From: Nitrosospira briensis C-128
GTDB lineage: Bacteria; Pseudomonadota; Gammaproteobacteria; Burkholderiales; Nitrosomonadaceae
Reading direction: 5' to 3'
DNA length: 64,000 nt
NCBI RefSeq assembly: GCF_000619905.2
Contig: NZ_CP012371.1
Location: forward strand, 3,121,942 to 3,185,941
The notes beneath the pieces are model-generated. The model did no database searches, had not been told where the DNA came from, and saw only the letters and a program-made list of their open reading frames with translations. Positions within the stretch are counted from its first letter, which is position 1. Each line of letters opens with the position of its first letter. Below, in pieces: positions 1-64,000 of the stretch. A program made the position numbers and the translations under genes.

Positions 1-186
1 GGTCTTGTTGCGTACCAGGTACGTGTTGAGATCGAGAGCGGATTCCGCGTATTCGTCCGCCGGAGAAGGAAAGCTCGCCGGGATGCGCTGCAATAGCAAG
101 GGCAAACGATAGAGCGGAGCGGAGAGCGCAGCCTGCCGAAGATGGGGCAGGGGAGGCTCATTGCGAAGCGGGAGAATGTTTGCCAT
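1..186 (-). CDS. umuD: UmuD-like translesion SOS protein, N-terminal 62 residues, cut by window edge
   Basis: The minus-strand reading frame opens at the ATG at 184-186 and runs off the left edge of the window. The visible 62 residues end in a segment (FPSPADEYAESALDLN) that lines up with the FPSPAADYVEQRIDLN region of E. coli UmuD. In that alignment the self-cleavage site (Cys24-Gly25 in E. coli) would fall at Ala37-Ser38. The Ser/Lys catalytic dyad lies outside the window. UmuD family members are RecA-stimulated, self-cleaving subunits of error-prone polymerase V and are usually LexA-controlled, often followed by umuC. The gene is divergent from the SRAP gene that starts about 60 bases away. 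I could not find a clear LexA box in the gap. Confidence 0.8.
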   Translation of the reverse strand, partial: MANILPLRNEPPLPHLRQAALSAPLYRLPLLLQRIPASFPSPADEYAESALDLNTYLVRNKT

Positions 187-244
187 GAAATACGTCCTGG
201 TGCAATATGAAAAAATATGACTTTGTCTTGAAAGGATAGACGAT

Positions 245-922
245 ATATGCGGACGCTACGGACTGAATCATTCCCATCCAGTGTTGACGGACTGGTACCG
301 CGCCTCATACATTCCGGAATTGAAGCCCCGATACAATATCGCGCCGGCGATGGAAATACTTGCCATGCGCGAAACCGAGCCCGGCCGCATCGGTTCAACG
401 ATGCGCTGGGGCCTGATCCCGCATTGGGCGAAGGATACGAAAAAACTGCCGGTGATGAACAACGCCAGGGCGGAGACAATCGCTGAAAAGCCCATGTTCA
501 AGCAGTCTTTTCGCCAGCGGCGATGCCTGATCCCCGCTTCCGGATTTTTTGAGTGGAAAGCAGAGGGCACGAGCAAGCAGCCATATTTTATATCTAGCCG
601 GGACGGTGCGCCATTTTCCTTTGCTGGGATATGGGGCACCTGGACGGCAGATACGGGAGAGTCCATCGATAGCTGCACGATCATCACAATCGAATGCAAT
701 GCGCTGATGCAGCCGATACATGATCGTATGCCGGTCATTTTGTCGCCCGAGGACTGGGCGGCCTGGCTTGACCCGGAGTCCAAGCAGGATGAGATCCTGC
801 TATCCCTGCTTAAACCGTTTGATGCGGAGCGAATGCAGGCTTGGGCGGTATCCTCGGCAGTGGGGAGAGTGACGAATCAGGGAGAGGAATTGATTCGGCC
901 AAACACGAATAATCATCAATAA
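245..922 (+). CDS. SRAP-domain abasic-site DNA-protein crosslinker (YedK/HMCES family), AUA start
   Basis: The 225-residue frame carries every SRAP hallmark. It has a CGRYGLN N-terminus with the catalytic Cys2, an MRWGLIPHW segment, NARAET with Asn73, SGFFEW with Glu103 and an IHDRMPVIL segment with His159. Family members crosslink through Cys2 to abasic sites in single-stranded DNA. The Cys2 codon at 248-250 is preceded by ATA, not ATG. AAAGGA at 231-236 sits at normal spacing from that ATA. An in-frame stop at 218-220 and the absence of any ATG, GTG or TTG between it and 281 leave AUA as the only start that keeps Cys2. Starting at GTG 281 would delete the nucleophile. The gene may use AUA, be inactivated, or contain a sequencing error. 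Divergence from umuD suggests a DNA-damage context. Confidence 0.85.
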   Translation: MCGRYGLNHSHPVLTDWYRASYIPELKPRYNIAPAMEILAMRETEPGRIGSTMRWGLIPHWAKDTKKLPVMNNARAETIAEKPMFKQSFRQRRCLIPASGFFEWKAEGTSKQPYFISSRDGAPFSFAGIWGTWTADTGESIDSCTIITIECNALMQPIHDRMPVILSPEDWAAWLDPESKQDEILLSLLKPFDAERMQAWAVSSAVGRVTNQGEELIRPNTNNHQ

Positions 923-944
923 AAAATTCTAAAAAGAGGAAATC

Positions 945-1910
945 ATGTCAAAGCTGCTGTTGCTATTTTTGTTGGTTCTGTCCACTTCTAGTTTTGCTGG
1001 CCTACAGGAAGGTTTGAAAGCTTATCAAGCAGAAGATTATTCAACGGCCATAAAGCACCTGTTGCCATTTGCTAAAAAGGGCAATGCAGATGCGCAAAGA
1101 AAGGTGGGGTGGATGTATGACAATGGTAAAGGCGTCTCCCAAGACAGAACTCAAGCAATCCTGTGGTATCGCAAGGCTGCTGAGCAGGGTAATGCTAGAG
1201 CTCAATACAATTTAGGAGTGGCGTATCTCAACGGAGATGGTGTGTCACAAGACTATGATGAAGCGGCTGACTGGTTTCGCAAGGCAGCTGAGCAAGGGTT
1301 TATCGATGCTCAATTCAATTTAGCTAATATGTATCACCGAGGTCATGGTGTTCCCCAGGATTACGTTCGAGCAGAAGGATTGTTTCGTAAGGTGGCTGAC
1401 AAGGGGGATTTGGGGGCTCAAGTACAAATGGGAGTTCTATATGAAAACGGTCATGGTGTCACTCAGGACTATATTCAAGCTATGTACTGGTATCGCAAAG
1501 CGGCTGAGCAAGGTTTTGGTGAAGGGCAGGCCAGCTTGGGGGTTATGTATGATTGGGGAATGGGTGTTCGGCAAGACTATGCCAAAGCAGCAATCTGGTA
1601 TCGCAAGGCAGCTGAGCAAGGTGTGGTCAGGGCTCAAAACAATCTCGGTCGATTGTATCAAAACGGCTGGGGTGTTCCACAAGACTATGTTCAAGCAATC
1701 CGGTGGTATCGCAAGGCAGCTGACCAGGGTTTTGCTATCGCAAAACAAAATTTGGCATCGTTATATCTGAGTGGATTTTTCGGTGGTGGCTCCACTGGGG
1801 GCGACGACGAAACGCCGGCCTACTCCGAAACATGGGTGCCTGCGCAAGATTCAGCCGGACAACTGATACCTGGAGAATCCACTCTGATACAGGTACCCAT
1901 CGTGCGTTGA
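945..1910 (+). CDS. Secreted Sel1-repeat (TPR-like) protein
   Basis: The 321-residue product starts with a signal peptide (hydrophobic residues 4-14, cleavage near SSFA-G). Six consecutive 36-residue Sel1 repeats follow, with a partial seventh; each carries a G-V-x-Q-D-Y turn and a WYRKAAEQG-type end. Sel1 arrays are alpha-solenoids that bind partner proteins, often in the periplasm; no partner is evident here. The C-terminal 45 residues are Gly/Thr/Pro-rich and non-repetitive. AAAGAGGA at 933-940 supports the ATG at 945. Base composition is visibly more AT-rich than the surrounding genes and the repeats are similar at DNA level, which fits recent expansion or transfer. Fold is certain, role unknown. 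Confidence 0.85.
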   Translation: MSKLLLLFLLVLSTSSFAGLQEGLKAYQAEDYSTAIKHLLPFAKKGNADAQRKVGWMYDNGKGVSQDRTQAILWYRKAAEQGNARAQYNLGVAYLNGDGVSQDYDEAADWFRKAAEQGFIDAQFNLANMYHRGHGVPQDYVRAEGLFRKVADKGDLGAQVQMGVLYENGHGVTQDYIQAMYWYRKAAEQGFGEGQASLGVMYDWGMGVRQDYAKAAIWYRKAAEQGVVRAQNNLGRLYQNGWGVPQDYVQAIRWYRKAADQGFAIAKQNLASLYLSGFFGGGSTGGDDETPAYSETWVPAQDSAGQLIPGESTLIQVPIVR

Positions 1911-2092
1911 TTACCTGTTCTAGACGCACTCAGTTTGGAGCAAATGTAGGCTTGGGCTGATCCCCGGAGTAGGGGACATAGAGAATCAAGAGGAGGAGTT
2001 AATCAATCTATTTCTTAAAGAAGATCATTACGCTAAGGTCACCATCAGGCAATAAGGACAAAAAAACTTAATTATTAATAGGAGAAACGATA

Positions 2093-2764
2093 ATGTTGCA
2101 TACGAAAACTCTTGCTGCGGTAGTGTCAGGAATTATTGCGGCATCAATCATGCCAGCGCATGCAGACTACGCAGTAAGTTTCAGTCTTCCACAATCTTCT
2201 TGTTGTTCAAACCTTGTTAATGGCTTGGATGGTTTCGATTTCACCCCTACAAAAGATCTAACCGTAAGCGCTCTCGGTTGGTACGATAACGGCGCAGATG
2301 GCCTGAATAATCCCCACCCTGTTGCGATATACGTTACATCGACGAAAGAGCTGGCAGCTCCTTCCGCAATCGTCGACTCTGCTAGTATGCTTGACACTAC
2401 TATAGACTTCCGATTCACGCCCATTACGCCCTTTGTTCTAAACTCCGGAACAGAATATACGCTTGTAGGGTATGGCTCCGGTCCAACATGGGATCGATAC
2501 GTAGGTAACCCAACAGGAGGATTCGCGTTTGGCGAGGATATCACCTATGAAAGGTGGCGCACATCACGCTCAACAGGGTTAGAGTTTCCGACTACTGCGG
2601 GCGAAGTAGGGGTAGTTCACGGTGTTTTCCTTGGCCCCAACTTCCAATACTCTGTATCTTCAGTTCCTGAATTGCCAACGTATGCACTGATGCTTGCAGG
2701 CCTTACGCTGCTTATCGCAACAAAACGAAAAATAGACAAACTACCACTGTACACCCGTCTCTGA
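2093..2764 (+). CDS. PEP-CTERM sorted extracellular protein
   Basis: This 223-residue protein has a Sec signal peptide (residues 1-24, ending MPAHA). Its body is about 165 residues and beta-rich, and includes the phrase FDFTPTKDLTVSALGWYD, which resembles DUF4082-type or lectin-like sheets. The C-terminus is a PEP-CTERM tripartite signal: VPELPTYALMLAGL, a hydrophobic helix, then basic ATKRK. Such proteins are processed by an exosortase, which is not in this window, and typically end up in the exopolysaccharide matrix. The C-terminal tail is longer than usual, with about ten residues after the basic cluster. TAGGAGA at 2080-2086 precedes the ATG. Ligand and role are unknown. Confidence 0.8.
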   Translation: MLHTKTLAAVVSGIIAASIMPAHADYAVSFSLPQSSCCSNLVNGLDGFDFTPTKDLTVSALGWYDNGADGLNNPHPVAIYVTSTKELAAPSAIVDSASMLDTTIDFRFTPITPFVLNSGTEYTLVGYGSGPTWDRYVGNPTGGFAFGEDITYERWRTSRSTGLEFPTTAGEVGVVHGVFLGPNFQYSVSSVPELPTYALMLAGLTLLIATKRKIDKLPLYTRL

Positions 2765-2975
2765 GTATGGGTATTAGGGAGTGTCGAAATACTATTCGTT
2801 TGTCTTACAACTCAAGGACAGCATGAGTTCGTATACACTCCCTGTTATTATTGGACCCCATTTAGAAAGCCTTTCCGTTCACGAAATTTTGTACTAATTC
2901 CCATATTTCCAGAGGCAAACACGAATTCCAGGGATCTGGCCTAACGGTTTTTGCAGTTAAATTCTTGAAGGGCTT

Positions 2976-3185
2976 TTATAGAGAAATTCTTGAATTGCCT
3001 GTATTCAGAGGAAGGCGGTCCCGGCATCCCTCTGAATACAGGGCACCAAAGTGCTCTTCCACCACCGTCCAGTCAATCTTCCCACCCAGCCGGTACAGCG
3101 CATGGCGCTGGTCCAGTATCTGCTCCAGCCGCATCCGGAAAAGATCATCACAACCACTGCGTTCTTGCTTCTTTGGTTTCATCAC
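2976..3185 (-). pseudogene. IS5-family transposase, N-terminal relic
   Basis: The minus-strand frame encodes MKPKKQERSGCDDLFRMRLE and then an IDWTVVEEHFGALYSEG segment, the typical first 55 residues of IS5/IS1182-type transposases. The frame then ends in unrelated residues, so the catalytic DDE region is absent. The nearby sequence 3000-3050 contains inverted copies of CCTCTGAATACAGG, probably what remains of an element end. This is a fragment and cannot transpose. Confidence 0.65.
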
Positions 3186-3191
3186 AATTCA

Positions 3192-3439
3192 CCAGAAATC
3201 AGGGGGTAACAACCCTGATTCTGGCAAATTCCACACCTTTTAATACCCCAAACGTCAATATTTATAAGGGTCTGGAAGGTATTTCAGGGGCGACTAACAT
3301 ATTTTATGATGTGTTGAATTAGGACAATCTAATAGAAGTAGAAGGTTTCGAATTTGTTGCCGTCAACTATATTGGGGATCACTATGCTCGCTTTGTAGGC
3401 ACCGGCTTTCCATTCGGAAGCTGGAAATGGCAGGTCTGA
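3192..3439 (+). pseudogene. Possible 3' end of a decayed gene with an internal TAG
   Basis: Past the IS5 relic, the plus frame reads a protein-like stretch from about 3192 to a TAG at 3320-3322. It continues in the same frame after the stop with DNLIEVEGFEFVAVNYIGDH, finishing at TGA 3437-3439. The composition (Asn, Gly, Phe, Val-rich beta-like) resembles secreted proteins more than random translation. No homologue is recognised, so this is a tentative pseudogene tail. Confidence 0.25.
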
Positions 3440-3451
3440 TCAATATTTGGA

Positions 3452-4642
3452 CTACCCCTCTCCAGCGGCTTTTTTGCCGAGATAGGCAGCCTGACCCAAG
3501 CCGAATATGGAAAGCATGGTTGCGTCGACATCAGGCATCGTAACGACACGGCGGAACTCGATGTGCTCCATGAATTCGACTGCGGATATGGCATAGATAA
3601 TGACTGCCAGGATTGTGATTGCCACCATCTGGAAATCGCCCAGATCGGTTTTATTGTTGTCATCGGTAATGAGATCGGTTGCCCTCGGCGCACTGGCGCT
3701 GGTTTTCATGTCGGGCTTGCCTTCGACCTTTCCTGTCGTAATCGCCTTGGCAGCGGCAAAGGTGAGTACGCTGATGCCGGAAAGGATGAGCAGGTTGGGC
3801 GGGATATCTACCCCGCCCACATAAGTCCAGCCGGCTGCCGCGATGCGGTGCGACACGATGGCGATATAAGCGCTGATTACCAGCGTAAACCAGAGAACGG
3901 TCTGGAATTTCGAACTGCTGTAGCGATTGTCCGTGCCGAGAAACAATGCTGCCGGATGGCCCTTCGTAAAAATGAAAGCGATAACCCAAAGCGATACCAG
4001 CGCACCGATGAGCGAGAACCATCGCGCGCTACGGCCGACCGGTTTGCTCTGCCATTCAAGGGATTTCACGTGATTGATTCCATCCATGGCGTCGACGCCT
4101 CCATCGCGCACGAATGTTGCATTGATCCCATCTCCGGGGCGCATCGCCGAAACAAGGGGTTGGAATTGCTTATCTGCCTGGAGCGGTATATTGATCTCGT
4201 TCTCCGGCTTATCCAGCTGCCGAGTCCGCACGACGAGCCACGACATATCGATGGCGATTTCCTTTATTGTGCCAACTATGGTTCTACCGACTACTTTGAC
4301 TTCACCCTTGAGGATGTTGCCCTTGGAAGTGTGCTCATAGGTCAGCTTGACCAGATCGCCGGTTTTGAGCTCAGCAATTGAAGCCTCCTTTTCCTCGGTA
4401 AAAAACTGACGTATCTCGCCGCTCATCGATTTTACCTCCAGCGGCATTGCCTGAATAACAATGCCTTCGAAATTCAGAGGATTGGCACCAGGCGGGGAGG
4501 GTGTTTTGTCATCCTGTGGCTGTTCCTTGGCATTCTCGCTGGCAACGGCCGGTTGGGGCGGGGTCTGAGGTGGTTCCTGCGCGAAAGCCCGGGGCACAAG
4601 TAGCAGAAACGCAAGGGTATAGGAAAGTTTTTTGCCAGGCAT
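3452..4642 (-). CDS. Unknown exported protein with four C-terminal membrane helices
   Basis: The 396-residue protein has a signal peptide (about residues 1-21, ending AFA-QE) and a Pro/Gln-rich linker to about residue 50. A beta-rich domain of about 150 residues follows (segments such as LKTGDLVKLTYEH and GTIKEIAIDMSWLVV), possibly OB-like. Four hydrophobic helices lie at about 210-228, 248-267, 285-305 and 342-362. I recognise no enzymatic motif. It lies 71 bases downstream of the 1073-residue membrane protein on the same strand, so the two are probably co-transcribed and may form one envelope complex. The long frame on the opposite strand (3563-4381) is a shadow of this gene. Confidence 0.75.
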   Translation of the reverse strand: MPGKKLSYTLAFLLLVPRAFAQEPPQTPPQPAVASENAKEQPQDDKTPSPPGANPLNFEGIVIQAMPLEVKSMSGEIRQFFTEEKEASIAELKTGDLVKLTYEHTSKGNILKGEVKVVGRTIVGTIKEIAIDMSWLVVRTRQLDKPENEINIPLQADKQFQPLVSAMRPGDGINATFVRDGGVDAMDGINHVKSLEWQSKPVGRSARWFSLIGALVSLWVIAFIFTKGHPAALFLGTDNRYSSSKFQTVLWFTLVISAYIAIVSHRIAAAGWTYVGGVDIPPNLLILSGISVLTFAAAKAITTGKVEGKPDMKTSASAPRATDLITDDNNKTDLGDFQMVAITILAVIIYAISAVEFMEHIEFRRVVTMPDVDATMLSIFGLGQAAYLGKKAAGEG

Positions 4643-4713
4643 ATCAATAAAGTCCTGTATTGGATTACAGTTATTTATGCGAACTGCAACTGTAAATCAT
4701 TACTTCATTCGCT

Positions 4714-7700
4714 TCAGAAACCGGTTGCAAGATACTCCAGCAAGAGCGCGAGCCCAAAACCACCCGAAGGCAATGCAATTGCCGCCCCGAAGAACGGATG
4801 CTGCGTGAAGGGGAGGAAGGCTCCCCTCCGGTTATTTTTGATTGTGCGGATCGCCCATTCGATCTGTTGCCTCTGCTTTATTTCATCCGGTGTTTGACCG
4901 GATAGCTGGATGAGTTTGCTTTCAAGTCGCTTGATGGCCTCTCGTTTGGCTTTCTCGGCGGATCTTCGCAATGCCATGCTGTTGACAAAAATAAGTGTCG
5001 CGTTGAGCATGAAAATAATGGCGAGCGCAAGGGGAAAATCCCAATTGTCAAGGTAGTTGTAGCGTGCGATACCTAATAGAAACATGACGATGAAAGGGAA
5101 ATAGATGAAGTTGCCGATGACGGTCGTGCGCTCCGCGATCAGTTCAATGCCCAGCCATTCGTCCAGATTCTCCTTGCCGATGCCTCGCTTGCCGGCTATT
5201 TTTGCCAGTGTGTCATCAGGCCATCGTACTTTATTCATGGCAATGCAGTTGACCCATCTACGGCAGAGCCGCGTGGCATCTATTACATAGAATATCAGGA
5301 ACATTATCGCTATCAAGTTCATAACGATGAGCGCGTCATTTATCGCGAAACAGCTCGAACCCCGGCATGGCGTGTTGGGAAAACCGAATTGCACCATCAT
5401 CAGCCAGGCAACGCACAAAGCGACAGCTACCTGCGGTAAGCCCCTCATGCTGAAATTTTTCAATTCACCCAGTGTTGTGTATTCTCGCCAGAGACAAATG
5501 GCATCAATCTGGCCAACGGCATGCGGCCGCCACATATATAACCCTAAAGAGCGGCGAATAGCTTGGGTGAGCATTCTTGGCGAAAAACGGGTGCGACGAT
5601 GCTCGTCCCCGGGCGTATCGGTGACTTTAATGTTTTTTTCTTCAAAGGCGAATTCGCGTGTCAGAATGTTTTCGTTGCCTTTCATCTTTTGCCGCGAATA
5701 CCAGAGAAAGAGCAAGCTCGTAACCAATGCGAGCAGGCGAATGGCCGCCGTTGGCCATGCGCTGATTCCCTCGGTCAATGCAAGCGGCTCGTTTTCCGCA
5801 GCAGGCGGCATCCCTTCCACCAGGTCGAAAAACACCACGGCCACGACGGCAAGGCCCAGCCAGAACAATATGTTGGAGCCGAGTTTGAGAAAGATATCTG
5901 CCGCCGCACTGCTGATCAGCATGGTGCCGATAATAAATATGACAGCCGTGGCAACTGCTCCCGCGATCCACTTCAGATTCTGCCGTGTATTGAAATAGGT
6001 ATCCATATCTGGCCGCACCGGATGGATGCTTGCGTAATTCGGCATGTGTGCGCTGGTGGTACTGATGTCAAAAGCGCCGTGCCGCCCGATTTCATACAAT
6101 CTCGGCCCCGTGTTCCTCAGAGAGTCCCTTGACTCCGGTTTTTTATTCATATCCGTGCTCAGTTGGACGCAATCCGGGCAGTTCGCCTTATCGGGAACAG
6201 GAACGATATACTCTAACGCCATCAGAGCGGAATAAAACAACGATGTCTGGTAACTATCGCGAAAAGGCGGAATGGGTGTTTGCAGCTCAGGTTGAAGTTC
6301 CAGCCCGAAGTGAGAAGCGATGATGAGATTGCGGGTTGATTTCCACTGGGCAGGAAAGGCCAGCCTGGCGTTAAGATCGGTCGTAAAAAAAATAGCGGTT
6401 GGAAACCTGTCGCGCAATGCCTGCAGAATCAGTAGCTTATCATACACGTCACTGCCCAGCACGCCGATTGCGCCGAATTTCCCATTCTTCGCTTCCTCTT
6501 GCTTCAAGGCCGTTGCCAGCCTGACGACATAATCCAGTTGGCTGCGGCCTTCAGGCCTTTGGCCGACATTTTTCTCGACACCCTGAGGTTGGCTTCCGAA
6601 CCACGCCTGACCTTTGGCCTGAGCCTGTGCCTGATCTTGTGCATTGGCTTTATCGTCCCCCTTATCGTATCCCTTCGCCGGCAGTTCACCGTCAAGTCCT
6701 GCCAGGTATGAGTGTCGTGAGATCCACTCGGGCCAATCATCACTGAGCAGCTTGTCAATTTCAGCTTCCAATCCCGGGTCGGCGTCGCCAGAACCGTTGT
6801 TCATCGCAACCGCGGCAAATGTGCGCGGCAATGCGCGTCCGTAAAGAGTATCCCATTCGGAAATCAGCGCGACTTTGGGATTGCAATCTTTAGCTGGACA
6901 AGGTCGCAAGTCCACGCGTCGTCGCTTTAGTTCTTGCAGAAGCTGCTCTGCCAGCACGGCATCCGTGTCGATGGTCCTGGTAAAGTTTTTGATTCCTGCA
7001 CAATCGAATATTTCCTCGGCGGTTCTTCGCGACACTTCTTTATTCTCAGGATCAGCGGAATAGTCCAACAAGAAAATATCCTTCGCCGTTGCCCAGGGAG
7101 AATAGAAACGCGTGTCTTTCAATTCGCTGAAGTGTGGGTTCAAGGCTGAACACCGATGGCTGGACGGTGACGACCCGTCTCTAAACTCCCTCTCCATTTC
7201 CTTCAGCATGGCGCTCAGGCTAGTGGAAAACCGGGGCCCCAACACACTATAGGCCGGCCTGACATGAGGTGCGCCGGTATTAAGCACTCTACTGAATTCG
7301 ATCAGTAGCTCATTCAGAGACTGGAGCGGTTTCTGGCTGAAATCCTGATCTTTTAACCATAAAACCAGAACATGAGGCCGATTTTGCTCATTCTGCATTT
7401 TTGACTTCGGAATGAATAATTCGGCCGGAATAGCCAAGCCAGTTGTGTCCGCCATCATGTTCTGGCGGGTCCATTCGAAAAACCGGATATATTCACCCGA
7501 TTCAGGTACGTATCCTGCGGCTCCCAAAGCCGATACGACAGCATAGCGATCGTTCAGCCGCGACTCGGCGCCGCTGGAATAGGGGCTCCCGTCGACAAAT
7601 ACCGGCACGACATGAAGCCCGGATAAAATTCCCGATTCTGCAATGACCTTGATAAGACCGGAAAGCGGGTAGGGAACGCCTGCTTTGCGGCTCGACATTT

Positions 7701-7935
7701 CCGGATTTTGTTTCTCGCTAAGCCGATGCGCTTCGACTGCTTCGAATGGATCCTGCCAAAGGCGCGACTGTACAGTTCCTTTTTCCGCGAATATATGACT
7801 TGCGATGTCCTTGTGAATTGGCCGGGAAGTCTGGAGTGACATTTGCTGGTAGATGAAGAAGCTGCTTATCATCGAGATCAACGCAAATATTCCGGCTAGC
7901 GGCAGCTTGGCTTTTTCGTCTTGTTGTTCCGCCAT
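4714..7935 (-). CDS. Large multi-spanning membrane protein with a periplasmic-binding-like region
   Basis: The 1073-residue product has an N-terminal helix (about 13-31), a soluble region of about 620 residues, and then roughly seven or eight hydrophobic helices from about 660 to the C-terminus. In the soluble part, GVLGSDVYDKLLILQALRDR followed by TAIFFTTDLNARL reads like the second lobe of a type I periplasmic-binding fold, as in ABC receptor or ligand-binding domains. This fold call is an inference. A Gln/Ala/Lys-rich low-complexity loop lies near residue 430 (QAQAQAKGQA). The first helix and the segment QSRLWQDPFEAVEAH recur in uncharacterised proteins of this type. It precedes the four-helix protein at 3452-4642. 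No transport or enzyme motif is seen. Confidence 0.75.
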   Translation of the reverse strand: MAEQQDEKAKLPLAGIFALISMISSFFIYQQMSLQTSRPIHKDIASHIFAEKGTVQSRLWQDPFEAVEAHRLSEKQNPEMSSRKAGVPYPLSGLIKVIAESGILSGLHVVPVFVDGSPYSSGAESRLNDRYAVVSALGAAGYVPESGEYIRFFEWTRQNMMADTTGLAIPAELFIPKSKMQNEQNRPHVLVLWLKDQDFSQKPLQSLNELLIEFSRVLNTGAPHVRPAYSVLGPRFSTSLSAMLKEMEREFRDGSSPSSHRCSALNPHFSELKDTRFYSPWATAKDIFLLDYSADPENKEVSRRTAEEIFDCAGIKNFTRTIDTDAVLAEQLLQELKRRRVDLRPCPAKDCNPKVALISEWDTLYGRALPRTFAAVAMNNGSGDADPGLEAEIDKLLSDDWPEWISRHSYLAGLDGELPAKGYDKGDDKANAQDQAQAQAKGQAWFGSQPQGVEKNVGQRPEGRSQLDYVVRLATALKQEEAKNGKFGAIGVLGSDVYDKLLILQALRDRFPTAIFFTTDLNARLAFPAQWKSTRNLIIASHFGLELQPELQTPIPPFRDSYQTSLFYSALMALEYIVPVPDKANCPDCVQLSTDMNKKPESRDSLRNTGPRLYEIGRHGAFDISTTSAHMPNYASIHPVRPDMDTYFNTRQNLKWIAGAVATAVIFIIGTMLISSAAADIFLKLGSNILFWLGLAVVAVVFFDLVEGMPPAAENEPLALTEGISAWPTAAIRLLALVTSLLFLWYSRQKMKGNENILTREFAFEEKNIKVTDTPGDEHRRTRFSPRMLTQAIRRSLGLYMWRPHAVGQIDAICLWREYTTLGELKNFSMRGLPQVAVALCVAWLMMVQFGFPNTPCRGSSCFAINDALIVMNLIAIMFLIFYVIDATRLCRRWVNCIAMNKVRWPDDTLAKIAGKRGIGKENLDEWLGIELIAERTTVIGNFIYFPFIVMFLLGIARYNYLDNWDFPLALAIIFMLNATLIFVNSMALRRSAEKAKREAIKRLESKLIQLSGQTPDEIKQRQQIEWAIRTIKNNRRGAFLPFTQHPFFGAAIALPSGGFGLALLLEYLATGF

Positions 7936-8339
7936 ATCGTAAGCCTTTTGTTGGTGCCGCCCAGTTGGGCTCGGGCAACCGAGGCGGTAAACGGAATGGT
8001 AGAGTTACACTTATTTATAGCATAAACGCCTATAAAAACCGGAAAACCCACGAAGCGAAAAGCTCATCCTCATTCAACCCAAAAATTGGTATGGGATCTA
8101 CAGCAAAGCGATGTTTTAAATGGATCAGGCTGCTCGATTTGCGGACGCCCTGATCTTTTCGATCATGACTACCGCAAACTTTGCAGCCTTCTCCAATCCG
8201 TCAGACCTTCCTGTTAGATCTTTTAACACCCCGGGTTGTACTTCAGTCCAATAGGCGGCGCGTCCAAAACGAGTAAGATTCAGCTGGGGAACAGCTAGTG
8301 GAATTTAATGCCGGTTTTTCCCTTGCAGCAAACGCCACG
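7936..8339. other. Intergenic stretch with no supported gene
   Basis: About 400 bases separate the start of the large membrane protein from an orphan terminator. Frames here are short, lack ribosome-binding sites and do not resemble proteins. The stretch could hold the promoter for the minus-strand operon and, on the plus strand, an untranslated RNA ending at the terminator at 8340-8376. Confidence 0.4.
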
Positions 8340-8376
8340 GGCCCGGCAGCAGTGATCCTGCTGTCGGGCCTTTTTT
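8340..8376 (+). terminator. Strong Rho-independent terminator with no upstream gene on its strand
   Basis: A 13-base arm (GGCCCGGCAGCAG, 8340-8352) pairs with CTGCTGTCGGGCC (8358-8370) across a five-base loop, with one G-T pairing, and six T residues follow at 8371-8376. The nearest upstream gene on the plus strand ends more than 5 kb away, so it would terminate an unannotated RNA. Confidence 0.7.
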
Positions 8377-8424
8377 CTCGGTTCATCAATGCAATGTCCT
8401 AATGTATGCGGGGAAAAGGCAACT

Positions 8425-8550
8425 GTGCGCGTAAAAATCGTCATCATGGCGCTCATCATCGGCATGGTATGGAGAGCAGAGCGTATCGCAAGCGAAGAGG
8501 GCAGCGTGATTACGTTGCCTGTGGCTTTATCCTTGCAAGAGGGGAGGTAA
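8425..8550 (+). CDS. Candidate 41-residue small membrane protein
   Basis: GTG at 8425 opens a 41-codon frame starting MRVKIVIMALIIGMVW, a short basic stretch followed by one hydrophobic segment. A charged centre and a short hydrophobic tail follow. AAAGG at 8415-8419 gives a five-base spacer. It begins about 50 bases after the terminator at 8340-8376. No homologue is recognised, so it may be chance. Confidence 0.25.
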   Translation: MRVKIVIMALIIGMVWRAERIASEEGSVITLPVALSLQEGR

Positions 8551-8695
8551 TTCAGGAATATATTTCCGCACGGGCAAAGATGGGCTGGGGGGGTTGGGTA
8601 ATCTCGTTGCAACCCTTTTGCAGCTATACATGATGTATAACGAAAAACGATGGGTAACGGGTCGCGTAGTTACACGTCGCACTGGCACCCCAACA

Positions 8696-8754
8696 GGTAG
8701 GTCGGGCTCTGCCCGACATTGTTTTTTCGATTGTCGGGCGGAGCCCGATCTACC
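8696..8754. repeat. REP-like palindrome, copy 1
   Basis: The unit reads GGTAGGTCGGGCTCTGCCCGACA, a T-rich loop, and then the inverted arm TGTCGGGCGGAGCCCGATCTACC. Each arm is itself a small hairpin (GTCGGGC/GCCCGAC). The same sequence recurs at 31840-31943 and 61579-61635 in intergenic DNA, so this is an interspersed repeat family and not a gene-specific terminator. Confidence 0.85.
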
Positions 8755-8789
8755 TGGGGGTGTTCAATCGCCATGGAAAACCAGTATTT

Positions 8790-9122
8790 TTACTCCGGCA
8801 GAAACCCGTACTCGACCGGGAATTTGACGTAAAAAAGGTCCAGGTTTTCCGCCTGCAGCAAATCCAGAAAGCGCCTTGCTTCCTCTTTACTCGCGACAAA
8901 GCTTACTTCCACCGGCAGGTCCGCCGCAAGCTCGAGGAAAGTTTCTTCGTGTAATACCCCGTGTCGTCCGAAGCCCGCCACCGCGCGCACCGCGGTGCCG
9001 CCGTGCAAGCCGCTTTTTTTTGCGCGCTCCAGCAGCCATTCGTATAGCAGAATGCCATCGTGTTCCCGATATTCGCTCACAAAGAACTTGAGAAAGGTGC
9101 CTTCCGTGTCGTCCTCCCTCAT
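8790..9122 (-). CDS. DUF190 family protein
   Basis: The 110-residue product has the DUF190 pattern: an N-terminal LKFFVSEYREHDG strand-helix, then LLYEWLLERAKKSGLHGGTA, GFGRHG and a VEVSFVASKEEARRFL ferredoxin-like half. DUF190 proteins resemble PII-like trimers and very often sit beside crcB; their job is not settled. I chose the ATG at 9120-9122 because GGGAGA lies at proper distance. An upstream ATG at 9143 would add seven residues without a ribosome-binding site. It lies 84 bases after crcB on the same strand, which supports a role in fluoride handling. Confidence 0.85.
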   Translation of the reverse strand: MREDDTEGTFLKFFVSEYREHDGILLYEWLLERAKKSGLHGGTAVRAVAGFGRHGVLHEETFLELAADLPVEVSFVASKEEARRFLDLLQAENLDLFYVKFPVEYGFLPE

Positions 9123-9206
9123 TTTCTTTCTCCCGTCATTCACTTTTTGCTGTTGATTCAGCCAGCGCCCGAACCGATGCTGCGCGGCTTGAGCGGGCTG
9201 AGCGGA

Positions 9207-9593
9207 TTAATGTTGTGCCAGCCATTTGATGGTCATGATGCCAAGCACTGTCATCGTCAGAGAACCCGCCAGATGTGAAAAAATAATGAGACTAGCCCAG
9301 CCATATTGCTCCCGTAACAGCAAGGTGACCGTCTCAGCGGAAAAAGTGGAGAAGGTGGTCAATCCGCCGAGAAAGCCGGTAAGGGCAAACAGCCGTGCTT
9401 CGGGCGGCAGCATCGTGTTGTGATGAAAATACTCGACCACAATGCCGACAAGATAGCCGCCGGTCAGGTTCGCCATCAAAGTGCCGAGAGGGAGGGTAGG
9501 GAATACCGGGTTCAATGCCATGCCAAACCACCAGCGTAGCCATGCACCCAGCGCAGCACCTGTGCCCACTGCCGTTATCGCGTAGATACCCAT
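9207..9593 (-). CDS. crcB: Fluoride exporter CrcB/Fluc
   Basis: The 128-residue protein has four hydrophobic helices and the Fluc signature GFLGGLTTFSTFS in the third, which carries the Phe-box and the Thr/Ser polar track. A GAWLRWWFG segment in helix 1 and NLTGGYLVG in helix 2 are also typical. Fluc proteins form dual-topology dimers in the inner membrane that let fluoride out. The gene starts 25 bases after the aldolase stop, too little room for a fluoride riboswitch, so it should be expressed by read-through from the aldolase transcript. DUF190 follows. Confidence 0.92.
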   Translation of the reverse strand: MGIYAITAVGTGAALGAWLRWWFGMALNPVFPTLPLGTLMANLTGGYLVGIVVEYFHHNTMLPPEARLFALTGFLGGLTTFSTFSAETVTLLLREQYGWASLIIFSHLAGSLTMTVLGIMTIKWLAQH

Positions 9594-9618
9594 TTTGTTG
9601 TTTTATTGTTATTGCAAG

Positions 9619-10641
9619 TCAGTTGCTTTCCATTACCCGGCTATATAATCCCTCGCGAGCCAAGCCATTCAGTTGACAGCGCTTGAAGAAAGTCCGCTGT
9701 GCTGCGGCAACATTGCCTTCCTGTCCCTTCCAGGCGGCCAGGACCGGCGCTTGCAGCGCGCGCCCGTAGGAGAAGCTGAGTTGCCATGGATGATGGGCGT
9801 CCCCAGTATTCATCGCGTTCAGATTATCGGTTGCTTCTTCTGCGCTTTGGCCACCCGACAAGAATACGATTCCAGGCACCGCGGCAGGCACGTAGCGGCG
9901 CATACAACGGATAGTCGCTACTGCAATCTGTTGCGCGCTGGTCTGATGCGGGCATTTCATCCCTGAAATCACCATATTCGGCTTGAGCAGCATTCCTTCG
10001 AACAGCACGCCATGCGCGTTGAGCTCTCCAAACAGGATTTCAAGCATTTGTGAGGTGGCTGCTTCGCACCGATCGATGGTGTGGGCGCCGTCCATGAGTA
10101 TTTCGGGCTCGACAATCGGAACAATGCCGGCTTCCTGGCAAAGGGCGGCATAGCGCGCCAAGGCATGGGCATTCGCATGGATCGCGTATGCCGAAGGCAG
10201 GTCGTGCTCATCGATTTCCATCACAGCCCGCCATTTGGCGAACCTTGCCCCGAGTTGTTTGTACTCTGCAAGTCGGTCGCGCAACCCATCCAATCCTTCC
10301 GTGATTTTGTCACCGGGGCACAATGCCAGCGCTTTTGCGCCTTTATCCACCTTGATGCCCGGTATGATTCCCCGGTTCGACAGCAATTCGGCAAAAGGCA
10401 TACCGTCGCGGGTGCCCTGGCGCAATGTTTCATCAAAAAGAATGACTCCGCTGATGTAGCGTTCGATACCATCCGCAGTGAAAAGTATTTCCCGGTACCG
10501 CCGGCGGTTTTCCTCGGTGGATTCAAGCGCGATCGAATCAAAACGTTTCTTGATCGTCGGGTTACTTTCATCCGCCGCGAGAATACCCTTCTGTTTTGCA
10601 ACGATGGCCTCGGCCACCGACTTGAGTTCGTCAATATTCAT
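9619..10641 (-). CDS. Class I fructose-bisphosphate aldolase
   Basis: The 340-residue protein matches the vertebrate-type class I aldolases. GILAADESNPTI is near the N-terminus, IVPIVEPEIL carries the catalytic Glu179 and GMLLKPNMV carries the Schiff-base Lys220. FLSGGQSAEEAT binds phosphate. It splits fructose-1,6-bisphosphate to triose phosphates in glycolysis, gluconeogenesis and the Calvin cycle. The length (about 340-360) fits. ATG at 10639-10641 is preceded by AGGAGAATAAG at normal spacing. It is the first gene of a likely aldolase-crcB-DUF190 transcript. Confidence 0.93.
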   Translation of the reverse strand: MNIDELKSVAEAIVAKQKGILAADESNPTIKKRFDSIALESTEENRRRYREILFTADGIERYISGVILFDETLRQGTRDGMPFAELLSNRGIIPGIKVDKGAKALALCPGDKITEGLDGLRDRLAEYKQLGARFAKWRAVMEIDEHDLPSAYAIHANAHALARYAALCQEAGIVPIVEPEILMDGAHTIDRCEAATSQMLEILFGELNAHGVLFEGMLLKPNMVISGMKCPHQTSAQQIAVATIRCMRRYVPAAVPGIVFLSGGQSAEEATDNLNAMNTGDAHHPWQLSFSYGRALQAPVLAAWKGQEGNVAAAQRTFFKRCQLNGLAREGLYSRVMESN

Positions 10642-10718
10642 GAGCGCTTATTCTCCTGTAAGGCTGAAGATTCACATCGAAGCCGGAAGCATTCACGGGT
10701 AATTTCGCTCCAGCCTGA

Positions 10719-12872
10719 TTATTTGACTGGAGGCGCCCCGAAAAAGCCTATTTGCCACATCACGATCAGAGCGACGATGACGCCCGCAATCAACACATAG
10801 TATGGCCACACCGTCTTTTTTTCCGCAAAGGGATCGGCCAATGAGCGACGCGAACCTTCCGGTAAACGGGCAAGCTTGGTCAACGATGTGCCAAATGGAA
10901 TATTGATGCGCGCCCGCGCGTTGATCGCCCAGCCGTTTGCGTCCAGCACGGGGCCGAGGTTGCGTTTCTTCAATTTGAACCACGCTACAATCATGGCCGG
11001 GCCGGAAATCAATAACATCAAGCCGATTATCGCCAACGGTATTTGCCAGAATTGCAGTCCAAGTATTCCGCTGACGAGTGATGCGAGAATACCGCCAATA
11101 GCGCCGAGCGCCAGCCCTATCGCCGCAAAAATCCCGGCAAATTTGCCTACATCGAAAGGCGGCTTGGGCGTTGGCGGCGGAGGAGTTGTACCCGCCGCTA
11201 TCGGCGTGCTGCTCTCCACTGCTGCCTTGATCAACTTCTCATCCGATGCGGCGGCTTTCGATGCGGCCATCTTCTGCAATTGATCGCCGATAAATTTGCT
11301 CAGTTTTTTGTATGGCGACCAGAACGCCTGGCGGATACTGATCGAATGGTCCAGGATGCGCACAATAGTGGCATCCCAGTCCTGGCCCTTTCGATCATAG
11401 AAAATACCGTTTCGCCCCACCATTAGAAAATCGGAGTCGCCGGCGGTAAAGGCAGCGGCAATACTCATCTTCTCCGTACCCCCTTTGCGCACGCAATCGC
11501 AATACGCGAGATACAGGCCGCTCATATTGGCAAACTCAGCGTGTTTGCCAATATCGTCAACTCTCACGCACAGCTCGCAACTGCGTCCGTCCAGGTACAG
11601 CGTGCCTACCTGGAATAGCGCCTTATCTCTCCCGGTATAAAAGCTGCGAAACGATACGAAATTATTCACCAGGTTAAATAAGTCACGTTTATAGCGCAGC
11701 AGTTTTTCCACCGAATGGATCGCCTTTACCTCGCTTTCCACCGCTTTATCCTGGTTGATCAAATCATCGATTGCTTCCTTGTGCTTGCTGCCGAAGATCT
11801 CGCGTAGGCGTGCTGTGCCAAGCTGCTCGGCACAGCACGCTGGTTTGGCGGACTGCCATTTTTCAAATGCGTCGAATTTGGTGCAGAGTGCGGCCCACTC
11901 CGATGCGAGCAAATTCTCCTTCTTACCAAATACCGGCACGATGGTTTGCTCGCGTAATGCATCTATTTGTTTTTGCCATGCGGGATTGAGGCCGGAAACC
12001 AATGGCAGGGGTTTGTTTGGCTCCACTGTCGCAAGCGGAAAACTTGCGATATCGGTATTTTTTGCCGATAACGTTTGTGCGGCAATGCCCTGATAATCCT
12101 CGGTGGAGCGGCTTAGCGGGACGGCTGCGCGCACATCATAAGCTGCCATCTGGCAACGCGTGAAGTAGTCATCGACCTTTTCTTTGACGGCATGGAAGGC
12201 GTCAGCGGCGGCTTGTGTCTTGTCACCCAAAAATTGAATATTGGCATCGGCGTCACCCTTAACCCCCCAGTCCGAAAAAATGGCAACTTCCGCAAAAAAC
12301 GCATCATTGATTTCCTGATTGATACCCGCCTTCCCGCTCATGTCTGTTACTGAGCCGCGACACTTCATGATGTCTTCGATCGTTGTGCGCAATCCCGCAT
12401 CCGTAATCTGGCCGGCAGGAACCACGCCATCGCCATTGAATTCCAAACCAGCGACAAACTTCTCGATGTCAGCCATGTCCGCCAGTGAAATCTCTGTCGC
12501 ATCCGGCTTACCCAGCGTTTTCAGAATGTATTGTGCTGACGCAAGCACCTGTTGTCCTTCTTCGCTGCTATCGTCTATATCAGCCAGAGCCATCCGATCC
12601 GACCCTTCGACCAACAGGTCCGAATTCCTCAGTAGACCACCTGCCCAGGCGATAGCTGCCAGCACTTCATTCGCGTGCACATGCGCATCGGCATCATGGT
12701 CGATCAAATCGAGGGTTTTAGTGTCGAATTCTATGCCGCGTGTGGGGCAGCTCAACGCTACCCACAGCTTTTGATCCAATCCTTTTAGTGCCAGCAAATC
12801 CGCGCCGTTATCAATTTGTACTTGATCGAATCCGCCCGCGCGGAAAAATTTCCAGGTGTGTGAGGGAGTCAT
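10719..12872 (-). CDS. Unknown 717-residue protein with C-terminal membrane anchor
   Basis: About 570 residues of soluble sequence precede a Thr/Pro-rich linker (TTPPPPTPKPP, about residue 575). A double hydrophobic segment (about 590-645) and a last helix (about 690-712) follow. The soluble part has acidic helices and a Cys-containing patch (DGRSCELCVRVDD, YCDCVRKGG) that could bind metal or form disulfides. I recognise no catalytic motif. It stands about 75 bases upstream of the aldolase start on the same strand and about 125 bases after the LapD-like gene. It seems an intact, ordinary-composition gene. Function unknown. Confidence 0.75.
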   Translation of the reverse strand: MTPSHTWKFFRAGGFDQVQIDNGADLLALKGLDQKLWVALSCPTRGIEFDTKTLDLIDHDADAHVHANEVLAAIAWAGGLLRNSDLLVEGSDRMALADIDDSSEEGQQVLASAQYILKTLGKPDATEISLADMADIEKFVAGLEFNGDGVVPAGQITDAGLRTTIEDIMKCRGSVTDMSGKAGINQEINDAFFAEVAIFSDWGVKGDADANIQFLGDKTQAAADAFHAVKEKVDDYFTRCQMAAYDVRAAVPLSRSTEDYQGIAAQTLSAKNTDIASFPLATVEPNKPLPLVSGLNPAWQKQIDALREQTIVPVFGKKENLLASEWAALCTKFDAFEKWQSAKPACCAEQLGTARLREIFGSKHKEAIDDLINQDKAVESEVKAIHSVEKLLRYKRDLFNLVNNFVSFRSFYTGRDKALFQVGTLYLDGRSCELCVRVDDIGKHAEFANMSGLYLAYCDCVRKGGTEKMSIAAAFTAGDSDFLMVGRNGIFYDRKGQDWDATIVRILDHSISIRQAFWSPYKKLSKFIGDQLQKMAASKAAASDEKLIKAAVESSTPIAAGTTPPPPTPKPPFDVGKFAGIFAAIGLALGAIGGILASLVSGILGLQFWQIPLAIIGLMLLISGPAMIVAWFKLKKRNLGPVLDANGWAINARARINIPFGTSLTKLARLPEGSRRSLADPFAEKKTVWPYYVLIAGVIVALIVMWQIGFFGAPPVK

Positions 12873-12996
12873 GATCTATCCTTTGTATTATTAGAAATTG
12901 TGAGACTTCTTGAGGAGTTATAGATGCAGCACTTGAGCAATGCAAGAAGAACCTTGCCACCATGAGATTCGAAGTTTCACAAGGGAACAGGTCGAA

Positions 12997-15120
12997 CTAT
13001 TTTATCCCGGGTCCGGTAACGCCATCGAAACCGAGTTTTATCAATGCCTGCCGCTCCGCTTCCGTTTGCACACCATCGGCAATTGCTATGATACGGATGC
13101 TGTGGGCTCGTCTGCACAACCCCTTCAGGAATTTCTGATTATTCCTGTTCTGGTGGATACCGTGCACGAAGCTGGCGTCTATCTTGATGTAATCAAGGCC
13201 GAGGCCGGTAAGCTCCCTCAGTTCAGCGAAGTGATGGCCAAAGTGTTCAATACCGATACGGCAGCCAAGTTCCTTGAAGGTGTAGCAGAAGTCACGAAAT
13301 GCTTCGAATTTTCGATAAGCCCCATACTCCGGCACTTCGATCCAGAGCCGCTGGCACAAGTTTGGATATTGGCGCAACAATTCTGCAAGTTTATTCCGGA
13401 AATCCCAGTCCGCGATCGTTTCAATGGATAGGTTGATCGCGAGATCTCCCGTCAACGACTGTAACGTTTCGAGTCCGTGACGGATGACAGCCAGATCAAG
13501 AGGCCCAGTCAGGTTGAGGCGTGCAGCGATGTTGACGAAATCGCTCGCCTCCAGCCAGCCTCCGTTATGCTGGGCTTGCATGCGGACAAAGGCCTCCTGA
13601 TGCAACGGAGCGCCCGTCGGACCGATCACGGGATAGAGAACCAGCTTGAAGCGATCTTCGGCGAGCGCATCGCTGAAGATATTGCGCCAGTCACCGATAT
13701 TGACGACAGGGGCAGGAAGCTGATCAGGTTGCGCAGCAATGAGATGCCAGGCATTGATACCCGTACGCTCGGCGGTCGTCAGCGCTAGGTCGGCGTTGCC
13801 TAACAGCTCGCCCAGCTTATCCCCGCCCTGGTATCGAACCGCACCGATGTGGTATAGATCGGTTATCTCCCGGTCGATTTTTGATGACAATACCGCCAAT
13901 TCCATCGCCAACTGATTTACGATCTGGCTTGTGTCATCGATATCGGGAATGACAAGGACGAAATCCGACCCGTTCAGGCGCGCAGCCAGTGGATCCGATA
14001 CTGTGCTATCGCAAGCCCTGCCGGCAATGTTGCCTATGAGCCTCCCGACCTCACGGAGCAGACTGTTTGTTCCATCACGGCCAAGTTTCTGGTTGATCTC
14101 TTCCAGGTTATTGATCCGTACCAGGAAAAGAACGCCTTGTGCGCGCTTCGTCTTCGCTACGGCTACGATATCCTTATCATTCACGCTCGGAACGGTACCT
14201 CCCTCATCGCCGCCGGGGCCTGCATCTTTGCCATCGTGGATCAAAGCCGCGTCTTCGACGTCCTGGGTCGTAGCCATGTCTTCGCTGTCCTTGCCGGGAA
14301 CAGTATCCTTATCATTTCCATCCGTAGTGGCGCCTTCGCCCTCTTTGCCGTCCAGGATTTCGAGAAACCGGTTCATGAAGTGGGCGCGATTGGCCAGGCC
14401 CGTGACGGGGTCGTAATTTATCAGCTTGCGCACGCTCTCCATCCGGGACGCTTCCTCTATGGCCCTGTTATGCAAGCGTCTTATCATGTCATTCGTCGCA
14501 TGCGCGATGGTGCGCAATTCCGGTATGCGGGAGTCGGAAATGGTGAGAAAACGCCGTTCCGTAATCGCTTCGGCTTGCTCGACCATTGCCGCCAATGGCT
14601 TTTTGATACGCTGTAGTATCAATATGCCGATGAGCCCGCAAAATATGCCTGCAGCCAGAAACCAGATCAATAACGTTCCCGTTTGATCCCAGAGAGCCTG
14701 ATAGGCGAACTGGGCGTTAGCCGCAACCTTGATGACGCCGAAATGCATCCAGCCGTCCGAAATCTGAGCGATACCCGCTTCGGCGCTGACGGGGAAGAGG
14801 TCGATAAACCACTCGGGAACAGTACCGTCTTTCCGATCCCGTATCCGTTCGGCAATCACCCTGCCATCCGGCGAAGTGATCGAGATCGTTTCATATTGGC
14901 CGCTATCGAAAAGTGCCCCGATCTGCAGACCGATCGTAACCGTATCCTTGCTCAGTTGCGAGATCGAGTGGGCGAGGGAGTTGGCGCTATCGATATTTTT
15001 TTGATGGAGTTGCTGTTCCAGATAGCTTCGCGCACTGAGCAGGCTTATGGCAAAGCTGCCTGTGAAACTTGCCAGGGTAACCAGGATGACTGTCAACCGC
15101 AGTTGTCGAAGAAGAGACAT
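12997..15120 (-). CDS. LapD-like c-di-GMP receptor: membrane sensor, HAMP, degenerate GGDEF and EAL
   Basis: The 707-residue protein has helix 1 (about 8-28), a LapD/MoxY-type periplasmic domain to about 150, helix 2 (about 152-172), HAMP, a GGDEF fold from about 235 and an EAL fold from about 470. The GGDEF site reads NGSDF, so cyclase activity should be lost. In the EAL half the expected DDFG is EHFG, AEGVE is ADGVQ and EAL is EAF. It should therefore bind c-di-GMP without hydrolysing it, as LapD does. An acidic Asp/Gly/Thr-rich insertion of about 70 residues splits the GGDEF domain after NRFLEILD. No lapG or large adhesin gene is next to it. The REC-EAL gene at 22.8 kb is a possible opposing enzyme. 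Confidence 0.85.
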   Translation of the reverse strand: MSLLRQLRLTVILVTLASFTGSFAISLLSARSYLEQQLHQKNIDSANSLAHSISQLSKDTVTIGLQIGALFDSGQYETISITSPDGRVIAERIRDRKDGTVPEWFIDLFPVSAEAGIAQISDGWMHFGVIKVAANAQFAYQALWDQTGTLLIWFLAAGIFCGLIGILILQRIKKPLAAMVEQAEAITERRFLTISDSRIPELRTIAHATNDMIRRLHNRAIEEASRMESVRKLINYDPVTGLANRAHFMNRFLEILDGKEGEGATTDGNDKDTVPGKDSEDMATTQDVEDAALIHDGKDAGPGGDEGGTVPSVNDKDIVAVAKTKRAQGVLFLVRINNLEEINQKLGRDGTNSLLREVGRLIGNIAGRACDSTVSDPLAARLNGSDFVLVIPDIDDTSQIVNQLAMELAVLSSKIDREITDLYHIGAVRYQGGDKLGELLGNADLALTTAERTGINAWHLIAAQPDQLPAPVVNIGDWRNIFSDALAEDRFKLVLYPVIGPTGAPLHQEAFVRMQAQHNGGWLEASDFVNIAARLNLTGPLDLAVIRHGLETLQSLTGDLAINLSIETIADWDFRNKLAELLRQYPNLCQRLWIEVPEYGAYRKFEAFRDFCYTFKELGCRIGIEHFGHHFAELRELTGLGLDYIKIDASFVHGIHQNRNNQKFLKGLCRRAHSIRIIAIADGVQTEAERQALIKLGFDGVTGPGIK

Positions 15121-15140
15121 CGAACGCCTTATTTTTGGTG

Positions 15141-15214
15141 GACCTCTGAATAAGCCCGCTGGGTTGCCGGTTCAGTTGCCGAATGAGCGTGATGATGGGC
15201 TTATTCAGAGGTTC
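15141..15214. repeat. Inverted repeat pair, likely ends of a tiny relic element
   Basis: GACCTCTGAATAAGCCC (15141-15157) is matched in inverted orientation by GGGCTTATTCAGAGGTTC (15197-15214), separated by 39 bases. The CCTCTGAATA core also occurs inverted at 3000-3050 beside the IS5 relic. This suggests terminal repeats of an IS5-type element or MITE. Confidence 0.5.
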
Positions 15215-15321
15215 TTATTTTATGAGATTATCACGGACCGAATGTTGCTTTCCAGTTTGTAAGAAGCCAATGGCATGAAGAATGCGTCAAAGTAGAGCAC
15301 GTGCGCGCGGCAGGGAATAAT

Positions 15322-15705
15322 CCTCAATCTGGTAGTTGACCGCTCATTTAATAGATTAGCGTTATGGTTAATAGCAATATTTCATATTATTTATGCTCAC
15401 CTTCCGAGTGAGCGCGCTACGAGGTGAATTGCACGGTTTTTGGGCACATGGCTGCGTTGCAACTTCTTGGAATGGAACGGCGCCCCGAAGCGTCGCCCGA
15501 GGGGCCCCGCGAAGCGGGGATCGGGCAGCGCAGGGGCTGCCGCGATCGCGCCCCACACGCGAGGGGGCGCCCGCATCCCGCTTCGGGGTCGCACCTTCCT
15601 ACGGAAGGCACTGCTCCGCCCTGCGCGGTCGCATTCCGCGTCGTTGCGCCTTGCCCTGCACCCCAAAAACCATACACTTCGCCCCGTCCAACTACCGGGT
15701 TTAGG
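15322..15705. repeat. MITE-like repeat, copy A, split by a GC-rich insertion of about 198 bp
   Basis: The reverse complement of 58880-59064 aligns to 15322-15460 and again to 15657-15705. Shared runs include GACCGCTCATTTAATAGAT, CAATATTTCATATTATTT and CCGTCCAACTACCGG. Both ends carry related terminal repeats of the form AATCCGGTAG(G/T)TG(G)AC. In this copy about 198 bases of GC-rich DNA (15461-15658) interrupt it. The left edge of the deacetylase gene lies 15 bases beyond, so the element forms its upstream region. Confidence 0.7.
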
Positions 15706-15720
15706 ATAAAGGAGTTCGAT

Positions 15721-16647
15721 ATGCATACCGCCTTCATTTCGCATCCCGATTGCCTGCTGCACGATATGGGTTTACACCATCCCGAGTCTCCAGCGCGGCT
15801 CAAGGCGATTGAGGATGAGCTGGCTGCCTCCGGCCTGATGGATAAACTGGAGCACCATCTTGCACCACTAGCGACCCTCGGGCAACTGAAACGGGTGCAT
15901 GCGCCAGAGTATATCGCGTTGCTGGATGCCGCTGGGCGCCAGGCGCTTTCAGCGGGTCTCGTGAATCTCGATCCAGATACGGCGATGAACCGGTACAGCC
16001 TGCAATCCGCTTATCGTGCCGTAGGGGCGGTCATCCTGGCAACGGATCTGGTGGCTGGAAAGCAGGTGGAAAATGCCTTCTGCAGTATTCGTCCCCCCGG
16101 ACATCACGCGGAACGCAACCGCGCGATGGGCTTCTGCCTGTTTAACAATATCGCGGCAGGGGTCGCGCATGCTATTGAGGCGCATGCCCTGGAGCGTGTT
16201 GCCGTGGTGGATTTCGATGTGCATCATGGCAATGGCACAGAGAATATTTTCCGGGATGACCCGCGAGTCATGATGGTTTCCACTTTCCAACACCCTCTGT
16301 ATCCATACAGCGGGGTGAAGGGGCGCTCGGAACGCATGGTCAATATTCCGCTGCGCGCCGGTAGTGATGGCGAACTATTCCGCGAAGCAGTGAGCCAATT
16401 CTGGCTACCTGCGCTGGAAAGATTCAAACCGCAGATGCTGTTCATCTCGGCCGGCTTCGATGCGCACAAGGAGGATGGTCTTGCTTCATTGAAACTGGTG
16501 GAGGCGGATTACACATGGGTGACGGAGAAGATCCGGGAGATTGCGCAAAAATATGCCAGCGGCCGCATCGTATCCGCTCTGGAAGGGGGATATGCGTTGC
16601 CCGCATTGGGGCGGAGCGTAGCCGCTCATTTGAAGGCGTTCGTTTGA
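15721..16647 (+). CDS. Histone deacetylase-family zinc hydrolase
   Basis: The 308-residue protein shows the bacterial HDAC/acetoin-utilisation fold: HHPESPARLKAIE near the N-terminus, RPPGHHAERNRAMGFCLFNN with the tandem catalytic His, VVDFDVHHGNGTE with the zinc ligands Asp and His, and SAGFDAHKEDGL with the third ligand Asp. Substrates in bacteria are acetyl-lysine proteins or acetylpolyamines; which applies here cannot be read. I chose ATG 15721 because AAAGGAG lies at 15708-15714. An open frame extends 99 codons further upstream but translates the inserted repeat and is not protein-like. Confidence 0.9.
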   Translation: MHTAFISHPDCLLHDMGLHHPESPARLKAIEDELAASGLMDKLEHHLAPLATLGQLKRVHAPEYIALLDAAGRQALSAGLVNLDPDTAMNRYSLQSAYRAVGAVILATDLVAGKQVENAFCSIRPPGHHAERNRAMGFCLFNNIAAGVAHAIEAHALERVAVVDFDVHHGNGTENIFRDDPRVMMVSTFQHPLYPYSGVKGRSERMVNIPLRAGSDGELFREAVSQFWLPALERFKPQMLFISAGFDAHKEDGLASLKLVEADYTWVTEKIREIAQKYASGRIVSALEGGYALPALGRSVAAHLKAFV

Positions 16648-16883
16648 AAGCCCTTCAATGCTCGTTGACCAGTTATCGAAATTTCGTACGGCGCAGCATG
16701 CTTCGCCAATTTTCGCTACAATTTATCGTGATACCGGACTCATATCTGCCTGCAACGACCCACATGGCCGAACTTATCATAGGAGATTTCTCTGACTTGT
16801 TTCATAACGCAGCTATTGTGTCTATGATAGAAACATAGACGCCATGGAGCCTTCGTGATTACCCGTATCCACGAAAAGGAACA

Positions 16884-18149
16884 ATGAATACCAGCCGAAG
16901 ATCGCGCCTGCCCCCTGTTTTGCTAGTCGTCCTGCTGATCGGCGGTGCCCTGGTCTGGCATCATTACTCGGGCGGAAAACCGAGCATCAGGATCGGTGTG
17001 CTCCACTCTCTGTCGGGGCCTATGGCGACGGCTGAAAAACCACTGATCAATGCGATCCAGCTTGCCATCGAAGAGGCTAACGCGGCGGGCGGTATCGGGG
17101 GGCGGAAAATCGAGGCTGTAGCAGCCGATTGCCGGTCTGACGCTGTGCATTGCGCCCAGGAAGCAGAGCGCCTGATTACTGAAGAACACGTACAGGCATT
17201 GTTCGGGTGCTGGACAACGGCCTGCCGGAAAAAAGTGAAACAAGTCGTCGAGGAACACAATCACCTGCTCTTTTACGCGCTGCGGTATGAAGGCATGGAG
17301 CAGTCGCGGAATATCATCTATGGCGGCGCTGTACCCAACCAGCTGGTCATGCCCGCAGTGCATTGGGCGCTGGCCAATCTCGGCAAGAAGGCCGATCCGG
17401 TCAAGCATGGCAAGCGCGTCTATCTGGTAGGGTCGGACTACTTCTTTTCGCGGGTGCTGCGTATCCTTATCAAGGATCTGGTGGGTGCGCATGGCGCGAT
17501 AACAGTGGGTGAGCGCTATCTTCCGCTGGGGGCCGCCGACATGGACGATCTGGTGGCGGATATTGCGGAGCGGCAGCCGGATCTTGTATTTAATACGATC
17601 AGTGGCCCCGATAACGAAGTATTCTTTAAAGCGCTTAAAAAGAGCGGAATTGTAGCTGCTACGATGCCGGTCTTGTCGTTCAGTGTCACCGAGGTGGAGT
17701 TGAAAGGCGTGGAGACCACGCCGATGGCAGGTCACTACGTCGCACGAAATTATTTCCGGACTATTCCCACTCATGAGAATCAAGCTTTCGCAAAACGATT
17801 CCGTGACCGCTTCGGCGAGCGCGCCTTGCTCGACGGCCCGGCTGAAGCTTCTTACATCAATGTGCAAATGTGGGTCCAGGCGGCGCTCGAGGCGGGCTCA
17901 GGCGATTTGCGTAAGGTGCAGCGTACCGTTTTGCGTCAGAGTCTGCTCGCGCCCGAAGGAATAGTCTCACTCGACCCGATTACACGCCATGTCTGGAAAG
18001 TGGCGCGTGTCGGCAAATCCCGTGAAGACGGCCAGATCGACGTCGTCTGGGATTCCGGGCGGCCGCTCGAACCGGCGCCATTCCCCGCGTACCGCTCTCG
18101 TGAAGAGTGGGACAATCTGCTTGGAATCGCCCCGGGTTCTCAACCATGA
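16884..18149 (+). CDS. Membrane-anchored type I periplasmic binding protein (urea/amide-type)
   Basis: The 421-residue protein starts with a hydrophobic helix (about 10-28), probably an uncleaved anchor, and then the family opening IRIGVLHSLSGPMA. GCWTTACRKKV and the YYGG-like IIYGGAVPNQ segment follow, as in UrtA/AmiC receptors for urea, amides or branched-chain amino acids. No ABC permease or ATPase is nearby. Its stop overlaps the start of the hybrid kinase by four bases (ATGA, 18146-18149), so the two are translationally coupled. It therefore probably delivers ligand status to the kinase's periplasmic domain and is unlikely to serve transport. AAAAGGAA at 16874-16881 supports the ATG. Confidence 0.85.
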   Translation: MNTSRRSRLPPVLLVVLLIGGALVWHHYSGGKPSIRIGVLHSLSGPMATAEKPLINAIQLAIEEANAAGGIGGRKIEAVAADCRSDAVHCAQEAERLITEEHVQALFGCWTTACRKKVKQVVEEHNHLLFYALRYEGMEQSRNIIYGGAVPNQLVMPAVHWALANLGKKADPVKHGKRVYLVGSDYFFSRVLRILIKDLVGAHGAITVGERYLPLGAADMDDLVADIAERQPDLVFNTISGPDNEVFFKALKKSGIVAATMPVLSFSVTEVELKGVETTPMAGHYVARNYFRTIPTHENQAFAKRFRDRFGERALLDGPAEASYINVQMWVQAALEAGSGDLRKVQRTVLRQSLLAPEGIVSLDPITRHVWKVARVGKSREDGQIDVVWDSGRPLEPAPFPAYRSREEWDNLLGIAPGSQP

Positions 18150-21100
18150 TCAGGTTTACATCGCTCACACAACGCTTCGCGATCTGGTTCGCGGCGGTTT
18201 CTCTGCTCCCCATCCTGGTCATTGGTTACAGCTTGTTGCGTACTTTCGAAACCGAGACGCAGAAAACTGCGATCCAGCAAGTCTCGGCGATGGCCGATAT
18301 GAAAGCGGAACAAATTGATAGTTACCTGCGCGAACGTATCCTCGATGCCAAGGTTATTCAGATCTCCGGCACCACACGCACAGCCATGCGTGAATTTGCC
18401 GTCGCATACGCCAATGATGGAGTTGACTCGCAGGCGTATCGCCAATTGGATGCATTTTACCGCGAACATTTCAAACGCTTTGTCGAGGATGCCAGTTATT
18501 ACGATCTGTTCCTGATTTCCACTCGAGGTGAAATCGTCTATACCCAGGCTCATGAAGCGGATTTTGCCACCAGCCTCATCACGGGTCCCTATCGAGACAG
18601 CGGCTTGGGCAGAATTACACGTACAGCGCTGGACACCTTGGAGGGTGGAGTATCGGATTTCGGATATTATCCGCCATCCCGCGGAGCGATCACTGCGTTC
18701 ATGGCGATTCCCATCGTGGTTGAGGGAAAGCTCGAAGGGGTGGTGGCGTTGCAATTCTACAGTGAGCGCGTGTTTAACGTGGTAACCGACAACGTGGGAC
18801 TGGGAGCGAGTGGCGAAACGGTGGTCACGCGGGTTCTGGACGAGCACAACGCATTGGTAATGGCACCGCTGAAGCATGAGCCCAATGCAGCATTGGAGCT
18901 CAGGATACCCCTCCATAATCCGCCATTTTCGACAGCGATCCACAACGGCTTGTACGGTGAACGCGGGGGCGGTCTGAAAATGGACTATCGCGGCAAGGAG
19001 GTAGTCGCTGCGTGGCGGTACCTGCCACGCATGAACTGGGGCATAGAGGTCAAAATGGATGCGGACGAGGTATTTGCTTCAGTAAAACGCGTCCAGACTT
19101 TCAGTTTGCTGATTCTCGGCCTTACGCTGCTGATCGCCGTGCTGGGTGCGGTTTTATTCAGCCGCCGCGTCGTTACCACGTTGAAAAAACTCAGCCATAG
19201 CGCCCAGCACATCGCCGCGGGTAATCTGCAGCAGCGTGTTCCCGTGAAGGGATGGAACGAGATAGGGAAACTCGCCAGTACGTTCAACACGATGACCGAG
19301 CGCCTGAATGTCAGCAATCGCGAACGGGACCTGGCTGAAAACGATCTGCGTCAGCTGAATCAGGATCTGGAAACCAGGGTCGCAACGCGCACTGCCGAAC
19401 TGGAGCGGGCCAATGCCATCCTGGCAAGCAAGGAAGAGGAAACACGTTCCGTTGTCGAACATATGGTGGATTGCATCGTCACCATCGATGACAAAAGCAT
19501 TATCCGCTCAGTCAACCCGGTAATTGAGAAACTTTTCGGCTACACGCGCGAGGAGGCGATCGGCCAGAGTGTGTCGATACTCATGCCAGAACCCCATCGC
19601 AGCGGCCATGACGATTACATCAAAAGGTATTACCGGACAGGAAGGGGCCGCTGTGAATTCGATCACATTCTCACGCTCGAAGTCGAGGGAGTACATAACA
19701 TCGGCATGGGTCGGGAAGTCGAGGGACGGCACAAGAATGGCCAGCCTATCGATCTGTATGTCGCGGTCAGCGAATACTTCGTTGGGGGAAAGCGCTACTT
19801 CACCGCTATTCTGCGCGATATCCATGACCGTAAACAGGCGGAGCAGGCCTTGCGGGGAAGCGAGCAGCGCCTGCGCGCCATAGTGGATAATCTTGCGGCG
19901 TTCGTCGGGGAAATGACACCCGACGGAGTCCTGGTCGAGATCAATCGCACCGCGCTGGAGGGAGGCGGTTTGCGGCCCCAGGATGTCATCGGCAAAAGAC
20001 TCGATGAAACCGCGTGGTTCTCTTTCAAGCCGGAAGTGCAGGCACAAATTCGCGAAGACATCAAACTCGCCCTGGGCGGCGAAATAGTGCGCCATGATAT
20101 CGAGACACGCATCGCCGGCGGCGGCGTGATGACGATGGATTTCATGCTTGTGCCGGTTCGCGATGCCAAAGGCCGGGTGGCCAAGCTGATACCTTCCGGC
20201 ATCAACATCAGCGAGAGAGTACGTATGTTGAAGGATTTGCAGCAAGCCCGGCTTGATGCGGAGCAGGCGAACCAGGCCAAATCCATTTTTCTGGCAGCCA
20301 TGAGCCATGAGATACGCACGCCCATGAACGGCGTGATCGGCATGGCGGATGTACTGCAGCAAACCAGCCTGAGCGGCTATCAGATGGAAATGGTCGATCT
20401 GATACGGGAGTCCGCCTTTGCCTTGCTGGAGATCATCGAGGATATACTCGATTTCTCCAAGATCGAGGCGGGGAGGCTGGAAATTGAACAGGCGCCCACG
20501 TCGATCGTTACCGTGGTGGAGAAGGCCTGCAACATGCTCGAAAGCCTGGCTTCACGGAAAGGGGTGGAGCTTACCTTGTTTCTCGATCCGGCGATTCCGG
20601 AGGAGGTTTATGGCGATGCGCTCCGTTTGCGTCAGGTGCTGGTCAATCTGGCCAATAATGCCATCAAATTTTCGAGCGGACTGGAAGAGCCCGGTAGGGT
20701 ATCGGTGCGGGCATTACTGGCGGACCATAGCGCGGATCGGGTAACGGTGGAGTTTCAGGTAACGGATAATGGTATTGGCATGAACGAGGAGACCAAGGCG
20801 CGTCTTTTCACCTCCTTTACCCAAGGCGATACCTCTACTACCCGTCGATATGGCGGCACCGGGTTGGGACTGGCCATCTCTTATCATCTGGTTCAATTGA
20901 TGGGAGGGACGATCACAGTGCAAAGCGCGCCGGGCAAGGGTTCCATTTTTACCGTACGTGTATCGTTCGCACAATTGCCGGCTACCCCCCCGGGAGACAA
21001 GGTGGTGGATCTGACGGGAGTTTCCTGCCTGGTACTGGGTGACGAGAAGGGAATGGCGGACGATCTGGCCGTGTATTTGAGATACAGCGGCGCGATTGCC

Positions 21101-22324
21101 GAGCGCGTCACGAACCTGGCGTCAGCCCGCGAACGGATAAAAATACTCCCGCCCGGCTTATGGCTGCTTATTATCGATGCGGGTCACGATGTTCCGCCAA
21201 TCGAGCAGCTGCGTGAAGCCTTCCAGTCCCGGCCGGATATGGATCCGCACTTCGTAGTTCTTGAGCATGGGCATCATCAGCCCGACATCGAGCCCCGATT
21301 TGTCGTTATCAGGCGCGGCCGCCGTCGTCATGAGCGTTCCGAAATGGTCGATACCGTCACGCTGGATGGTGATGTCATGCATCGCGAAGCTTTTCTGCGG
21401 GCGGTGGCTATCGCGGCAGGGCGCGCGCATGAAGAAGTCGAGACGCAGGAGGCTGCCAAGGTCGAGCCGGTGGTTGCGCCGTCTCGCGAGAAGGAACTCA
21501 AGGAAGGGCGACTGATCCTGGTAGCGGAAGACAACGAAATCAACCAGAAAGTGATCCGCCAACAGCTCACGTTGCTGGGCTATGCGACAGATATCGCTCG
21601 CGATGGCCGCGAAGCGCTGAAACGCTGGGAGAGCGGCAACTACGCCCTGCTGCTCACCGATTTGCATATGCCGGAGATGGATGGCTATCAGTTAACCTCA
21701 GCCATTCGCCTCGCCGAGCAAGGCAAAATCAGAAAACCCATTATTGCGTTTACTGCCAATGCGCTCAAGGGTGAGGCCGAGCATTGCCGTGCGGTGGGCA
21801 TGGACGATTATCTGAGCAAGCCTGTGCAACTCGCACACTTGAAAGCCATAGTACAGAAATGGCTGCCTCCCGCGACTACCACGGAGCTGTTGTCTCTTGC
21901 GGCCCCGGCTATCTCTGCAGCCCCCACGGCCATGCCCACCGCAGCTTCCAGCGCCCCCGCCGCGGCCCCCACCACAGCGCCGGCGGCGCAAAAACCGGTG
22001 GACGTGAATGTCCTTAAAGAGCTTGTCGGAGATGATCCGACCGTGACCAGCGAGTTTTTGAGAGATTTTCGCACCAGCTCTGAAAAAATAGCAGCGGACT
22101 TGCGCGGTGCTTGCCAGGGGGGGCAGGCGAACATCGCTGGTGCCACAGCTCACAAACTCAAGTCGTCGGCCAGGGCGGTCGGCGCGTTGGCGCTGGGCGA
22201 ACTCTGTGCCGAGATGGAACAAGCAGGAAAGGCAGGCGATACTCAGGCTTTAAACGCACTATTGCCGCGTTTCGAGTCGGAGTTAACGGCCGTGAATAAA
22301 TATATCGACTCATTGCAAGGCTAA
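18146..22324 (+). CDS. Hybrid sensor histidine kinase (Cache-HAMP-PAS-PAS-HisKA-HATPase-pseudoREC-REC-HPt)
   Basis: The 1392-residue kinase has helix 1 (about 7-30), a periplasmic Cache-type domain, helix 2 (about 322-342) and HAMP. Two PAS domains with S-box spacing follow, the first ending in ITIDDKSI-type sensor sequence. HisKA has AMSHEIRTPMNG with His721, and the ATPase has NNAIKF, DNGIGM and GGTGLGL boxes. Next comes a degenerate receiver (about 960-1050) without a clear phospho-Asp. A complete receiver has Asp1172 in LLLTDLHMPEMDG. An Ala/Pro/Thr linker leads to an HPt domain with His1336 (ATAHKLKSSAR). I chose ATG 18146, which overlaps the binding-protein stop; an upstream ATG at 18107 lies inside that gene. 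Output is probably the REC-EAL protein downstream, an inference from position. Confidence 0.92.
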   Translation: MIRFTSLTQRFAIWFAAVSLLPILVIGYSLLRTFETETQKTAIQQVSAMADMKAEQIDSYLRERILDAKVIQISGTTRTAMREFAVAYANDGVDSQAYRQLDAFYREHFKRFVEDASYYDLFLISTRGEIVYTQAHEADFATSLITGPYRDSGLGRITRTALDTLEGGVSDFGYYPPSRGAITAFMAIPIVVEGKLEGVVALQFYSERVFNVVTDNVGLGASGETVVTRVLDEHNALVMAPLKHEPNAALELRIPLHNPPFSTAIHNGLYGERGGGLKMDYRGKEVVAAWRYLPRMNWGIEVKMDADEVFASVKRVQTFSLLILGLTLLIAVLGAVLFSRRVVTTLKKLSHSAQHIAAGNLQQRVPVKGWNEIGKLASTFNTMTERLNVSNRERDLAENDLRQLNQDLETRVATRTAELERANAILASKEEETRSVVEHMVDCIVTIDDKSIIRSVNPVIEKLFGYTREEAIGQSVSILMPEPHRSGHDDYIKRYYRTGRGRCEFDHILTLEVEGVHNIGMGREVEGRHKNGQPIDLYVAVSEYFVGGKRYFTAILRDIHDRKQAEQALRGSEQRLRAIVDNLAAFVGEMTPDGVLVEINRTALEGGGLRPQDVIGKRLDETAWFSFKPEVQAQIREDIKLALGGEIVRHDIETRIAGGGVMTMDFMLVPVRDAKGRVAKLIPSGINISERVRMLKDLQQARLDAEQANQAKSIFLAAMSHEIRTPMNGVIGMADVLQQTSLSGYQMEMVDLIRESAFALLEIIEDILDFSKIEAGRLEIEQAPTSIVTVVEKACNMLESLASRKGVELTLFLDPAIPEEVYGDALRLRQVLVNLANNAIKFSSGLEEPGRVSVRALLADHSADRVTVEFQVTDNGIGMNEETKARLFTSFTQGDTSTTRRYGGTGLGLAISYHLVQLMGGTITVQSAPGKGSIFTVRVSFAQLPATPPGDKVVDLTGVSCLVLGDEKGMADDLAVYLRYSGAIAERVTNLASARERIKILPPGLWLLIIDAGHDVPPIEQLREAFQSRPDMDPHFVVLEHGHHQPDIEPRFVVIRRGRRRHERSEMVDTVTLDGDVMHREAFLRAVAIAAGRAHEEVETQEAAKVEPVVAPSREKELKEGRLILVAEDNEINQKVIRQQLTLLGYATDIARDGREALKRWESGNYALLLTDLHMPEMDGYQLTSAIRLAEQGKIRKPIIAFTANALKGEAEHCRAVGMDDYLSKPVQLAHLKAIVQKWLPPATTTELLSLAAPAISAAPTAMPTAASSAPAAAPTTAPAAQKPVDVNVLKELVGDDPTVTSEFLRDFRTSSEKIAADLRGACQGGQANIAGATAHKLKSSARAVGALALGELCAEMEQAGKAGDTQALNALLPRFESELTAVNKYIDSLQG

Positions 22325-22777
22325 TGCAAGCGGGGTCCTGGCGGTCTGTCAGGTTTGAAGAATCGCAGCAAAAAAGTGACTGGGTGAGGGCAGGTTTTGC
22401 GGATTTTGAAGATCAGTCGTTATTCCATTGGTCGAAAAAGCAGCGAAATATGAACCGGCCAGACGCGTTTTTGCAGCCGATTTCCTTTAAGTCCGACAGG
22501 CTGCTGGATGCTGGCCCGCGCCGCCGATGGCCGCGCGAGAGTGGCGTCATTTTTTCGAGAAGGCAAAATAACGATCAGCTCAAACGAGCATTATAATATC
22601 GAGGCGAATGGGTTATGCTCCGGTTATCACGATAAAGTTTTCTGCCGCGTTTTAGCACCGGAGCCCGGGGAATCCGGAATTTATCCGGCTTCGCCAGGAG
22701 AGGGATGCGGTGAGGAATAGTGGGCTGACAGATGAGCATAGTTTCCAGCTATCGACCTGGAGAGAAAAGCGAGCGCC
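22325..22777. other. Intergenic region upstream of the REC-EAL gene
   Basis: No convincing frame exists in these 453 bases; the open frames here have no ribosome-binding site and odd composition. The space is enough for an independent promoter. No riboswitch or palindromic operator was recognised. Confidence 0.4.
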
Positions 22778-24007
22778 ATGACAGATAGATCCGCGGTCAA
22801 TATTCTGGTACTTGACGATGAGTCTTTCATGCTCAAGCTGCTGGGACGTATCCTGTTGAACCTGGGATTTACCTCGGTAATATTTTGCGATAACGGACGT
22901 TCGGCCCTGGAACAGATAACTGATGCGAGCGGACGGCCGAATCTGATCCTGCTGGATCTCAACATGCCCGAAATGGATGGGATCGAGTTTGTGCGGCACC
23001 TTGTTGATCGGCATTATTCCGGTAGCCTCATCCTGATCAGCGGCGAGGACGAGCGCATGCTGCAAACCGCCGAGAAACTGGTGCGGGCGCATAAAATCCC
23101 GATACTGGGATACCTGCACAAGCCGGTCAAACCGGATGCGTTATCCGCCATGCTTGAGAAGTGGACGCCGCCCCCCGCCGAAGCCATCGGTGTGGCGAAG
23201 AAAGTATACAGCTCGGATGAGTTGAGGGCTGCCATCGACAATGGCGAACTGATCAATTATTACCAACCGAAAGTAGCGGTTGCCACCGGCGAGTTGATCG
23301 GTGTCGAGACGCTGGCGCGATGGCGGCATCCTGTGGATGGCCTCATCTTTCCAGACCAGTTCATCAGCATAGCCGAGGCCTCGGGCCTGATCGACAAGCT
23401 GACTCGAGTGGTATTCATGGGAGCGATGACGCAGGTGAAAGCCTGGGAAGAAGCGCATTTGCCATTGCGGATCGCCGTCAATGTATCGATGGATAATCTG
23501 GCATCCCTGGATTTTCTGAATTTTGTCGCCGAGATCACGACAAAGCTGGGTGTAGCGGCGCATAACGTGGTGCTGGAGGTAACGGAAACCCGGTTGATGC
23601 AGGATACGCGAGCGCCGCTTGAGATTTTGACGCGGCTGCGCTTGAAGCGCTTTCGTCTTTCCATTGATGATTTCGGCACGGGGCACTCTTCCCTGGCGCA
23701 ACTGCGCGACATTCCCTTCGACGAACTCAAGATCGACCAGGGCTTCGTGCATGGCGCCTGGAAAGACGAAACATTACGCGCAATGTATGACGCCAGCCTG
23801 TCTCTGGCAAGGCAACTGGAGATGGAGGTCGTGGCGGAAGGAGTCGAAGACCGTAACGATTGGGATCTTCTGCGCCGCACGGGATGCGATCTGGCTCAAG
23901 GGACGTTCATGTCGCGGCCTATGCTAGCCGCCGATCTGCCTGGCTGGATCGAAAAGTGGCGCGAGCGGGTTCGAAAGGAGTCTTTGACCGCTGGCGATTC
24001 GAAGTGA
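22778..24007 (+). CDS. Response regulator with EAL phosphodiesterase output
   Basis: The 409-residue protein has a receiver (about 7-130) with acidic pocket LDDE, phospho-acceptor Asp60 in LLDLNMPEMDG and Lys in LHKPVKPD. An EAL domain follows (about 155-395) with intact catalytic motifs: ETLARW, NVS, EVTETR, IDDFGTG, LKIDQGF and AEGVE. It should hydrolyse c-di-GMP under phosphorelay control. The neighbouring hybrid kinase ends in an HPt domain and lies 450 bases upstream on the same strand, making it the likely phosphodonor. The start ATG has GAGAGAAAAGCGAG upstream, a weak site. Confidence 0.9.
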   Translation: MTDRSAVNILVLDDESFMLKLLGRILLNLGFTSVIFCDNGRSALEQITDASGRPNLILLDLNMPEMDGIEFVRHLVDRHYSGSLILISGEDERMLQTAEKLVRAHKIPILGYLHKPVKPDALSAMLEKWTPPPAEAIGVAKKVYSSDELRAAIDNGELINYYQPKVAVATGELIGVETLARWRHPVDGLIFPDQFISIAEASGLIDKLTRVVFMGAMTQVKAWEEAHLPLRIAVNVSMDNLASLDFLNFVAEITTKLGVAAHNVVLEVTETRLMQDTRAPLEILTRLRLKRFRLSIDDFGTGHSSLAQLRDIPFDELKIDQGFVHGAWKDETLRAMYDASLSLARQLEMEVVAEGVEDRNDWDLLRRTGCDLAQGTFMSRPMLAADLPGWIEKWRERVRKESLTAGDSK

Positions 24008-24143
24008 ATGGGGCAACCCACTCGAGATTTTCTCCTGCCTCCCACTTAAACTTAAGCCGCTCGAAGAATAAATGCCCGCGCGAGCGGATGTGCGAAGTGC
24101 ATCTGGCGTGACGCCGTCCAGCGTTCCGTATGGCTTGAGGCTG

Positions 24144-24197
24144 TTATAAAAACCCGGAAGCCCGATACCGTAGCGCGCCGCGTCCTGGGTTTTATAA
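24144..24197. repeat. Inverted repeat downstream of the REC-EAL gene
   Basis: TTATAAAAACCC (24144-24155) is inverted as GGGTTTTATAA (24187-24197) around 31 bases. No T-run follows, so it is not a standard terminator. It may be an mRNA 3' structure or the ends of a relic. Confidence 0.35.
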
Positions 24198-24217
24198 AGG
24201 GGATATATCATTTTTTG

Positions 24218-24246
24218 TGGACATCTAATACAACCGGTCGTATTAT
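24218..24246 (+). promoter_or_regulatory. Promoter of the TetR gene with an operator palindrome in its spacer
   Basis: TGGACA (24218-24223) and TATTAT (24241-24246) are separated by exactly 17 bases. The near-perfect palindrome TAATACAACCGGTCGTATTA (24226-24245) occupies the spacer. The start codon at 24253 is seven bases after the -10 box, where transcription should begin, and there is no Shine-Dalgarno sequence. This predicts autorepression and a leaderless message. Confidence 0.65.
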
Positions 24247-24252
24247 TGATCC

Positions 24253-24849
24253 ATGCTCAAGGCAACCAGAAAGGAAAGCAACAAGGAAAACCTGCTGAAC
24301 CAGGGGGTCGCCATGCTCTGGAGCCAGGGTTATCACGGCACGGGGCTCAAGGAAATCCTGGATGCGGTAAAGGTTCCCAAGGGTTCTTTTTACAATTACT
24401 TTGGCAGCAAGGAGGATTTTGGTGCGGAAGTCATTCAACACTATGCAAATCCATTCATCGCACAACTGACCGCTCACCTGGAAGCAGCCGATGATGATGC
24501 GCTCGGTGCTATAAAGCGTTATTTTGACGAGCTCATAGTGGAGCTCGAGAGGAATGAGTTTAAAGGCGGTTGCCTCATGGGCAATCTGATGGGAGAAATA
24601 GGCGATACCAGCGAAATTTGCCGGAAATCTCTCCAGTCCGCCGTTACCCGTTACCGGAATTTATTGCAATCCGGCCTTGCCAAGGCGCAGCAACAGGGTA
24701 CCGTAAGATTGGACAAATCTGCGGAAGAGATGGCTGATCTGCTGACGAATACCTGGCAGGGTGCTTTATTGAGGATGAAAATAGAAAAATCATCCGCACC
24801 GGTCAAGCAGTGCTGCCAGGATCTGCTCGGTGATTTTTTCAGGCCCTGA
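24253..24849 (+). CDS. TetR/AcrR-family repressor
   Basis: The 198-residue protein has an N-terminal helix-turn-helix with GYHGTGLKEILDAVKVPKG followed by SFYNYFGSKEDF, the standard TetR recognition region. A helical ligand-binding domain contains GGCLMGNLMGEI. That Cys-containing motif is common in the group that responds to electrophiles or quinones and in acrylate-type regulators such as AcuR or NemR-like proteins; the ligand cannot be fixed here. Its predicted operator (ACCGGTC core) sits in its own promoter and in the promoter of the TPR gene that follows, so it likely controls both. A Cys pair also lies near the C-terminus (KQCCQD). Confidence 0.9.
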   Translation: MLKATRKESNKENLLNQGVAMLWSQGYHGTGLKEILDAVKVPKGSFYNYFGSKEDFGAEVIQHYANPFIAQLTAHLEAADDDALGAIKRYFDELIVELERNEFKGGCLMGNLMGEIGDTSEICRKSLQSAVTRYRNLLQSGLAKAQQQGTVRLDKSAEEMADLLTNTWQGALLRMKIEKSSAPVKQCCQDLLGDFFRP

Positions 24850-24858
24850 TTTTTTTTC

Positions 24859-24888
24859 TTGATAAAAAAACGACCGGTCATATATAGT
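24859..24888 (+). promoter_or_regulatory. Promoter of the TPR gene with a second TetR operator
   Basis: TTGATA (24859-24864) and TATAGT (24883-24888) lie 18 bases apart, with ACGACCGGTCAT (24870-24881) in the spacer. Its GACCGGTC core matches the operator in front of the TetR gene. The predicted transcript start is just before the AGAGGAG ribosome-binding site of the next gene. Confidence 0.6.
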
Positions 24889-24916
24889 TAATTCTTCAGA
24901 AGAGGAGATAGTGTCC

Positions 24917-26674
24917 ATGCAATCCGCTGCCATCCGTTCAACGATATTCATTCTGGCCCTGGCCGTCACGGGTATTCCCGGCGCATTCGCCGAGGCCGGC
25001 GCCGGGACTGGCGAGGTAGCCTCGACCAAAAAGCGCGAAGCTCCCGCGGGATCTGGAGGTGGTCACCAGCATTACGTGCAATCCGATAGTGCGAACAAGC
25101 CCGGCCCGGATGGTCAGCTCGCACCCAGGCTGCAGAACCTGGGCACGCACACATTCCCTGTCAGCACGCGCAACAGGTTGGCGCAGCAATATATTAATCA
25201 GGGCCTGAATCTCGCCTATGGTTTCAACCATGCCGAGGCACGCCGGGCATTCCGCGAGGCGGCACGGCTCGACCCCGGCCTTGCGATGGCTTACTGGGGC
25301 CAGGCGCTGGTGCTCGGCCCCAATATCAATGCGATGATGGAACCGAACGAGGAGCCACAGGCTCTGCAGATCGTGCAGCAGGCCAAGTCGCTCATGGCCA
25401 AGGCATCGCCCAGGGAGAGAGCGCTTATCAGCGCCCTCGAAAAGCGTTACTCGGGGAATACCGAGAACCGGACGGCGAACAACAAGGCGTACGCGGAGGC
25501 AATGCGGGAAGTGCACCAGCGTTTTCCGGACGACCCGGATATCGCGATGCTTTATGTGGAGTCGGTGATGGATCTTCGTCCCTGGGGCTACTGGATGCGT
25601 GATGGCTACCCATACGAGGGCACAGCCGAAATCGTGGCGCTCACCGAAGAAGTGATGCGGCGCCATCCCAGGCATCCGGGCGCGCTGCATATGTATATTC
25701 ACATCATGGAGCCGACAAACACGCCCGAGCGGGCGGAGAAGGCGGCCGATACCCTGCTGACGCTGATGCCGGCGGCGGGGCACATGATACACATGTCATC
25801 GCACATCTATCAGCGTGTAGGCCGCTACGCGGACTCGATGAAGAGCAATCAGCTTGCCATCGCAGCCGACGAGGACTACATCGCGCAGTGCCGCGCCCAG
25901 GGGATATACCCCATGATGTACTACCCGCATAACATTCACTTCCTCTGGTTCGCGGCAACGGGGGATGGTCAAAGCAAGGTTGCAATCAAATCGGCACGGG
26001 AAGTTGCCGGCAAGGTAGACGATGCAGTGCTGGAGGCGATGCCGCTGACGGCGATCTTCCGCATGGTGCCGTACTGGGCGCTCGCGAGGTTCGGGTACTG
26101 GAAGGAAATTCTCGAAGAACCCGCCCCGCCATCCACCAACCCGTTTTTGAAAGGAAGCTGGCACTATGTGCGCGGCCTCGCGTTTGTCGCGACGCAACAG
26201 TTGCAACAGGCCGATCAGGAACTGGGTGCGTTGCGCGAGATCATGAAGGATCCGGCACTGGACCTCCCGCTTTTCTCGAAAAATACCGCGCGCACCGTGT
26301 TGAGTGCTGCACCCGACGTGCTCGCCGGCGAGATCGCTGCGGCGCGCGGACAATTCGATCAGGCCATCGCGTCCCTTGATCGAGCGGTTCGCCTTGAAGA
26401 CGCCCTAGTATATACGGAACCGTCGGAATTCAATGCGCCGCCACGGCTGACGCTGGGTGCAATTTTGCTGGAAGCAGGACGTCCGGCCGAAGCGGAGACC
26501 GTGTATTGGGAAGAGCTGCGGCGGAATCGCAACAGCGGATGGGCGCTTTACGGATTGATGCAAGCGTTGCGCGCGCAGAAGAAGGACGATCAGGCGACGC
26601 TCATCGAGGCACGTTTCAACAAGGCCTGGGCGCGTGCCGATGTAGAACTCAAGGCATCGCGCTTTGGGCGCTAG
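24917..26674 (+). CDS. Exported TPR-repeat protein
   Basis: The 585-residue product has a signal peptide (residues 1-23, ending GAFA-EA). A Gly-rich segment with a GGGHQHY metal-binding-like patch follows, then tetratricopeptide-type helices (YGFNHAEARRAFREAARLDP; AYWGQAL; HMYIHIMEP). Proteins with this layout are conserved but uncharacterised. I chose ATG 24917 because AGAGGAG ends about nine bases upstream; a GTG at 24911 is too close. The shared operator suggests it belongs to the TetR response. The run of short His/Met-containing motifs (LHMYIHIMEP, GHMIHMSSHIY) is unusual and might bind metal. Confidence 0.82.
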   Translation: MQSAAIRSTIFILALAVTGIPGAFAEAGAGTGEVASTKKREAPAGSGGGHQHYVQSDSANKPGPDGQLAPRLQNLGTHTFPVSTRNRLAQQYINQGLNLAYGFNHAEARRAFREAARLDPGLAMAYWGQALVLGPNINAMMEPNEEPQALQIVQQAKSLMAKASPRERALISALEKRYSGNTENRTANNKAYAEAMREVHQRFPDDPDIAMLYVESVMDLRPWGYWMRDGYPYEGTAEIVALTEEVMRRHPRHPGALHMYIHIMEPTNTPERAEKAADTLLTLMPAAGHMIHMSSHIYQRVGRYADSMKSNQLAIAADEDYIAQCRAQGIYPMMYYPHNIHFLWFAATGDGQSKVAIKSAREVAGKVDDAVLEAMPLTAIFRMVPYWALARFGYWKEILEEPAPPSTNPFLKGSWHYVRGLAFVATQQLQQADQELGALREIMKDPALDLPLFSKNTARTVLSAAPDVLAGEIAAARGQFDQAIASLDRAVRLEDALVYTEPSEFNAPPRLTLGAILLEAGRPAEAETVYWEELRRNRNSGWALYGLMQALRAQKKDDQATLIEARFNKAWARADVELKASRFGR

Positions 26675-26740
26675 TGTGCAGTAGAGCATGCAAAACCGGG
26701 GCAGGTACTGGGTTATCCCGAAAAATCCTGTTTTTTTAAC

Positions 26741-26769
26741 AAACAGCCATCATTCATTGATGGCTGTTT
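26741..26769. other. Stem-loop between convergent genes
   Basis: AAACAGCCATCA and its perfect 12-base inverted copy (26741-26752, 26758-26769) enclose a five-base loop. It lies 66 bases after the TPR gene. The T-run is on the wrong side for a standard terminator on either strand, so it may act as a 3'-end stabiliser or a weak terminator. Confidence 0.45.
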
Positions 26770-26929
26770 GAATCTCGATCGGTATGGGGCCTGGCGGGCG
26801 GCGCTGGTGCCGTGTCCGGATGGCGTAGCGCATGCGGCGCCTCTGCCGCCTCCGCCGCCACCGCGCCGGCAGCGTTCAAGATCGCTGAGCGAGGCGTGAT
26901 CGAACATATTGGCAGGGAGGTTTGTCGAC

Positions 26930-27319
26930 TTATTCGGTCTGGATAAGCAGCGCGGCCGCCACGCGCCGTCCCTCGGCTGTCAGTATATTGTAGGTGCGGC
27001 ATGCGGCGGCGGTATCCATTACCTCGACGCCGATGCGTGACTCGATCAGTGTTCTCGTCAGTGTCGGATGAGGAAAGCGCAGGGTGGCTCCCGTCCCGAA
27101 CAATACCATTTCAGGTTGCAGCGAGAGCACGAATTCGAAATGCTCGGCCGTGAGCTGCTCGAAGGTTTTGGCATCCCAATTTTCGATCAGGCGATCGGGT
27201 AATACGATCAGGCTTTGCTCATGGCGCGTCTTGTTGACCATGACATATCCGGCCCCGTAGCCGGTGAACATATTTTGTTCGGAAAACACGGAAAGATGCA
27301 ACTTCACGTAAGGCTCCAT
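26930..27319 (-). CDS. Mth938-like (DUF498) domain protein
   Basis: The 129-residue protein matches the Xcc1710/NDUFAF3-like fold: NMFTGYGAGYVMVN at the start, a LIVLPDRLIENWD segment, LFGTGATLRFP and VEVMDTAAACRTYNIL near the end. In eukaryotes a homologue helps complex I assembly; the bacterial role is not established. It is convergent with the TPR gene and divergent from the aminotransferase. Start GTG/ATG placement follows the family N-terminus. Confidence 0.85.
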   Translation of the reverse strand: MEPYVKLHLSVFSEQNMFTGYGAGYVMVNKTRHEQSLIVLPDRLIENWDAKTFEQLTAEHFEFVLSLQPEMVLFGTGATLRFPHPTLTRTLIESRIGVEVMDTAAACRTYNILTAEGRRVAAALLIQTE

Positions 27320-27524
27320 TTGCGGCAGGTTGGCGTGTCGGGTAACATTACATCTTTTTTGCGTCTTGATAAAGTTTTTGTGTCAATTAAGGGGAACAAC
27401 GCAGGGCAGGATTTTTGGGTACCTGCGATGGAAAACGCAAAGCTTTGAATTTCAAATCCTCCACCATTAGGTCATCTTCTGCCGGCGCTTACCAGCGCCA
27501 TTGCCAACCAGGTCTTCTCCATTC

Positions 27525-28751
27525 ATGCAACCCATCCTGAAATCCAGCAAGCTGGCGAACGTCTGCTATGACATCCGGGGGCCGGTGCTCGACCGCTCGA
27601 GACAAATGGAAGAGGAAGGGCACTACATCATCAAGCTCAATATCGGCAATCCGGCATCGTTCGGTTTCGATGCGCCCGAGGAGATTCTGCAGGATGTCAT
27701 TCATAACCTCTCCGCCGCGTCCGGCTACTGCGACTCGAAAGGTTTGTTCGCCGCGCGCAAGGCGATCATGCACTACACCCAGGAAAAACGCATCCAGGAC
27801 GTGCGGATGGAAGACATTTACATCGGCAACGGCGTTTCCGAGTTGATCGTGATGGCGATGCAGGCGCTGCTGAATACCGGCGACGAGGTGCTGATCCCCT
27901 CGCCCGACTATCCGTTGTGGACAGCGGCGGTGGTGTTGGCGGGTGGCACGGCGCGGCATTACGTATGCGATGAGCAATCCGGATGGCTGCCGGACCTGGA
28001 CGATATACGTTCGAAGGTTACGCCGAACACCCGCGCCATCGTTGTCATTAATCCCAATAATCCTACCGGCGCGCTTTATCCGGATGACGTGTTGCGTGAA
28101 ATTATCGAGATCGCCCGCCAGCATCAGCTCATCATTTATGCGGATGAAATTTACGATAAGGTACTGTACGATGGCGCCACGCACACTTCGATAGCCTCGC
28201 TGGCGGACGACATTCTATTTGTCACCTTGAATGGCTTATCCAAGAATTATCGTGCTGCCGGGTTTCGCTCCGGCTGGGCGGTGGTTTCGGGCACAAAACA
28301 ATTTGCCCGCGATTATATATCGGGACTGACCATGCTTGCTTCCATGCGCCTGTGTGCAAATGTGCCCTCGCAATTCGGCATTCAGACCGCGCTTGGCGGC
28401 TATCAGAGCATCAAGGACCTGGTGATGCCGACAGGGCGGCTCATGCGGCAGCGTGATCTCGCCTGGAAATTACTGACCGATATTCCCGGCGTTACGTGCT
28501 ACAAGCCGCAGGCGGCGATGTATTTATTCCCGCGCCTGGATCCGGAAATGTATCCGATCGAGGACGACGAGCAGTTTGCGCTGGATCTGCTGCTGGAAGA
28601 GAAGGTGCTGCTGGTGCAGGGCAGCGGCTTCAACTGGCCATCCACCGATCACTTTCGTGTGGTTTTTTTGCCCAACAGCGATGACCTTACCGAAGCAATC
28701 GGCCGCATAGCGAATTTCCTCGAGCGGTATCGCAAGCGATGCCGAACCTGA
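27525..28751 (+). CDS. alaA: Alanine aminotransferase-type PLP enzyme
   Basis: The 408-residue protein is a fold-type I aminotransferase opening with KSSKLANVCYDIRGPV, typical of AlaA/AlaC-type enzymes. It has NPNNPTG, Asp207 in YADEIYD, and the PLP Lys240 in LNGLSKNYRAAG followed by FRSGW. It probably transfers an amino group between glutamate and pyruvate. I use ATG 27525 because it matches the family start; a TTG at 27501 would add eight unrelated residues. The hom and thrC genes follow, an arrangement usual for betaproteobacteria, and a co-transcript is plausible. Confidence 0.9.
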   Translation: MQPILKSSKLANVCYDIRGPVLDRSRQMEEEGHYIIKLNIGNPASFGFDAPEEILQDVIHNLSAASGYCDSKGLFAARKAIMHYTQEKRIQDVRMEDIYIGNGVSELIVMAMQALLNTGDEVLIPSPDYPLWTAAVVLAGGTARHYVCDEQSGWLPDLDDIRSKVTPNTRAIVVINPNNPTGALYPDDVLREIIEIARQHQLIIYADEIYDKVLYDGATHTSIASLADDILFVTLNGLSKNYRAAGFRSGWAVVSGTKQFARDYISGLTMLASMRLCANVPSQFGIQTALGGYQSIKDLVMPTGRLMRQRDLAWKLLTDIPGVTCYKPQAAMYLFPRLDPEMYPIEDDEQFALDLLLEEKVLLVQGSGFNWPSTDHFRVVFLPNSDDLTEAIGRIANFLERYRKRCRT

Positions 28752-28875
28752 GCCCAACCTGAAAAAACATTAAAAACAAAACAGTAAAAATGCAGCGGGA
28801 GGGATAAACTCCAACTGCCAACCTACGCCGAAATACTCAGCCCATCCGCCAACTTTATTTTTTATTGCACTCAAC

Positions 28876-30192
28876 ATGAAACCCATCAATGTAGGCTTGC
28901 TAGGCGTCGGCACTGTCGGCGGTGGTACTTTTGCTGTGCTCAAACGCAATCAGGAGGAAATCACGCGTCGTGCAGGGCGCGGCATCGTCATCCGGATGAT
29001 CGCCGATCGCGACCTGGAGAAAGCGCGCAATATCGCGGGTGATGACGTCGTGGTTACCGCCGACGCGAATGCAGTCGTGACGAATCCGGATATCGATATC
29101 GTCGTCGAACTGATCGGTGGCTATACCGTGGCGAAGGAATTGACGCTGAAGGCCATCGAGAACGGCAAGCATGTCATTACCGCCAACAAGGCACTGCTGG
29201 CCTCGCATGGGACCGAAATCTTCGCGGCGGCGCAGAGAAAAGGCGTAATAGTTGCGTTCGAGGCGGCCGTAGCAGGTGGCATCCCCATTATCAAGGCATT
29301 GCGCGAGGGGTTGACCGCGAATCGTATCGAATGGATTGCCGGCATCATCAACGGCACGAGTAATTTCATCCTGTCTGAGATGCGCGAAAAAGGACTGACA
29401 TTCGATACCGTGCTGAAGCAGGCACAAAAACTGGGCTATGCCGAGGCTGATCCCACGTTTGACATCGAAGGCATTGACGCCGCACACAAGCTCACCATCA
29501 TGGCGGCCATCGCGTTCGGGATTCCCATGCAGTTCGACAAGGTTTACACCGAAGGCATCACCAGATTGACCCGCGAAGATATCCGCTATGCGGAGGAACT
29601 GGGCTATCGCATCAAGCTGCTGGGCATTACACGGCGCACACCCAAGGGGATCGAGCTGCGCGTTCACCCAACACTGATCCCTACACGGCGGTTGATAGCC
29701 AATGTGGAGGGTGTCATGAATGCGATCGTCGTAAAAGGCGATGCGGTAGGCGCCACCTTGTATTACGGTGCGGGTGCGGGCGCCGAGCCTACCGCCAGTT
29801 CGGTGGTGGCGGATCTGGTGGACGTGACCCGCATGCATACCGCCGATCCCAAACATCGTGTTCCTCATCTCGCTTTCCAGCCCGACCTGCTTTCCGATAC
29901 ACCCATCCTGACGATGGAGGAGGTGGAGACTTCATACTACCTTCGCTTGCGAGTGATGGATAAACCCGGGGCGCTGGCCGACATCACCCGTGTACTCGCC
30001 GATCTGGGCATTTCAATCGACGCAATGGTGCAGAAAGAGCCCAGCGAGGGTGAAGATCAGGTGGATATCATCATGCTCACCCACTTGACGGTTGAAAAAA
30101 ACATTAATGCCGCGATCGCGAAAATAAAAAAACTCCCCCTGACGACCGGTAAGGTGACGCGTATCCGGCTGGAAAATTTAAGCAGTAAGTAA
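28876..30192 (+). CDS. hom: Homoserine dehydrogenase
   Basis: The 438-residue monofunctional enzyme has the NAD(P)-binding LGVGTVGGGT near residue 10, VITANKALLASHG, GIINGTSNFILSEM and GYAEADPTFDIEG with active-site acids. A C-terminal ACT domain (about 355-430, VMDKPGALADITRVLADLGI) senses threonine. It reduces aspartate semialdehyde to homoserine in threonine, methionine and isoleucine synthesis. Threonine synthase is the next gene. Confidence 0.95.
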   Translation: MKPINVGLLGVGTVGGGTFAVLKRNQEEITRRAGRGIVIRMIADRDLEKARNIAGDDVVVTADANAVVTNPDIDIVVELIGGYTVAKELTLKAIENGKHVITANKALLASHGTEIFAAAQRKGVIVAFEAAVAGGIPIIKALREGLTANRIEWIAGIINGTSNFILSEMREKGLTFDTVLKQAQKLGYAEADPTFDIEGIDAAHKLTIMAAIAFGIPMQFDKVYTEGITRLTREDIRYAEELGYRIKLLGITRRTPKGIELRVHPTLIPTRRLIANVEGVMNAIVVKGDAVGATLYYGAGAGAEPTASSVVADLVDVTRMHTADPKHRVPHLAFQPDLLSDTPILTMEEVETSYYLRLRVMDKPGALADITRVLADLGISIDAMVQKEPSEGEDQVDIIMLTHLTVEKNINAAIAKIKKLPLTTGKVTRIRLENLSSK

Positions 30193-30350
30193 TCCGGGAC
30201 CATCCTTGGTGCTTCCAGAAACGCACGATACCGGCAATCAACAGCGGCAAGTTGGTAACCCCGGCGTGCGGGCACGATGCCTCGTGCCGTGGCTGGCGCG
30301 GCATAAGTGATATGTGAGAGTCGTTCCAGTATTCTGTTGTGGTGAAAATA

Positions 30351-31766
30351 ATGCGTTATATTTCTACTCGTGGTGGCATGCCGCCGAAAAAATTTTCCAT
30401 GATTCTCCTGGGTGGGCTTGCGCCTGACGGTGGGTTGGTGATGCCTGAAACCTATCCGAAGTTCGACGCCGCCGAGCTGGAAAGATTGCGCGCCCTGAAT
30501 TATCAGGAGCTCGCGTTCGAGATTATTTCACGTTTTGCAGACGATATTCCTGCCGCCGATCTACGCGGCATCATTACGCGGACTTACACCGCTGAAGCGT
30601 TTCAGAGTGAGGAGATCACGCCCCTTGCGACGCTGGAACCAGGGCTGCACATTCTACGATTGTCGAACGGACCGACCCTGGCGTTCAAGGATATTGCCCT
30701 GCAATTGCTGGGCAACCTGTTCGAGTACGTTCTGGCGAAAACCGGAGAACGTCTGAATATTCTCGGCGCAACTTCCGGCGATACAGGCCCCAGCGCGGAA
30801 TACGCCATGCGCGGCAAGCGCAGCGTTCGCGTGTTCATGCTTTCCCCCCAGGGGAAGATGAGCCGGTTCCAGACCGCGCAAATGTTTTCGCTGCAAGACC
30901 CGAATATCTTCAATATCGCCGTTCGCGGCGTATTCGACGATTGCCAGGACATTGTCAAGTCGGTCAGCAACGACTCCGTGTTCAAGCAAAGATACCGAAT
31001 CGGCACCGTCAATTCAATAAACTGGGCACGGATTGCGGCGCAGATCATCTATTATTTCAAAGGATATTTCGAGGCTACCCGTTCGAATAGCGAGCAGGTA
31101 TCGTTTGCCGTGCCATCGGGAAACTTCGGCAATATCTGTGCAGGCCATGTTGCACGGATGATGGGCCTGCCCATCAGGAAGCTGATACTTGCCACCAATG
31201 AAAATGACGTGCTGGATGAATTCTTCAGGACGGGGTGCTATCGGCCCCGCGCCACGGGAGAGACACAGCAGACCAGTAGCCCCTCGATGGATATTTCCAA
31301 GGCATCCAACTTCGAGCGTTTCATTTTTGACCTGACAGAACGGGATGCGTCCAGGGTGAAGGAACTATGGCGGTCAGTGGACCAGGGCGGCGCTTTCGAT
31401 CTCGCCGCTACACCATTATGGGAGAAAGTGAAGAACTTCGGTATTGTGTCGGGAACCAGTAATCATGGGGCCCGCATCGCGACCATCCGCAAAACATATG
31501 AGCAATATGGCATGCTGGTGGATCCGCATACCGCGGACGGTTTGAAGGTGGGCCTGGAGCACCGTGAGACCGGGGTGCCCCTGATCTGCCTGGAAACCGC
31601 ACTGCCCGTCAAATTTTCCGAGAGCATTATCGAGGCTATCGGCCAGGAGCCGGCGCGTCCGGCGGGGTATGAAAATATTGAAAGCATGCCGCAGCGATAT
31701 GTCGTAATGAATGCCGATGCCGATGCCATCAAGGCGTTTATTGCCGAGCAGACCGTACAGGTCTAG
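30351..31766 (+). CDS. thrC: Threonine synthase
   Basis: The 471-residue protein is the long, fungal/proteobacterial type: MRYISTRGG at the start, GLAPDGGLVMPE, the PLP lysine K113 in TLAFKDIALQLLG, ATSGDTGPSAEYA and FAVPSGNFGN. It makes threonine from O-phosphohomoserine. I use the ATG at 30351, which fits the family N-terminus; a GTG at 30339 would add four residues. No clear Shine-Dalgarno is visible. The 146 bases between hom and thrC hold a short hairpin (GGGCACGA/TCGTGCC) but no gene. Confidence 0.95.
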   Translation: MRYISTRGGMPPKKFSMILLGGLAPDGGLVMPETYPKFDAAELERLRALNYQELAFEIISRFADDIPAADLRGIITRTYTAEAFQSEEITPLATLEPGLHILRLSNGPTLAFKDIALQLLGNLFEYVLAKTGERLNILGATSGDTGPSAEYAMRGKRSVRVFMLSPQGKMSRFQTAQMFSLQDPNIFNIAVRGVFDDCQDIVKSVSNDSVFKQRYRIGTVNSINWARIAAQIIYYFKGYFEATRSNSEQVSFAVPSGNFGNICAGHVARMMGLPIRKLILATNENDVLDEFFRTGCYRPRATGETQQTSSPSMDISKASNFERFIFDLTERDASRVKELWRSVDQGGAFDLAATPLWEKVKNFGIVSGTSNHGARIATIRKTYEQYGMLVDPHTADGLKVGLEHRETGVPLICLETALPVKFSESIIEAIGQEPARPAGYENIESMPQRYVVMNADADAIKAFIAEQTVQV

Positions 31767-31839
31767 GGAACCGATGTACCGCACCGCTGTTTTAAGCAGC
31801 GGCAAGTGGAAAGCAGCCAGCTACGCGATTCAATGCATG

Positions 31840-31943
31840 ATGTCGGGCGGAGCCCGACCTACCTCTGGCACAAATTTTCCGGCCGGAGTAGGTCGGGCTC
31901 CGCCCGACATTTTTTTCGATTGTCGGGCAGAGCCCGACCTACC
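31840..31943. repeat. REP-like palindromes, copy 2 (one and a half units)
   Basis: A half unit (TGTCGGGCGGAGCCCGACCTACC, 31841-31863) is followed by a full unit at 31888-31943 with the same arms and T-rich loop as at 8696-8754. It sits between the convergent thrC and amidotransferase genes. Confidence 0.85.
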
Positions 31944-31977
31944 GCGTGCGAACGTGCGGGGGCATGGGGCACCCGAT

Positions 31978-32751
31978 TTACCTGCGCTGCTTTTCAGCGG
32001 CGGCGAGAAAATCATCCAGTATGGGTCCCGAGTCGAGCAGTTCGCTGGCGCCGCCATGAAACTCGGGATGCCATTGAAACCCGGTCACATAGCATGTCCC
32101 ACGCATGCGTATTGCCTCGATAATGCCATCGCTGGAGACTGCCTCGACCTCCGAGTCCCGTCCCAGTCGCTTGATTGCCTGGTGATGGATGCTGTTGACG
32201 AGATGTTGATAACCCTCACCGTACAGCTTTGCCAATCGGGAGTTCTCCTCGATTAGAACCGGATGGCGATGCTGATCATACAGGGCCTGGTCGACATGCG
32301 AGATAGCGTTTGGGTGCTCGGTGGCGATATCCTGATAAAGGCTTCCGCCCAATGCCACGTTGATCAGCTGTAGCCCGCGGCAAATGCCCAGTACGGGTTT
32401 CCCCTGTACGACACATTCCCAGAAGAGCTCCATTTCATAAAGGTCGCGCACCCGATCTCCCGACCATTCGGGCCGTACCGGCGTTTCGCCGTATGAAATC
32501 GGACTGACGTCCGCTCCCCCTTGCAGCACCAGTCCATCTATTTCCCTGACATAGTCGCTGATGCGCACGCTGGAGCGTTCGACGCCGCCTGTTTCTATAG
32601 CGGGCAGCATGAACGCCAGGGCACGGCGGCGCATGATCCAGTGGGCGACGCTTTGTTCGAGGTATTGCAGGGTTTTATTGCGGAAACCTAATTCTGCAGG
32701 TGCTTGATGCAGGATACGCGGTGACAATCCGATAAGTAACGGGCGCGTCAT
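31978..32751 (-). CDS. Class I glutamine amidotransferase, PuuD-like
   Basis: The 257-residue protein has LQGGADVSP, the nucleophile Cys124 in GICRGLQLIN and the catalytic His-Pro-Glu in FQWHPEFHGG. This places it among gamma-glutamyl-gamma-aminobutyrate hydrolase-like peptidases (C26), which cleave gamma-glutamyl amides. It lies 195 bases downstream of a gamma-glutamyl-ligase-type enzyme and an antiporter on the same strand. A make-and-break pair acting on the same gamma-glutamyl compound is a reasonable inference. The 195-base gap has an AT-rich stretch that could hold a separate promoter. Confidence 0.88.
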   Translation of the reverse strand: MTRPLLIGLSPRILHQAPAELGFRNKTLQYLEQSVAHWIMRRRALAFMLPAIETGGVERSSVRISDYVREIDGLVLQGGADVSPISYGETPVRPEWSGDRVRDLYEMELFWECVVQGKPVLGICRGLQLINVALGGSLYQDIATEHPNAISHVDQALYDQHRHPVLIEENSRLAKLYGEGYQHLVNSIHHQAIKRLGRDSEVEAVSSDGIIEAIRMRGTCYVTGFQWHPEFHGGASELLDSGPILDDFLAAAEKQRR

Positions 32752-32946
32752 TTAGAGTCTGGGTAGGGTACATAAAGGAATATCAAGAATAATTAGATTG
32801 CCGCATTCCTGCTGTGTTCTTCGCCACATATAAATATATATTTGCCTTTTTTGCACCCTGCCTGAAATCACCCCGCTATTTTAACGTTCAGCCGGTATTC
32901 TTTATACTTAACAATAGCCGTATGCTGGCGCATCACGCTATAAAAA

Positions 32947-34062
32947 TTACTTTCCCATCCACAACTCTGCCTGCAGTTGCATGACATCGGCAAGGTAATG
33001 TTCCCGCGCATAGGTCCGGCGCAACCAGCTTGTGCCATTGCCTGCTCGTAATATCTCGCGAACACGGTCCATTGCTTCCACCGCGTGCAATTCCCGGGCA
33101 TGGTCCGCAATGCGCGCCAGCATATCGGTGATATCTTCACGAATGCTGCGCTGCTCATGGGTACGCGGATCGATAAAAACACCTTCGAGTCCAAAACGGC
33201 AGGCCTGGAAGCGGTTGAACGTATAAACCAGATAATCGTCCTCTTCCGGCGGCGTGCGCTGCTCCACCATGATGTAACGGGACATCGCCTGAATATAGCA
33301 GGCAATGGCAGCGGCAATTTCAACGGTAAGAGGGGTATCGCATACCCTCACCTCGATAGTGCCGAACTCTGGCTTGGGGCGGATATCCCAGTAAAAATCC
33401 TTCATTGATTCGACCACGCCGGTGCCGGTCATCTTGCCGAAAAATCGCTCGAATTCATCCCAGCGCAGTACGAAAGGAGCCCGCCCGCTCAACGGGAAGG
33501 AAAATACCGAGTTCAGGCGTGCCGAGGCGAACCCGGTATCGTGCCCCTGCACGAACGGAGAACTGGCCGACAGCGCGATAAAATGCGGGACGTAGCGCGA
33601 CAGCATATGCATCAGGTGAAGCGCTTCGTCCGGCCCAGGGCAACCGATGTGGACATGCTGCCCGAATATGGTGAATTGTTTGGCCAGATAGCCGTACAGC
33701 TCGGACAGATGATGGAAGCGCGGCGCATCAAAAATCTTCTGCTCGCTCCAGTGCTGGAACGGGTGTGTGCCGCCACCTGCAACCGCGACGTTGAGAAAGC
33801 GTCCCGCCTCGGATACAACGTCGCGCAAGGCATGCAGTTCCGCGACCAGTCCGGTATATTCCTGTTGCACCGAGGTGTTGATCTCGATCATGCTGCGGGT
33901 CATTTCCGGTTTTATTTCGCCGGGATGCGCACGTTTCTCAACCCGGCGCAATATATCGGGAGCCGAAGACGCCAGGTTATAGTCATTGCAGCTGAGCAGT
34001 TGCAGTTCCAGCTCCACCCCGATGCTCAAGGGTCTGGAGGGCGCGAAGGGCATCAGGCTCAT
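32947..34062 (-). CDS. YbdK-type carboxylate-amine ligase (glutamate-cysteine ligase 2 family)
   Basis: The 371-residue protein opens with the family's SIGVELELQLL and has GGGTHPFQHW, GQHVHIGCPG and FGTIEVRVCDTPLT, the metal- and substrate-binding segments of the GCS2 fold. Members ligate glutamate or related acids to amines with ATP; YbdK itself has weak glutamate-cysteine ligase activity. The start overlaps the antiporter stop by four bases (34059-34062), so translation is coupled. This link of a thiol-peptide ligase to a CPA2 antiporter recalls the glutathione-gated Kef systems. Confidence 0.88.
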   Translation of the reverse strand: MSLMPFAPSRPLSIGVELELQLLSCNDYNLASSAPDILRRVEKRAHPGEIKPEMTRSMIEINTSVQQEYTGLVAELHALRDVVSEAGRFLNVAVAGGGTHPFQHWSEQKIFDAPRFHHLSELYGYLAKQFTIFGQHVHIGCPGPDEALHLMHMLSRYVPHFIALSASSPFVQGHDTGFASARLNSVFSFPLSGRAPFVLRWDEFERFFGKMTGTGVVESMKDFYWDIRPKPEFGTIEVRVCDTPLTVEIAAAIACYIQAMSRYIMVEQRTPPEEDDYLVYTFNRFQACRFGLEGVFIDPRTHEQRSIREDITDMLARIADHARELHAVEAMDRVREILRAGNGTSWLRRTYAREHYLADVMQLQAELWMGK

Positions 34063-35267
34063 GTTTTTTTCTCCGGTGTTTCCCCGGCCATTCGCAAGGC
34101 CATCTGGACCAGAATGGGGCCCCCAAGCTCAAGTATCACGATGCAGCTCATCATTACCAGCCCCAACCCTGAACCGAACATGGGGAAGTCCACCGCCGTA
34201 TCCAATGTAAGAAGCAGCGCAACACTCGACATGGGTATCAGGGCAATCCCCAGGGCCATGGCTTGACGCAGGCTGATGCCGCTGTAATGCGCCAATGTCA
34301 GTACCGCCAGCAGCTTGGCTGTTGCGCGTGCCGTGATAAGCAGCAAGACCAGCAGAAAACTGTCACGCAACCCGCTGAGGTCGGACGCGAGGCCGTTAGC
34401 GATAAACATTAACACGACCAGAACGGCGCCGGCGGAACCGAAGTGCGGCGGGAAAGTCCGCGGGCGCTGCCGCCGGTATCGCGTTATAAGGCCGGCAGCC
34501 AGCAGGACGAGGATCGGGCTGAGCTTGAGTGTTGACGCCATGATGGTCGCAAACGCAATCATGCCGAACAGGACGAAAGAAAAGGTTTCCTCATGCTGCC
34601 CGAGATAATGGTGGATTCGCTCGAAGGTAATGCCGAACAACCAGGCCAGTAGCGCGGACCCCCCCAAGAGATAAAACGGCGCCAATATCGTATGGATGAC
34701 GCTGGTGCCGGCCTGGCCATGCATGCCGGCGACGGCCAGTTTATGGAAGATGACAGCATAAATACAATTGAGCGCGGTCATCAGCAGAAGCCGGTCCGTC
34801 ACCTGACCCTGAGCGCGTGATTCGGTGACTATGCGTACCACAATGGCAGGTGAGGTGGCAATTGCAATGGAAGCGACCACCGCGGCAGAAATATTGGCAA
34901 CACCAAACCAGCTCAGCATTGAGAAAACAACGGCGAATGTGGCGGTGGATTCAAGCAGGCTTGTGCCGGCAATCCAGGGATTGGCTTTCAGCCAGCGCAG
35001 ATTTACCTTGCTGCCCAGTTCGAACAAGAGGATGCCCAGCGCCAGGTCAACTACCAGCCGCCATTCAGTGACGGGCAATGGTGGGATAAAGCCCAGGCCG
35101 CCAGGGCCCAGCAGCGCGCCGATACCGATATAGCCGACGATACGCGGCAATCGCAGGTGACGTACCAGTGCTTCACCCACAAGTACGGCTGCAACCAGCG
35201 TCAACGCAAGCCAGAGAGCGGGGCTGACTTCTAGCGGCCAAAAAGGCAGGTATGCGGGCCAGTTCAT
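34059..35267 (-). CDS. CPA2-family cation:proton antiporter
   Basis: The 402-residue protein has 11-12 hydrophobic helices. Family segments include RLPRIVGYIGIGALLGP, LGILLFELGSKVNLRWL and IATSPAIVVRIVTES. No RCK/TrkA-N domain follows the membrane part, unlike KefB/KefC, so gating must come from elsewhere. It probably exchanges potassium or sodium for protons. It is the first gene of a likely operon with the carboxylate-amine ligase and amidotransferase. Its start ATG lies at 35265-35267. Confidence 0.88.
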   Translation of the reverse strand: MNWPAYLPFWPLEVSPALWLALTLVAAVLVGEALVRHLRLPRIVGYIGIGALLGPGGLGFIPPLPVTEWRLVVDLALGILLFELGSKVNLRWLKANPWIAGTSLLESTATFAVVFSMLSWFGVANISAAVVASIAIATSPAIVVRIVTESRAQGQVTDRLLLMTALNCIYAVIFHKLAVAGMHGQAGTSVIHTILAPFYLLGGSALLAWLFGITFERIHHYLGQHEETFSFVLFGMIAFATIMASTLKLSPILVLLAAGLITRYRRQRPRTFPPHFGSAGAVLVVLMFIANGLASDLSGLRDSFLLVLLLITARATAKLLAVLTLAHYSGISLRQAMALGIALIPMSSVALLLTLDTAVDFPMFGSGLGLVMMSCIVILELGGPILVQMALRMAGETPEKKT

Positions 35268-35946
35268 GAAACAATGCGGGGAAACAGCCGAAATAGGGCT
35301 GTTCCGTCAACCGCGAACGTTATTGTCAGATGCATCCGGTCTCCTTAAGGACAATGCGGATGTTCGGTCTGTACTTTGGAAACTTTACGGTATCCTCAAA
35401 CTGAACCCCAGGATTACAGATAACGGGCGAGGTTAGTTAGCGAGGGTCTGAATAAACTATCTGGAAGAGATGTGGGTGAATTATAAACCATGAATGCGAA
35501 GAGGAAACGTCTGCTGTAATCGACTGTACTGAAAATCAGCACGCGCCGGATTGCGTGTGGTGCAATAACCAGCGTTGGCGCACGTCTGCCGCTTGATATA
35601 TTTCAAGGCAGGAACTGTGCCTACCCAGACGGGGCAGAGGGCGGCACGAAAATGGAACCGTATACCTATCCAGTGACTTTCATGGCCGCTCAGGACGAAT
35701 TAATGGCCTATCCATCCCGGTCATCGGACAGTAGGATCAAACCTTCAGCTTTAAATTTCATAGCCTCTTACCGGGACAGACGAGGCGAATGGAATGCCAT
35801 GCAATACCTGTATTTCTTCAGTCAGGTCATGTCGAGGAACTTCACACGTTACTCTGGTTCTTACCGATAACCATTTGATTGATAGGCTTTGGAACGATTC
35901 TTGCTACTTACCCTTCACAAGCTAAATTGTTTAGGTAAAATTTTCC
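35268..35946. other. Intergenic region between divergent genes
   Basis: About 680 bases without a convincing gene. A 72-codon frame at 35652-35870 (MEPYTYPVTF start) lacks a ribosome-binding site and recognised homology. The region should contain the promoters of the antiporter operon (minus) and of the phospholipase-type gene (plus). Confidence 0.4.
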
Positions 35947-36051
35947 ATGGGCAAGAGAAGCATCACTCCCAAAATTGCTGATTTGGTAAAAATCGCCAAC
36001 CCCACAAAAACCGGCTATTTGTACCGCAAACCTAAGAAGGCTCAATCATGA
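35947..36051 (+). CDS. 34-residue basic small ORF coupled to the phospholipase D gene
   Basis: ATG 35947 opens a 34-codon frame (MGKRSITPKIADLVKIANPT, ending in a KPKKAQS tail). Its TGA at 36049-36051 overlaps the next ATG at 36048. About a quarter of the residues are Lys or Arg. A weak AGG lies 13 bases upstream. The exact ATGA overlap and lack of stops suggest a translated leader or small protein that couples translation to the next gene. No homologue is recognised. Confidence 0.45.
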   Translation: MGKRSITPKIADLVKIANPTKTGYLYRKPKKAQS

Positions 36052-37412
36052 CAGCTCCGAAATGTGCAGTGAGTCTTTGCATGATCATGCTGCTGGCTGG
36101 TTGCGGCTCCCTTTCAGTTCCAGATAAAACGGTACATGCAAACCGTCCGGTGCAAGTCGATGGCGCACGCGGTGCGCTCTCTATCCAGGAAAGTAAGGCT
36201 GTCCTGGCCAATCTCAAAAACGGCGGCCCTGAAACCAATATCTTTACCAGGCACCTTGCCCAGGCAGAGCAGCTCTCGGGAAGCCCGCTGATGACGGGCA
36301 ATAATGTGAAGCTGTTGGTTGACGGGCCCACCACCTACAAATCGATGTATGCGGCAATACAGGGCGCGAAGCATCATATCAACATGGAAACCTATAGCAT
36401 AGAGGACGACGAGGTTGGCCGCCGCTTCGCCGCTGCATTGATCGAAAAGCAAAAACAGGGCGTGCAAGTCAATTTAATTTACGACAGCATCGGATCGGGC
36501 GCTACACCTGAAGAATTCTTCAAGCCGTTGATCGACAGCGGCGCCAACGTACTGGAATTCAACCCCGTCAACCCATTGACATTTCGCAAGAAACTGGAAT
36601 TGGGCCGTGATCATCGGAAACTGCTCGTGGTTGATGGCCAGATCGCCTTTGTAGGTGGCGTCAATATCAGCAGCGTATATTCCAGCGGATCATTCAGGTC
36701 AAAATCGAATACCAAGGATATCCAACCGTGGCGCGATACGCATCTCCGTATCGAAGGACCCGTCGTTAGTGATTTCCAGAAATTGTTTCTGGCGACCTGG
36801 GAAAAACAGAAGGGTAAGCCGCTAGCGTCGAAATCCTTTTTTCCACGGATAGGCAGGAGGGGTAACGAAGTAGTGCGTGCCATCGGCAGCTCTCCCGATG
36901 AGTCTTACAGCCTTATCTACGTTACGCTCTTATCCGCCATAAACAGCGCTGAAACCTACGCATATGTCACTACCGCTTATTTTGTGCCTGATCCGAGGTT
37001 ACTGGCTGCATTGAAGGGTACAGCGCAGCGCGGCGTCGACGTGCGATTGCTGTTACCAGACAAAACCGATTCGAATCTGGTTTTGTATGCGTCGCACTCC
37101 TATTATGACGAACTGTTGAGTGCCGGCGTGAAGATTTATGAACGGGAGGGCGCTTTATTGCATGCCAAGACCGCCCTGATCGATGGTGTCTGGTCCACCA
37201 TAGGCTCGACCAATCTTGACTGGCTCAGCCTGGAGCACAATCAGGAAATTAATGCGGTTGTCCTTGGTCAAGAGTTTGGTACGCAAATGAAAGCGCTGTT
37301 CGACGAAGATATTAAATCTTCCCGACTTGTCACATTGGAAAAATGGCGGCAGCGTTCGATTATTGCGCGCATAAAGGAATTTGGCGCGAGTTTGCTGGCT
37401 CGACGGTTATAG
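36048..37412 (+). CDS. Phospholipase D / cardiolipin synthase-like lipoprotein
   Basis: The 454-residue protein has a lipoprotein signal with lipobox LAGC (Cys20) and two PLD half-sites. The first is DHRKLLVVDG with GGVNISS behind it, but with Asp-His in place of the usual His-x-Lys spacing start (HRK), still an HxK motif. The second is LHAKTALIDG with IGSTNLDWLS. This is the cardiolipin synthase/PLD fold; activity could be cardiolipin synthesis or phospholipid hydrolysis. Lipidation would place it in the periplasm facing a membrane, which is unusual for cardiolipin synthases with N-terminal helices. The start overlaps the stop of the 34-codon ORF. Confidence 0.87.
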   Translation: MTAPKCAVSLCMIMLLAGCGSLSVPDKTVHANRPVQVDGARGALSIQESKAVLANLKNGGPETNIFTRHLAQAEQLSGSPLMTGNNVKLLVDGPTTYKSMYAAIQGAKHHINMETYSIEDDEVGRRFAAALIEKQKQGVQVNLIYDSIGSGATPEEFFKPLIDSGANVLEFNPVNPLTFRKKLELGRDHRKLLVVDGQIAFVGGVNISSVYSSGSFRSKSNTKDIQPWRDTHLRIEGPVVSDFQKLFLATWEKQKGKPLASKSFFPRIGRRGNEVVRAIGSSPDESYSLIYVTLLSAINSAETYAYVTTAYFVPDPRLLAALKGTAQRGVDVRLLLPDKTDSNLVLYASHSYYDELLSAGVKIYEREGALLHAKTALIDGVWSTIGSTNLDWLSLEHNQEINAVVLGQEFGTQMKALFDEDIKSSRLVTLEKWRQRSIIARIKEFGASLLARRL

Positions 37413-37559
37413 TATGTCTTAAACCCAGATAATTCATTAGGCGGCTCTGCGAGCCTACCCGAGTGCTGGTGGTCAGTTTGCGGCCATTTTCGCTACCTGC
37501 GCAGCGTCCATAGACCACGCTATGGATTTCTCTTAACCGCGGGAGTCACGCTCGGCTAC

Positions 37560-37723
37560 GAGGCAACGGCAATTTGACGAGCGATGGTACTGGGACTTTG
37601 GTTACGATGCCGATAACCGATTGAGAAGCGCCAGCAAGGCCGGTCTGCGGCCAATCCGGCATACGACGGCTACGGGTGCATGTGCCGCACCATCATCGAC
37701 GGGACCATCACTAAAATAGTTCA
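37560..37723 (+). pseudogene. RHS/YD-repeat relic
   Basis: One frame reads DFGYDADNRLRSASKAG, a clear YD repeat. After a frame change the next bases read AYDGYG and TIIDGTITK, as in RHS proteins. Stops and frame breaks flank it, and no intact RHS gene is present. Confidence 0.6.
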
Positions 37724-37762
37724 ATGATCGATCAATATCGGCAGAGACAATGAGGTCCAGTC

Positions 37763-39217
37763 ATGCGTAATACCTTTGTGTCTTTCCTGCTGGCCGCAGT
37801 CGAGTGGCTGACCGAAAAAGGGTACCGGTTATTAATCGGTGTTGCCATCGTTCTGATCCTCTATGGCGCAGTGGAGGGAGAAAGCCTATTCTGGCTCGTC
37901 GCATCGTTCGTGGGCGCGCGATGTGCTTATCTGGTGGCGCAAATTGTCGGGAAACGGCAAAACTCCGGTGACGGGCCGGGTATCGGCGAGACAAACCGGC
38001 GATCTCGATTGGAACAGATGAGCGAATGTGCGGGGCTGCTGGCATTTTGTATCCTTGCTCCATTGGCATGGGTGCTGTATACGAGCGAGATCGTCTCACT
38101 CCGCTCCAGCCAAAGCTGGCCGGCTGTAGTCGTTGCCTTGCTGGGGTTTATCCTCTATCTCTCGCCTTTTGCTATTTCGAGTCCGGGCGCGCGGCTGCGG
38201 CTCATCTGGTGGGGTCTTCCACTGCTGCCTGCGGCGATGCTGCTGATTGTCGGGATTCAGGATCGGCACCCCTACTTGAATCCGGTCAACCCACATCGCG
38301 CGGCGCTTGCGGCGGAGCGAGTCCTGGCACTACGCGATGGAATCGCTGCGGGACACCACTATGACTGGGTAACCGCTCATGCCCGTATGCTTGATGAACA
38401 AGGAAGTACCGGAGAGGCAATCAGGTTCTATCTGGACGCGCTGCATCTCAATCCCTACCAGAAAGATGTGCGAGAACGGCTTGCTGCGCTATCGCCCGAG
38501 ATAGGGAAGAATGAACATCTCTCCGATACAATGTTTGCGCGCAAGTGGGATGGCCCATATTGGTCACAGGAGCATATCATTGCTCCCCTCCCGCGTTGCG
38601 AATTGGACAAGCGCATGGAAGGAATCGACAGAACGACGATTGTGATCTTGCGTGTGGGTGAGCTAATAAGCGACAGCCTGGTTGACGCGGTTGGAGATGT
38701 GATTGCGCGTGAACTGGATATTCCAGTCTGCACCGTGACGCGACCGATACAATTGCCGCCGTACACCCGAATCCGGGGCCTTGTTGACGGCAAGCAATGG
38801 GAAGTCTCCTCCCTGACTACAGCAGTTGAAGATTACATCGACTTTTCGCTCCAGGCACCGCTCAAATTCCTGGTTCTGACCTCGGCTGATATCTATAACG
38901 GCGGCGCAAACTTTGTCTTTGCAGTCAGCTGGATTAACGGAGGGGTACTTGTCTCAACCGCTCGGTTCGGCGATCCGGTCAAGGAACAACGCCTTGTAGA
39001 GTACCGCACCGCCAAGCAATCACTGAGTTCCATCCTGAAGAGTTTTGGCGTACCCGAATCCGCCGATGCCAATTCCGTCTTGAGCTATGCTCGGTCAATC
39101 GAAGAGCACGATAGAAAAGGAAATCGCCCGAGCGCAGAGGCTCTGGCGATTTTCCGTGAAAATCTTCGATCACTTGATGCAACATGGAACGCTTACAAGG
39201 GTACGTCATTGAAGTAG
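37763..39217 (+). CDS. Membrane protein with an archaemetzincin-like domain lacking the zinc motif
   Basis: The 484-residue protein has about five hydrophobic helices (about 22-36, 40-60, 90-106, 120-138, 146-164) and a TPR-like linker (about 180-245). Its C-terminal domain (about 290-470) resembles archaemetzincins. ARELDIPVCTV, FLVLTSADIYNGGANFVFA and SVLSYARSIEEHDRKG match the archaemetzincin segments around the strand before the active site and around the CVM-F-S-SLEE-DRK region. Where the family has HExxHxxGxxHC, this protein has AKQSLSSILKSFGV, so none of the three zinc His remains. It should be a non-catalytic pseudopeptidase. Start GAGGTCCAGTCATG has a reasonable ribosome-binding site. 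The homology is my alignment by eye. Confidence 0.75.
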   Translation: MRNTFVSFLLAAVEWLTEKGYRLLIGVAIVLILYGAVEGESLFWLVASFVGARCAYLVAQIVGKRQNSGDGPGIGETNRRSRLEQMSECAGLLAFCILAPLAWVLYTSEIVSLRSSQSWPAVVVALLGFILYLSPFAISSPGARLRLIWWGLPLLPAAMLLIVGIQDRHPYLNPVNPHRAALAAERVLALRDGIAAGHHYDWVTAHARMLDEQGSTGEAIRFYLDALHLNPYQKDVRERLAALSPEIGKNEHLSDTMFARKWDGPYWSQEHIIAPLPRCELDKRMEGIDRTTIVILRVGELISDSLVDAVGDVIARELDIPVCTVTRPIQLPPYTRIRGLVDGKQWEVSSLTTAVEDYIDFSLQAPLKFLVLTSADIYNGGANFVFAVSWINGGVLVSTARFGDPVKEQRLVEYRTAKQSLSSILKSFGVPESADANSVLSYARSIEEHDRKGNRPSAEALAIFRENLRSLDATWNAYKGTSLK

Positions 39218-39679
<462 letters not shown>

Positions 39680-39796
39680 CATCTGGCGTTTCATCGAAAT
39701 ATTGTCCAGAATGGGATGACTCAAGCATTCTACAGTCAGGGCTTAAATCAGTGTTTTCCTAGGGACTTATTCAAAAAATTAGCACTTAATCTACTC

Positions 39797-39960
39797 TTAG
39801 CTATAGCGTTCGAGTAGCTCGTTAAGCTCCTTGACACACCGCTGAATGTGATCGATAACTTCAGACGAGTCGAGAGCCCTCTTGCCACATTCTGCCAATC
39901 GCTACGGATGCTCTCCTGAAGTGTTTCAAGGTCACGGATGAGTTTTTCGTCTGAGGTCAC
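39797..39960 (-). pseudogene. Small helical protein, frameshifted partner of the deaminase gene
   Basis: The minus frame from ATG 39960 reads MTSDEKLIRDLETLQESIRS and then DWQ. A second frame continues RLAECGKRALDSSEV to VKELNELLERYS and stops at 39797-39799. Joined, they give a coherent helical protein of about 57 residues. The break falls on a single copy of CGATTGGCAG where two tandem copies would restore the frame, so a 10-base deletion between direct repeats is likely. It starts 12 bases after the deaminase stop and was probably co-transcribed with it. Homology unknown. Confidence 0.5.
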
Positions 39961-39972
39961 TCGTAATTATTT

Positions 39973-41415
39973 CTATGGGATGAGTTGCTTTAGCTCACTA
40001 TTCATAATCTGCTCAATTTCCAAATAAGATAAAGGAATTAGCGGAACTCTTAATTGTGCTGTGCCAGGCTCCCACTTTGTCAAGCGCCCATCTTGTTTCC
40101 TTATAAGTTTTCGTCCACTACTTAAGCCCATAGAGAATAAATCTACAAATCTTCTAGGTCCTATTCCAACAAACGCTTCAAATTGTACCTTTTCCTTGTC
40201 GTCTTTACCGCTCGCTTCAATAGAATCGTTATGAAGTTTTGTTGCGTAGCTCTTGGGATAAGGTTCAATATATCTAACTTTAGAAATCCCAGCTGCTACG
40301 ATATGCTTAGCACAGTTGTGGCATGGATAAGTAGTAGAGTATAAGGTGCTCCCTCTGATAGATATCCCATTTCTCGCAGCCGAGATGATTGCTTCCATCT
40401 CGGCATGAACAGCACGTCCGTACTCTGAAATGTTGAGTATCCCCGTATCCCTGAGGATTTTTTTCCCCTCTGCTATTAAGCTCTCCTCATCCTTTCGACA
40501 ATTTGGATAAAGCTTCATCATGATTCTCAAAATGATGTCTCTTTTCTCCATTTCGTTCGAATCTTCGCTTAATATGTGGTCTCTCTTTTCATCCTCAGTA
40601 GGCCAGTAAAGCCCGCCTCCGAACCGGGGTACGTCGTTTGCACCGGTGGCGACGATGTCACCGTGCAAATTAGAAATTACTGCACCAACTTGTCTCGACA
40701 AATCGGCTGATCTTAGTGATGCTGCATATGCCATAAACATGGCATACTCATCGGCTGTCGGGGTAATTACCGGAGCTGAGAATAAAAGATTCAATATTCT
40801 TAAAAGTTGCTTGGAAAGACCTTCTGCGTCATCGGTCGTCACGAATGCATCCGCCAATTTGAAAACGTCCCGGGTTCGCTGACCGTAATCCCCGATTTCC
40901 TTGTCATCTCTGTCGATCAGTCGATCAACCTCGCTGTCTGGCACCCCTTTTAAATTTTGAAGATAGTTTTTACGACTAGTGATACTTGAAGATACGCCTA
41001 GTAGAAAAAAACCATCACCATAGACACGTCTCAGTGTCTCCACCTCGTCAGGATGTTTTAAGGACCGGATCACGTGCGCCCATCTTTTTAATGGTTGAGG
41101 TCCTCCCTCAATCTTGATCCTTTCGTTATTGATAGCGTTGATTGCTAGGAGAGCATAAAAATCACCTCGCTTATAAAGCCCACGGAGAGTTTTCCCGTTA
41201 TTCATTCCGTTATCAAGTCGCTCGAGTTCCGTTTTTGGGACCTCAAGGTTCTTTAAATATGGCTGGCAAAGCTTACTAACATGAATGAAATTAAATTTAT
41301 ACTGAAATCTCTCAAAAAGAGACTTTAGCCGATTCTGAACATCATCTAGGTTCACCCCAACGGGCGCGACAATGCCAATTATTAGTTCACAACTCTCTGA
41401 AGAATTTGAGATCAT
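39973..41415 (-). CDS. Anti-phage dCTP/dCMP deaminase (DCD/AvcD-type)
   Basis: The 480-residue protein has an N-terminal P-loop-like domain whose Walker A is degenerate (IIGIVAPVGVNLDDV), as in AvcD-type proteins. The C-terminal deaminase domain has His337 and Glu339 in AVHAEMEAI and the zinc cysteines Cys365 and Cys368 in TTYPCHNCAKHIVAAG. Related proteins deplete dCTP during phage infection. In the Vibrio AvcID system a small RNA upstream inhibits the enzyme. The length (about 480-530) fits. Base composition is distinctly AT-richer than the chromosome around it, and it lies between IS21 and IS3 relics, which suggests horizontal transfer. A T-rich run directly follows the start region upstream. 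Confidence 0.85.
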   Translation of the reverse strand: MISNSSESCELIIGIVAPVGVNLDDVQNRLKSLFERFQYKFNFIHVSKLCQPYLKNLEVPKTELERLDNGMNNGKTLRGLYKRGDFYALLAINAINNERIKIEGGPQPLKRWAHVIRSLKHPDEVETLRRVYGDGFFLLGVSSSITSRKNYLQNLKGVPDSEVDRLIDRDDKEIGDYGQRTRDVFKLADAFVTTDDAEGLSKQLLRILNLLFSAPVITPTADEYAMFMAYAASLRSADLSRQVGAVISNLHGDIVATGANDVPRFGGGLYWPTEDEKRDHILSEDSNEMEKRDIILRIMMKLYPNCRKDEESLIAEGKKILRDTGILNISEYGRAVHAEMEAIISAARNGISIRGSTLYSTTYPCHNCAKHIVAAGISKVRYIEPYPKSYATKLHNDSIEASGKDDKEKVQFEAFVGIGPRRFVDLFSMGLSSGRKLIRKQDGRLTKWEPGTAQLRVPLIPLSYLEIEQIMNSELKQLIP

Positions 41416-42160
<745 letters not shown>

Positions 42161-42233
42161 GGGCGGTATTCAAACGGTCGGAGGGTTTATCAACAGTTTG
42201 CCCAGAAGTATGCTCAGAAAATAGAGGAATGCG

Positions 42234-43026
42234 ATGGCTTTAGAAACGTCAGGCCGCGACTTGCTCGACATGGCCCGCGAGTGCATAGAAGGGGAGGATC
42301 TCGGTAATGCAAAGGATCTGATTGGGTTGGCAATTGCGCAGGCGCCGGCGAACAAGGTGTCATTGTGCATGCGGTAAATCAGTTGGTGTATGCGGAGCTC
42401 TACAGCAGTGCCCGTAGGGTCGTTGATAATTACCAGACGCAAACTGGAATGATTCTGTCTATGGATTTTACTTATGAAAATATCGTTCAGTGGGAGCAAG
42501 CCAACTTAATGGTGGACGATGTGCCGGTCTTCGATCTGGCCACGAGACCATTGCGGTTTGTAGGACTGCCAAATACGCAGCGCGGAAGCCTCTTCAGCTA
42601 TTTCACAATTAGTGTGCCGGTGGAGGAGATCGAAGTTTCGGAACAGGGGCTTGCTATCACGCAATCCAAAATAAAGTATGCATACAAGTGGAATGAGATC
42701 ACCCGCGCGAGCATCGTTGCAAGAATAATATCTAACAGAGGGGACTCTTCTCACAAAAAATTTGCACGCTGGAGGTGTCAGGGAAGCGTTTTCAGTTCGA
42801 TGTTTCACCTGTCTGGTCAGATTTCAGGGAAGCGTTGTTACTCCGTGCCATATTTGCCCGTTACCTGAATATGGAATTCATCGACGAGCGCAAACCGGGC
42901 TTCAAGGCAGCGAAAGATGATCCCATCCGGAACCTTAAGCTGGGTAATCTTGCCTGGATGGCAATGATAATAGGTGGATTCATTCTTTTTATTATATTTC
43001 TACAATGGAATCAATCGTCTTCCTAG
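42234..43026 (+). pseudogene. Frameshifted membrane protein with YcxB-like region
   Basis: ATG 42234 (GAGGA upstream) begins MALETSGRDLLDMARECIEG. Near 42350 the frame must shift to continue QGVIVHAVNQLVYAELYSSA, then VEVSEQ-type beta sequence (EEIEVSEQGLAITQSKIKYA). Near 42775 it must shift again to SGKRFQFDVSPVWSDF and a final hydrophobic helix (LAWMAMIIGGFILFIIF) ending 43024-43026. The middle resembles YcxB/PH-like domains. Two independent frame breaks suggest decay. Confidence 0.55.
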
Positions 43027-43123
43027 CAATACGCCACTGAGCTCTGAAAACCAAAAAACCGAACGAATCAATTCCCTGCAATATCTGGACGATACGTACT
43101 CCAACCCTTCAAGGATATTCAAC

Positions 43124-43251
43124 ATGAAAATGCAGCTGAGCAGAATCGCATTGGCCATGGCAGCGCTTGGTGCACCGGCAGCTTTCGCCCCGCCCCTGCC
43201 CAGATTGCCGCCGGGCCCAGTCCTACATACATGACAATGCTGACCGGTTGA
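43124..43251 (+). pseudogene. Signal-peptide fragment of a lost secreted protein
   Basis: ATG 43124 reads MKMQLSRIALAMAALGAPAA, a good Sec signal. The open frame then turns into Pro-rich nonsense and stops at 43232-43234, while the next frame reads APAQIAAGPSPTYMTMLTG before TGA 43249-43251. The 3' part of the gene is missing. Confidence 0.5.
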
Positions 43252-43286
43252 GCAGTGTTTACTGGGTTTTACCAAGAGACGACCGC

Positions 43287-43568
43287 TCAGTTTGGCAGAT
43301 GCCATTGCGAAATGGCAGCATCCGGTGCGCACAGGGCTGCGTAGGCTTCCCACTCCTCGATCAGATTATCAGCACAATCGCGTACTACGTGCGACAGGCG
43401 AGGATCATCACGGATAAGGCGCAAGTGAATAATGATTGCCGCTGCAACCGCCTGCGAACGTCTCGCCGGAAAGCGCGACATCAGGCAGATCAGGGCTGCC
43501 AGGGCCTGTTCCGGATTCGTGCAGTATTCCGGTAGTGCATCAGCCTGATTGCGGGTCTTGGGCCTCAT
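43287..43568 (-). CDS. Hypothetical 93-residue protein downstream of the second rpsD
   Basis: The frame starts three bases after the S4 stop on the same strand and encodes a helical, Ala/Arg-rich soluble protein (ARRSQAVAAAIIIHLRLI, DNLIEEWEAYAAL). No homologue is recognised. Tight spacing suggests it is made with the S4 paralogue. It could be a small accessory protein of the alternative ribosomal set. Confidence 0.5.
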   Translation of the reverse strand: MRPKTRNQADALPEYCTNPEQALAALICLMSRFPARRSQAVAAAIIIHLRLIRDDPRLSHVVRDCADNLIEEWEAYAALCAPDAAISQWHLPN

Positions 43569-43571
43569 CCG

Positions 43572-44183
43572 TTATAACCTCACGGCGTAATACTCGACGA
43601 CGTGCTGCACCTCGATAGGGAAGGGCACCTCATCGGCGCTTGGCAGGCGGGTGACGACAGCCGATCGGGTCCGAGCATCGAAGCTGATCCATTCCGGGCG
43701 GGTAAGGGCAGGGGCTAGCAGGCACTCCATGGTCGCAGGAATGCGCGCTGCCTTATCGGTCAGGGCTATGGCGTCGCCGGTTTTTATCCGGATGGATGGG
43801 ATGTTCACAAAGCGGCCATTCAGCATGACATGGCAATGACGGACAAGCTGGCGGGCAGCTGCCGCGGTCGGTGCGAAACCGGCGCGAAATACCAGATTGT
43901 CGAGGCGGCGCTCAAGCAGTTCGAGCAGTTTCTCGCCGGTCGGCGTCTGGGATTTCTTGGCTTCCTTGAACAAAAGCCGAATTTGGGCCTCCGATAGGCC
44001 ATAGTTGAAACGCAGCTTCTGCTTTTCCATCAGGCGCACCGCGTAATCGGAACGGCGGCGACTCTTCTGTCCGTGCTGACCGGGCGGATAGCTTCCCGGT
44101 TCAAGGGATTTGCGGGACAAGCCCGGCAACTCGATCCCAAGTGCGCGCATGACTTTGAGTTTCGGTCCAGTATAACGTGACAA
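43572..44183 (-). CDS. rpsD: Ribosomal protein S4, likely second (paralogous) copy
   Basis: The 203-residue protein begins LSRYTGPKLKVMRALG with TTG as start (44181-44183), AAGGAG at proper distance, and has S4 hallmarks: RRSDYAVRLMEKQKLRFNYG, LLERRLDNLVFRAGF and VRHCHVMLNGRFVNIPS. It lacks a zinc-finger Cys cluster. It is not in an S13-S11-S4-RpoA operon, so it is presumably an alternative copy, as often found for stress- or metal-regulated ribosomal paralogues. It faces a Fur-box region at 44333-44561. An in-frame GTG/ATG further upstream (to 44288) adds residues not found in S4. Confidence 0.9.
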   Translation of the reverse strand: MSRYTGPKLKVMRALGIELPGLSRKSLEPGSYPPGQHGQKSRRRSDYAVRLMEKQKLRFNYGLSEAQIRLLFKEAKKSQTPTGEKLLELLERRLDNLVFRAGFAPTAAAARQLVRHCHVMLNGRFVNIPSIRIKTGDAIALTDKAARIPATMECLLAPALTRPEWISFDARTRSAVVTRLPSADEVPFPIEVQHVVEYYAVRL

Positions 44184-44332
44184 ACGATTCTCCTTTTCGT
44201 TTTGGTTGATAGAGCGGCAGGATCTCCTTGACGCATGGAGCCCATCTGGTAGCAAGCAGCAGCGATGCACCTTATCAATCCACTGCAAGGCTGCAGCCGA
44301 GCTGTAAGAATCATAATATTATCGAAACTCAT

Positions 44333-44351
44333 TTGCAAATGATTCTTATTA
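44333..44351. promoter_or_regulatory. Putative Fur box
   Basis: GCAAATGATTCTTATTATC matches the 19-base Fur consensus at 14 positions. It lies 150 bases upstream of the rpsD start (minus) and 180 bases before the promoter at 44533 (plus). Confidence 0.5.
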
Positions 44352-44532
44352 TCAATTATGATTTTTACTCGATCTATCACGAATTCTCAGTACGGAGCGC
44401 AAAAGCACATTAAGCCGGAGCATTAGCCGCACAGCCGAAATTCTCTTGATCCAAGGGTGTTATTTCTGTTTTATGAAGAGCCAGCTCTTACTACTATAAA
44501 GATGAGAATAGCGTTATTTCTAAATATATTAA

Positions 44533-44561
44533 TTGACAACAGTTCTCATTCTCATTATTAT
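44533..44561 (+). promoter_or_regulatory. Sigma-70 promoter overlapped by a second Fur-like site
   Basis: TTGACA (44533-44538) and TATTAT (44556-44561) are separated by exactly 17 bases. The spacer and -10 box carry TTCTCATTCTCATTATTA, an array of the GAGAAT/ATTCTC-type hexamers bound by Fur. Iron-replete repression of the downstream genes is expected. The predicted 5' leader to the GTG at 44845 is about 280 bases and holds no evident frame. Confidence 0.6.
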
Positions 44562-44844
44562 TTTGTCGTCGCTTACGGCTTCGATAGATCTGAGAAACCG
44601 TTCTCGAGCTTTCAAAAATAAAATAACTGTAGTTTGTTGTCTGCCCGCCACGCCAGGCTCTCACCTCTGGCCGCCAGCCCTGAAAAATCCTGCCAGTCAG
44701 GTTTCCCGAAATACCCGCCAGCCGATTCCGCCCGCAATCAATAAGCGTTTGACATGTGGAGTTTCCACATATGCCTGCTCATGTGCCTCTGGCACTCAGG
44801 GCTAGCGTACTTGCTTTATTCATTCATCCATGGAGGATCTTGAC

Positions 44845-45567
44845 GTGAAATTGAAATCCATAAGTTTGATTGCCGGTTTGCTGCTGACCGCCCCAGCCCT
44901 TGCCGATATCGCCAACGGACCCGATCCCTATGCCGCCGGCTTCGGCTTCGACAAGCCGAGCGATGCCACGGCTGCCTGGGGCGGATGGGCCCGGGGCGAT
45001 GCGGGTACCGCGTATGCGGAATGGGATAATTTCGTCGGGGGCATGCCCGGCACTCCCTACTCCTCGGTTTATGACTCGTCTGGCGTAAGCAGCGCCACTT
45101 TTACCTGGAATGCCGGCACCTTCGGCGCGACCTCGGGAAATCTGTATAGCTTTACCGGCTCTCAGATATTCGACATCGATGTCACGCCTGCTCTCGCTTT
45201 CAATGGTCCGCTTACAGTGGCATTGCAATTCGAAACCTGGGGCACAGTGATGGATTACGGCAGCATCCAGCTGAATGGAATAGCGCCCACCAGCGCGGGA
45301 GTAACCTATACCGATCCTAACTTCTCCAGTTCCATGGGGCCGGTCGAGTTGAACCACTATCTGGCGGTATGGAATCTGAACGCAGCCCCAACTGTGTTTC
45401 ACATAGATATGCAAAGTATCGGACCGCACCAGAGCTTCACGCAAGCCGCCCTGGATATTGCCGCTCCCGTTCCGGAACTCGGTGAATGGGCCATGCTGTT
45501 GGCCGGACTGGGGCTGATGGGGACGATTATTCGCCGGCGTAGTGCCGGAAATAATACCCAGGTATAG
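44845..45567 (+). CDS. PEP-CTERM protein, first gene of the iron-linked cluster
   Basis: The 240-residue protein starts at GTG 44845, eight bases after GGAGG (44832-44836); an ATG at 44830 overlaps that site. A signal peptide (KLKSISLIAGLLLTAPALA) precedes a beta-rich, aromatic- and Gly-rich body. The end is a PEP-CTERM signal: VPELGEWAMLLAGLGL, a helix, then IRRRSAG. It should be exported and processed by exosortase. The downstream TonB receptor starts 29 bases later, so one transcript is likely. A role as an outer-surface binding protein is inferred only from position. Confidence 0.8.
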   Translation: MKLKSISLIAGLLLTAPALADIANGPDPYAAGFGFDKPSDATAAWGGWARGDAGTAYAEWDNFVGGMPGTPYSSVYDSSGVSSATFTWNAGTFGATSGNLYSFTGSQIFDIDVTPALAFNGPLTVALQFETWGTVMDYGSIQLNGIAPTSAGVTYTDPNFSSSMGPVELNHYLAVWNLNAAPTVFHIDMQSIGPHQSFTQAALDIAAPVPELGEWAMLLAGLGLMGTIIRRRSAGNNTQV

Positions 45568-45596
45568 AAAAGAGTGATGGTGCGCGGTCGGGCCAA

Positions 45597-47954
45597 GTGG
45601 AACAGAAATATAAAGCCTGCCTTCTGGCGGGCACGCTACTCCTGCCTGCATACGCGGCCTATGCCGAGGTAGCTGCCGATCAGGCTTCTACCTTTCCTTC
45701 CCCATGCGCGGAACGCGAACTGAAAATTGCAGCCGCTGCCGCTTTTCCAAAGCCCACCCCAGAGGCCGGCTCCCCACTGGTCGCGGCAACGGCTCCGTGC
45801 ATGGATTCACTACCTGAAAAAGCAGGCGCGGAAAATGTGCTTCGCACTATTTCCGTGTCCGCGCCCCGCACCGAGCGCGACATGAAAAACGTGCCGGTCA
45901 CGCTGAACGTCATTTCCGCAGAGACGATAAAGGAACAAATGGCTACGTCCATCAAGGATTTGATCCGTTATGAGCCGGGGATATCGGTCGGCAACAATCC
46001 ATCGCGTTTTGGCCTGAGTGGTTTCAATATCCGTGGACTGGACGGCAACCGCATACTGATCCAGATGGACGGGATCCGCCAGCCGGACAATTTCGTCATT
46101 GGCGGTTTTGCCAATACCGGCCGCAACCTGGTCGACGTCGGCATGCTTTCCGGCGTGGAAATCCAGCGCGGAGCCGGTTCCGCCCTGCAAGGGTCGGAGG
46201 GAGTAGGGGGCGTCGTCTCGTTTCGTTCCCCGGAGCCGGAGGATTTCCTGAAAGGCCGCTCGTTTGCCATCAGCCCTGAAACCATATACCAGGGCGTGGA
46301 TCGCTCGCTCGGCATCATCGGCACGCTTGCTACGGGCAATGAATATCTCAAGCTGATGCTGCGGGGGGTGCAGCGCAGTGGACACGAAACCGCCACCATG
46401 GGTACGATAGGGGGCACCGGTATAACTCGCACCAAAGCCAATCCCCAGGATATCGATACCCTGAACGGGTTGGCAAAGCTGGTGTTCACGCCGTTTGCCA
46501 GTTACCGGGCGACGTTTGCGGCGGAAGGATTTGAGCGCATCGTGGACACGGATATCCTATCGCTGCCACGCGGTCGGCGGGTTGGAATCACGACGAAGGA
46601 TGCCTATGATCGCGACCGGATCTCGCTCGACCAGCGCATCGCGAATACACCGGCCGGCACGATCAACCTCAAACTCTACCAGCAGAACAGCAGGACCCGG
46701 CAGCATACGCGCGACGAGTTTCTGGATAGATCTCCCGCCGCCGGCGACCAAAGAAGCCTCATCGAACGCGACTTCGACTTCAGGCAGACATTGACCGGAG
46801 CGAAGCTGCAAACCGAATCGATATTTGAAATGTGGGGCGCTCATACCCTCACATGGGGGGGAGAAGCCTTCCGCACAGATACGAAGCAGGTACGCGACGG
46901 TGTGGAAAGCAACCTCACGCTGGGCACGCAGAAAAAGCACGTCGGCCCCGACTTTTTCCCGACGCGGGACTTTCCGCCTTCAAGCGCCACCCAACTGGCT
47001 GCATTCTTCCAGGATGAATGGTGGCTGTCCGACCGGTTCACGGTTGTCGCCGGTTTGCGCTATGACAATTATTCTCTCAAGCCCAGGCCGGATGCGCTTT
47101 TCATTGAGCGCAATCCAGGCGTAGATGTGGCGGATGTCAGGCTCAGCGCATTTTCGCCCAAGCTTTCCGGCATCCTGCACATGGGCTATGGTTTTTCATT
47201 CGTTGCCCAATACTCGCAAGGATTCCGGCCTCCGCCATACAACGATGTGAATATCGGCTTTACCAATTTAAGCGCAAGGTATACAGCGGTTGCCAATCCC
47301 CATCTCCGGCCCGAAATTGTGCGTGGCGGGGAGTTATCGTTGCGTCATGACAGCGACAGGGGCACCGTATCCCTCACCGCCTACGATAACCGGTATGAGG
47401 ATTTTATCGACTCCTCGCGTCCTCTTGTCTGCCCCGGCGATCCTCTGTGCGTGCCGGGACTGATGACATTCCAGTCCCGCAACCTGCCAAGGGTGCGCAT
47501 CTATGGCTTTGAAGGCAGGCTGGACCAGCAGCTATATCCCGGTTGGCGTTTGCGCGGCAGCTTTGCCTGGACAAAGGGGCGTGACCTCGAAACCGGGCTC
47601 CCGATCATACAGATCAACCCGGCCACGGGCGTACTGGGCTTGTCCTATGAGCGCGGCCCGTTCCGCATCGAATCGCTTGTCACGGCGGCAATGCGCAAGA
47701 CAGCCCGCGAATCGAGAGGCGTGAACCGATTGCTGCTGCCGCCCGGTTATACCGTGATGGATCTTCTGGCCCAATGGAAATTTGCGCGCACCGGCAGGCT
47801 GTCCGTAGGCATATTCAATCTGCTGGACGAGAAATACTGGCAATGGGCGGATGTGCCCGTTAATGATCCGCACACCGCCGACTCGGTCGGCGGCCCCGAC
47901 CGCTATACCCGACCGGGGCGCAACTTTTCCGTGAGCCTCAGCTACCAATTCTAA
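45597..47954 (+). CDS. TonB-dependent outer-membrane receptor (heme/hemoglobin-type)
   Basis: The 785-residue protein has a signal peptide (residues 1-23), an unusual Ala/Pro-rich extension with two cysteines (about 37-70) and a TonB-box-like RTISVSAPR (about 84). The plug begins VPVTLNVISAETIKEQ with SGFNIRGLDGNRILIQMDGI and ends EIQRGAGSALQGSEGVGGVVSF. The beta-barrel ends in SYQF with a terminal aromatic. The plug resembles hemoglobin/heme/lactoferrin receptors. GTG at 45597 is the family-appropriate start. Position after a Fur-type promoter and before a secreted chelatase-like protein supports import of heme, cobalamin-like or metal compounds. Confidence 0.88.
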   Translation: MEQKYKACLLAGTLLLPAYAAYAEVAADQASTFPSPCAERELKIAAAAAFPKPTPEAGSPLVAATAPCMDSLPEKAGAENVLRTISVSAPRTERDMKNVPVTLNVISAETIKEQMATSIKDLIRYEPGISVGNNPSRFGLSGFNIRGLDGNRILIQMDGIRQPDNFVIGGFANTGRNLVDVGMLSGVEIQRGAGSALQGSEGVGGVVSFRSPEPEDFLKGRSFAISPETIYQGVDRSLGIIGTLATGNEYLKLMLRGVQRSGHETATMGTIGGTGITRTKANPQDIDTLNGLAKLVFTPFASYRATFAAEGFERIVDTDILSLPRGRRVGITTKDAYDRDRISLDQRIANTPAGTINLKLYQQNSRTRQHTRDEFLDRSPAAGDQRSLIERDFDFRQTLTGAKLQTESIFEMWGAHTLTWGGEAFRTDTKQVRDGVESNLTLGTQKKHVGPDFFPTRDFPPSSATQLAAFFQDEWWLSDRFTVVAGLRYDNYSLKPRPDALFIERNPGVDVADVRLSAFSPKLSGILHMGYGFSFVAQYSQGFRPPPYNDVNIGFTNLSARYTAVANPHLRPEIVRGGELSLRHDSDRGTVSLTAYDNRYEDFIDSSRPLVCPGDPLCVPGLMTFQSRNLPRVRIYGFEGRLDQQLYPGWRLRGSFAWTKGRDLETGLPIIQINPATGVLGLSYERGPFRIESLVTAAMRKTARESRGVNRLLLPPGYTVMDLLAQWKFARTGRLSVGIFNLLDEKYWQWADVPVNDPHTADSVGGPDRYTRPGRNFSVSLSYQF

Positions 47955-47957
47955 ACC

Positions 47958-48233
47958 ATGAGAAATTCCAGAGACCTGAGAAATTCCAGAGATCTGAACG
48001 ACAAGCCATCGGTGCGGCTGCTGTTGGCGGCCTTGTCGTGGCTCACCAACAAGCCGCGCCCCGGCGACCCGGCAATGCAATTGGCCATTGCCCATCACAT
48101 TCATATGCTCGTCCTGCACCCGGCATCCGATAGCCTCGATGTTCAGGCGGCTTTCTACATGGCAGGCAAAGCAGGCATGGATGCGGAGGGGCTCCTCGCA
48201 CGTTTTTCTGCCGTTGCGACAAACCTTCATTGA
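47958..48233 (+). CDS. Hypothetical 91-residue protein behind the receptor
   Basis: The ATG lies three bases after the receptor stop. The protein begins with a duplicated RNSRDL hexapeptide encoded by an 18-base tandem repeat (47959-47976, 47977-47994). It continues as a helical soluble sequence (KPSVRLLLAALSWLTNKPRP, AMQLAIAHHIHMLVLHP) with a His-rich patch. It has no signal peptide. The close spacing argues for co-translation. No known family recognised. Confidence 0.6.
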   Translation: MRNSRDLRNSRDLNDKPSVRLLLAALSWLTNKPRPGDPAMQLAIAHHIHMLVLHPASDSLDVQAAFYMAGKAGMDAEGLLARFSAVATNLH

Positions 48234-48353
48234 GCATGGTCCTGGGACAGCTCTCAAGCCAGCCAGCTGGCTCCGGCCCTGACAAAATGAAATTGTTCAG
48301 GGATCTTCATATTCCGGTCGATTCTGTACGTTTTATCAAATAGTAAGGAAAAC

Positions 48354-50213
48354 ATGAATACGAAAAAACACATGTCAATGCTCAAACCCTGCTATTGCCT
48401 TGCGCTGGTTGTGCTGCTGGCGGTATCGATCAAATCCGGTTTTGCGGAAGAGACCTTGAGCAGAAAAGACAGGCAGACAGGATTTCTGGTTGTCGCAGCG
48501 GATCGCGGTTTCCTTGGCAACGAGGAGATCATCGACGAATTCCACCTGTTTGCAAAAGGACGCAATGCTTCACTGGTATTCGTTACTGACGAACGCACGC
48601 AGAAATACCTCGATACGGAGGTGGACAGGCTTTTGCAAAGAGGCGCGGAGCGCATCGTGACGATTCCGTTGTTTGTGTCCCCGCAGGATCCCCGCTATCG
48701 ACTGGCCCATAACCTGCTTCAAGGCGGAAAAGTCAGCGTACCGGTTTCGTATGCACGCTCCTACGGCGAGAGCGTCTTCGCCGTAGAGGCGCTGGCGGAT
48801 AGATTGCGCACTATTCGATCCCCCGCGGATACCAGCCTGATCGTTGTGGGGTACGGTGCGGTGGACAACGATAGCGAGCAGAGAATGCTGGGTGACTGGA
48901 AGCATATCGCGGAGAAGGCCGCTGCCGGGTTTGATTTTGCATCCGTCAGCGTGGTGATCGGTCATGATAAAAAAGATGAAGCAGAAAAATACACTGCTAG
49001 GCTGAAGCAGGAACTGGCCGGCGCCGCCGGCCCCGGGGGCGGCAAAATCGTTGTGATGCCATTTCACCTCGGCCCCAGGCTTGACAGCATGATGTCGTTC
49101 GACGCGAAGCTCAAGTGGCTATTGCCGCCGGGTGCTCAACTGGTTTCCGAGGATAGTGCGGGTATGCAACCGAATGACGGAACTGGGCGCAGCAAAAATA
49201 TCCCCCCGATCACCGCCGGACTGGCGGTGTGGTTTGAGCGTGAAGCCAACCTGAGCCAGCCGCTTGCCGCCGAAGATGTCGGAATCGTATTTTTGTCCCA
49301 CGGTGCAGACTTCAACTGGAATGAAACAATGCGCGAGTCGGTACAGCCTTTGGCCAAGCGGTACAAAATCGAATTCGCATTTTCCATGGCTGACCCGGTG
49401 ACAGTTGAGCGTGCCATCCGCAAGCTGGAGCAGCGCGGCGCAAAAACCGCGATAATCGTGCGGGTATTCGCGATGGAGGATAGTTTCCGCAAATCGGTTG
49501 AACGCATGGCCGGGTTGGACGTGGAAGGCATTGCACAGGACGCTGCTGATAATCATGCCGGGCATGGGCATGGAGAAGGCGCCAGCATTCCGGCGCCGCG
49601 CATCCTTTCCCGTTTGCCTATTCGGACCGTGGGCGGCTTGGAGTCCCATTCGCTATTTGCCGCCGCATTGCTTGAGCGCGCTCGCGCGCTGTCCAGGAAC
49701 CCGGTGCGTGATACCGTTATTTTGGTCGCGCATGGTTCCGGTAGTGATTATCAGAACGATCAGTGGAACAGGGTGTTGGAGAAAATGGCCGCCCATATGC
49801 AAAATGCCGGTAAGGGCGAATTTCACGCAATCAAGGTTGCAACCTGGCGTGAAGATTGGCCGGACAAACGGGAACCATGGATCCGCAAAGTCCGGGACAT
49901 GGTCGGAGAGGCGGGAAACGATGGAGGCAGAGCGATTGTGATCCCTGCTCGAACCACCGGTCAGGGACCGGAGAAAGAGTTCCTTTCCGGCCTGGAGTTT
50001 GACTTGGGAAGCGGATTTGCGCCCCACCCACTGTTCATGCAATGGGTGGACGAGCAAATTCAAATGGGATTGGCGCAATTTGCCGAGACGCGCCGTGCAT
50101 CAATGGCGATGCTTGAGACTGATAGAATTAAACAGGAAATAGTCCCGAACAGGCCGTCGCGTTCCAATCACGCATTTTATAAACTGATAAAGCAAATCAA
50201 AAAAAGAAAATAA
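48354..50213 (+). CDS. Secreted protein of four CbiX/sirohydrochlorin-chelatase-like units
   Basis: The 619-residue protein has a signal peptide (residues 1-31, ending SGFA-EE). Four chelatase-type strand-loop-helix units begin at about residues 43 (FLVVAADRG), 162 (LIVVGYGAVDN), 310 (GIVFLSHGADFN) and 454 (TVILVAHGSGSD). CbiX-type enzymes use the His of such SHG/AHG loops to bind the metal. That His is kept in units 3 (His316) and 4 (His460) and lost in units 1 and 2. A His-rich loop, HAGHGHGEG (401-409), lies in between. Cytoplasmic relatives insert Co or Fe into sirohydrochlorin; an export signal makes metal or tetrapyrrole handling in the periplasm likely. A periplasmic CbiK is known from Desulfovibrio. 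The C-terminal tail is strongly basic. Confidence 0.82.
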   Translation: MNTKKHMSMLKPCYCLALVVLLAVSIKSGFAEETLSRKDRQTGFLVVAADRGFLGNEEIIDEFHLFAKGRNASLVFVTDERTQKYLDTEVDRLLQRGAERIVTIPLFVSPQDPRYRLAHNLLQGGKVSVPVSYARSYGESVFAVEALADRLRTIRSPADTSLIVVGYGAVDNDSEQRMLGDWKHIAEKAAAGFDFASVSVVIGHDKKDEAEKYTARLKQELAGAAGPGGGKIVVMPFHLGPRLDSMMSFDAKLKWLLPPGAQLVSEDSAGMQPNDGTGRSKNIPPITAGLAVWFEREANLSQPLAAEDVGIVFLSHGADFNWNETMRESVQPLAKRYKIEFAFSMADPVTVERAIRKLEQRGAKTAIIVRVFAMEDSFRKSVERMAGLDVEGIAQDAADNHAGHGHGEGASIPAPRILSRLPIRTVGGLESHSLFAAALLERARALSRNPVRDTVILVAHGSGSDYQNDQWNRVLEKMAAHMQNAGKGEFHAIKVATWREDWPDKREPWIRKVRDMVGEAGNDGGRAIVIPARTTGQGPEKEFLSGLEFDLGSGFAPHPLFMQWVDEQIQMGLAQFAETRRASMAMLETDRIKQEIVPNRPSRSNHAFYKLIKQIKKRK

Positions 50214-50216
50214 TCG

Positions 50217-50374
50217 ATGGCAACTGGCGATAAACCAACTACTGGGATCGAAGAGCAGGAAGAGACCCTGGCCCTACTCAAGATACTGGCACTTGGCAAC
50301 CGTGAGTCGAGCAGGGACACTTTCTTTCCGCCAACGATGTGTTTGACGAGCTGGGCAAGGAAGATGCGCAGTGA
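50217..50374 (+). pseudogene. Antitoxin broken by a one-base frameshift
   Basis: ATG 50217 reads MATGDKPTTGIEEQEETLAL and LKILALGNRE, and then the frame diverges. The right continuation VEQGHFLSANDVFDELGKED lies in another frame and stops at 50372-50374, overlapping the toxin start. Restoring one G (CGTGAGGTCGAG) gives a 52-residue antitoxin of the short Phd/RelB-like kind. As sequenced, no complete antitoxin is made. Confidence 0.7.
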
Positions 50375-50700
50375 GTGTTTCTGTCGTGTTTCTGAGATCG
50401 GCAGAGATTGACCTGAAGGAACTGAAAAGCGACATCGTCAAAAACCTTGGCAAGAAAATCTGGCAAGCCGATTACAGAAAGATTCAAGAGGTTGTAGGCA
50501 CCCTGCAGACCTCCCCGCTCCAAGGAAAAATGCCTGAAGAACTTGGCCGACTGAACCTCACTCGGTATCGCCAGGTTATTTCAGGCATGAACCGGATCAT
50601 TTATGAAGTCAGGCAAGAGACGATCTACATTCACGTTGTTTGCGATACTCGCAAAGACATGAAGTCCTTGGTTGCAAAACGGCTTCTAAGGATCATCTGA
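50371..50700 (+). CDS. RelE/ParE-family toxin
   Basis: The 109-residue protein starts at GTG 50371, overlapping the antitoxin stop. It has the ParE/RelE compact alpha-beta fold signature: VVFLRSAEIDLKEL, LGRLNLTRYRQVISG-type strand, NRIIYEV and IYIHVVCDTRKDM, ending in a basic helix. Members inhibit gyrase or cleave mRNA on ribosomes. The frame is intact while the antitoxin is frameshifted, so the toxin is unexpressed, inactive, neutralised from elsewhere, or the frameshift is a sequencing error. Confidence 0.85.
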   Translation: MSVSVVFLRSAEIDLKELKSDIVKNLGKKIWQADYRKIQEVVGTLQTSPLQGKMPEELGRLNLTRYRQVISGMNRIIYEVRQETIYIHVVCDTRKDMKSLVAKRLLRII

Positions 50701-50828
50701 ACAAAAGATAGCGATAACAAGAGAGTTATCCACGTAAACCTGTCGCTGAACTGGACGACTCGAGCGGGCCAGTCAGATGGTTGCATTGCGCCTCGGCTTC
50801 ACCATCAAGGGAACGGTAAGCGCATTCG

Positions 50829-51692
50829 TCACGGTATACCGTGAGGGTCGGCTGAAAAGCGCATCGATAAATCCACTGCCATAATATCCTTGGTGAGGCT
50901 GCCGACGGAAATCCGGTCTACGCCGCTTTCGGCTACCGCACGAACGTTGTCGAGGGTAATTCCTCCCGATGCTTCCAGCGCCGCCGCCCGGTTGGTCAAC
51001 CGCGCGTTCAGGATGACTGCCTCGCATAAAGTGCCGAGGTCGAAGTTGTCCAGCAGAATCAGTTGAGCCCCCGCATCCAACGCGGTGCGCAGGTCGTCCA
51101 GTGTTTCCACTTCAATCTGAACAAACACTCCTGCCGGGGCAATTCTTTTCGCGGCGCGCAGGGCAGGTTCGATCCCCCCCGCCGCGGCGATGTGGTTTTC
51201 CTTGATGAGTATGCCATCGTATAAACCGAGACGATGGTTTGCGCCGCCGCCGCATTTGACTGCATATTTTTGCGCCAGGCGCAGCCCCGGCAGCGTCTTG
51301 CGCGTATCGACGATTATTGCCCCGGTTCCGGCCACTGCGTCTGCATAACGCCTGGTTTGCGTTGCTACAGCCGACAACAGTTGCAAAAAATTGAGTGCGG
51401 CACGCTCCGCTGTGAGGAGAGGCCGGGCATTGCCTTTTATCTCGCAGAGCTGCTGGCCGGCGCCGATCGCTTCACCGTCCTGGGAAAACCAATGCACTTC
51501 GGCTTCTGGCGACAGTTGCCGAAAACATGCGTCAAACCACTGAGTGCCACATAAAACTGCATTCTCGCGGCTGACAACAGTGGCGACCGCGGTTTTTTCC
51601 GCAGGAATGAGGCTTGCAGTAAGGTCACCCGCACCAATATCCTCGGCCAGGGCCGCACGGGCGTTTTCTTCAATTGTAATCGCTAGATCCAT
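50829..51692 (-). CDS. nadC: Quinolinate phosphoribosyltransferase (decarboxylating)
   Basis: The 287-residue protein has AEDIGAGDLTASLIP, the catalytic region TERAALNFLQLLSAVAT, VDTRKTLPGLRLAQKYAVKC with the conserved Lys, CGGGANHRLGLYDGILIKEN and ASGGITLDN, all NadC. It converts quinolinate and PRPP to nicotinate mononucleotide in NAD synthesis. Neighbouring nad genes are absent. It is divergent from the FMN enzyme at 51761. Confidence 0.95.
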   Translation of the reverse strand: MDLAITIEENARAALAEDIGAGDLTASLIPAEKTAVATVVSRENAVLCGTQWFDACFRQLSPEAEVHWFSQDGEAIGAGQQLCEIKGNARPLLTAERAALNFLQLLSAVATQTRRYADAVAGTGAIIVDTRKTLPGLRLAQKYAVKCGGGANHRLGLYDGILIKENHIAAAGGIEPALRAAKRIAPAGVFVQIEVETLDDLRTALDAGAQLILLDNFDLGTLCEAVILNARLTNRAAALEASGGITLDNVRAVAESGVDRISVGSLTKDIMAVDLSMRFSADPHGIP

Positions 51693-51760
51693 GAACTCAT
51701 CGTGGCTTTCTTATGTTATGGAATCGGAGTATTTTATCTGAATGAGAGGGTGGAGGCAGC

Positions 51761-53242
51761 ATGTCTGATGCACTGAAGGTAATTTCCTACGGTTTTGGTT
51801 CCATACTGGGCTTGATCGTGCTCGCGATCATCGTGTTCCTGTTCATTCAGGATGTGACGCAGAAAAAGCATTCGATCCTGCGTAACTACCCGGTCATTGG
51901 TCATCTGCGGTTTTTTCTGGAAAAGCAGGGGGAATATTTTCGCCAGTATTTCTTTTCGGGCGACAGGGACGAGATGCCGTTTAATCGTGCCACCCGAAGC
52001 TGGGTGTACAAGAATGCGAAGAACGAGGGCGGTATCGTCGGTTTCGGATCCACCAATGATGTGCGCGAGCCCGGCTCGATCCTTTTTGTCAATGTTGCTT
52101 TTCCGCTGCTGGAAAGCGAGCGCCTGCCGACTCCATCGCTTCTCATCGGCGAAGGTTTCTGCGAGCATCCCTTCCATGCCAGGTCCATAACCAACATCAG
52201 CGGCATGAGCTACGGCGCGATATCGGCGCCTGCGGTGCGTGCGCTGTCGCTCGGTGCGGCGGAGGCCGGGTGCTGGCTGAATACAGGAGAGGGCGGGCTT
52301 TCGCCTTACCATCTGGAGGGAGGTTGTGACGTCGTCATGCAAATAGGCACCGCCCGGTACGGTATCCGCAAGCAGGACGGAAGTTTCTCGCCTGAGCGGG
52401 CAAAGGAACTGGCCAAGGTGGTCAAGGCGTTTGAAATCAAGCTTTCCCAAGGCGCAAAGCCGGGCAAGGGCGGGCTGCTTCTCGGCGTGAAGGTGAGCGA
52501 CGAAATCGCCACTATCCGTGGCATCCCTGCTCATCATGATTCGATCAGCCCCAATCGCCACGCCGATATCAGCAATGTGGACGAGTTGCTCGACAAGATA
52601 GCCTATATCCGTGAACTCACCGGACGGCCCGTCGGTGTAAAGGCCGCCATCGGCGGTTGGCGCTTTATAAATGATTTGTGCGATGCGGTGAACCGTCGCG
52701 GCGCCGAATATGCGCCTGATTTTCTCTCGATCGATGGGGGCGAAGGCGGCAGCGGTGCCGCACCCCAGACGCTGGTCGACCACATGAGCCTCCCTATTGC
52801 CGAAGCATTGCCGCGAGTGGTGGATTCGCTACTGCAATCCGGCTTGAAAAATCGCATACGCATTGTCGCGGCGGGCAAGCTTGTAACGGGGGCGCGGGCA
52901 GCCTGGGCGCTGTGCGCCGGCGCGGATTTCGTCAATACCGCACGCGGTTTCATGTTTTCACTGGGCTGCATCCAGGCCATGCGCTGCCATACCAATACTT
53001 GCCCTACCGGCATTACCACTCACAACAGGCGTTTGCAGCGTGGCCTGGTGGTGGAGGAGAAATACCTGCGAGTCGCCAATTATGCAAGAAACATGAATAG
53101 TGAAATCGACATGATCTCGTATTCATGCGGATTGCATCATGCCCGTCAATTGAGGCGCGAGCATGTGCGTATCGTGGAGACAGCAGGCAAAAGCGTGGCA
53201 CTCAACATCCTGTATCCTTATCCTGAAGTGTCCCAACGTTGA
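51761..53242 (+). CDS. FMN-binding glutamate synthase-family protein
   Basis: The 493-residue protein has an N-terminal membrane helix (about 12-32). A glutamate synthase large-subunit FMN domain follows: GMSYGAISAPAVRALSLGA, GEGGLSPYHLEGG, KPGKGGLLLGVKV, FLSIDGGEGGSG and the Cys-containing CHTNTCPTGI (iron-sulfur or FMN region). Such stand-alone proteins are common but their reaction is not well defined. The N-terminal anchor puts the enzyme at the inner membrane, facing the cytoplasm. Confidence 0.88.
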   Translation: MSDALKVISYGFGSILGLIVLAIIVFLFIQDVTQKKHSILRNYPVIGHLRFFLEKQGEYFRQYFFSGDRDEMPFNRATRSWVYKNAKNEGGIVGFGSTNDVREPGSILFVNVAFPLLESERLPTPSLLIGEGFCEHPFHARSITNISGMSYGAISAPAVRALSLGAAEAGCWLNTGEGGLSPYHLEGGCDVVMQIGTARYGIRKQDGSFSPERAKELAKVVKAFEIKLSQGAKPGKGGLLLGVKVSDEIATIRGIPAHHDSISPNRHADISNVDELLDKIAYIRELTGRPVGVKAAIGGWRFINDLCDAVNRRGAEYAPDFLSIDGGEGGSGAAPQTLVDHMSLPIAEALPRVVDSLLQSGLKNRIRIVAAGKLVTGARAAWALCAGADFVNTARGFMFSLGCIQAMRCHTNTCPTGITTHNRRLQRGLVVEEKYLRVANYARNMNSEIDMISYSCGLHHARQLRREHVRIVETAGKSVALNILYPYPEVSQR

Positions 53243-53520
53243 ATGCGGCAAGAGGGCAGGGGGTTGCTTGCCGTCTACAGATGGCTGTTGCCCGGGCTGA
53301 ACCTGGTCAAGCTGGATTGAGATAGGGTTAAGCGGGCAACTCGCGATTCGCGTTTGGCCAAATCCACGGCCAGGGCAAATTTTCAATTTCTGTTAGCAAG
53401 CGGATCGCCGCAACAGGATCAACCTGCTGAAAGCCATGCAGGAAACCGTCGAAAAGCACGTTTCGCATGGTTCTTTTCAACCTGTTGATCCTGGTGACGC
53501 ATCGTACCTCGATGCGTCGG

Positions 53521-53946
53521 TTACCCTCGGGTTTCGAGACCGGGAATCGGGACGTCCAGCGCCTTGGCAGCACGCACGGGATCGAAATATTCGCGCAGGA
53601 ACGTGATCTTTCCGCCCGCAGCCCGCAGAAATAATACGTAATTCTGGACATAGATATGCCCTGTGGACTTGATGAGCCCTTCTGCCCTGAATTCGGCGAC
53701 TGCCGCTTCCGCATCGACAAAGGGATGGACTTTGACATCGAAGAAGCGAAAATTTTCTACCGCTCCCAGAAACCAGGTTACATGATTCATCACTTCCCGC
53801 CGTCCCGTCAGTCGCGCCGGATGGCCGAGGGAGGGTGCGTAGGGTAGTTCCCACAAGAGATCATCGGCGATCAGCGCCTGCCATTGCAGGTTGTCCTCGA
53901 CAAACGTCTGAATATGCTGATGCAAGAGATTGGAGGCGATTGTCAT
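53521..53946 (-). CDS. SnoaL-like (NTF2-fold) protein
   Basis: The 141-residue protein has the cone-shaped NTF2-fold pattern: LLHQHIQTFVEDNLQWQALI, DDLLWELPYAP with the conserved acid, LTGRREVMNHVTWF and a C-terminal ITFLREYFDPVRA. PhzA/B and SnoaL relatives bind or isomerise small hydrophobic molecules; no substrate can be assigned. The 274 bases to the preceding gene hold no supported gene. Confidence 0.8.
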   Translation of the reverse strand: MTIASNLLHQHIQTFVEDNLQWQALIADDLLWELPYAPSLGHPARLTGRREVMNHVTWFLGAVENFRFFDVKVHPFVDAEAAVAEFRAEGLIKSTGHIYVQNYVLFLRAAGGKITFLREYFDPVRAAKALDVPIPGLETRG

Positions 53947-54179
53947 TTAACGCTCCTGGTTGACCTGCAGTTATGTACAACCCGCCAGCCAAACTCGGCG
54001 TCACGATGACGGCCATTGCAATGCAGAGAATAGCGGCGAATATTTTGTCAGTATAGTATTGTTTCTCGTCATTTTTGTCGTGCGGCTCGCCTTTAGGATA
54101 ATGCCACCGATGCAGAATTGCCGCAGGATAACAACGACGAAATGATGACCCTGCTGTTTTACGGCGCTACTGTACTATA

Positions 54180-54206
54180 TTGAAATTGCGATTCGCTCCC
54201 ACATAT
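54180..54206 (+). promoter_or_regulatory. Heat-shock-type (sigma-32) promoter of clpB
   Basis: TTGAAA (54180-54185) and CCCACATAT (54198-54206) are separated by 12 bases and resemble the sigma-32 consensus (CTTGAAA, CCCCATNT). The transcript would start about 25 bases before GAGGAAAT at the clpB start. Confidence 0.5.
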
Positions 54207-54238
54207 AGTAGTCATCCATAATCCACCGAGGAAATCCC

Positions 54239-56845
54239 ATGCGTTTCGACAAGCTAACCACTAAATTCCAGCAGGCGCTGGCGGATGCGCAGAGCATCGC
54301 GGTAGGGCAGGATAATTCTTATGTTGAGCCACAGCATCTGCTGCTTGCACTCTTGCAACAGGAGGATGGAGGTACGATTTCGCTGCTGCAACGGTCGGGT
54401 GCAAATGTTCCTCCCCTGCGCGATGCACTGAAAAAAGCCATAGAGCGTTTACTCAAAGTGGAGGGTACGGGTGGGGAAATCAACGCCTCGCGCGAGCTGG
54501 GCAATTTACTCAATCTTGCCGACAAGGAAGCACAAAAACGCGGCGATCAATTCATTGCATCGGAGATGTTCCTGCTGGCCGTGCTTCAGGACAAAGGCGA
54601 AACCGGCAACCTGCTGAGGCAGCACGGCGCCAACCGGGCAGCGCTGGAGCAGGCTATCAGCGAGGTTCGGGGTGGCGAAAACGTCGGAAGCGCCGAAGCC
54701 GAGGGCAGCCGTGAAGCCTTGAAAAAATATACGCTTGACCTTACCGAGCGAGCACGCATGGGCAAGCTCGATCCGGTGATCGGGCGCGACGACGAAATCC
54801 GCCGCACTATCCAGGTATTGCAGCGGCGTACGAAGAATAATCCGGTTCTGATCGGGGAGCCGGGCGTGGGCAAGACCGCGATTGCTGAAGGCCTGGCCCA
54901 GCGTATCATCAACGGCGAAGTACCGGAAACCCTGAAGGACAAGCGTGTACTTTCGCTTGATATGGCGGCGCTGCTTGCCGGGGCTAAATACCGCGGTGAA
55001 TTCGAGGAGCGCTTGAAATCTGTCTTGAAGGAGATCGCTCAGGCGGAAGGCAGCGTTATCGTGTTTATTGATGAGCTTCATACCATGGTGGGCGCGGGCA
55101 AGGCAGAAGGCGCGATGGATGCCGGAAACATGCTTAAACCTGCGCTCGCGCGCGGCGAATTGCATTGTGTTGGCGCGACTACGCTGAACGAATATCGTAA
55201 ATACATCGAGAAGGATGCTGCGCTGGAGCGGCGTTTCCAGAAGGTCCTGGTGGAAGAACCCACTGTCGAAGCGACCATCGCCATTTTGCGTGGATTGCAG
55301 GAAAGATACGAAGTCCATCATGGTGTCGATATCACTGACCCGGCCATTGTTGCGGCGGCTGAGCTGTCGCATCGGTATATAACCGACCGTTTCCTGCCGG
55401 ATAAGGCCATCGATCTGATTGATGAAGCCGCGGCAAGGATCCGCATGGAAATCGACTCCAAGCCCGAGGTGATGGACAGGCTCGACCGGCGTCTCATCCA
55501 GCTCAAAATCGAGCGCGAGGCGGTAAAAAAGGAAAAAGACGAGGCTTCACAGAAGCGCCTGGGCTTGCTGGAGGACGAAATAGCGAAGCTGGAACGCGAG
55601 TATGTGGATCTGGAAGAAATCTGGAAAGCGGAAAAATCCCAGGTACAGGGGTCCCAGCACATCAAGGAGGAGATGGAGAAGGTCAAGCTGGAGATAGAAG
55701 CGGCTACGCGCAAAGGAGACTGGCAGAAAGTCTCGGAATTGCAATACGGCCGGATTCCCCAACTGGAAGCGCAATTACAATCGCAACTCAACAATCAGCA
55801 GCAGAGCGAAATGGCAGGGCGAGGTGCTGCGGAGAGCAAACCGAAGCTGCTCCGCACCCAGGTGGGCGCCGAAGAAATCGCCGAGGTGGTATCGCGTGCG
55901 ACCGGCATTCCCGTTTCAAAAATGATGCAGGGCGAGCGCGAAAAACTCCTGCATATGGAACAAAAACTGCATGATCGCGTGGTTGGCCAGGATGAGGCGG
56001 TTCGCCTGGTGTCGGATGCTATCCGCCGTTCGCGCGCGGGGCTGTCCGATCCCAACCGTCCGTATGGTTCCTTTTTATTTCTGGGACCGACCGGCGTGGG
56101 CAAGACGGAATTATGCAAGGCGCTGGCAGGTTTTCTGTTTGATTCCGAAGATCATCTGATCCGCATCGATATGTCCGAGTTTATGGAAAAACACTCGGTA
56201 GCACGATTGATCGGGGCGCCGCCGGGCTATGTGGGTTACGAGGAAGGCGGCTATCTCACCGAAGCGGTGCGCAGAAAGCCCTACTCGGTCATTCTGCTGG
56301 ATGAAGTTGAAAAAGCGCATCCCGATGTGTTCAACGTCCTGCTACAGGTGCTCGATGACGGCCGCATGACCGACGGCCAGGGGCGCACGGTGGATTTCAA
56401 GAACACGGTTATCGTCATGACTTCCAATCTCGGCTCGCAAATGATCCAGCAAATGGCGGGGGATGATTATCAGGTGATCAAGCTGGCGGTGATGGGCGAA
56501 GTGAAGACCTATTTCCGCCCCGAATTCATCAATCGCATCGATGAGGTGGTGGTATTCCACGCGCTGGACGAGAAGCATATCCGGTCCATAGCGCGGATAC
56601 AGTTGCAATACCTTGAAGAGCGGCTCGCCAAGCTCCAGATGAAACTCGAGGTGACCGATGCCGCGCTGGCGGAGCTTGCCCAGGCGGGTTTCGATCCCAT
56701 CTTTGGCGCACGCCCACTGAAGCGTGCCATCCAGGCGCAAATCGAGAATCCGCTGGCAAAGGAAATACTCGAAGGCCACTTTGGTGCCAAGGACACCATT
56801 ACCGTGGATTGCAGAAATGGCGTGATGGTATTTGCGAAGTCGTGA
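54239..56845 (+). CDS. clpB: ClpB disaggregase
   Basis: The 868-residue AAA+ chaperone has the Clp-N domain, NBD1 with [15 protein letters not shown] and [15 protein letters not shown], and a coiled-coil middle domain (about 405-530) rich in Glu/Lys. NBD2 has [16 protein letters not shown] and [13 protein letters not shown], then a C-terminal D2-small domain. The middle domain marks ClpB, distinct from ClpA/C. With DnaK it dissolves protein aggregates. GAGGAAAT before ATG 54239 and a sigma-32-like promoter fit heat-shock control. Confidence 0.97.
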
Positions 56846-57081
56846 GCAGACGGGGGAGCAGACATTCCTCCGCCAACTCTGAGCAATCGAGGCAATAATC
56901 CTTAACCCGGCGGTGGACCTGCGCCCAGTTGACAAATGAGTGGCAAATAAGTGACAAGAGGCAAATGAGCGCGTCCAGGTGCCGGATTCAGGACCATAGT
57001 CCACTGGCCGGGGCTAGCCCGGCAGTTCGGCGTGGCACCGTTCTTTGGCGTAATTTCCCTGATAAAACCCAGGGATAAGCG

Positions 57082-57180
57082 TCAGAGGAAGAAGTGAATG
57101 ATAAGCGCTCTGGCAACTGACCAGGCAACGAACAGCGCAAGAATACTCCACGCAATGAAGACGAGAAGCTGATTGTGCAT
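57082..57180 (-). CDS. Candidate 32-residue single-helix membrane protein
   Basis: ATG at 57178-57180 opens MHNQLLVFIAWSILALFVAW followed by SVARALIIHFFL and a stop at 57082-57084, i.e. one hydrophobic helix. GGGAG lies eight bases upstream. The coherent amphipathic ends and the ribosome-binding site make it a plausible small protein; a longer frame over the same bases is less protein-like. Confidence 0.5.
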   Translation of the reverse strand: MHNQLLVFIAWSILALFVAWSVARALIIHFFL

Positions 57181-57432
57181 CAGGCCAGTCTCCCATAAAA
57201 AAGTTTACACCGAGCGGATAATCGAGCGGATGGCCCCGAAGTAGACTCGCTTATGGATCGAGGCTTATCTGTCGATTATCGACGAAATCAGGAATCGAAC
57301 TGTCCCTGTAACTTGGCTCGCCACACCGACCTGCTTGAAGGATCATAGAACTCCTTGATCAGGTCTGTATACGTTTGAGCCGATAAATAATAGGATCGGC
57401 CTTCTTCGTAATCGCTCTCCGCCCGCCAGAGG

Positions 57433-57837
57433 TTACCTTCCATCCAGCAACGCTTTTAGCTCGTATTTTTCCCGGTCTATTTCCCCCCGTGTACGTACAC
57501 CCGAGCGCCGCAATATGGGTAATGGCGGGCACCATCCCTGAAGCCCGTGCTGCAGCAGGAATGACAGTACAACCCCTGGTAACACCAGCCATTTCCTGTT
57601 GACCGTCACGCCGAGCAAAAGACCGGCCAAGGCCACTGTCGCGGCATTGACTTCAAGCGCGCGCTCGACGTCCCACTCTCTATCGAGTTCCTGGATGCGC
57701 CTATCGATGACTTCCGGGCTGCTGTTGGCGTAACGCCGGATGTTGCTATTTGTTCGGCGTTCTATTTCGCGGTTCACATCTGCTGCTGTTGAGCGGCGAA
57801 CGCGATCCGCGCTCGTTGGGTCTTCGGCATGTAACAT
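57433..57837 (-). CDS. DUF2892 (YgaP-type transmembrane) protein
   Basis: The 134-residue protein starts at ATG 57837 with AAAGGAG upstream; the frame extends 56 codons further without sense. After a helical charged N-terminal part (about 1-60) it has two hydrophobic helices (NAATVALAGLLLGVTVN, WLVLPGVVLSFLLQHGLQGW) with the CPPLP turn of DUF2892/YgaP membrane domains, and a basic tail ending in LKALLDGR. YgaP relatives carry a rhodanese domain; this one does not, so its role is open. Confidence 0.8.
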   Translation of the reverse strand: MLHAEDPTSADRVRRSTAADVNREIERRTNSNIRRYANSSPEVIDRRIQELDREWDVERALEVNAATVALAGLLLGVTVNRKWLVLPGVVLSFLLQHGLQGWCPPLPILRRSGVRTRGEIDREKYELKALLDGR

Positions 57838-58593
57838 TATTTTTCTCCTTTGAAGAAGCAGTTCCATAAAAGCATAGTCTGCTTCCCTGCGGTTTTCTTG
57901 CTTTTTGATCCCCATGGCTATTTGATGGAGATCAGAACACATGCAATGCAGCAGTTCCAGTGCCCCATGTTCCATTCGACATCTTGAAAAGCGATAATTT
58001 TGCATATGCCATCAATGAATAAGGTTCCATCACGGATGAGGCCTTGGTACAGATGCCGGCTGGGAATAGAAAATGGCTGGATGTCGTCTATGCGTTGCTC
58101 AACTGGCAGGCAGTGCATTTATAAATGAGGTATTGATGGCGACCCCCGGCATCCCATTCGCCTGGCATTTCAAGGAAGGGGTGTTCATCTGCCTGGAAAT
58201 GGAAACCCGGCCGCAATTGATCGACTTGCACCGGTATTCGGATGGGCAAATCTTTTCGAGCCTGGAATGCGGGATTGGTTCGATACCATCATTCCCGGCC
58301 TGTCGCTGATGGGCGGGCTGTTCCTGAGCGGGGAAGACAGTCCGAAAATCGGCAAAATATCCGGAGAATATTCGGAGCTTAGCTGAACACCTCGGTTGTC
58401 GGTTTGCAAAAAACATCCGTTTGGTTGATTTATCACCAACCTCTCGGAGTGCAGTTGCAGTCCGCATTTTAGTATTTCATAACCATGAATATATTGCTAA
58501 TAATCCAAAAAATGCATGGCCCGAGCGAGTGTAGGGATTTCGTACGTGCGGTAGCGAACATATTTCTCGCTTAAGGATTGTCAAAATGCGGCT
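57838..58593. other. Intergenic region with no supported gene
   Basis: Frames at 58073-58309 (plus) and 58099-58467 (minus) overlap each other, lack ribosome-binding sites and look like shadows. The region contains the cspA promoter, which I could not pin down. Confidence 0.35.
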
Positions 58594-58653
58594 AGACCTC
58601 AAACGAGGTCTCTTTTTGACTGATATGTTTCCCGGGCTCCGGCCCGATTTTTT
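58594..58653 (+). promoter_or_regulatory. cspA: cspA leader with two terminator-like hairpins
   Basis: AGACCTC/GAGGTCT (58594-58611, loop AAAC) is followed by CTTTTT. CGGGC/GCCCG (58633-58646, loop TCCG) is followed by ATTTTTT at 58647-58653, which abuts the AAAGGA ribosome-binding site. This is a likely cold-responsive attenuator or mRNA switch. Confidence 0.5.
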
Positions 58654-58666
58654 AAAGGAAGTAAAA

Positions 58667-58870
58667 ATGGCAACTGGTACAGTAAAATGGTTCAATGACT
58701 CGAAAGGTTTTGGCTTCATTACCCCTGATGACGGTAGTGAGGATTTATTCGCGCACTTCTCGGCAATCGGCATGTCTGGATTCAAGACGCTCAAAGAAGG
58801 TCAAAAAGTAGCGTTTGAGGTTACGCAGGGTGCAAAGGGCAAGCAAGCATCAAACATTCAATCTGCTTGA
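58667..58870 (+). CDS. cspA: Cold-shock protein
   Basis: The 67-residue protein has the full cold-shock fold: [20 protein letters not shown] (RNP1 KGFGFI), DLFAHFSAI (RNP2) and a C-terminal [17 protein letters not shown]. It binds RNA and single-stranded DNA as a chaperone. AAAGGAAGT at 58654-58662 supports the ATG; the longer frame upstream covers the leader hairpins and is not coding. Paralogue number cannot be told from one window. Confidence 0.95.
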
Positions 58871-58879
58871 GATTTCAAC

Positions 58880-59064
58880 CTGAATCCGGTAGTTGGACGG
58901 GGTGAAGTGTACGGTTTTTGGGTGCAACGCAGCCATGTGCCGCAAAAACTGTGCAATTCGCCCCGTAACGCCCTCACCCGGAAGGTGAACGTCAAATAAT
59001 ATGAAATATTGTTATTAATCTCGACACTGATCTATTAAATGAGCGGTCACCTACCGGATTTAGG
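58880..59064. repeat. MITE-like repeat, copy B (uninterrupted, 185 bp)
   Basis: The element is inverted relative to copy A at 15322-15705. Ends read AATCCGGTAGTTGGAC on the left and, inverted, AAATCCGGTAGGTGAC on the right, forming imperfect terminal repeats. The interior lacks frames. Confidence 0.7.
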
Positions 59065-59468
59065 TTCATGCTGGGGCGGCCAAACCGTGCCGGCGTGTAG
59101 TCCATTCCAACGATCTCCTTTTATCCTGACGTATTTATCATGGGTAAAATTACTCCATGAATTCCCTCAGCCGCTTGCGTCCGGCTCCACACCGAATCTT
59201 TTCCCGAAAGCGCCGCTTTGCTTTGTATCCCATTCCGTTTCCGTTGCCATTTTAGCCGCTTGAGCTCCTGCCCCAAACCCACGTCCTACTCTCCTCCCGG
59301 ATTTGTTCAGGTCATCCGGGAACCCAGCCATTCCTGTATTGTCTGAAAGCGCGATCTGCGTGAGCAAGTGCCTCTTATAGGTATTAATGCCGGGTCGAGG
59401 CGAATATTCTTGATAGCGCCGAGATTCGGGTAAAATATGGTTTTTAATGTTTCCTGGATGGATCCGTC
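59065..59468. other. Intergenic stretch before dapA
   Basis: No supported frame in these 404 bases. AT-rich sequence near 59390-59460 (AATATTCTTGATAGCG and TAAAATATGG) may hold the dapA promoter. Confidence 0.35.
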
Positions 59469-60359
59469 ATGAATAGTGTTGCAATCAAAGGCAGCCTGGT
59501 CGCCATCGTCACACCCATGCATGACAATGGCGAACTGGATCTGGAGCGTTTCAACGCCCTGATCGATTTTCATGTAGCGGAAGGAACCGATGGCATCGTG
59601 GTGGTGGGTACCACCGGCGAATCTCCAACGGTGGATTTCGACGAACATCATCTGCTGATCAGGTCCGCCGTGGAGCGTGCAGCTGGGCGTGTGCCGATTA
59701 TCGCCGGGACCGGTGCAAATTCAACGCGGGAAGCAATCGATCTATCGATTTATGCAAAGAACGCAGGCGCGAATGCAAGCCTTTCAGTGGTTCCCTATTA
59801 CAACAAGCCGACCCAGGAAGGTTTGTATCAACATTTCAAGACAATAGCGGAAGCAGTCGATATTCCGCAGATTTTATACAATGTGCCCAGCAGGACAGTG
59901 GCCGATATCGCCAATGATACCGTGCTGCGGCTGGCACAGATTCCCAATATTGTCGGCATCAAGGATGCGACCGGTGATATGGGGCGAGGCTTCGATCTGC
60001 TGTGCCGGGCGCCGGAAGACTTTGCGGTTTATAGTGGAGATGATGTGAGTGCCTTGGCGATGTTGCTGCTGGGCGGGCACGGCATCATTTCGGTAACGGC
60101 CAATGTTGCGCCCCGGTTGATGCATGAGATGTGCATTGCGGCGTTTGCAGGCGACCTTTCCGCTGCTCGTCTTGCCAACAGTAAATTGTTGGGGTTGCAT
60201 CTCGATTTGTTTGTCGAAGCGAATCCCATTCCGGTAAAATGGGCAATATCACAGATGGGGTTGATAGGTGCCACCCTTCGTCTGCCTTTGACCCCATTAT
60301 CGGATCGATATCATCGAGTTGTAAGAGAAGCGATGGACAAGGCCGGGATAACCATATAG
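59469..60359 (+). CDS. dapA: 4-hydroxy-tetrahydrodipicolinate synthase
   Basis: The 296-residue protein has GTTGESPT (Thr48), ILYNVPSRT (Tyr137) and the Schiff-base Lys165 in [10 protein letters not shown], the complete DapA catalytic set. It condenses pyruvate and aspartate semialdehyde for lysine and diaminopimelate. Together with hom and thrC elsewhere in the window it belongs to the aspartate pathway. bamC follows, an order frequent in proteobacteria. Confidence 0.96.
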
Positions 60360-60397
60360 ATGATCGGCCGGAATTTACGAGGAATCGAGCGTTGCGC

Positions 60398-61516
60398 ATG
60401 AGATGGAGGATGATGGTCGCGCTATGTTTAGCGGTGGCCGTGGCAGGATGCAGTCTGCTACCGGAAGCAAAGAAAATAAATTACAAGTCGGCGGGTAAAC
60501 TTCCACCGTTGGAGATCCCGCCCGATTTAACCATGCCTAGTTCGGATGAGCGCTATATCGTTCCGGATATCAACCCGACGGGAACCGCAACTTTTTCCGC
60601 TTATGATAAAGAGCGCAACAAAAGCTCCGGAACCGGGGGCGGCAGTGCCATTCTACCCACCGTGGATGAGGGCGGTGTGCGCATGGAGCGCTCGGGCACT
60701 CAGCGCTGGCTGGTGGTGACAGGTGAACCTGAGGACATATGGCCGGTAGTAAAAGAGTTCTGGCAGGAATTGGGTTTTATCGTCAAGGTTGAAATGCCCG
60801 CAGCCGGCGTGATGGAAACCGACTGGGCAGAAAATCGTGCGAAGATTCCGGATGATATTATCCGTAACACGCTGGGTAAATTTCTGGATACCCTTTATTC
60901 GACCGCCGAGCGCGACAAGTTTCGTACTCGTCTGGAACGCGGAGAGGACGGTGCCACCGAGATTTACATCAGCCATCGCGGCATGGACGAGGTGATGGAG
61001 GGTGATACTCGTACCCGCTGGCAGCCTCGGCCTGCCGATCCGGATCTGGAGGCGGAGATGCTTTCGCGCCTGATGATGCGATTCGGGGTCGCGGAAGAGC
61101 GTGCGAGAACGGCAGTAGCCAACGCTGGTAACGCGCCGGAGCGCGCGCGCCTGACGGGCGAAAAAAATGAAGTGCTTACCGTGAATGAGGCCATTGACCG
61201 TTCCTGGCGACGGGTGGGACTGGCGCTTGACCGTATTGGTTTTACCGTCGAGGATCGTAATCGCTCGCAAGGGATTTATTTCGTGCGTTATATCAACCCT
61301 GACATTGACAGTGGTGCCGGGCCAGGCTTTCTCTCGAAACTTCTCTTCTGGCGCGACGAGAAGGACGAGAAGCGGGATCAATTCCGCATCCAGTTAAGTG
61401 AAGCCGGAGCGGCAGGAGAAAGCACCGATGTCAAGGTATTGAATAGCGAGGGCGAACCAGAGAAATCGAGTGACGCAAACCGCATATTGAAATTGCTTCA
61501 TGAACAATTGAAGTGA
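60398..61516 (+). CDS. bamC: Outer-membrane assembly lipoprotein BamC
   Basis: The 372-residue protein has a lipoprotein signal (MRWRMMVALCLAVAVAGCSL, Cys18). The BamC N-terminal unstructured region follows (LPPLEIPPDLTMP), then two helix-grip domains (WPVVKEFWQELGFIVK and AIDRSWRRVGLALDRIGFTV). It is part of the Bam complex that folds barrel proteins. I use ATG 60398; the frame runs upstream into dapA. It lies 38 bases after dapA. Confidence 0.92.
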   Translation: MRWRMMVALCLAVAVAGCSLLPEAKKINYKSAGKLPPLEIPPDLTMPSSDERYIVPDINPTGTATFSAYDKERNKSSGTGGGSAILPTVDEGGVRMERSGTQRWLVVTGEPEDIWPVVKEFWQELGFIVKVEMPAAGVMETDWAENRAKIPDDIIRNTLGKFLDTLYSTAERDKFRTRLERGEDGATEIYISHRGMDEVMEGDTRTRWQPRPADPDLEAEMLSRLMMRFGVAEERARTAVANAGNAPERARLTGEKNEVLTVNEAIDRSWRRVGLALDRIGFTVEDRNRSQGIYFVRYINPDIDSGAGPGFLSKLLFWRDEKDEKRDQFRIQLSEAGAAGESTDVKVLNSEGEPEKSSDANRILKLLHEQLK

Positions 61517-61578
61517 TGGGTTATCGTCTGAATGAGTCAGCGGACCGGCATTGGCATCGAAGATACGGAGATTGGTAA

Positions 61579-61635
61579 GGTAGGTCGGGCTCCGCCCGAC
61601 GATCAAGAACGATGTCGGGCGGAGCCCGACCTACC
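61579..61635. repeat. REP-like palindrome, copy 3
   Basis: GGTAGGTCGGGCTCCGCCCGAC and the inverted TGTCGGGCGGAGCCCGACC-TACC surround a short loop. Same family as 8696-8754 and 31840-31943. It lies between convergent genes. Confidence 0.85.
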
Positions 61636-61717
61636 GCCTCACTTTCGCAGGAAGATCCGTCAGAATTGTAAATACAGTTTTTAAAAAAATCGGGTTCCGG
61701 GCGCCGATCCCCGATTT

Positions 61718-62137
61718 TCAATGACTGATCGGTACATAAATCAAATTGACGCTCTCCACTTCGCCCGGCCGTGGTGCGCGGACGGGCGCACCCGGCTCAT
61801 CGACCTCAAGACGCAATTGCACGCGATTGTTGACAATGGCGGTCTGAGGAAGGGGAATGGTGTACGTGACGGCTTCCGGGCCCTGCGGCCCACCGAAAGG
61901 CGATACGGTGCCGAGCAGTACGCCTTCGCTCGTGCTGACGCGAATCTCCGTTCCACGTGGAAGAGCCCCGGCATGGACCTGAATCCAGACCGCCTCCCGT
62001 GAAGTGGCCGGGCGAGCAAGCCCCAGTTCGATTACGCTTTGCTGGGTTTCGCTCCCTGCAATTGCACAGCCCGCGCATCCGGCGGAATACATCAATGCAA
62101 TGATGATTGACGCGAGGTTCCGCCACTGTTTGTACAT
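61718..62137 (-). CDS. Lipoprotein paired with the tyrosinase
   Basis: The 139-residue protein starts at ATG 62137, four bases after the tyrosinase stop. It has a signal with a double Cys lipobox region (MYSAGCAGCAIAG) and a beta-sandwich-like body (WIQVHAGALPRGTEIRVSTS, NNRVQLRLEVDEPG). A similar beta-domain ends the tyrosinase itself, so it may bind the same partner or cap the enzyme. Other Met codons upstream are in the tyrosinase end. Confidence 0.7.
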   Translation of the reverse strand: MYKQWRNLASIIIALMYSAGCAGCAIAGSETQQSVIELGLARPATSREAVWIQVHAGALPRGTEIRVSTSEGVLLGTVSPFGGPQGPEAVTYTIPLPQTAIVNNRVQLRLEVDEPGAPVRAPRPGEVESVNLIYVPISH

Positions 62138-62141
62138 GATG

Positions 62142-63851
62142 TCAATGCGCCTGCACCACGATGGAAAGCACTTCGGCTTTTGCTCCCATAACATGGATTG
62201 CCGCAGCACCGGGCGCAGCCACCTGTTCCGGCACCACCTGGATGTTCACCGGCACATCGGCCTTGAGGAGGTTACCTGCTTGCATCGCGGCAAGCGCACC
62301 CGACAATGGTATGGTGAAGGTGACAGGCCCATGCATGACGTGGTGCCCGAACATCGAGAGCGTACCGGCATAATGCGGGCTTGATGGACCGATTTTAGCC
62401 GCGCCGGCAGGTGCATTGACCAGAACGGCGAAATCATGACCATGCGCCAGTGGCGGCAGCGCGATTGTCACCTGTGCAAACAGCCTGGGCGCCTCCGGTT
62501 GCATCCTTGCCTGGAGCAGCGCGGATGGAATTGTCACGGCACCGATTGCCGGCTGTGTCGTGCTTATCGACGATTGGGAAATCTGCGCACTGAACCGTTC
62601 GGCCTGAGTGACGGCAACACTGGCCGCAGGCGCCGCCAGCGTCATCGGCACAACCTGCTCACCCGATCCCGGCTGATAATCGTAGTTGAAATCCCCAATC
62701 GTGGCATAGTCGCCGGCGATCCTTTTGGTTACCGGTTGTCCTTTCGAATCGACAAAGAACAGGAATGGCTCCGATGACCACGCCTGAAGATCCGAACCTT
62801 CAGGCAAAACGGGATATCCGCGTGCCTGTTGCTTCCGGGTCCAAACGTCCCACAGCCTGTCGATATTCGCATGGTGGAGGAAAAAGAGCGGGTCGATGGG
62901 CGACAGGTTGGCTTGCATGAAGCCGCCGCTATTGGTGGTTCTGCCGGATGGATCGGTAAAGATGCCGCCTACGCAATTATGAACCCTGTTGTGCGGCTGG
63001 CCTTCCAGAACGCCGAATCCGGTCAACCCGCTGTGACCCATCGTTTTTGGACTGGCGAAGGTGAGGAAATCCCGCGGCGCGAGCGCGTCCAGCAAGGTCT
63101 GCAGGGAAACGGCTTTTGCCGTTTTCTCGTCGAGCCCCGGCTTTTCTTTTGTCAGGCCGCGGGCATGGGCCAGGTCGAAAAAGAACTGACCCCTTGGGTC
63201 ATCGATAATGTCGAACCAGAGGTCTTCGGGGACGCGAATTCCGCGCGCGAGTAGCTGACCGTATTGCGTCTCGTCATCGAATTCTCCATTGGGTTTGTAA
63301 CTGCGTTTCCAGTAGCTCGCCTTCGCTACTGCATCCCCGAAGCGAACCCGGAATTCCCGGTATTGTGCGATATAGGCGGGATTAGACGGCGTCAGCACAT
63401 CCTCGAACATGATCGAGGGCACACTCGGCCGGAACGGATTTCTCGGATCCGTATTTTCGCTCCAGTCCCAATAGGGAAGCGCAAAGCGCGGGTCGCCACT
63501 AAGCTCGCGGCATATCTGTTCGAACCAGCCGATATAGCCGCGATGCCATACCAGAAACCACCAATTGCCGTGCGGGCAATCCATGGTGTGAGTGAGCGCG
63601 ATACGATACCAGTTACGCGGATCGGTTGGCGGAAGCGCGAGCATCGCCCGGATTGCCTTCTTATAGCTCTCGATATTACGCCGCGCATCGGGATTCAGGA
63701 CATTCAGGCGTCGATACTTTGCCGTCCCCTGCGCATGAAGCGAGCTGAACGGAAGCGTGGCGCTGCCTACGGTAGCGGCGGCGGCAGCCGCTGTTTTTAG
63801 AAACGCGCGGCGAGACATGGTTGATGACTGCAATTTGTTATTTTGCGACAC
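62142..63851 (-). CDS. Tat-exported tyrosinase/polyphenol oxidase
   Basis: The 569-residue protein has a twin-arginine signal (SRRAFLK, Ala-rich core). Its tyrosinase copper domain has CuA His (HTMDCPHG, FLVWHRGYIGW; about 88, 94, 103) and CuB His (QPHNRVHN and LHHANIDRLW; about 287, 291, 327). Two copper ions oxidise phenols to quinones. The C-terminal about 180 residues form a beta-rich region with a HGHDF patch. I prefer GTG 63851 (GAGG upstream); another GTG at 63890 with GGAGG three bases away would add 13 residues. Its lipoprotein neighbour is co-transcribed. Related copper enzymes are known in ammonia oxidisers. Confidence 0.9.
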   Translation of the reverse strand: MSQNNKLQSSTMSRRAFLKTAAAAAATVGSATLPFSSLHAQGTAKYRRLNVLNPDARRNIESYKKAIRAMLALPPTDPRNWYRIALTHTMDCPHGNWWFLVWHRGYIGWFEQICRELSGDPRFALPYWDWSENTDPRNPFRPSVPSIMFEDVLTPSNPAYIAQYREFRVRFGDAVAKASYWKRSYKPNGEFDDETQYGQLLARGIRVPEDLWFDIIDDPRGQFFFDLAHARGLTKEKPGLDEKTAKAVSLQTLLDALAPRDFLTFASPKTMGHSGLTGFGVLEGQPHNRVHNCVGGIFTDPSGRTTNSGGFMQANLSPIDPLFFLHHANIDRLWDVWTRKQQARGYPVLPEGSDLQAWSSEPFLFFVDSKGQPVTKRIAGDYATIGDFNYDYQPGSGEQVVPMTLAAPAASVAVTQAERFSAQISQSSISTTQPAIGAVTIPSALLQARMQPEAPRLFAQVTIALPPLAHGHDFAVLVNAPAGAAKIGPSSPHYAGTLSMFGHHVMHGPVTFTIPLSGALAAMQAGNLLKADVPVNIQVVPEQVAAPGAAAIHVMGAKAEVLSIVVQAH

Positions 63852-64000
63852 GAAAACCTCATTATGGTTGGAATTGAATATCGAGTGCACCTGCCTCCAC
63901 GCCTGCTGTCAGCCTGCGTTAACCGGGAGTTGATAATTTTTCTGGAACGCTCCGGTTATTGCCGACGCCTGGGAGTGGGATCTCCAGAAAGCGCATAGCA

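Follow-up and report, generated by a model that had tools for sequence, protein, structure and literature searches.

What is a heme-type TonB-dependent receptor doing beside an exported protein with a chelatase fold in a member of the Nitrosomonadaceae, an ammonia-oxidising family? Could such a pair draw iron from heme outside the cytoplasm? In the window (the whole 64-kb stretch of DNA analysed here) the two are encoded in a four-gene cluster that is apparently turned on by iron shortage, and the receptor together with the exported double chelatase-like protein suggests that iron is won from heme-like molecules outside the cytoplasm. The open reading frames lie where the first-pass annotation had put them, and in the same order (Table 1). 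Because dN/dS is 0.09-0.22 across the four genes (3 to 5 relatives per gene), all of them appear to be genuine and under purifying selection, and this holds for the 91-residue frame SM91 too. The first gene most likely starts at the GTG at 44845, preceded by GGAGG. Signal peptides of the cluster proteins were judged by eye only.

Table 1. Features of the cluster and of the CbiX-like protein, in window coordinates.
Feature	Position	Strand	Remarks
Fur-like site, upstream	44335..44353	+	between divergent S4-like gene and operon
Sigma-70-like promoter, TTGACA-17-TATTAT	44533..44561	+	overlapped by Fur-like site 44535-44553
Long 5' leader	44562..44844	+	candidate structured element 44635-44729
Exported protein, divergent PEP-CTERM tail (PELGEWAMLLAG)	44845..45567	+	
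TonB-dependent receptor, heme/hemoglobin family	45597..47954	+	TIGR01786, TIGR01785
Conserved 91-residue protein (SM91)	47958..48233	+	outside Pfam/NCBIfam families
Exported four-unit CbiX-like protein, class II chelatase fold	48354..50213	+	PF01903, AlphaFold
N-half, residues 38-272, two units	48465..49169	+	AADRG, VGYG; no HG histidine
C-half, residues 303-580, two HG-bearing units	49260..50093	+	
His316, unit 3 HG	49299..49301	+	17/17 aligned homologues, also Manganitrophus
His-rich loop (His401, 404, 406), linker of units 3/4	49554..49571	+	His at 406 in 14/17
His460, unit 4 HG	49731..49733	+	17/17 aligned homologues, also Manganitrophus
Glu540, 80 residues past His460	49971..49973	+	17/17 aligned homologues; Tyr in Manganitrophus homologue
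His558 (APHP)	50025..50027	+	17/17 aligned homologues, also Manganitrophus

Is the cluster under iron control? The proposed consensus promoter is indeed near-consensus, with 11/12 matches, and since a 7.5-kb scan returned 9 promoter-like sites versus 4.7 +/- 2.2 in shuffles, it is notable only for its score and for its overlap with a Fur-like site. Scored against the E. coli Fur consensus, the upstream site reaches 15/19 and is the top-scoring place in the window. The second, which covers the -35 box and spacer, reaches 13/19, a score equalled or beaten at 15 positions of the window. A pattern modelled on the upstream site occurs at one place in the window and nowhere in 100 shuffles, and the core TTGACAA..TTCT(C/T)ATT is retained in orthologous leaders. 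Fur-like boxes precede 23 of 29 tested starts, as against 1.4% of random windows; the count leaves out L047, where the box overlaps the gene start, and five loci (L041, L042, L083, L097, L098) have no box of at least 14/19. This retention in orthologous and related operons argues for the Fur-like control claimed earlier, and a Fur-like box at the promoter is what would be expected of a Fur regulon member.

The candidate element in the leader recurs in 5/5 PEP-receptor leaders, where its helices covary. The window copy folds poorly by itself, and the whole leader does not exceed shuffles in stability (z -0.05). Two Rfam matches, both far under their gathering scores, were taken as chance. Nor does the candidate element look general to PEP-CTERM genes: of 24 other such regions 20 were examined, and it was found in none of these.

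Which ligand might the receptor take? In heme receptors a His lies between a FRAP box and an NPNL box. The window's receptor exceeds the cut-offs of two heme-receptor families (TIGR01786, 378.5 vs 323.75 bits; TIGR01785, 332.7 vs 316.85 bits), which bears out its annotation as heme-type. It has FRPP and NPHL boxes, and the alignment places an Asn at the position of the His. That His is present in L046-L049, L097 and L053, of which only L053 belongs to the window receptor's clade. A B12 receptor (82.6 vs 599.7 bits) and a copper receptor were both rejected, far under their cut-offs.

The two smaller products are less easily classed. The first-pass annotation had called the first a PEP-CTERM protein, and a PEP-CTERM-like tail is there; it is divergent, reads PEL (PEP in two aligned orthologues) and lies below both cut-offs (PF07589, 12.3 vs 20.7; NF035944, 24.5 vs 35). 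Three orthologues, at 29.8-33.3, also fall under the NF035944 cut-off of 35. We therefore do not count it as a canonical PEP-CTERM protein; it is not among the 24 other places of the genome at which PF07589 is passed. SM91 matched nothing in Pfam or NCBIfam. It is found in 14/125 family genomes, own included, with dN/dS of 0.10-0.22 and a helical AlphaFold model of low confidence (pLDDT 59.6). In eight loci its gene lies apart from an intact receptor and CbiX-like gene, in 6/8 of them behind its own Fur-like box of at least 15/19.

What, then, is the exported chelatase-like protein? PF01903 is passed (29.2 bits, cut-off 22) and the AlphaFold model has four beta-alpha units, so that, with a signal peptide recognised by eye, the description as a secreted four-unit CbiX-like protein stands. 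By profile comparison it is a class II chelatase module of two units that has been duplicated: the halves align to each other with an hhalign probability of 94.7 over 195 columns. In the AlphaFold model, residues 303-579 are spanned by at least one fifth of the alignment rows; the N-half was compared by hhalign only. Class II chelatases of the CbiX type have a two-histidine active site within one unit. Here the second His of 6m25, a solved sirohydrochlorin chelatase structure which we take to be CfbA, aligns to Ser377 in unit 3 (Ala in family f48). The PF01903 score and the fold place the protein with CbiX, and the two-His site within a unit is missing. The CfbA family NF033198 is not reached (28.9 vs 120 bits), and the protein's listed matches, up to E 1, include no CobN. 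Foldseek gave weak matches, 1 of 1007 at E <=0.001, and the best rows included LacI-type and sugar-binding folds.

The ferrochelatase HemH has a catalytic His/Glu pair about 80 residues apart. His460 and Glu540 are separated by 80 residues, as against 81 for the His-Glu pair of the genome's own HemH. When the C-half was aligned to that HemH by profile, the probability was only 5.4, and the Manganitrophus homologue has Tyr in place of Glu540, so the likeness lies in spacing and fold.

How widely is this arrangement found? The CbiX-like protein occurs in 26/125 family genomes and in 9/23 of the genus; of the 26, four have no more than fragments or a two-unit form, and in one the gene is broken by stops. 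Family f48 and Ca. Manganitrophus have homologues as well. A phylum search of 398 genomes (E 1e-20) recovered, besides the window's own genome, a single two-unit match, and an order search of 399 genomes (E 1e-10) six matches including its own, four of them in the family. All four genes stand in the same order in one of the 124 other family genomes (G106, L031), so the order does occur elsewhere, and two further genomes (G099 and G112) have PEP gene, receptor and CbiX-like gene. The four are not one fixed unit: the CbiX-like gene often lies without the PEP gene or the receptor. If SM91 is disregarded, it directly adjoins a heme-type receptor in 15/25 full-length loci, which are related and not independent; the direct receptor neighbour is missing in 10/25, in one of these (G018) because the contig ends. 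Two families and two separate receptor clades show the adjacency, and it is seen in either gene order. Such recurrence with different receptors supports the tie that had been claimed between receptor and exported chelatase-like protein. In several clusters a DUF2325 gene precedes the CbiX-like gene; in the available part of one source, DUF2325 is linked to heme indirectly only (PMC9426514). Canonical heme uptake combines HmuTUV, with a heme FecCD permease, and a heme oxygenase. Heme oxygenase PF01126, the sole heme-degrading family covered, is found in 0/23 genomes of the genus, and the window's own genome has two FecCD matches, a strong one adjoining an NRPS gene and a weaker one at 31.6 bits, above the cut-off.

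Anatomy and genomic association together make it somewhat probable, a little better than an even chance, that the cluster as a whole is a Fur-repressed module by which heme or a close metallotetrapyrrole serves as an iron source. Under low iron, Fur would leave the promoter and the genes would be transcribed. The TonB receptor would carry the tetrapyrrole through the outer membrane, and the exported CbiX-like tandem would bind it in the periplasm. There the C-half, with His316, His460, Glu540 and His558, might remove the iron, or else merely hold the tetrapyrrole or pass it on; the N-half may have a structural or binding role. Released iron would be taken up by the ordinary ferrous route. An accessory role at the cell surface could fall to the PEP-CTERM-like protein, and the 91-residue protein could be another accessory.

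Does the tandem act on heme, or only carry it? Within the heme-iron module, a non-catalytic periplasmic binder or chaperone for heme or another tetrapyrrole is a serious possibility, though short of probable: the N-half has no HG histidines, unit 3 has no second His, Glu540 is lost in Manganitrophus, and heme ligands could be supplied by the His-rich loop and by His558. Against it stand the invariance of the four C-half residues among the 17 aligned homologues and the ferrochelatase-like His/Glu spacing. Slightly more tentative is the iron-removal step itself, in which the protein would be a class II periplasmic heme de-chelatase, a tandem of one dead and one live two-unit module; its probability is lowered because Glu540 is not retained in the Manganitrophus homologue. 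Such an enzyme could, conceivably, yield heme iron to chemolithoautotrophic Pseudomonadota with no need of heme oxygenase or a heme ABC importer. At the same guarded level, it may be a counterpart of HmuS that arose independently and is controlled by Fur and perhaps by a leader RNA.

A different ligand is less likely. The receptor could take a ferric siderophore or other metallophore, with the CbiX-like protein as periplasmic binding protein for the chelate. The receptor's lack of the canonical heme His would fit, as would the periplasmic-binding folds among the Foldseek matches and the Manganitrophus receptor, which lies under all cut-offs and is nearest to siderophore receptors. The genome's NRPS gene beside a FecCD permease would fit as well. 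However, all four CbiX-neighbour receptors that were scored from Pseudomonadota do far better in the heme family than in the siderophore family, and we regard this reading as unlikely. A metal-free tetrapyrrole might instead be imported and loaded with cobalt, nickel or iron, for which the periplasmic CbiK-P is a precedent; this is distinctly improbable, as Fur-like control signals iron shortage and the B12-receptor score is so low. Could the four genes be chance neighbours within an iron regulon? CbiX, SM91 and the PEP-receptor pair do lie separately in several genomes. Yet the CbiX-like gene pairs with different receptors, a PEP orthologue stands immediately 5' of the receptor in 5/5 loci with a close receptor, and signs of SM91 beside receptor or CbiX appear in G107, G102 and G099, which leaves this explanation very little room. 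Least credible of all is a part in maturing periplasmic cytochromes or the heme P460 of hydroxylamine oxidation instead of iron uptake: the host ammonia oxidisers do depend on periplasmic heme proteins, but the gene's patchy presence in family and genus, the Fur-like control and the homologues in f48 and Ca. Manganitrophus all speak against it.

How does the putative heme-iron module compare with known systems? SirB, CbiX and CfbA are cytoplasmic biosynthetic sirohydrochlorin chelatases with a two-His site; the window's protein shares their fold and HG motif and differs in being exported, duplicated and without the second His. CbiK-P of Desulfovibrio vulgaris has the full His site and a link to heme, and comprises two units, with 263 residues in 2xvz. 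G001 (L052) and G857 (L109) encode CbiX-like lipoproteins of two units, their lipobox seen by eye, which are homologous to the C-half; among their neighbours as listed, unscored, no receptor was recognised. Structure 9b86, FetB, is presumably IhtB. The nearest described systems are IhtA/IhtB of Porphyromonas and, by function, the unrelated HmuS. In P. gingivalis, IhtA/IhtB are a receptor and a CbiK-like lipoprotein thought to extract heme iron (PMC10913741, from the part of the paper available). In both cases a TonB receptor gene lies near that of an extracytoplasmic class II chelatase, with SM91 between the two in the window. As described in that part, IhtB is a lipoprotein, whereas here there are four units and an ordinary signal peptide without lipobox (by eye); IhtC-E provide inner-membrane transport, whereas no ABC component is among the four cluster genes; and IhtB is reported as not Fur-regulated, in contrast to the Fur-like boxes here. 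The Iht parts listed there include neither a PEP-CTERM protein nor SM91. The first-pass annotation knew of no described system with this composition, a view that IhtA/IhtB calls on us to moderate. In the Bacteroidota hmu operon, the accessible portions of two sources describe a heme receptor operon with HmuS, a chelatase run in reverse for heme iron (PMC12583661, PMC13227078); HmuS belongs to an unrelated family, being a CobN-like class I protein of ~1450 residues that is bound to the membrane. We found no open-access paper joining Nitrosomonas, CbiX and TonB, and none on TonB-dependent heme uptake and iron in ammonia-oxidizing Nitrosospira.

The cluster offers an operon, a protein and particular residues on which heme demetallation can be tested. 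If the heme-iron reading with iron removal is true, class II chelatases would be a second, unrelated route by which heme is demetallated for its iron. Exported CbiX-like proteins would also gain a role, among them those that carry the annotation hypothetical in Ca. Manganitrophus. Ammonia oxidisers, iron-hungry for their periplasmic heme enzymes, would then mine environmental heme and demetallate it outside the cytoplasm.

Does the association of the CbiX-like protein (CbiX) with a TonB receptor extend beyond this operon? We compared 25 full-length CbiX loci, ten from the same genus, one from genus g4, twelve from genus g3, which we infer to be Nitrosomonas-like, and two from another family, f48; a two-unit protein (genome G001) and fragments (G010, G011, G033) were excluded, and one g3 gene that is broken into three frames (G081) was retained among the twelve. 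When the 91-residue protein SM91 is disregarded, a TonB receptor is the direct neighbor of CbiX in 15 of the 25 loci (own genus 4/10, g4 0/1, g3 9/12, f48 2/2), adjacency in the g3 loci of G014, G015, G017, G021 and G074 being judged from short flanks and the G018 locus ending at a contig end. CbiX occurs in two of four f48 genomes examined, in the order receptor-CbiX, one genome carrying a g3-type receptor and the other a window-type receptor. Loci L047, L048 and L049 read DUF2325-CbiX-receptor and include a second, divergent receptor, L046 reads CbiX-receptor without DUF2325, and the CbiX remnant of G033 is adjoined by a window-clade receptor and DUF2325. Apparently the receptor partner was swapped while the CbiX-receptor pairing endured. 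The closest CbiX-like proteins among named records come from Nitrosospira, Nitrosovibrio and another Nitrosomonadaceae bacterium.

Upstream of the CbiX-like gene, L047:6531-7901 and L034:6042-7391 encode DUF2325 proteins, each some 450 residues long. Two-unit CbiX-like lipoproteins (L109:6421-7389, L052:7869-8840; lipobox assigned by eye) are homologues of the C-terminal half. Along a Ca. Manganitrophus plasmid region (L104, 9058-17326), genes of the CbiX-like, Metal_resist-like, sigma-like HTH, TonB receptor, PepSY and ferritin-like types follow one another.

In the 3.21 Mb, single-contig host genome, a divergent S4-like gene precedes, in window coordinates, a pair of Fur-like sites, a promoter, a leader of 283 bases and four genes that share one orientation. 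The intergenic gaps measure 29 bases between the PEP-CTERM-tailed protein gene (PEP) and the receptor, 3 bases between receptor and SM91, and 120 bases between SM91 and CbiX.

Features flanking and controlling the four-gene cluster (window positions)
Feature	Position	Strand	Remarks
Ribosomal protein S4-like gene	43572-44288	-	divergent from operon
Stronger Fur-like site	44335-44353		15/19; 200 bases upstream of promoter, between S4-like gene and operon; could serve either
Promoter	44533-44561		11/12 matches; Fur-like site (13/19) over its -35 box
Candidate leader element, 95 bases	44635-44729		predicted covarying hairpins, GCCAGC-like motifs; 5/5 PEP-receptor leaders
ParE-type toxin gene	50371-50700	+	PF05016, 34.8 bits; shortly 3' of cluster; possible short antitoxin frame 5' of it

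The receptor scores above both NCBIfam heme receptor cut-offs and contains FRPP and NPHL boxes; alignment places Asn at the heme-receptor histidine position, which is histidine in the receptors of L046-L049, L097 and L053. At E 1e-60, four of the other 124 genomes of the family contain close relatives (at least 61% identity) and G033 has a relative at 33%; a PEP orthologue lies directly 5' of the receptor in all five close-receptor loci (the window, L031, L033, L035 and L090).

Fur-like sites were scored over 19 positions against what we take to be the E. coli consensus. The orthologous operons of L031, L033, L035 and L090 carry a 14-16/19 site some 300-350 bases 5' of PEP, in strongly conserved surroundings. 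A site of at least 14/19 lies within 600 bases 5' of 23 of 29 starts tested, which are not 29 independent events because the loci are related, vs 1.4% of 1740 random windows from the same loci. The six remaining starts are those of L041, L042, L083, L097 and L098, which lack any such site, and that of L047, where it overlaps the gene start. PMC3050691 reports that E. coli Fur recognized an N. europaea Fur box and describes the Nitrosomonas and E. coli consensus sequences as 80% alike.

The leader holds a candidate structured element that matches no Rfam family. In a model search of 53 sources it scores 57-109 bits in the five PEP-receptor leaders, with nothing comparable elsewhere (best other 18.8 bits, E 0.0087). 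Tested on the same five sequences from which it was derived, the predicted structure has 18 pairs changed on both sides, vs 8.9 +/- 2.0 in shuffled and 2-6 in slid controls. Folded as single sequences, the copies of L031, L035 and L090 form strong structures (z -3.3 to -4.2), unlike those of the window (z 1.4) and L033 (z 0.0). The Shine-Dalgarno sequence of PEP has a predicted pairing partner in an ACCC-GCCA stretch.

SM91, which is under purifying selection, is present in 14 of 125 family genomes, every one of this genus. It adjoins CbiX or lies close to it at six loci (the window, L031, L037, L038, L039 and L044), and sits away from intact receptor and CbiX in eight loci (L082-L089), six of which have a Fur-like box of at least 15/19 no more than 160 bases 5' of SM91. 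Three observations tie it to the cluster: SM91 follows a degraded receptor end in G107, a degraded copy follows the receptor in G102, and the CbiX frame of G099 opens with MKNSRDQK, resembling the SM91 start.

The host encodes its own ferrochelatase, and PF01126 heme oxygenase is absent from all 23 genus genomes, its own included. Of two FecCD matches in the genome, one is weak and the strong one adjoins PPTase and NRPS genes; together these traits fit, without proving, iron release outside the cytoplasm. The NRPS region (L103 7941-16798, from C1:1948010-1964918), with an NRPS of 1995 residues, a PPTase and a FecCD permease, is possibly a siderophore cluster.

The nearest described arrangement is P. 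gingivalis IhtA/IhtB (PMC10913741; FetB structure 9b86), from which the module differs in its four-unit architecture, signal peptide and Fur-like control, with no transport genes within the cluster. HmuS, a class I protein, demonstrates that heme de-chelation can supply iron uptake (PMC12583661, PMC13227078); HmuS is unrelated to the CbiX-like protein, and the module is not a member of Hmu. If our reading holds, the module would act like Iht and HmuS.
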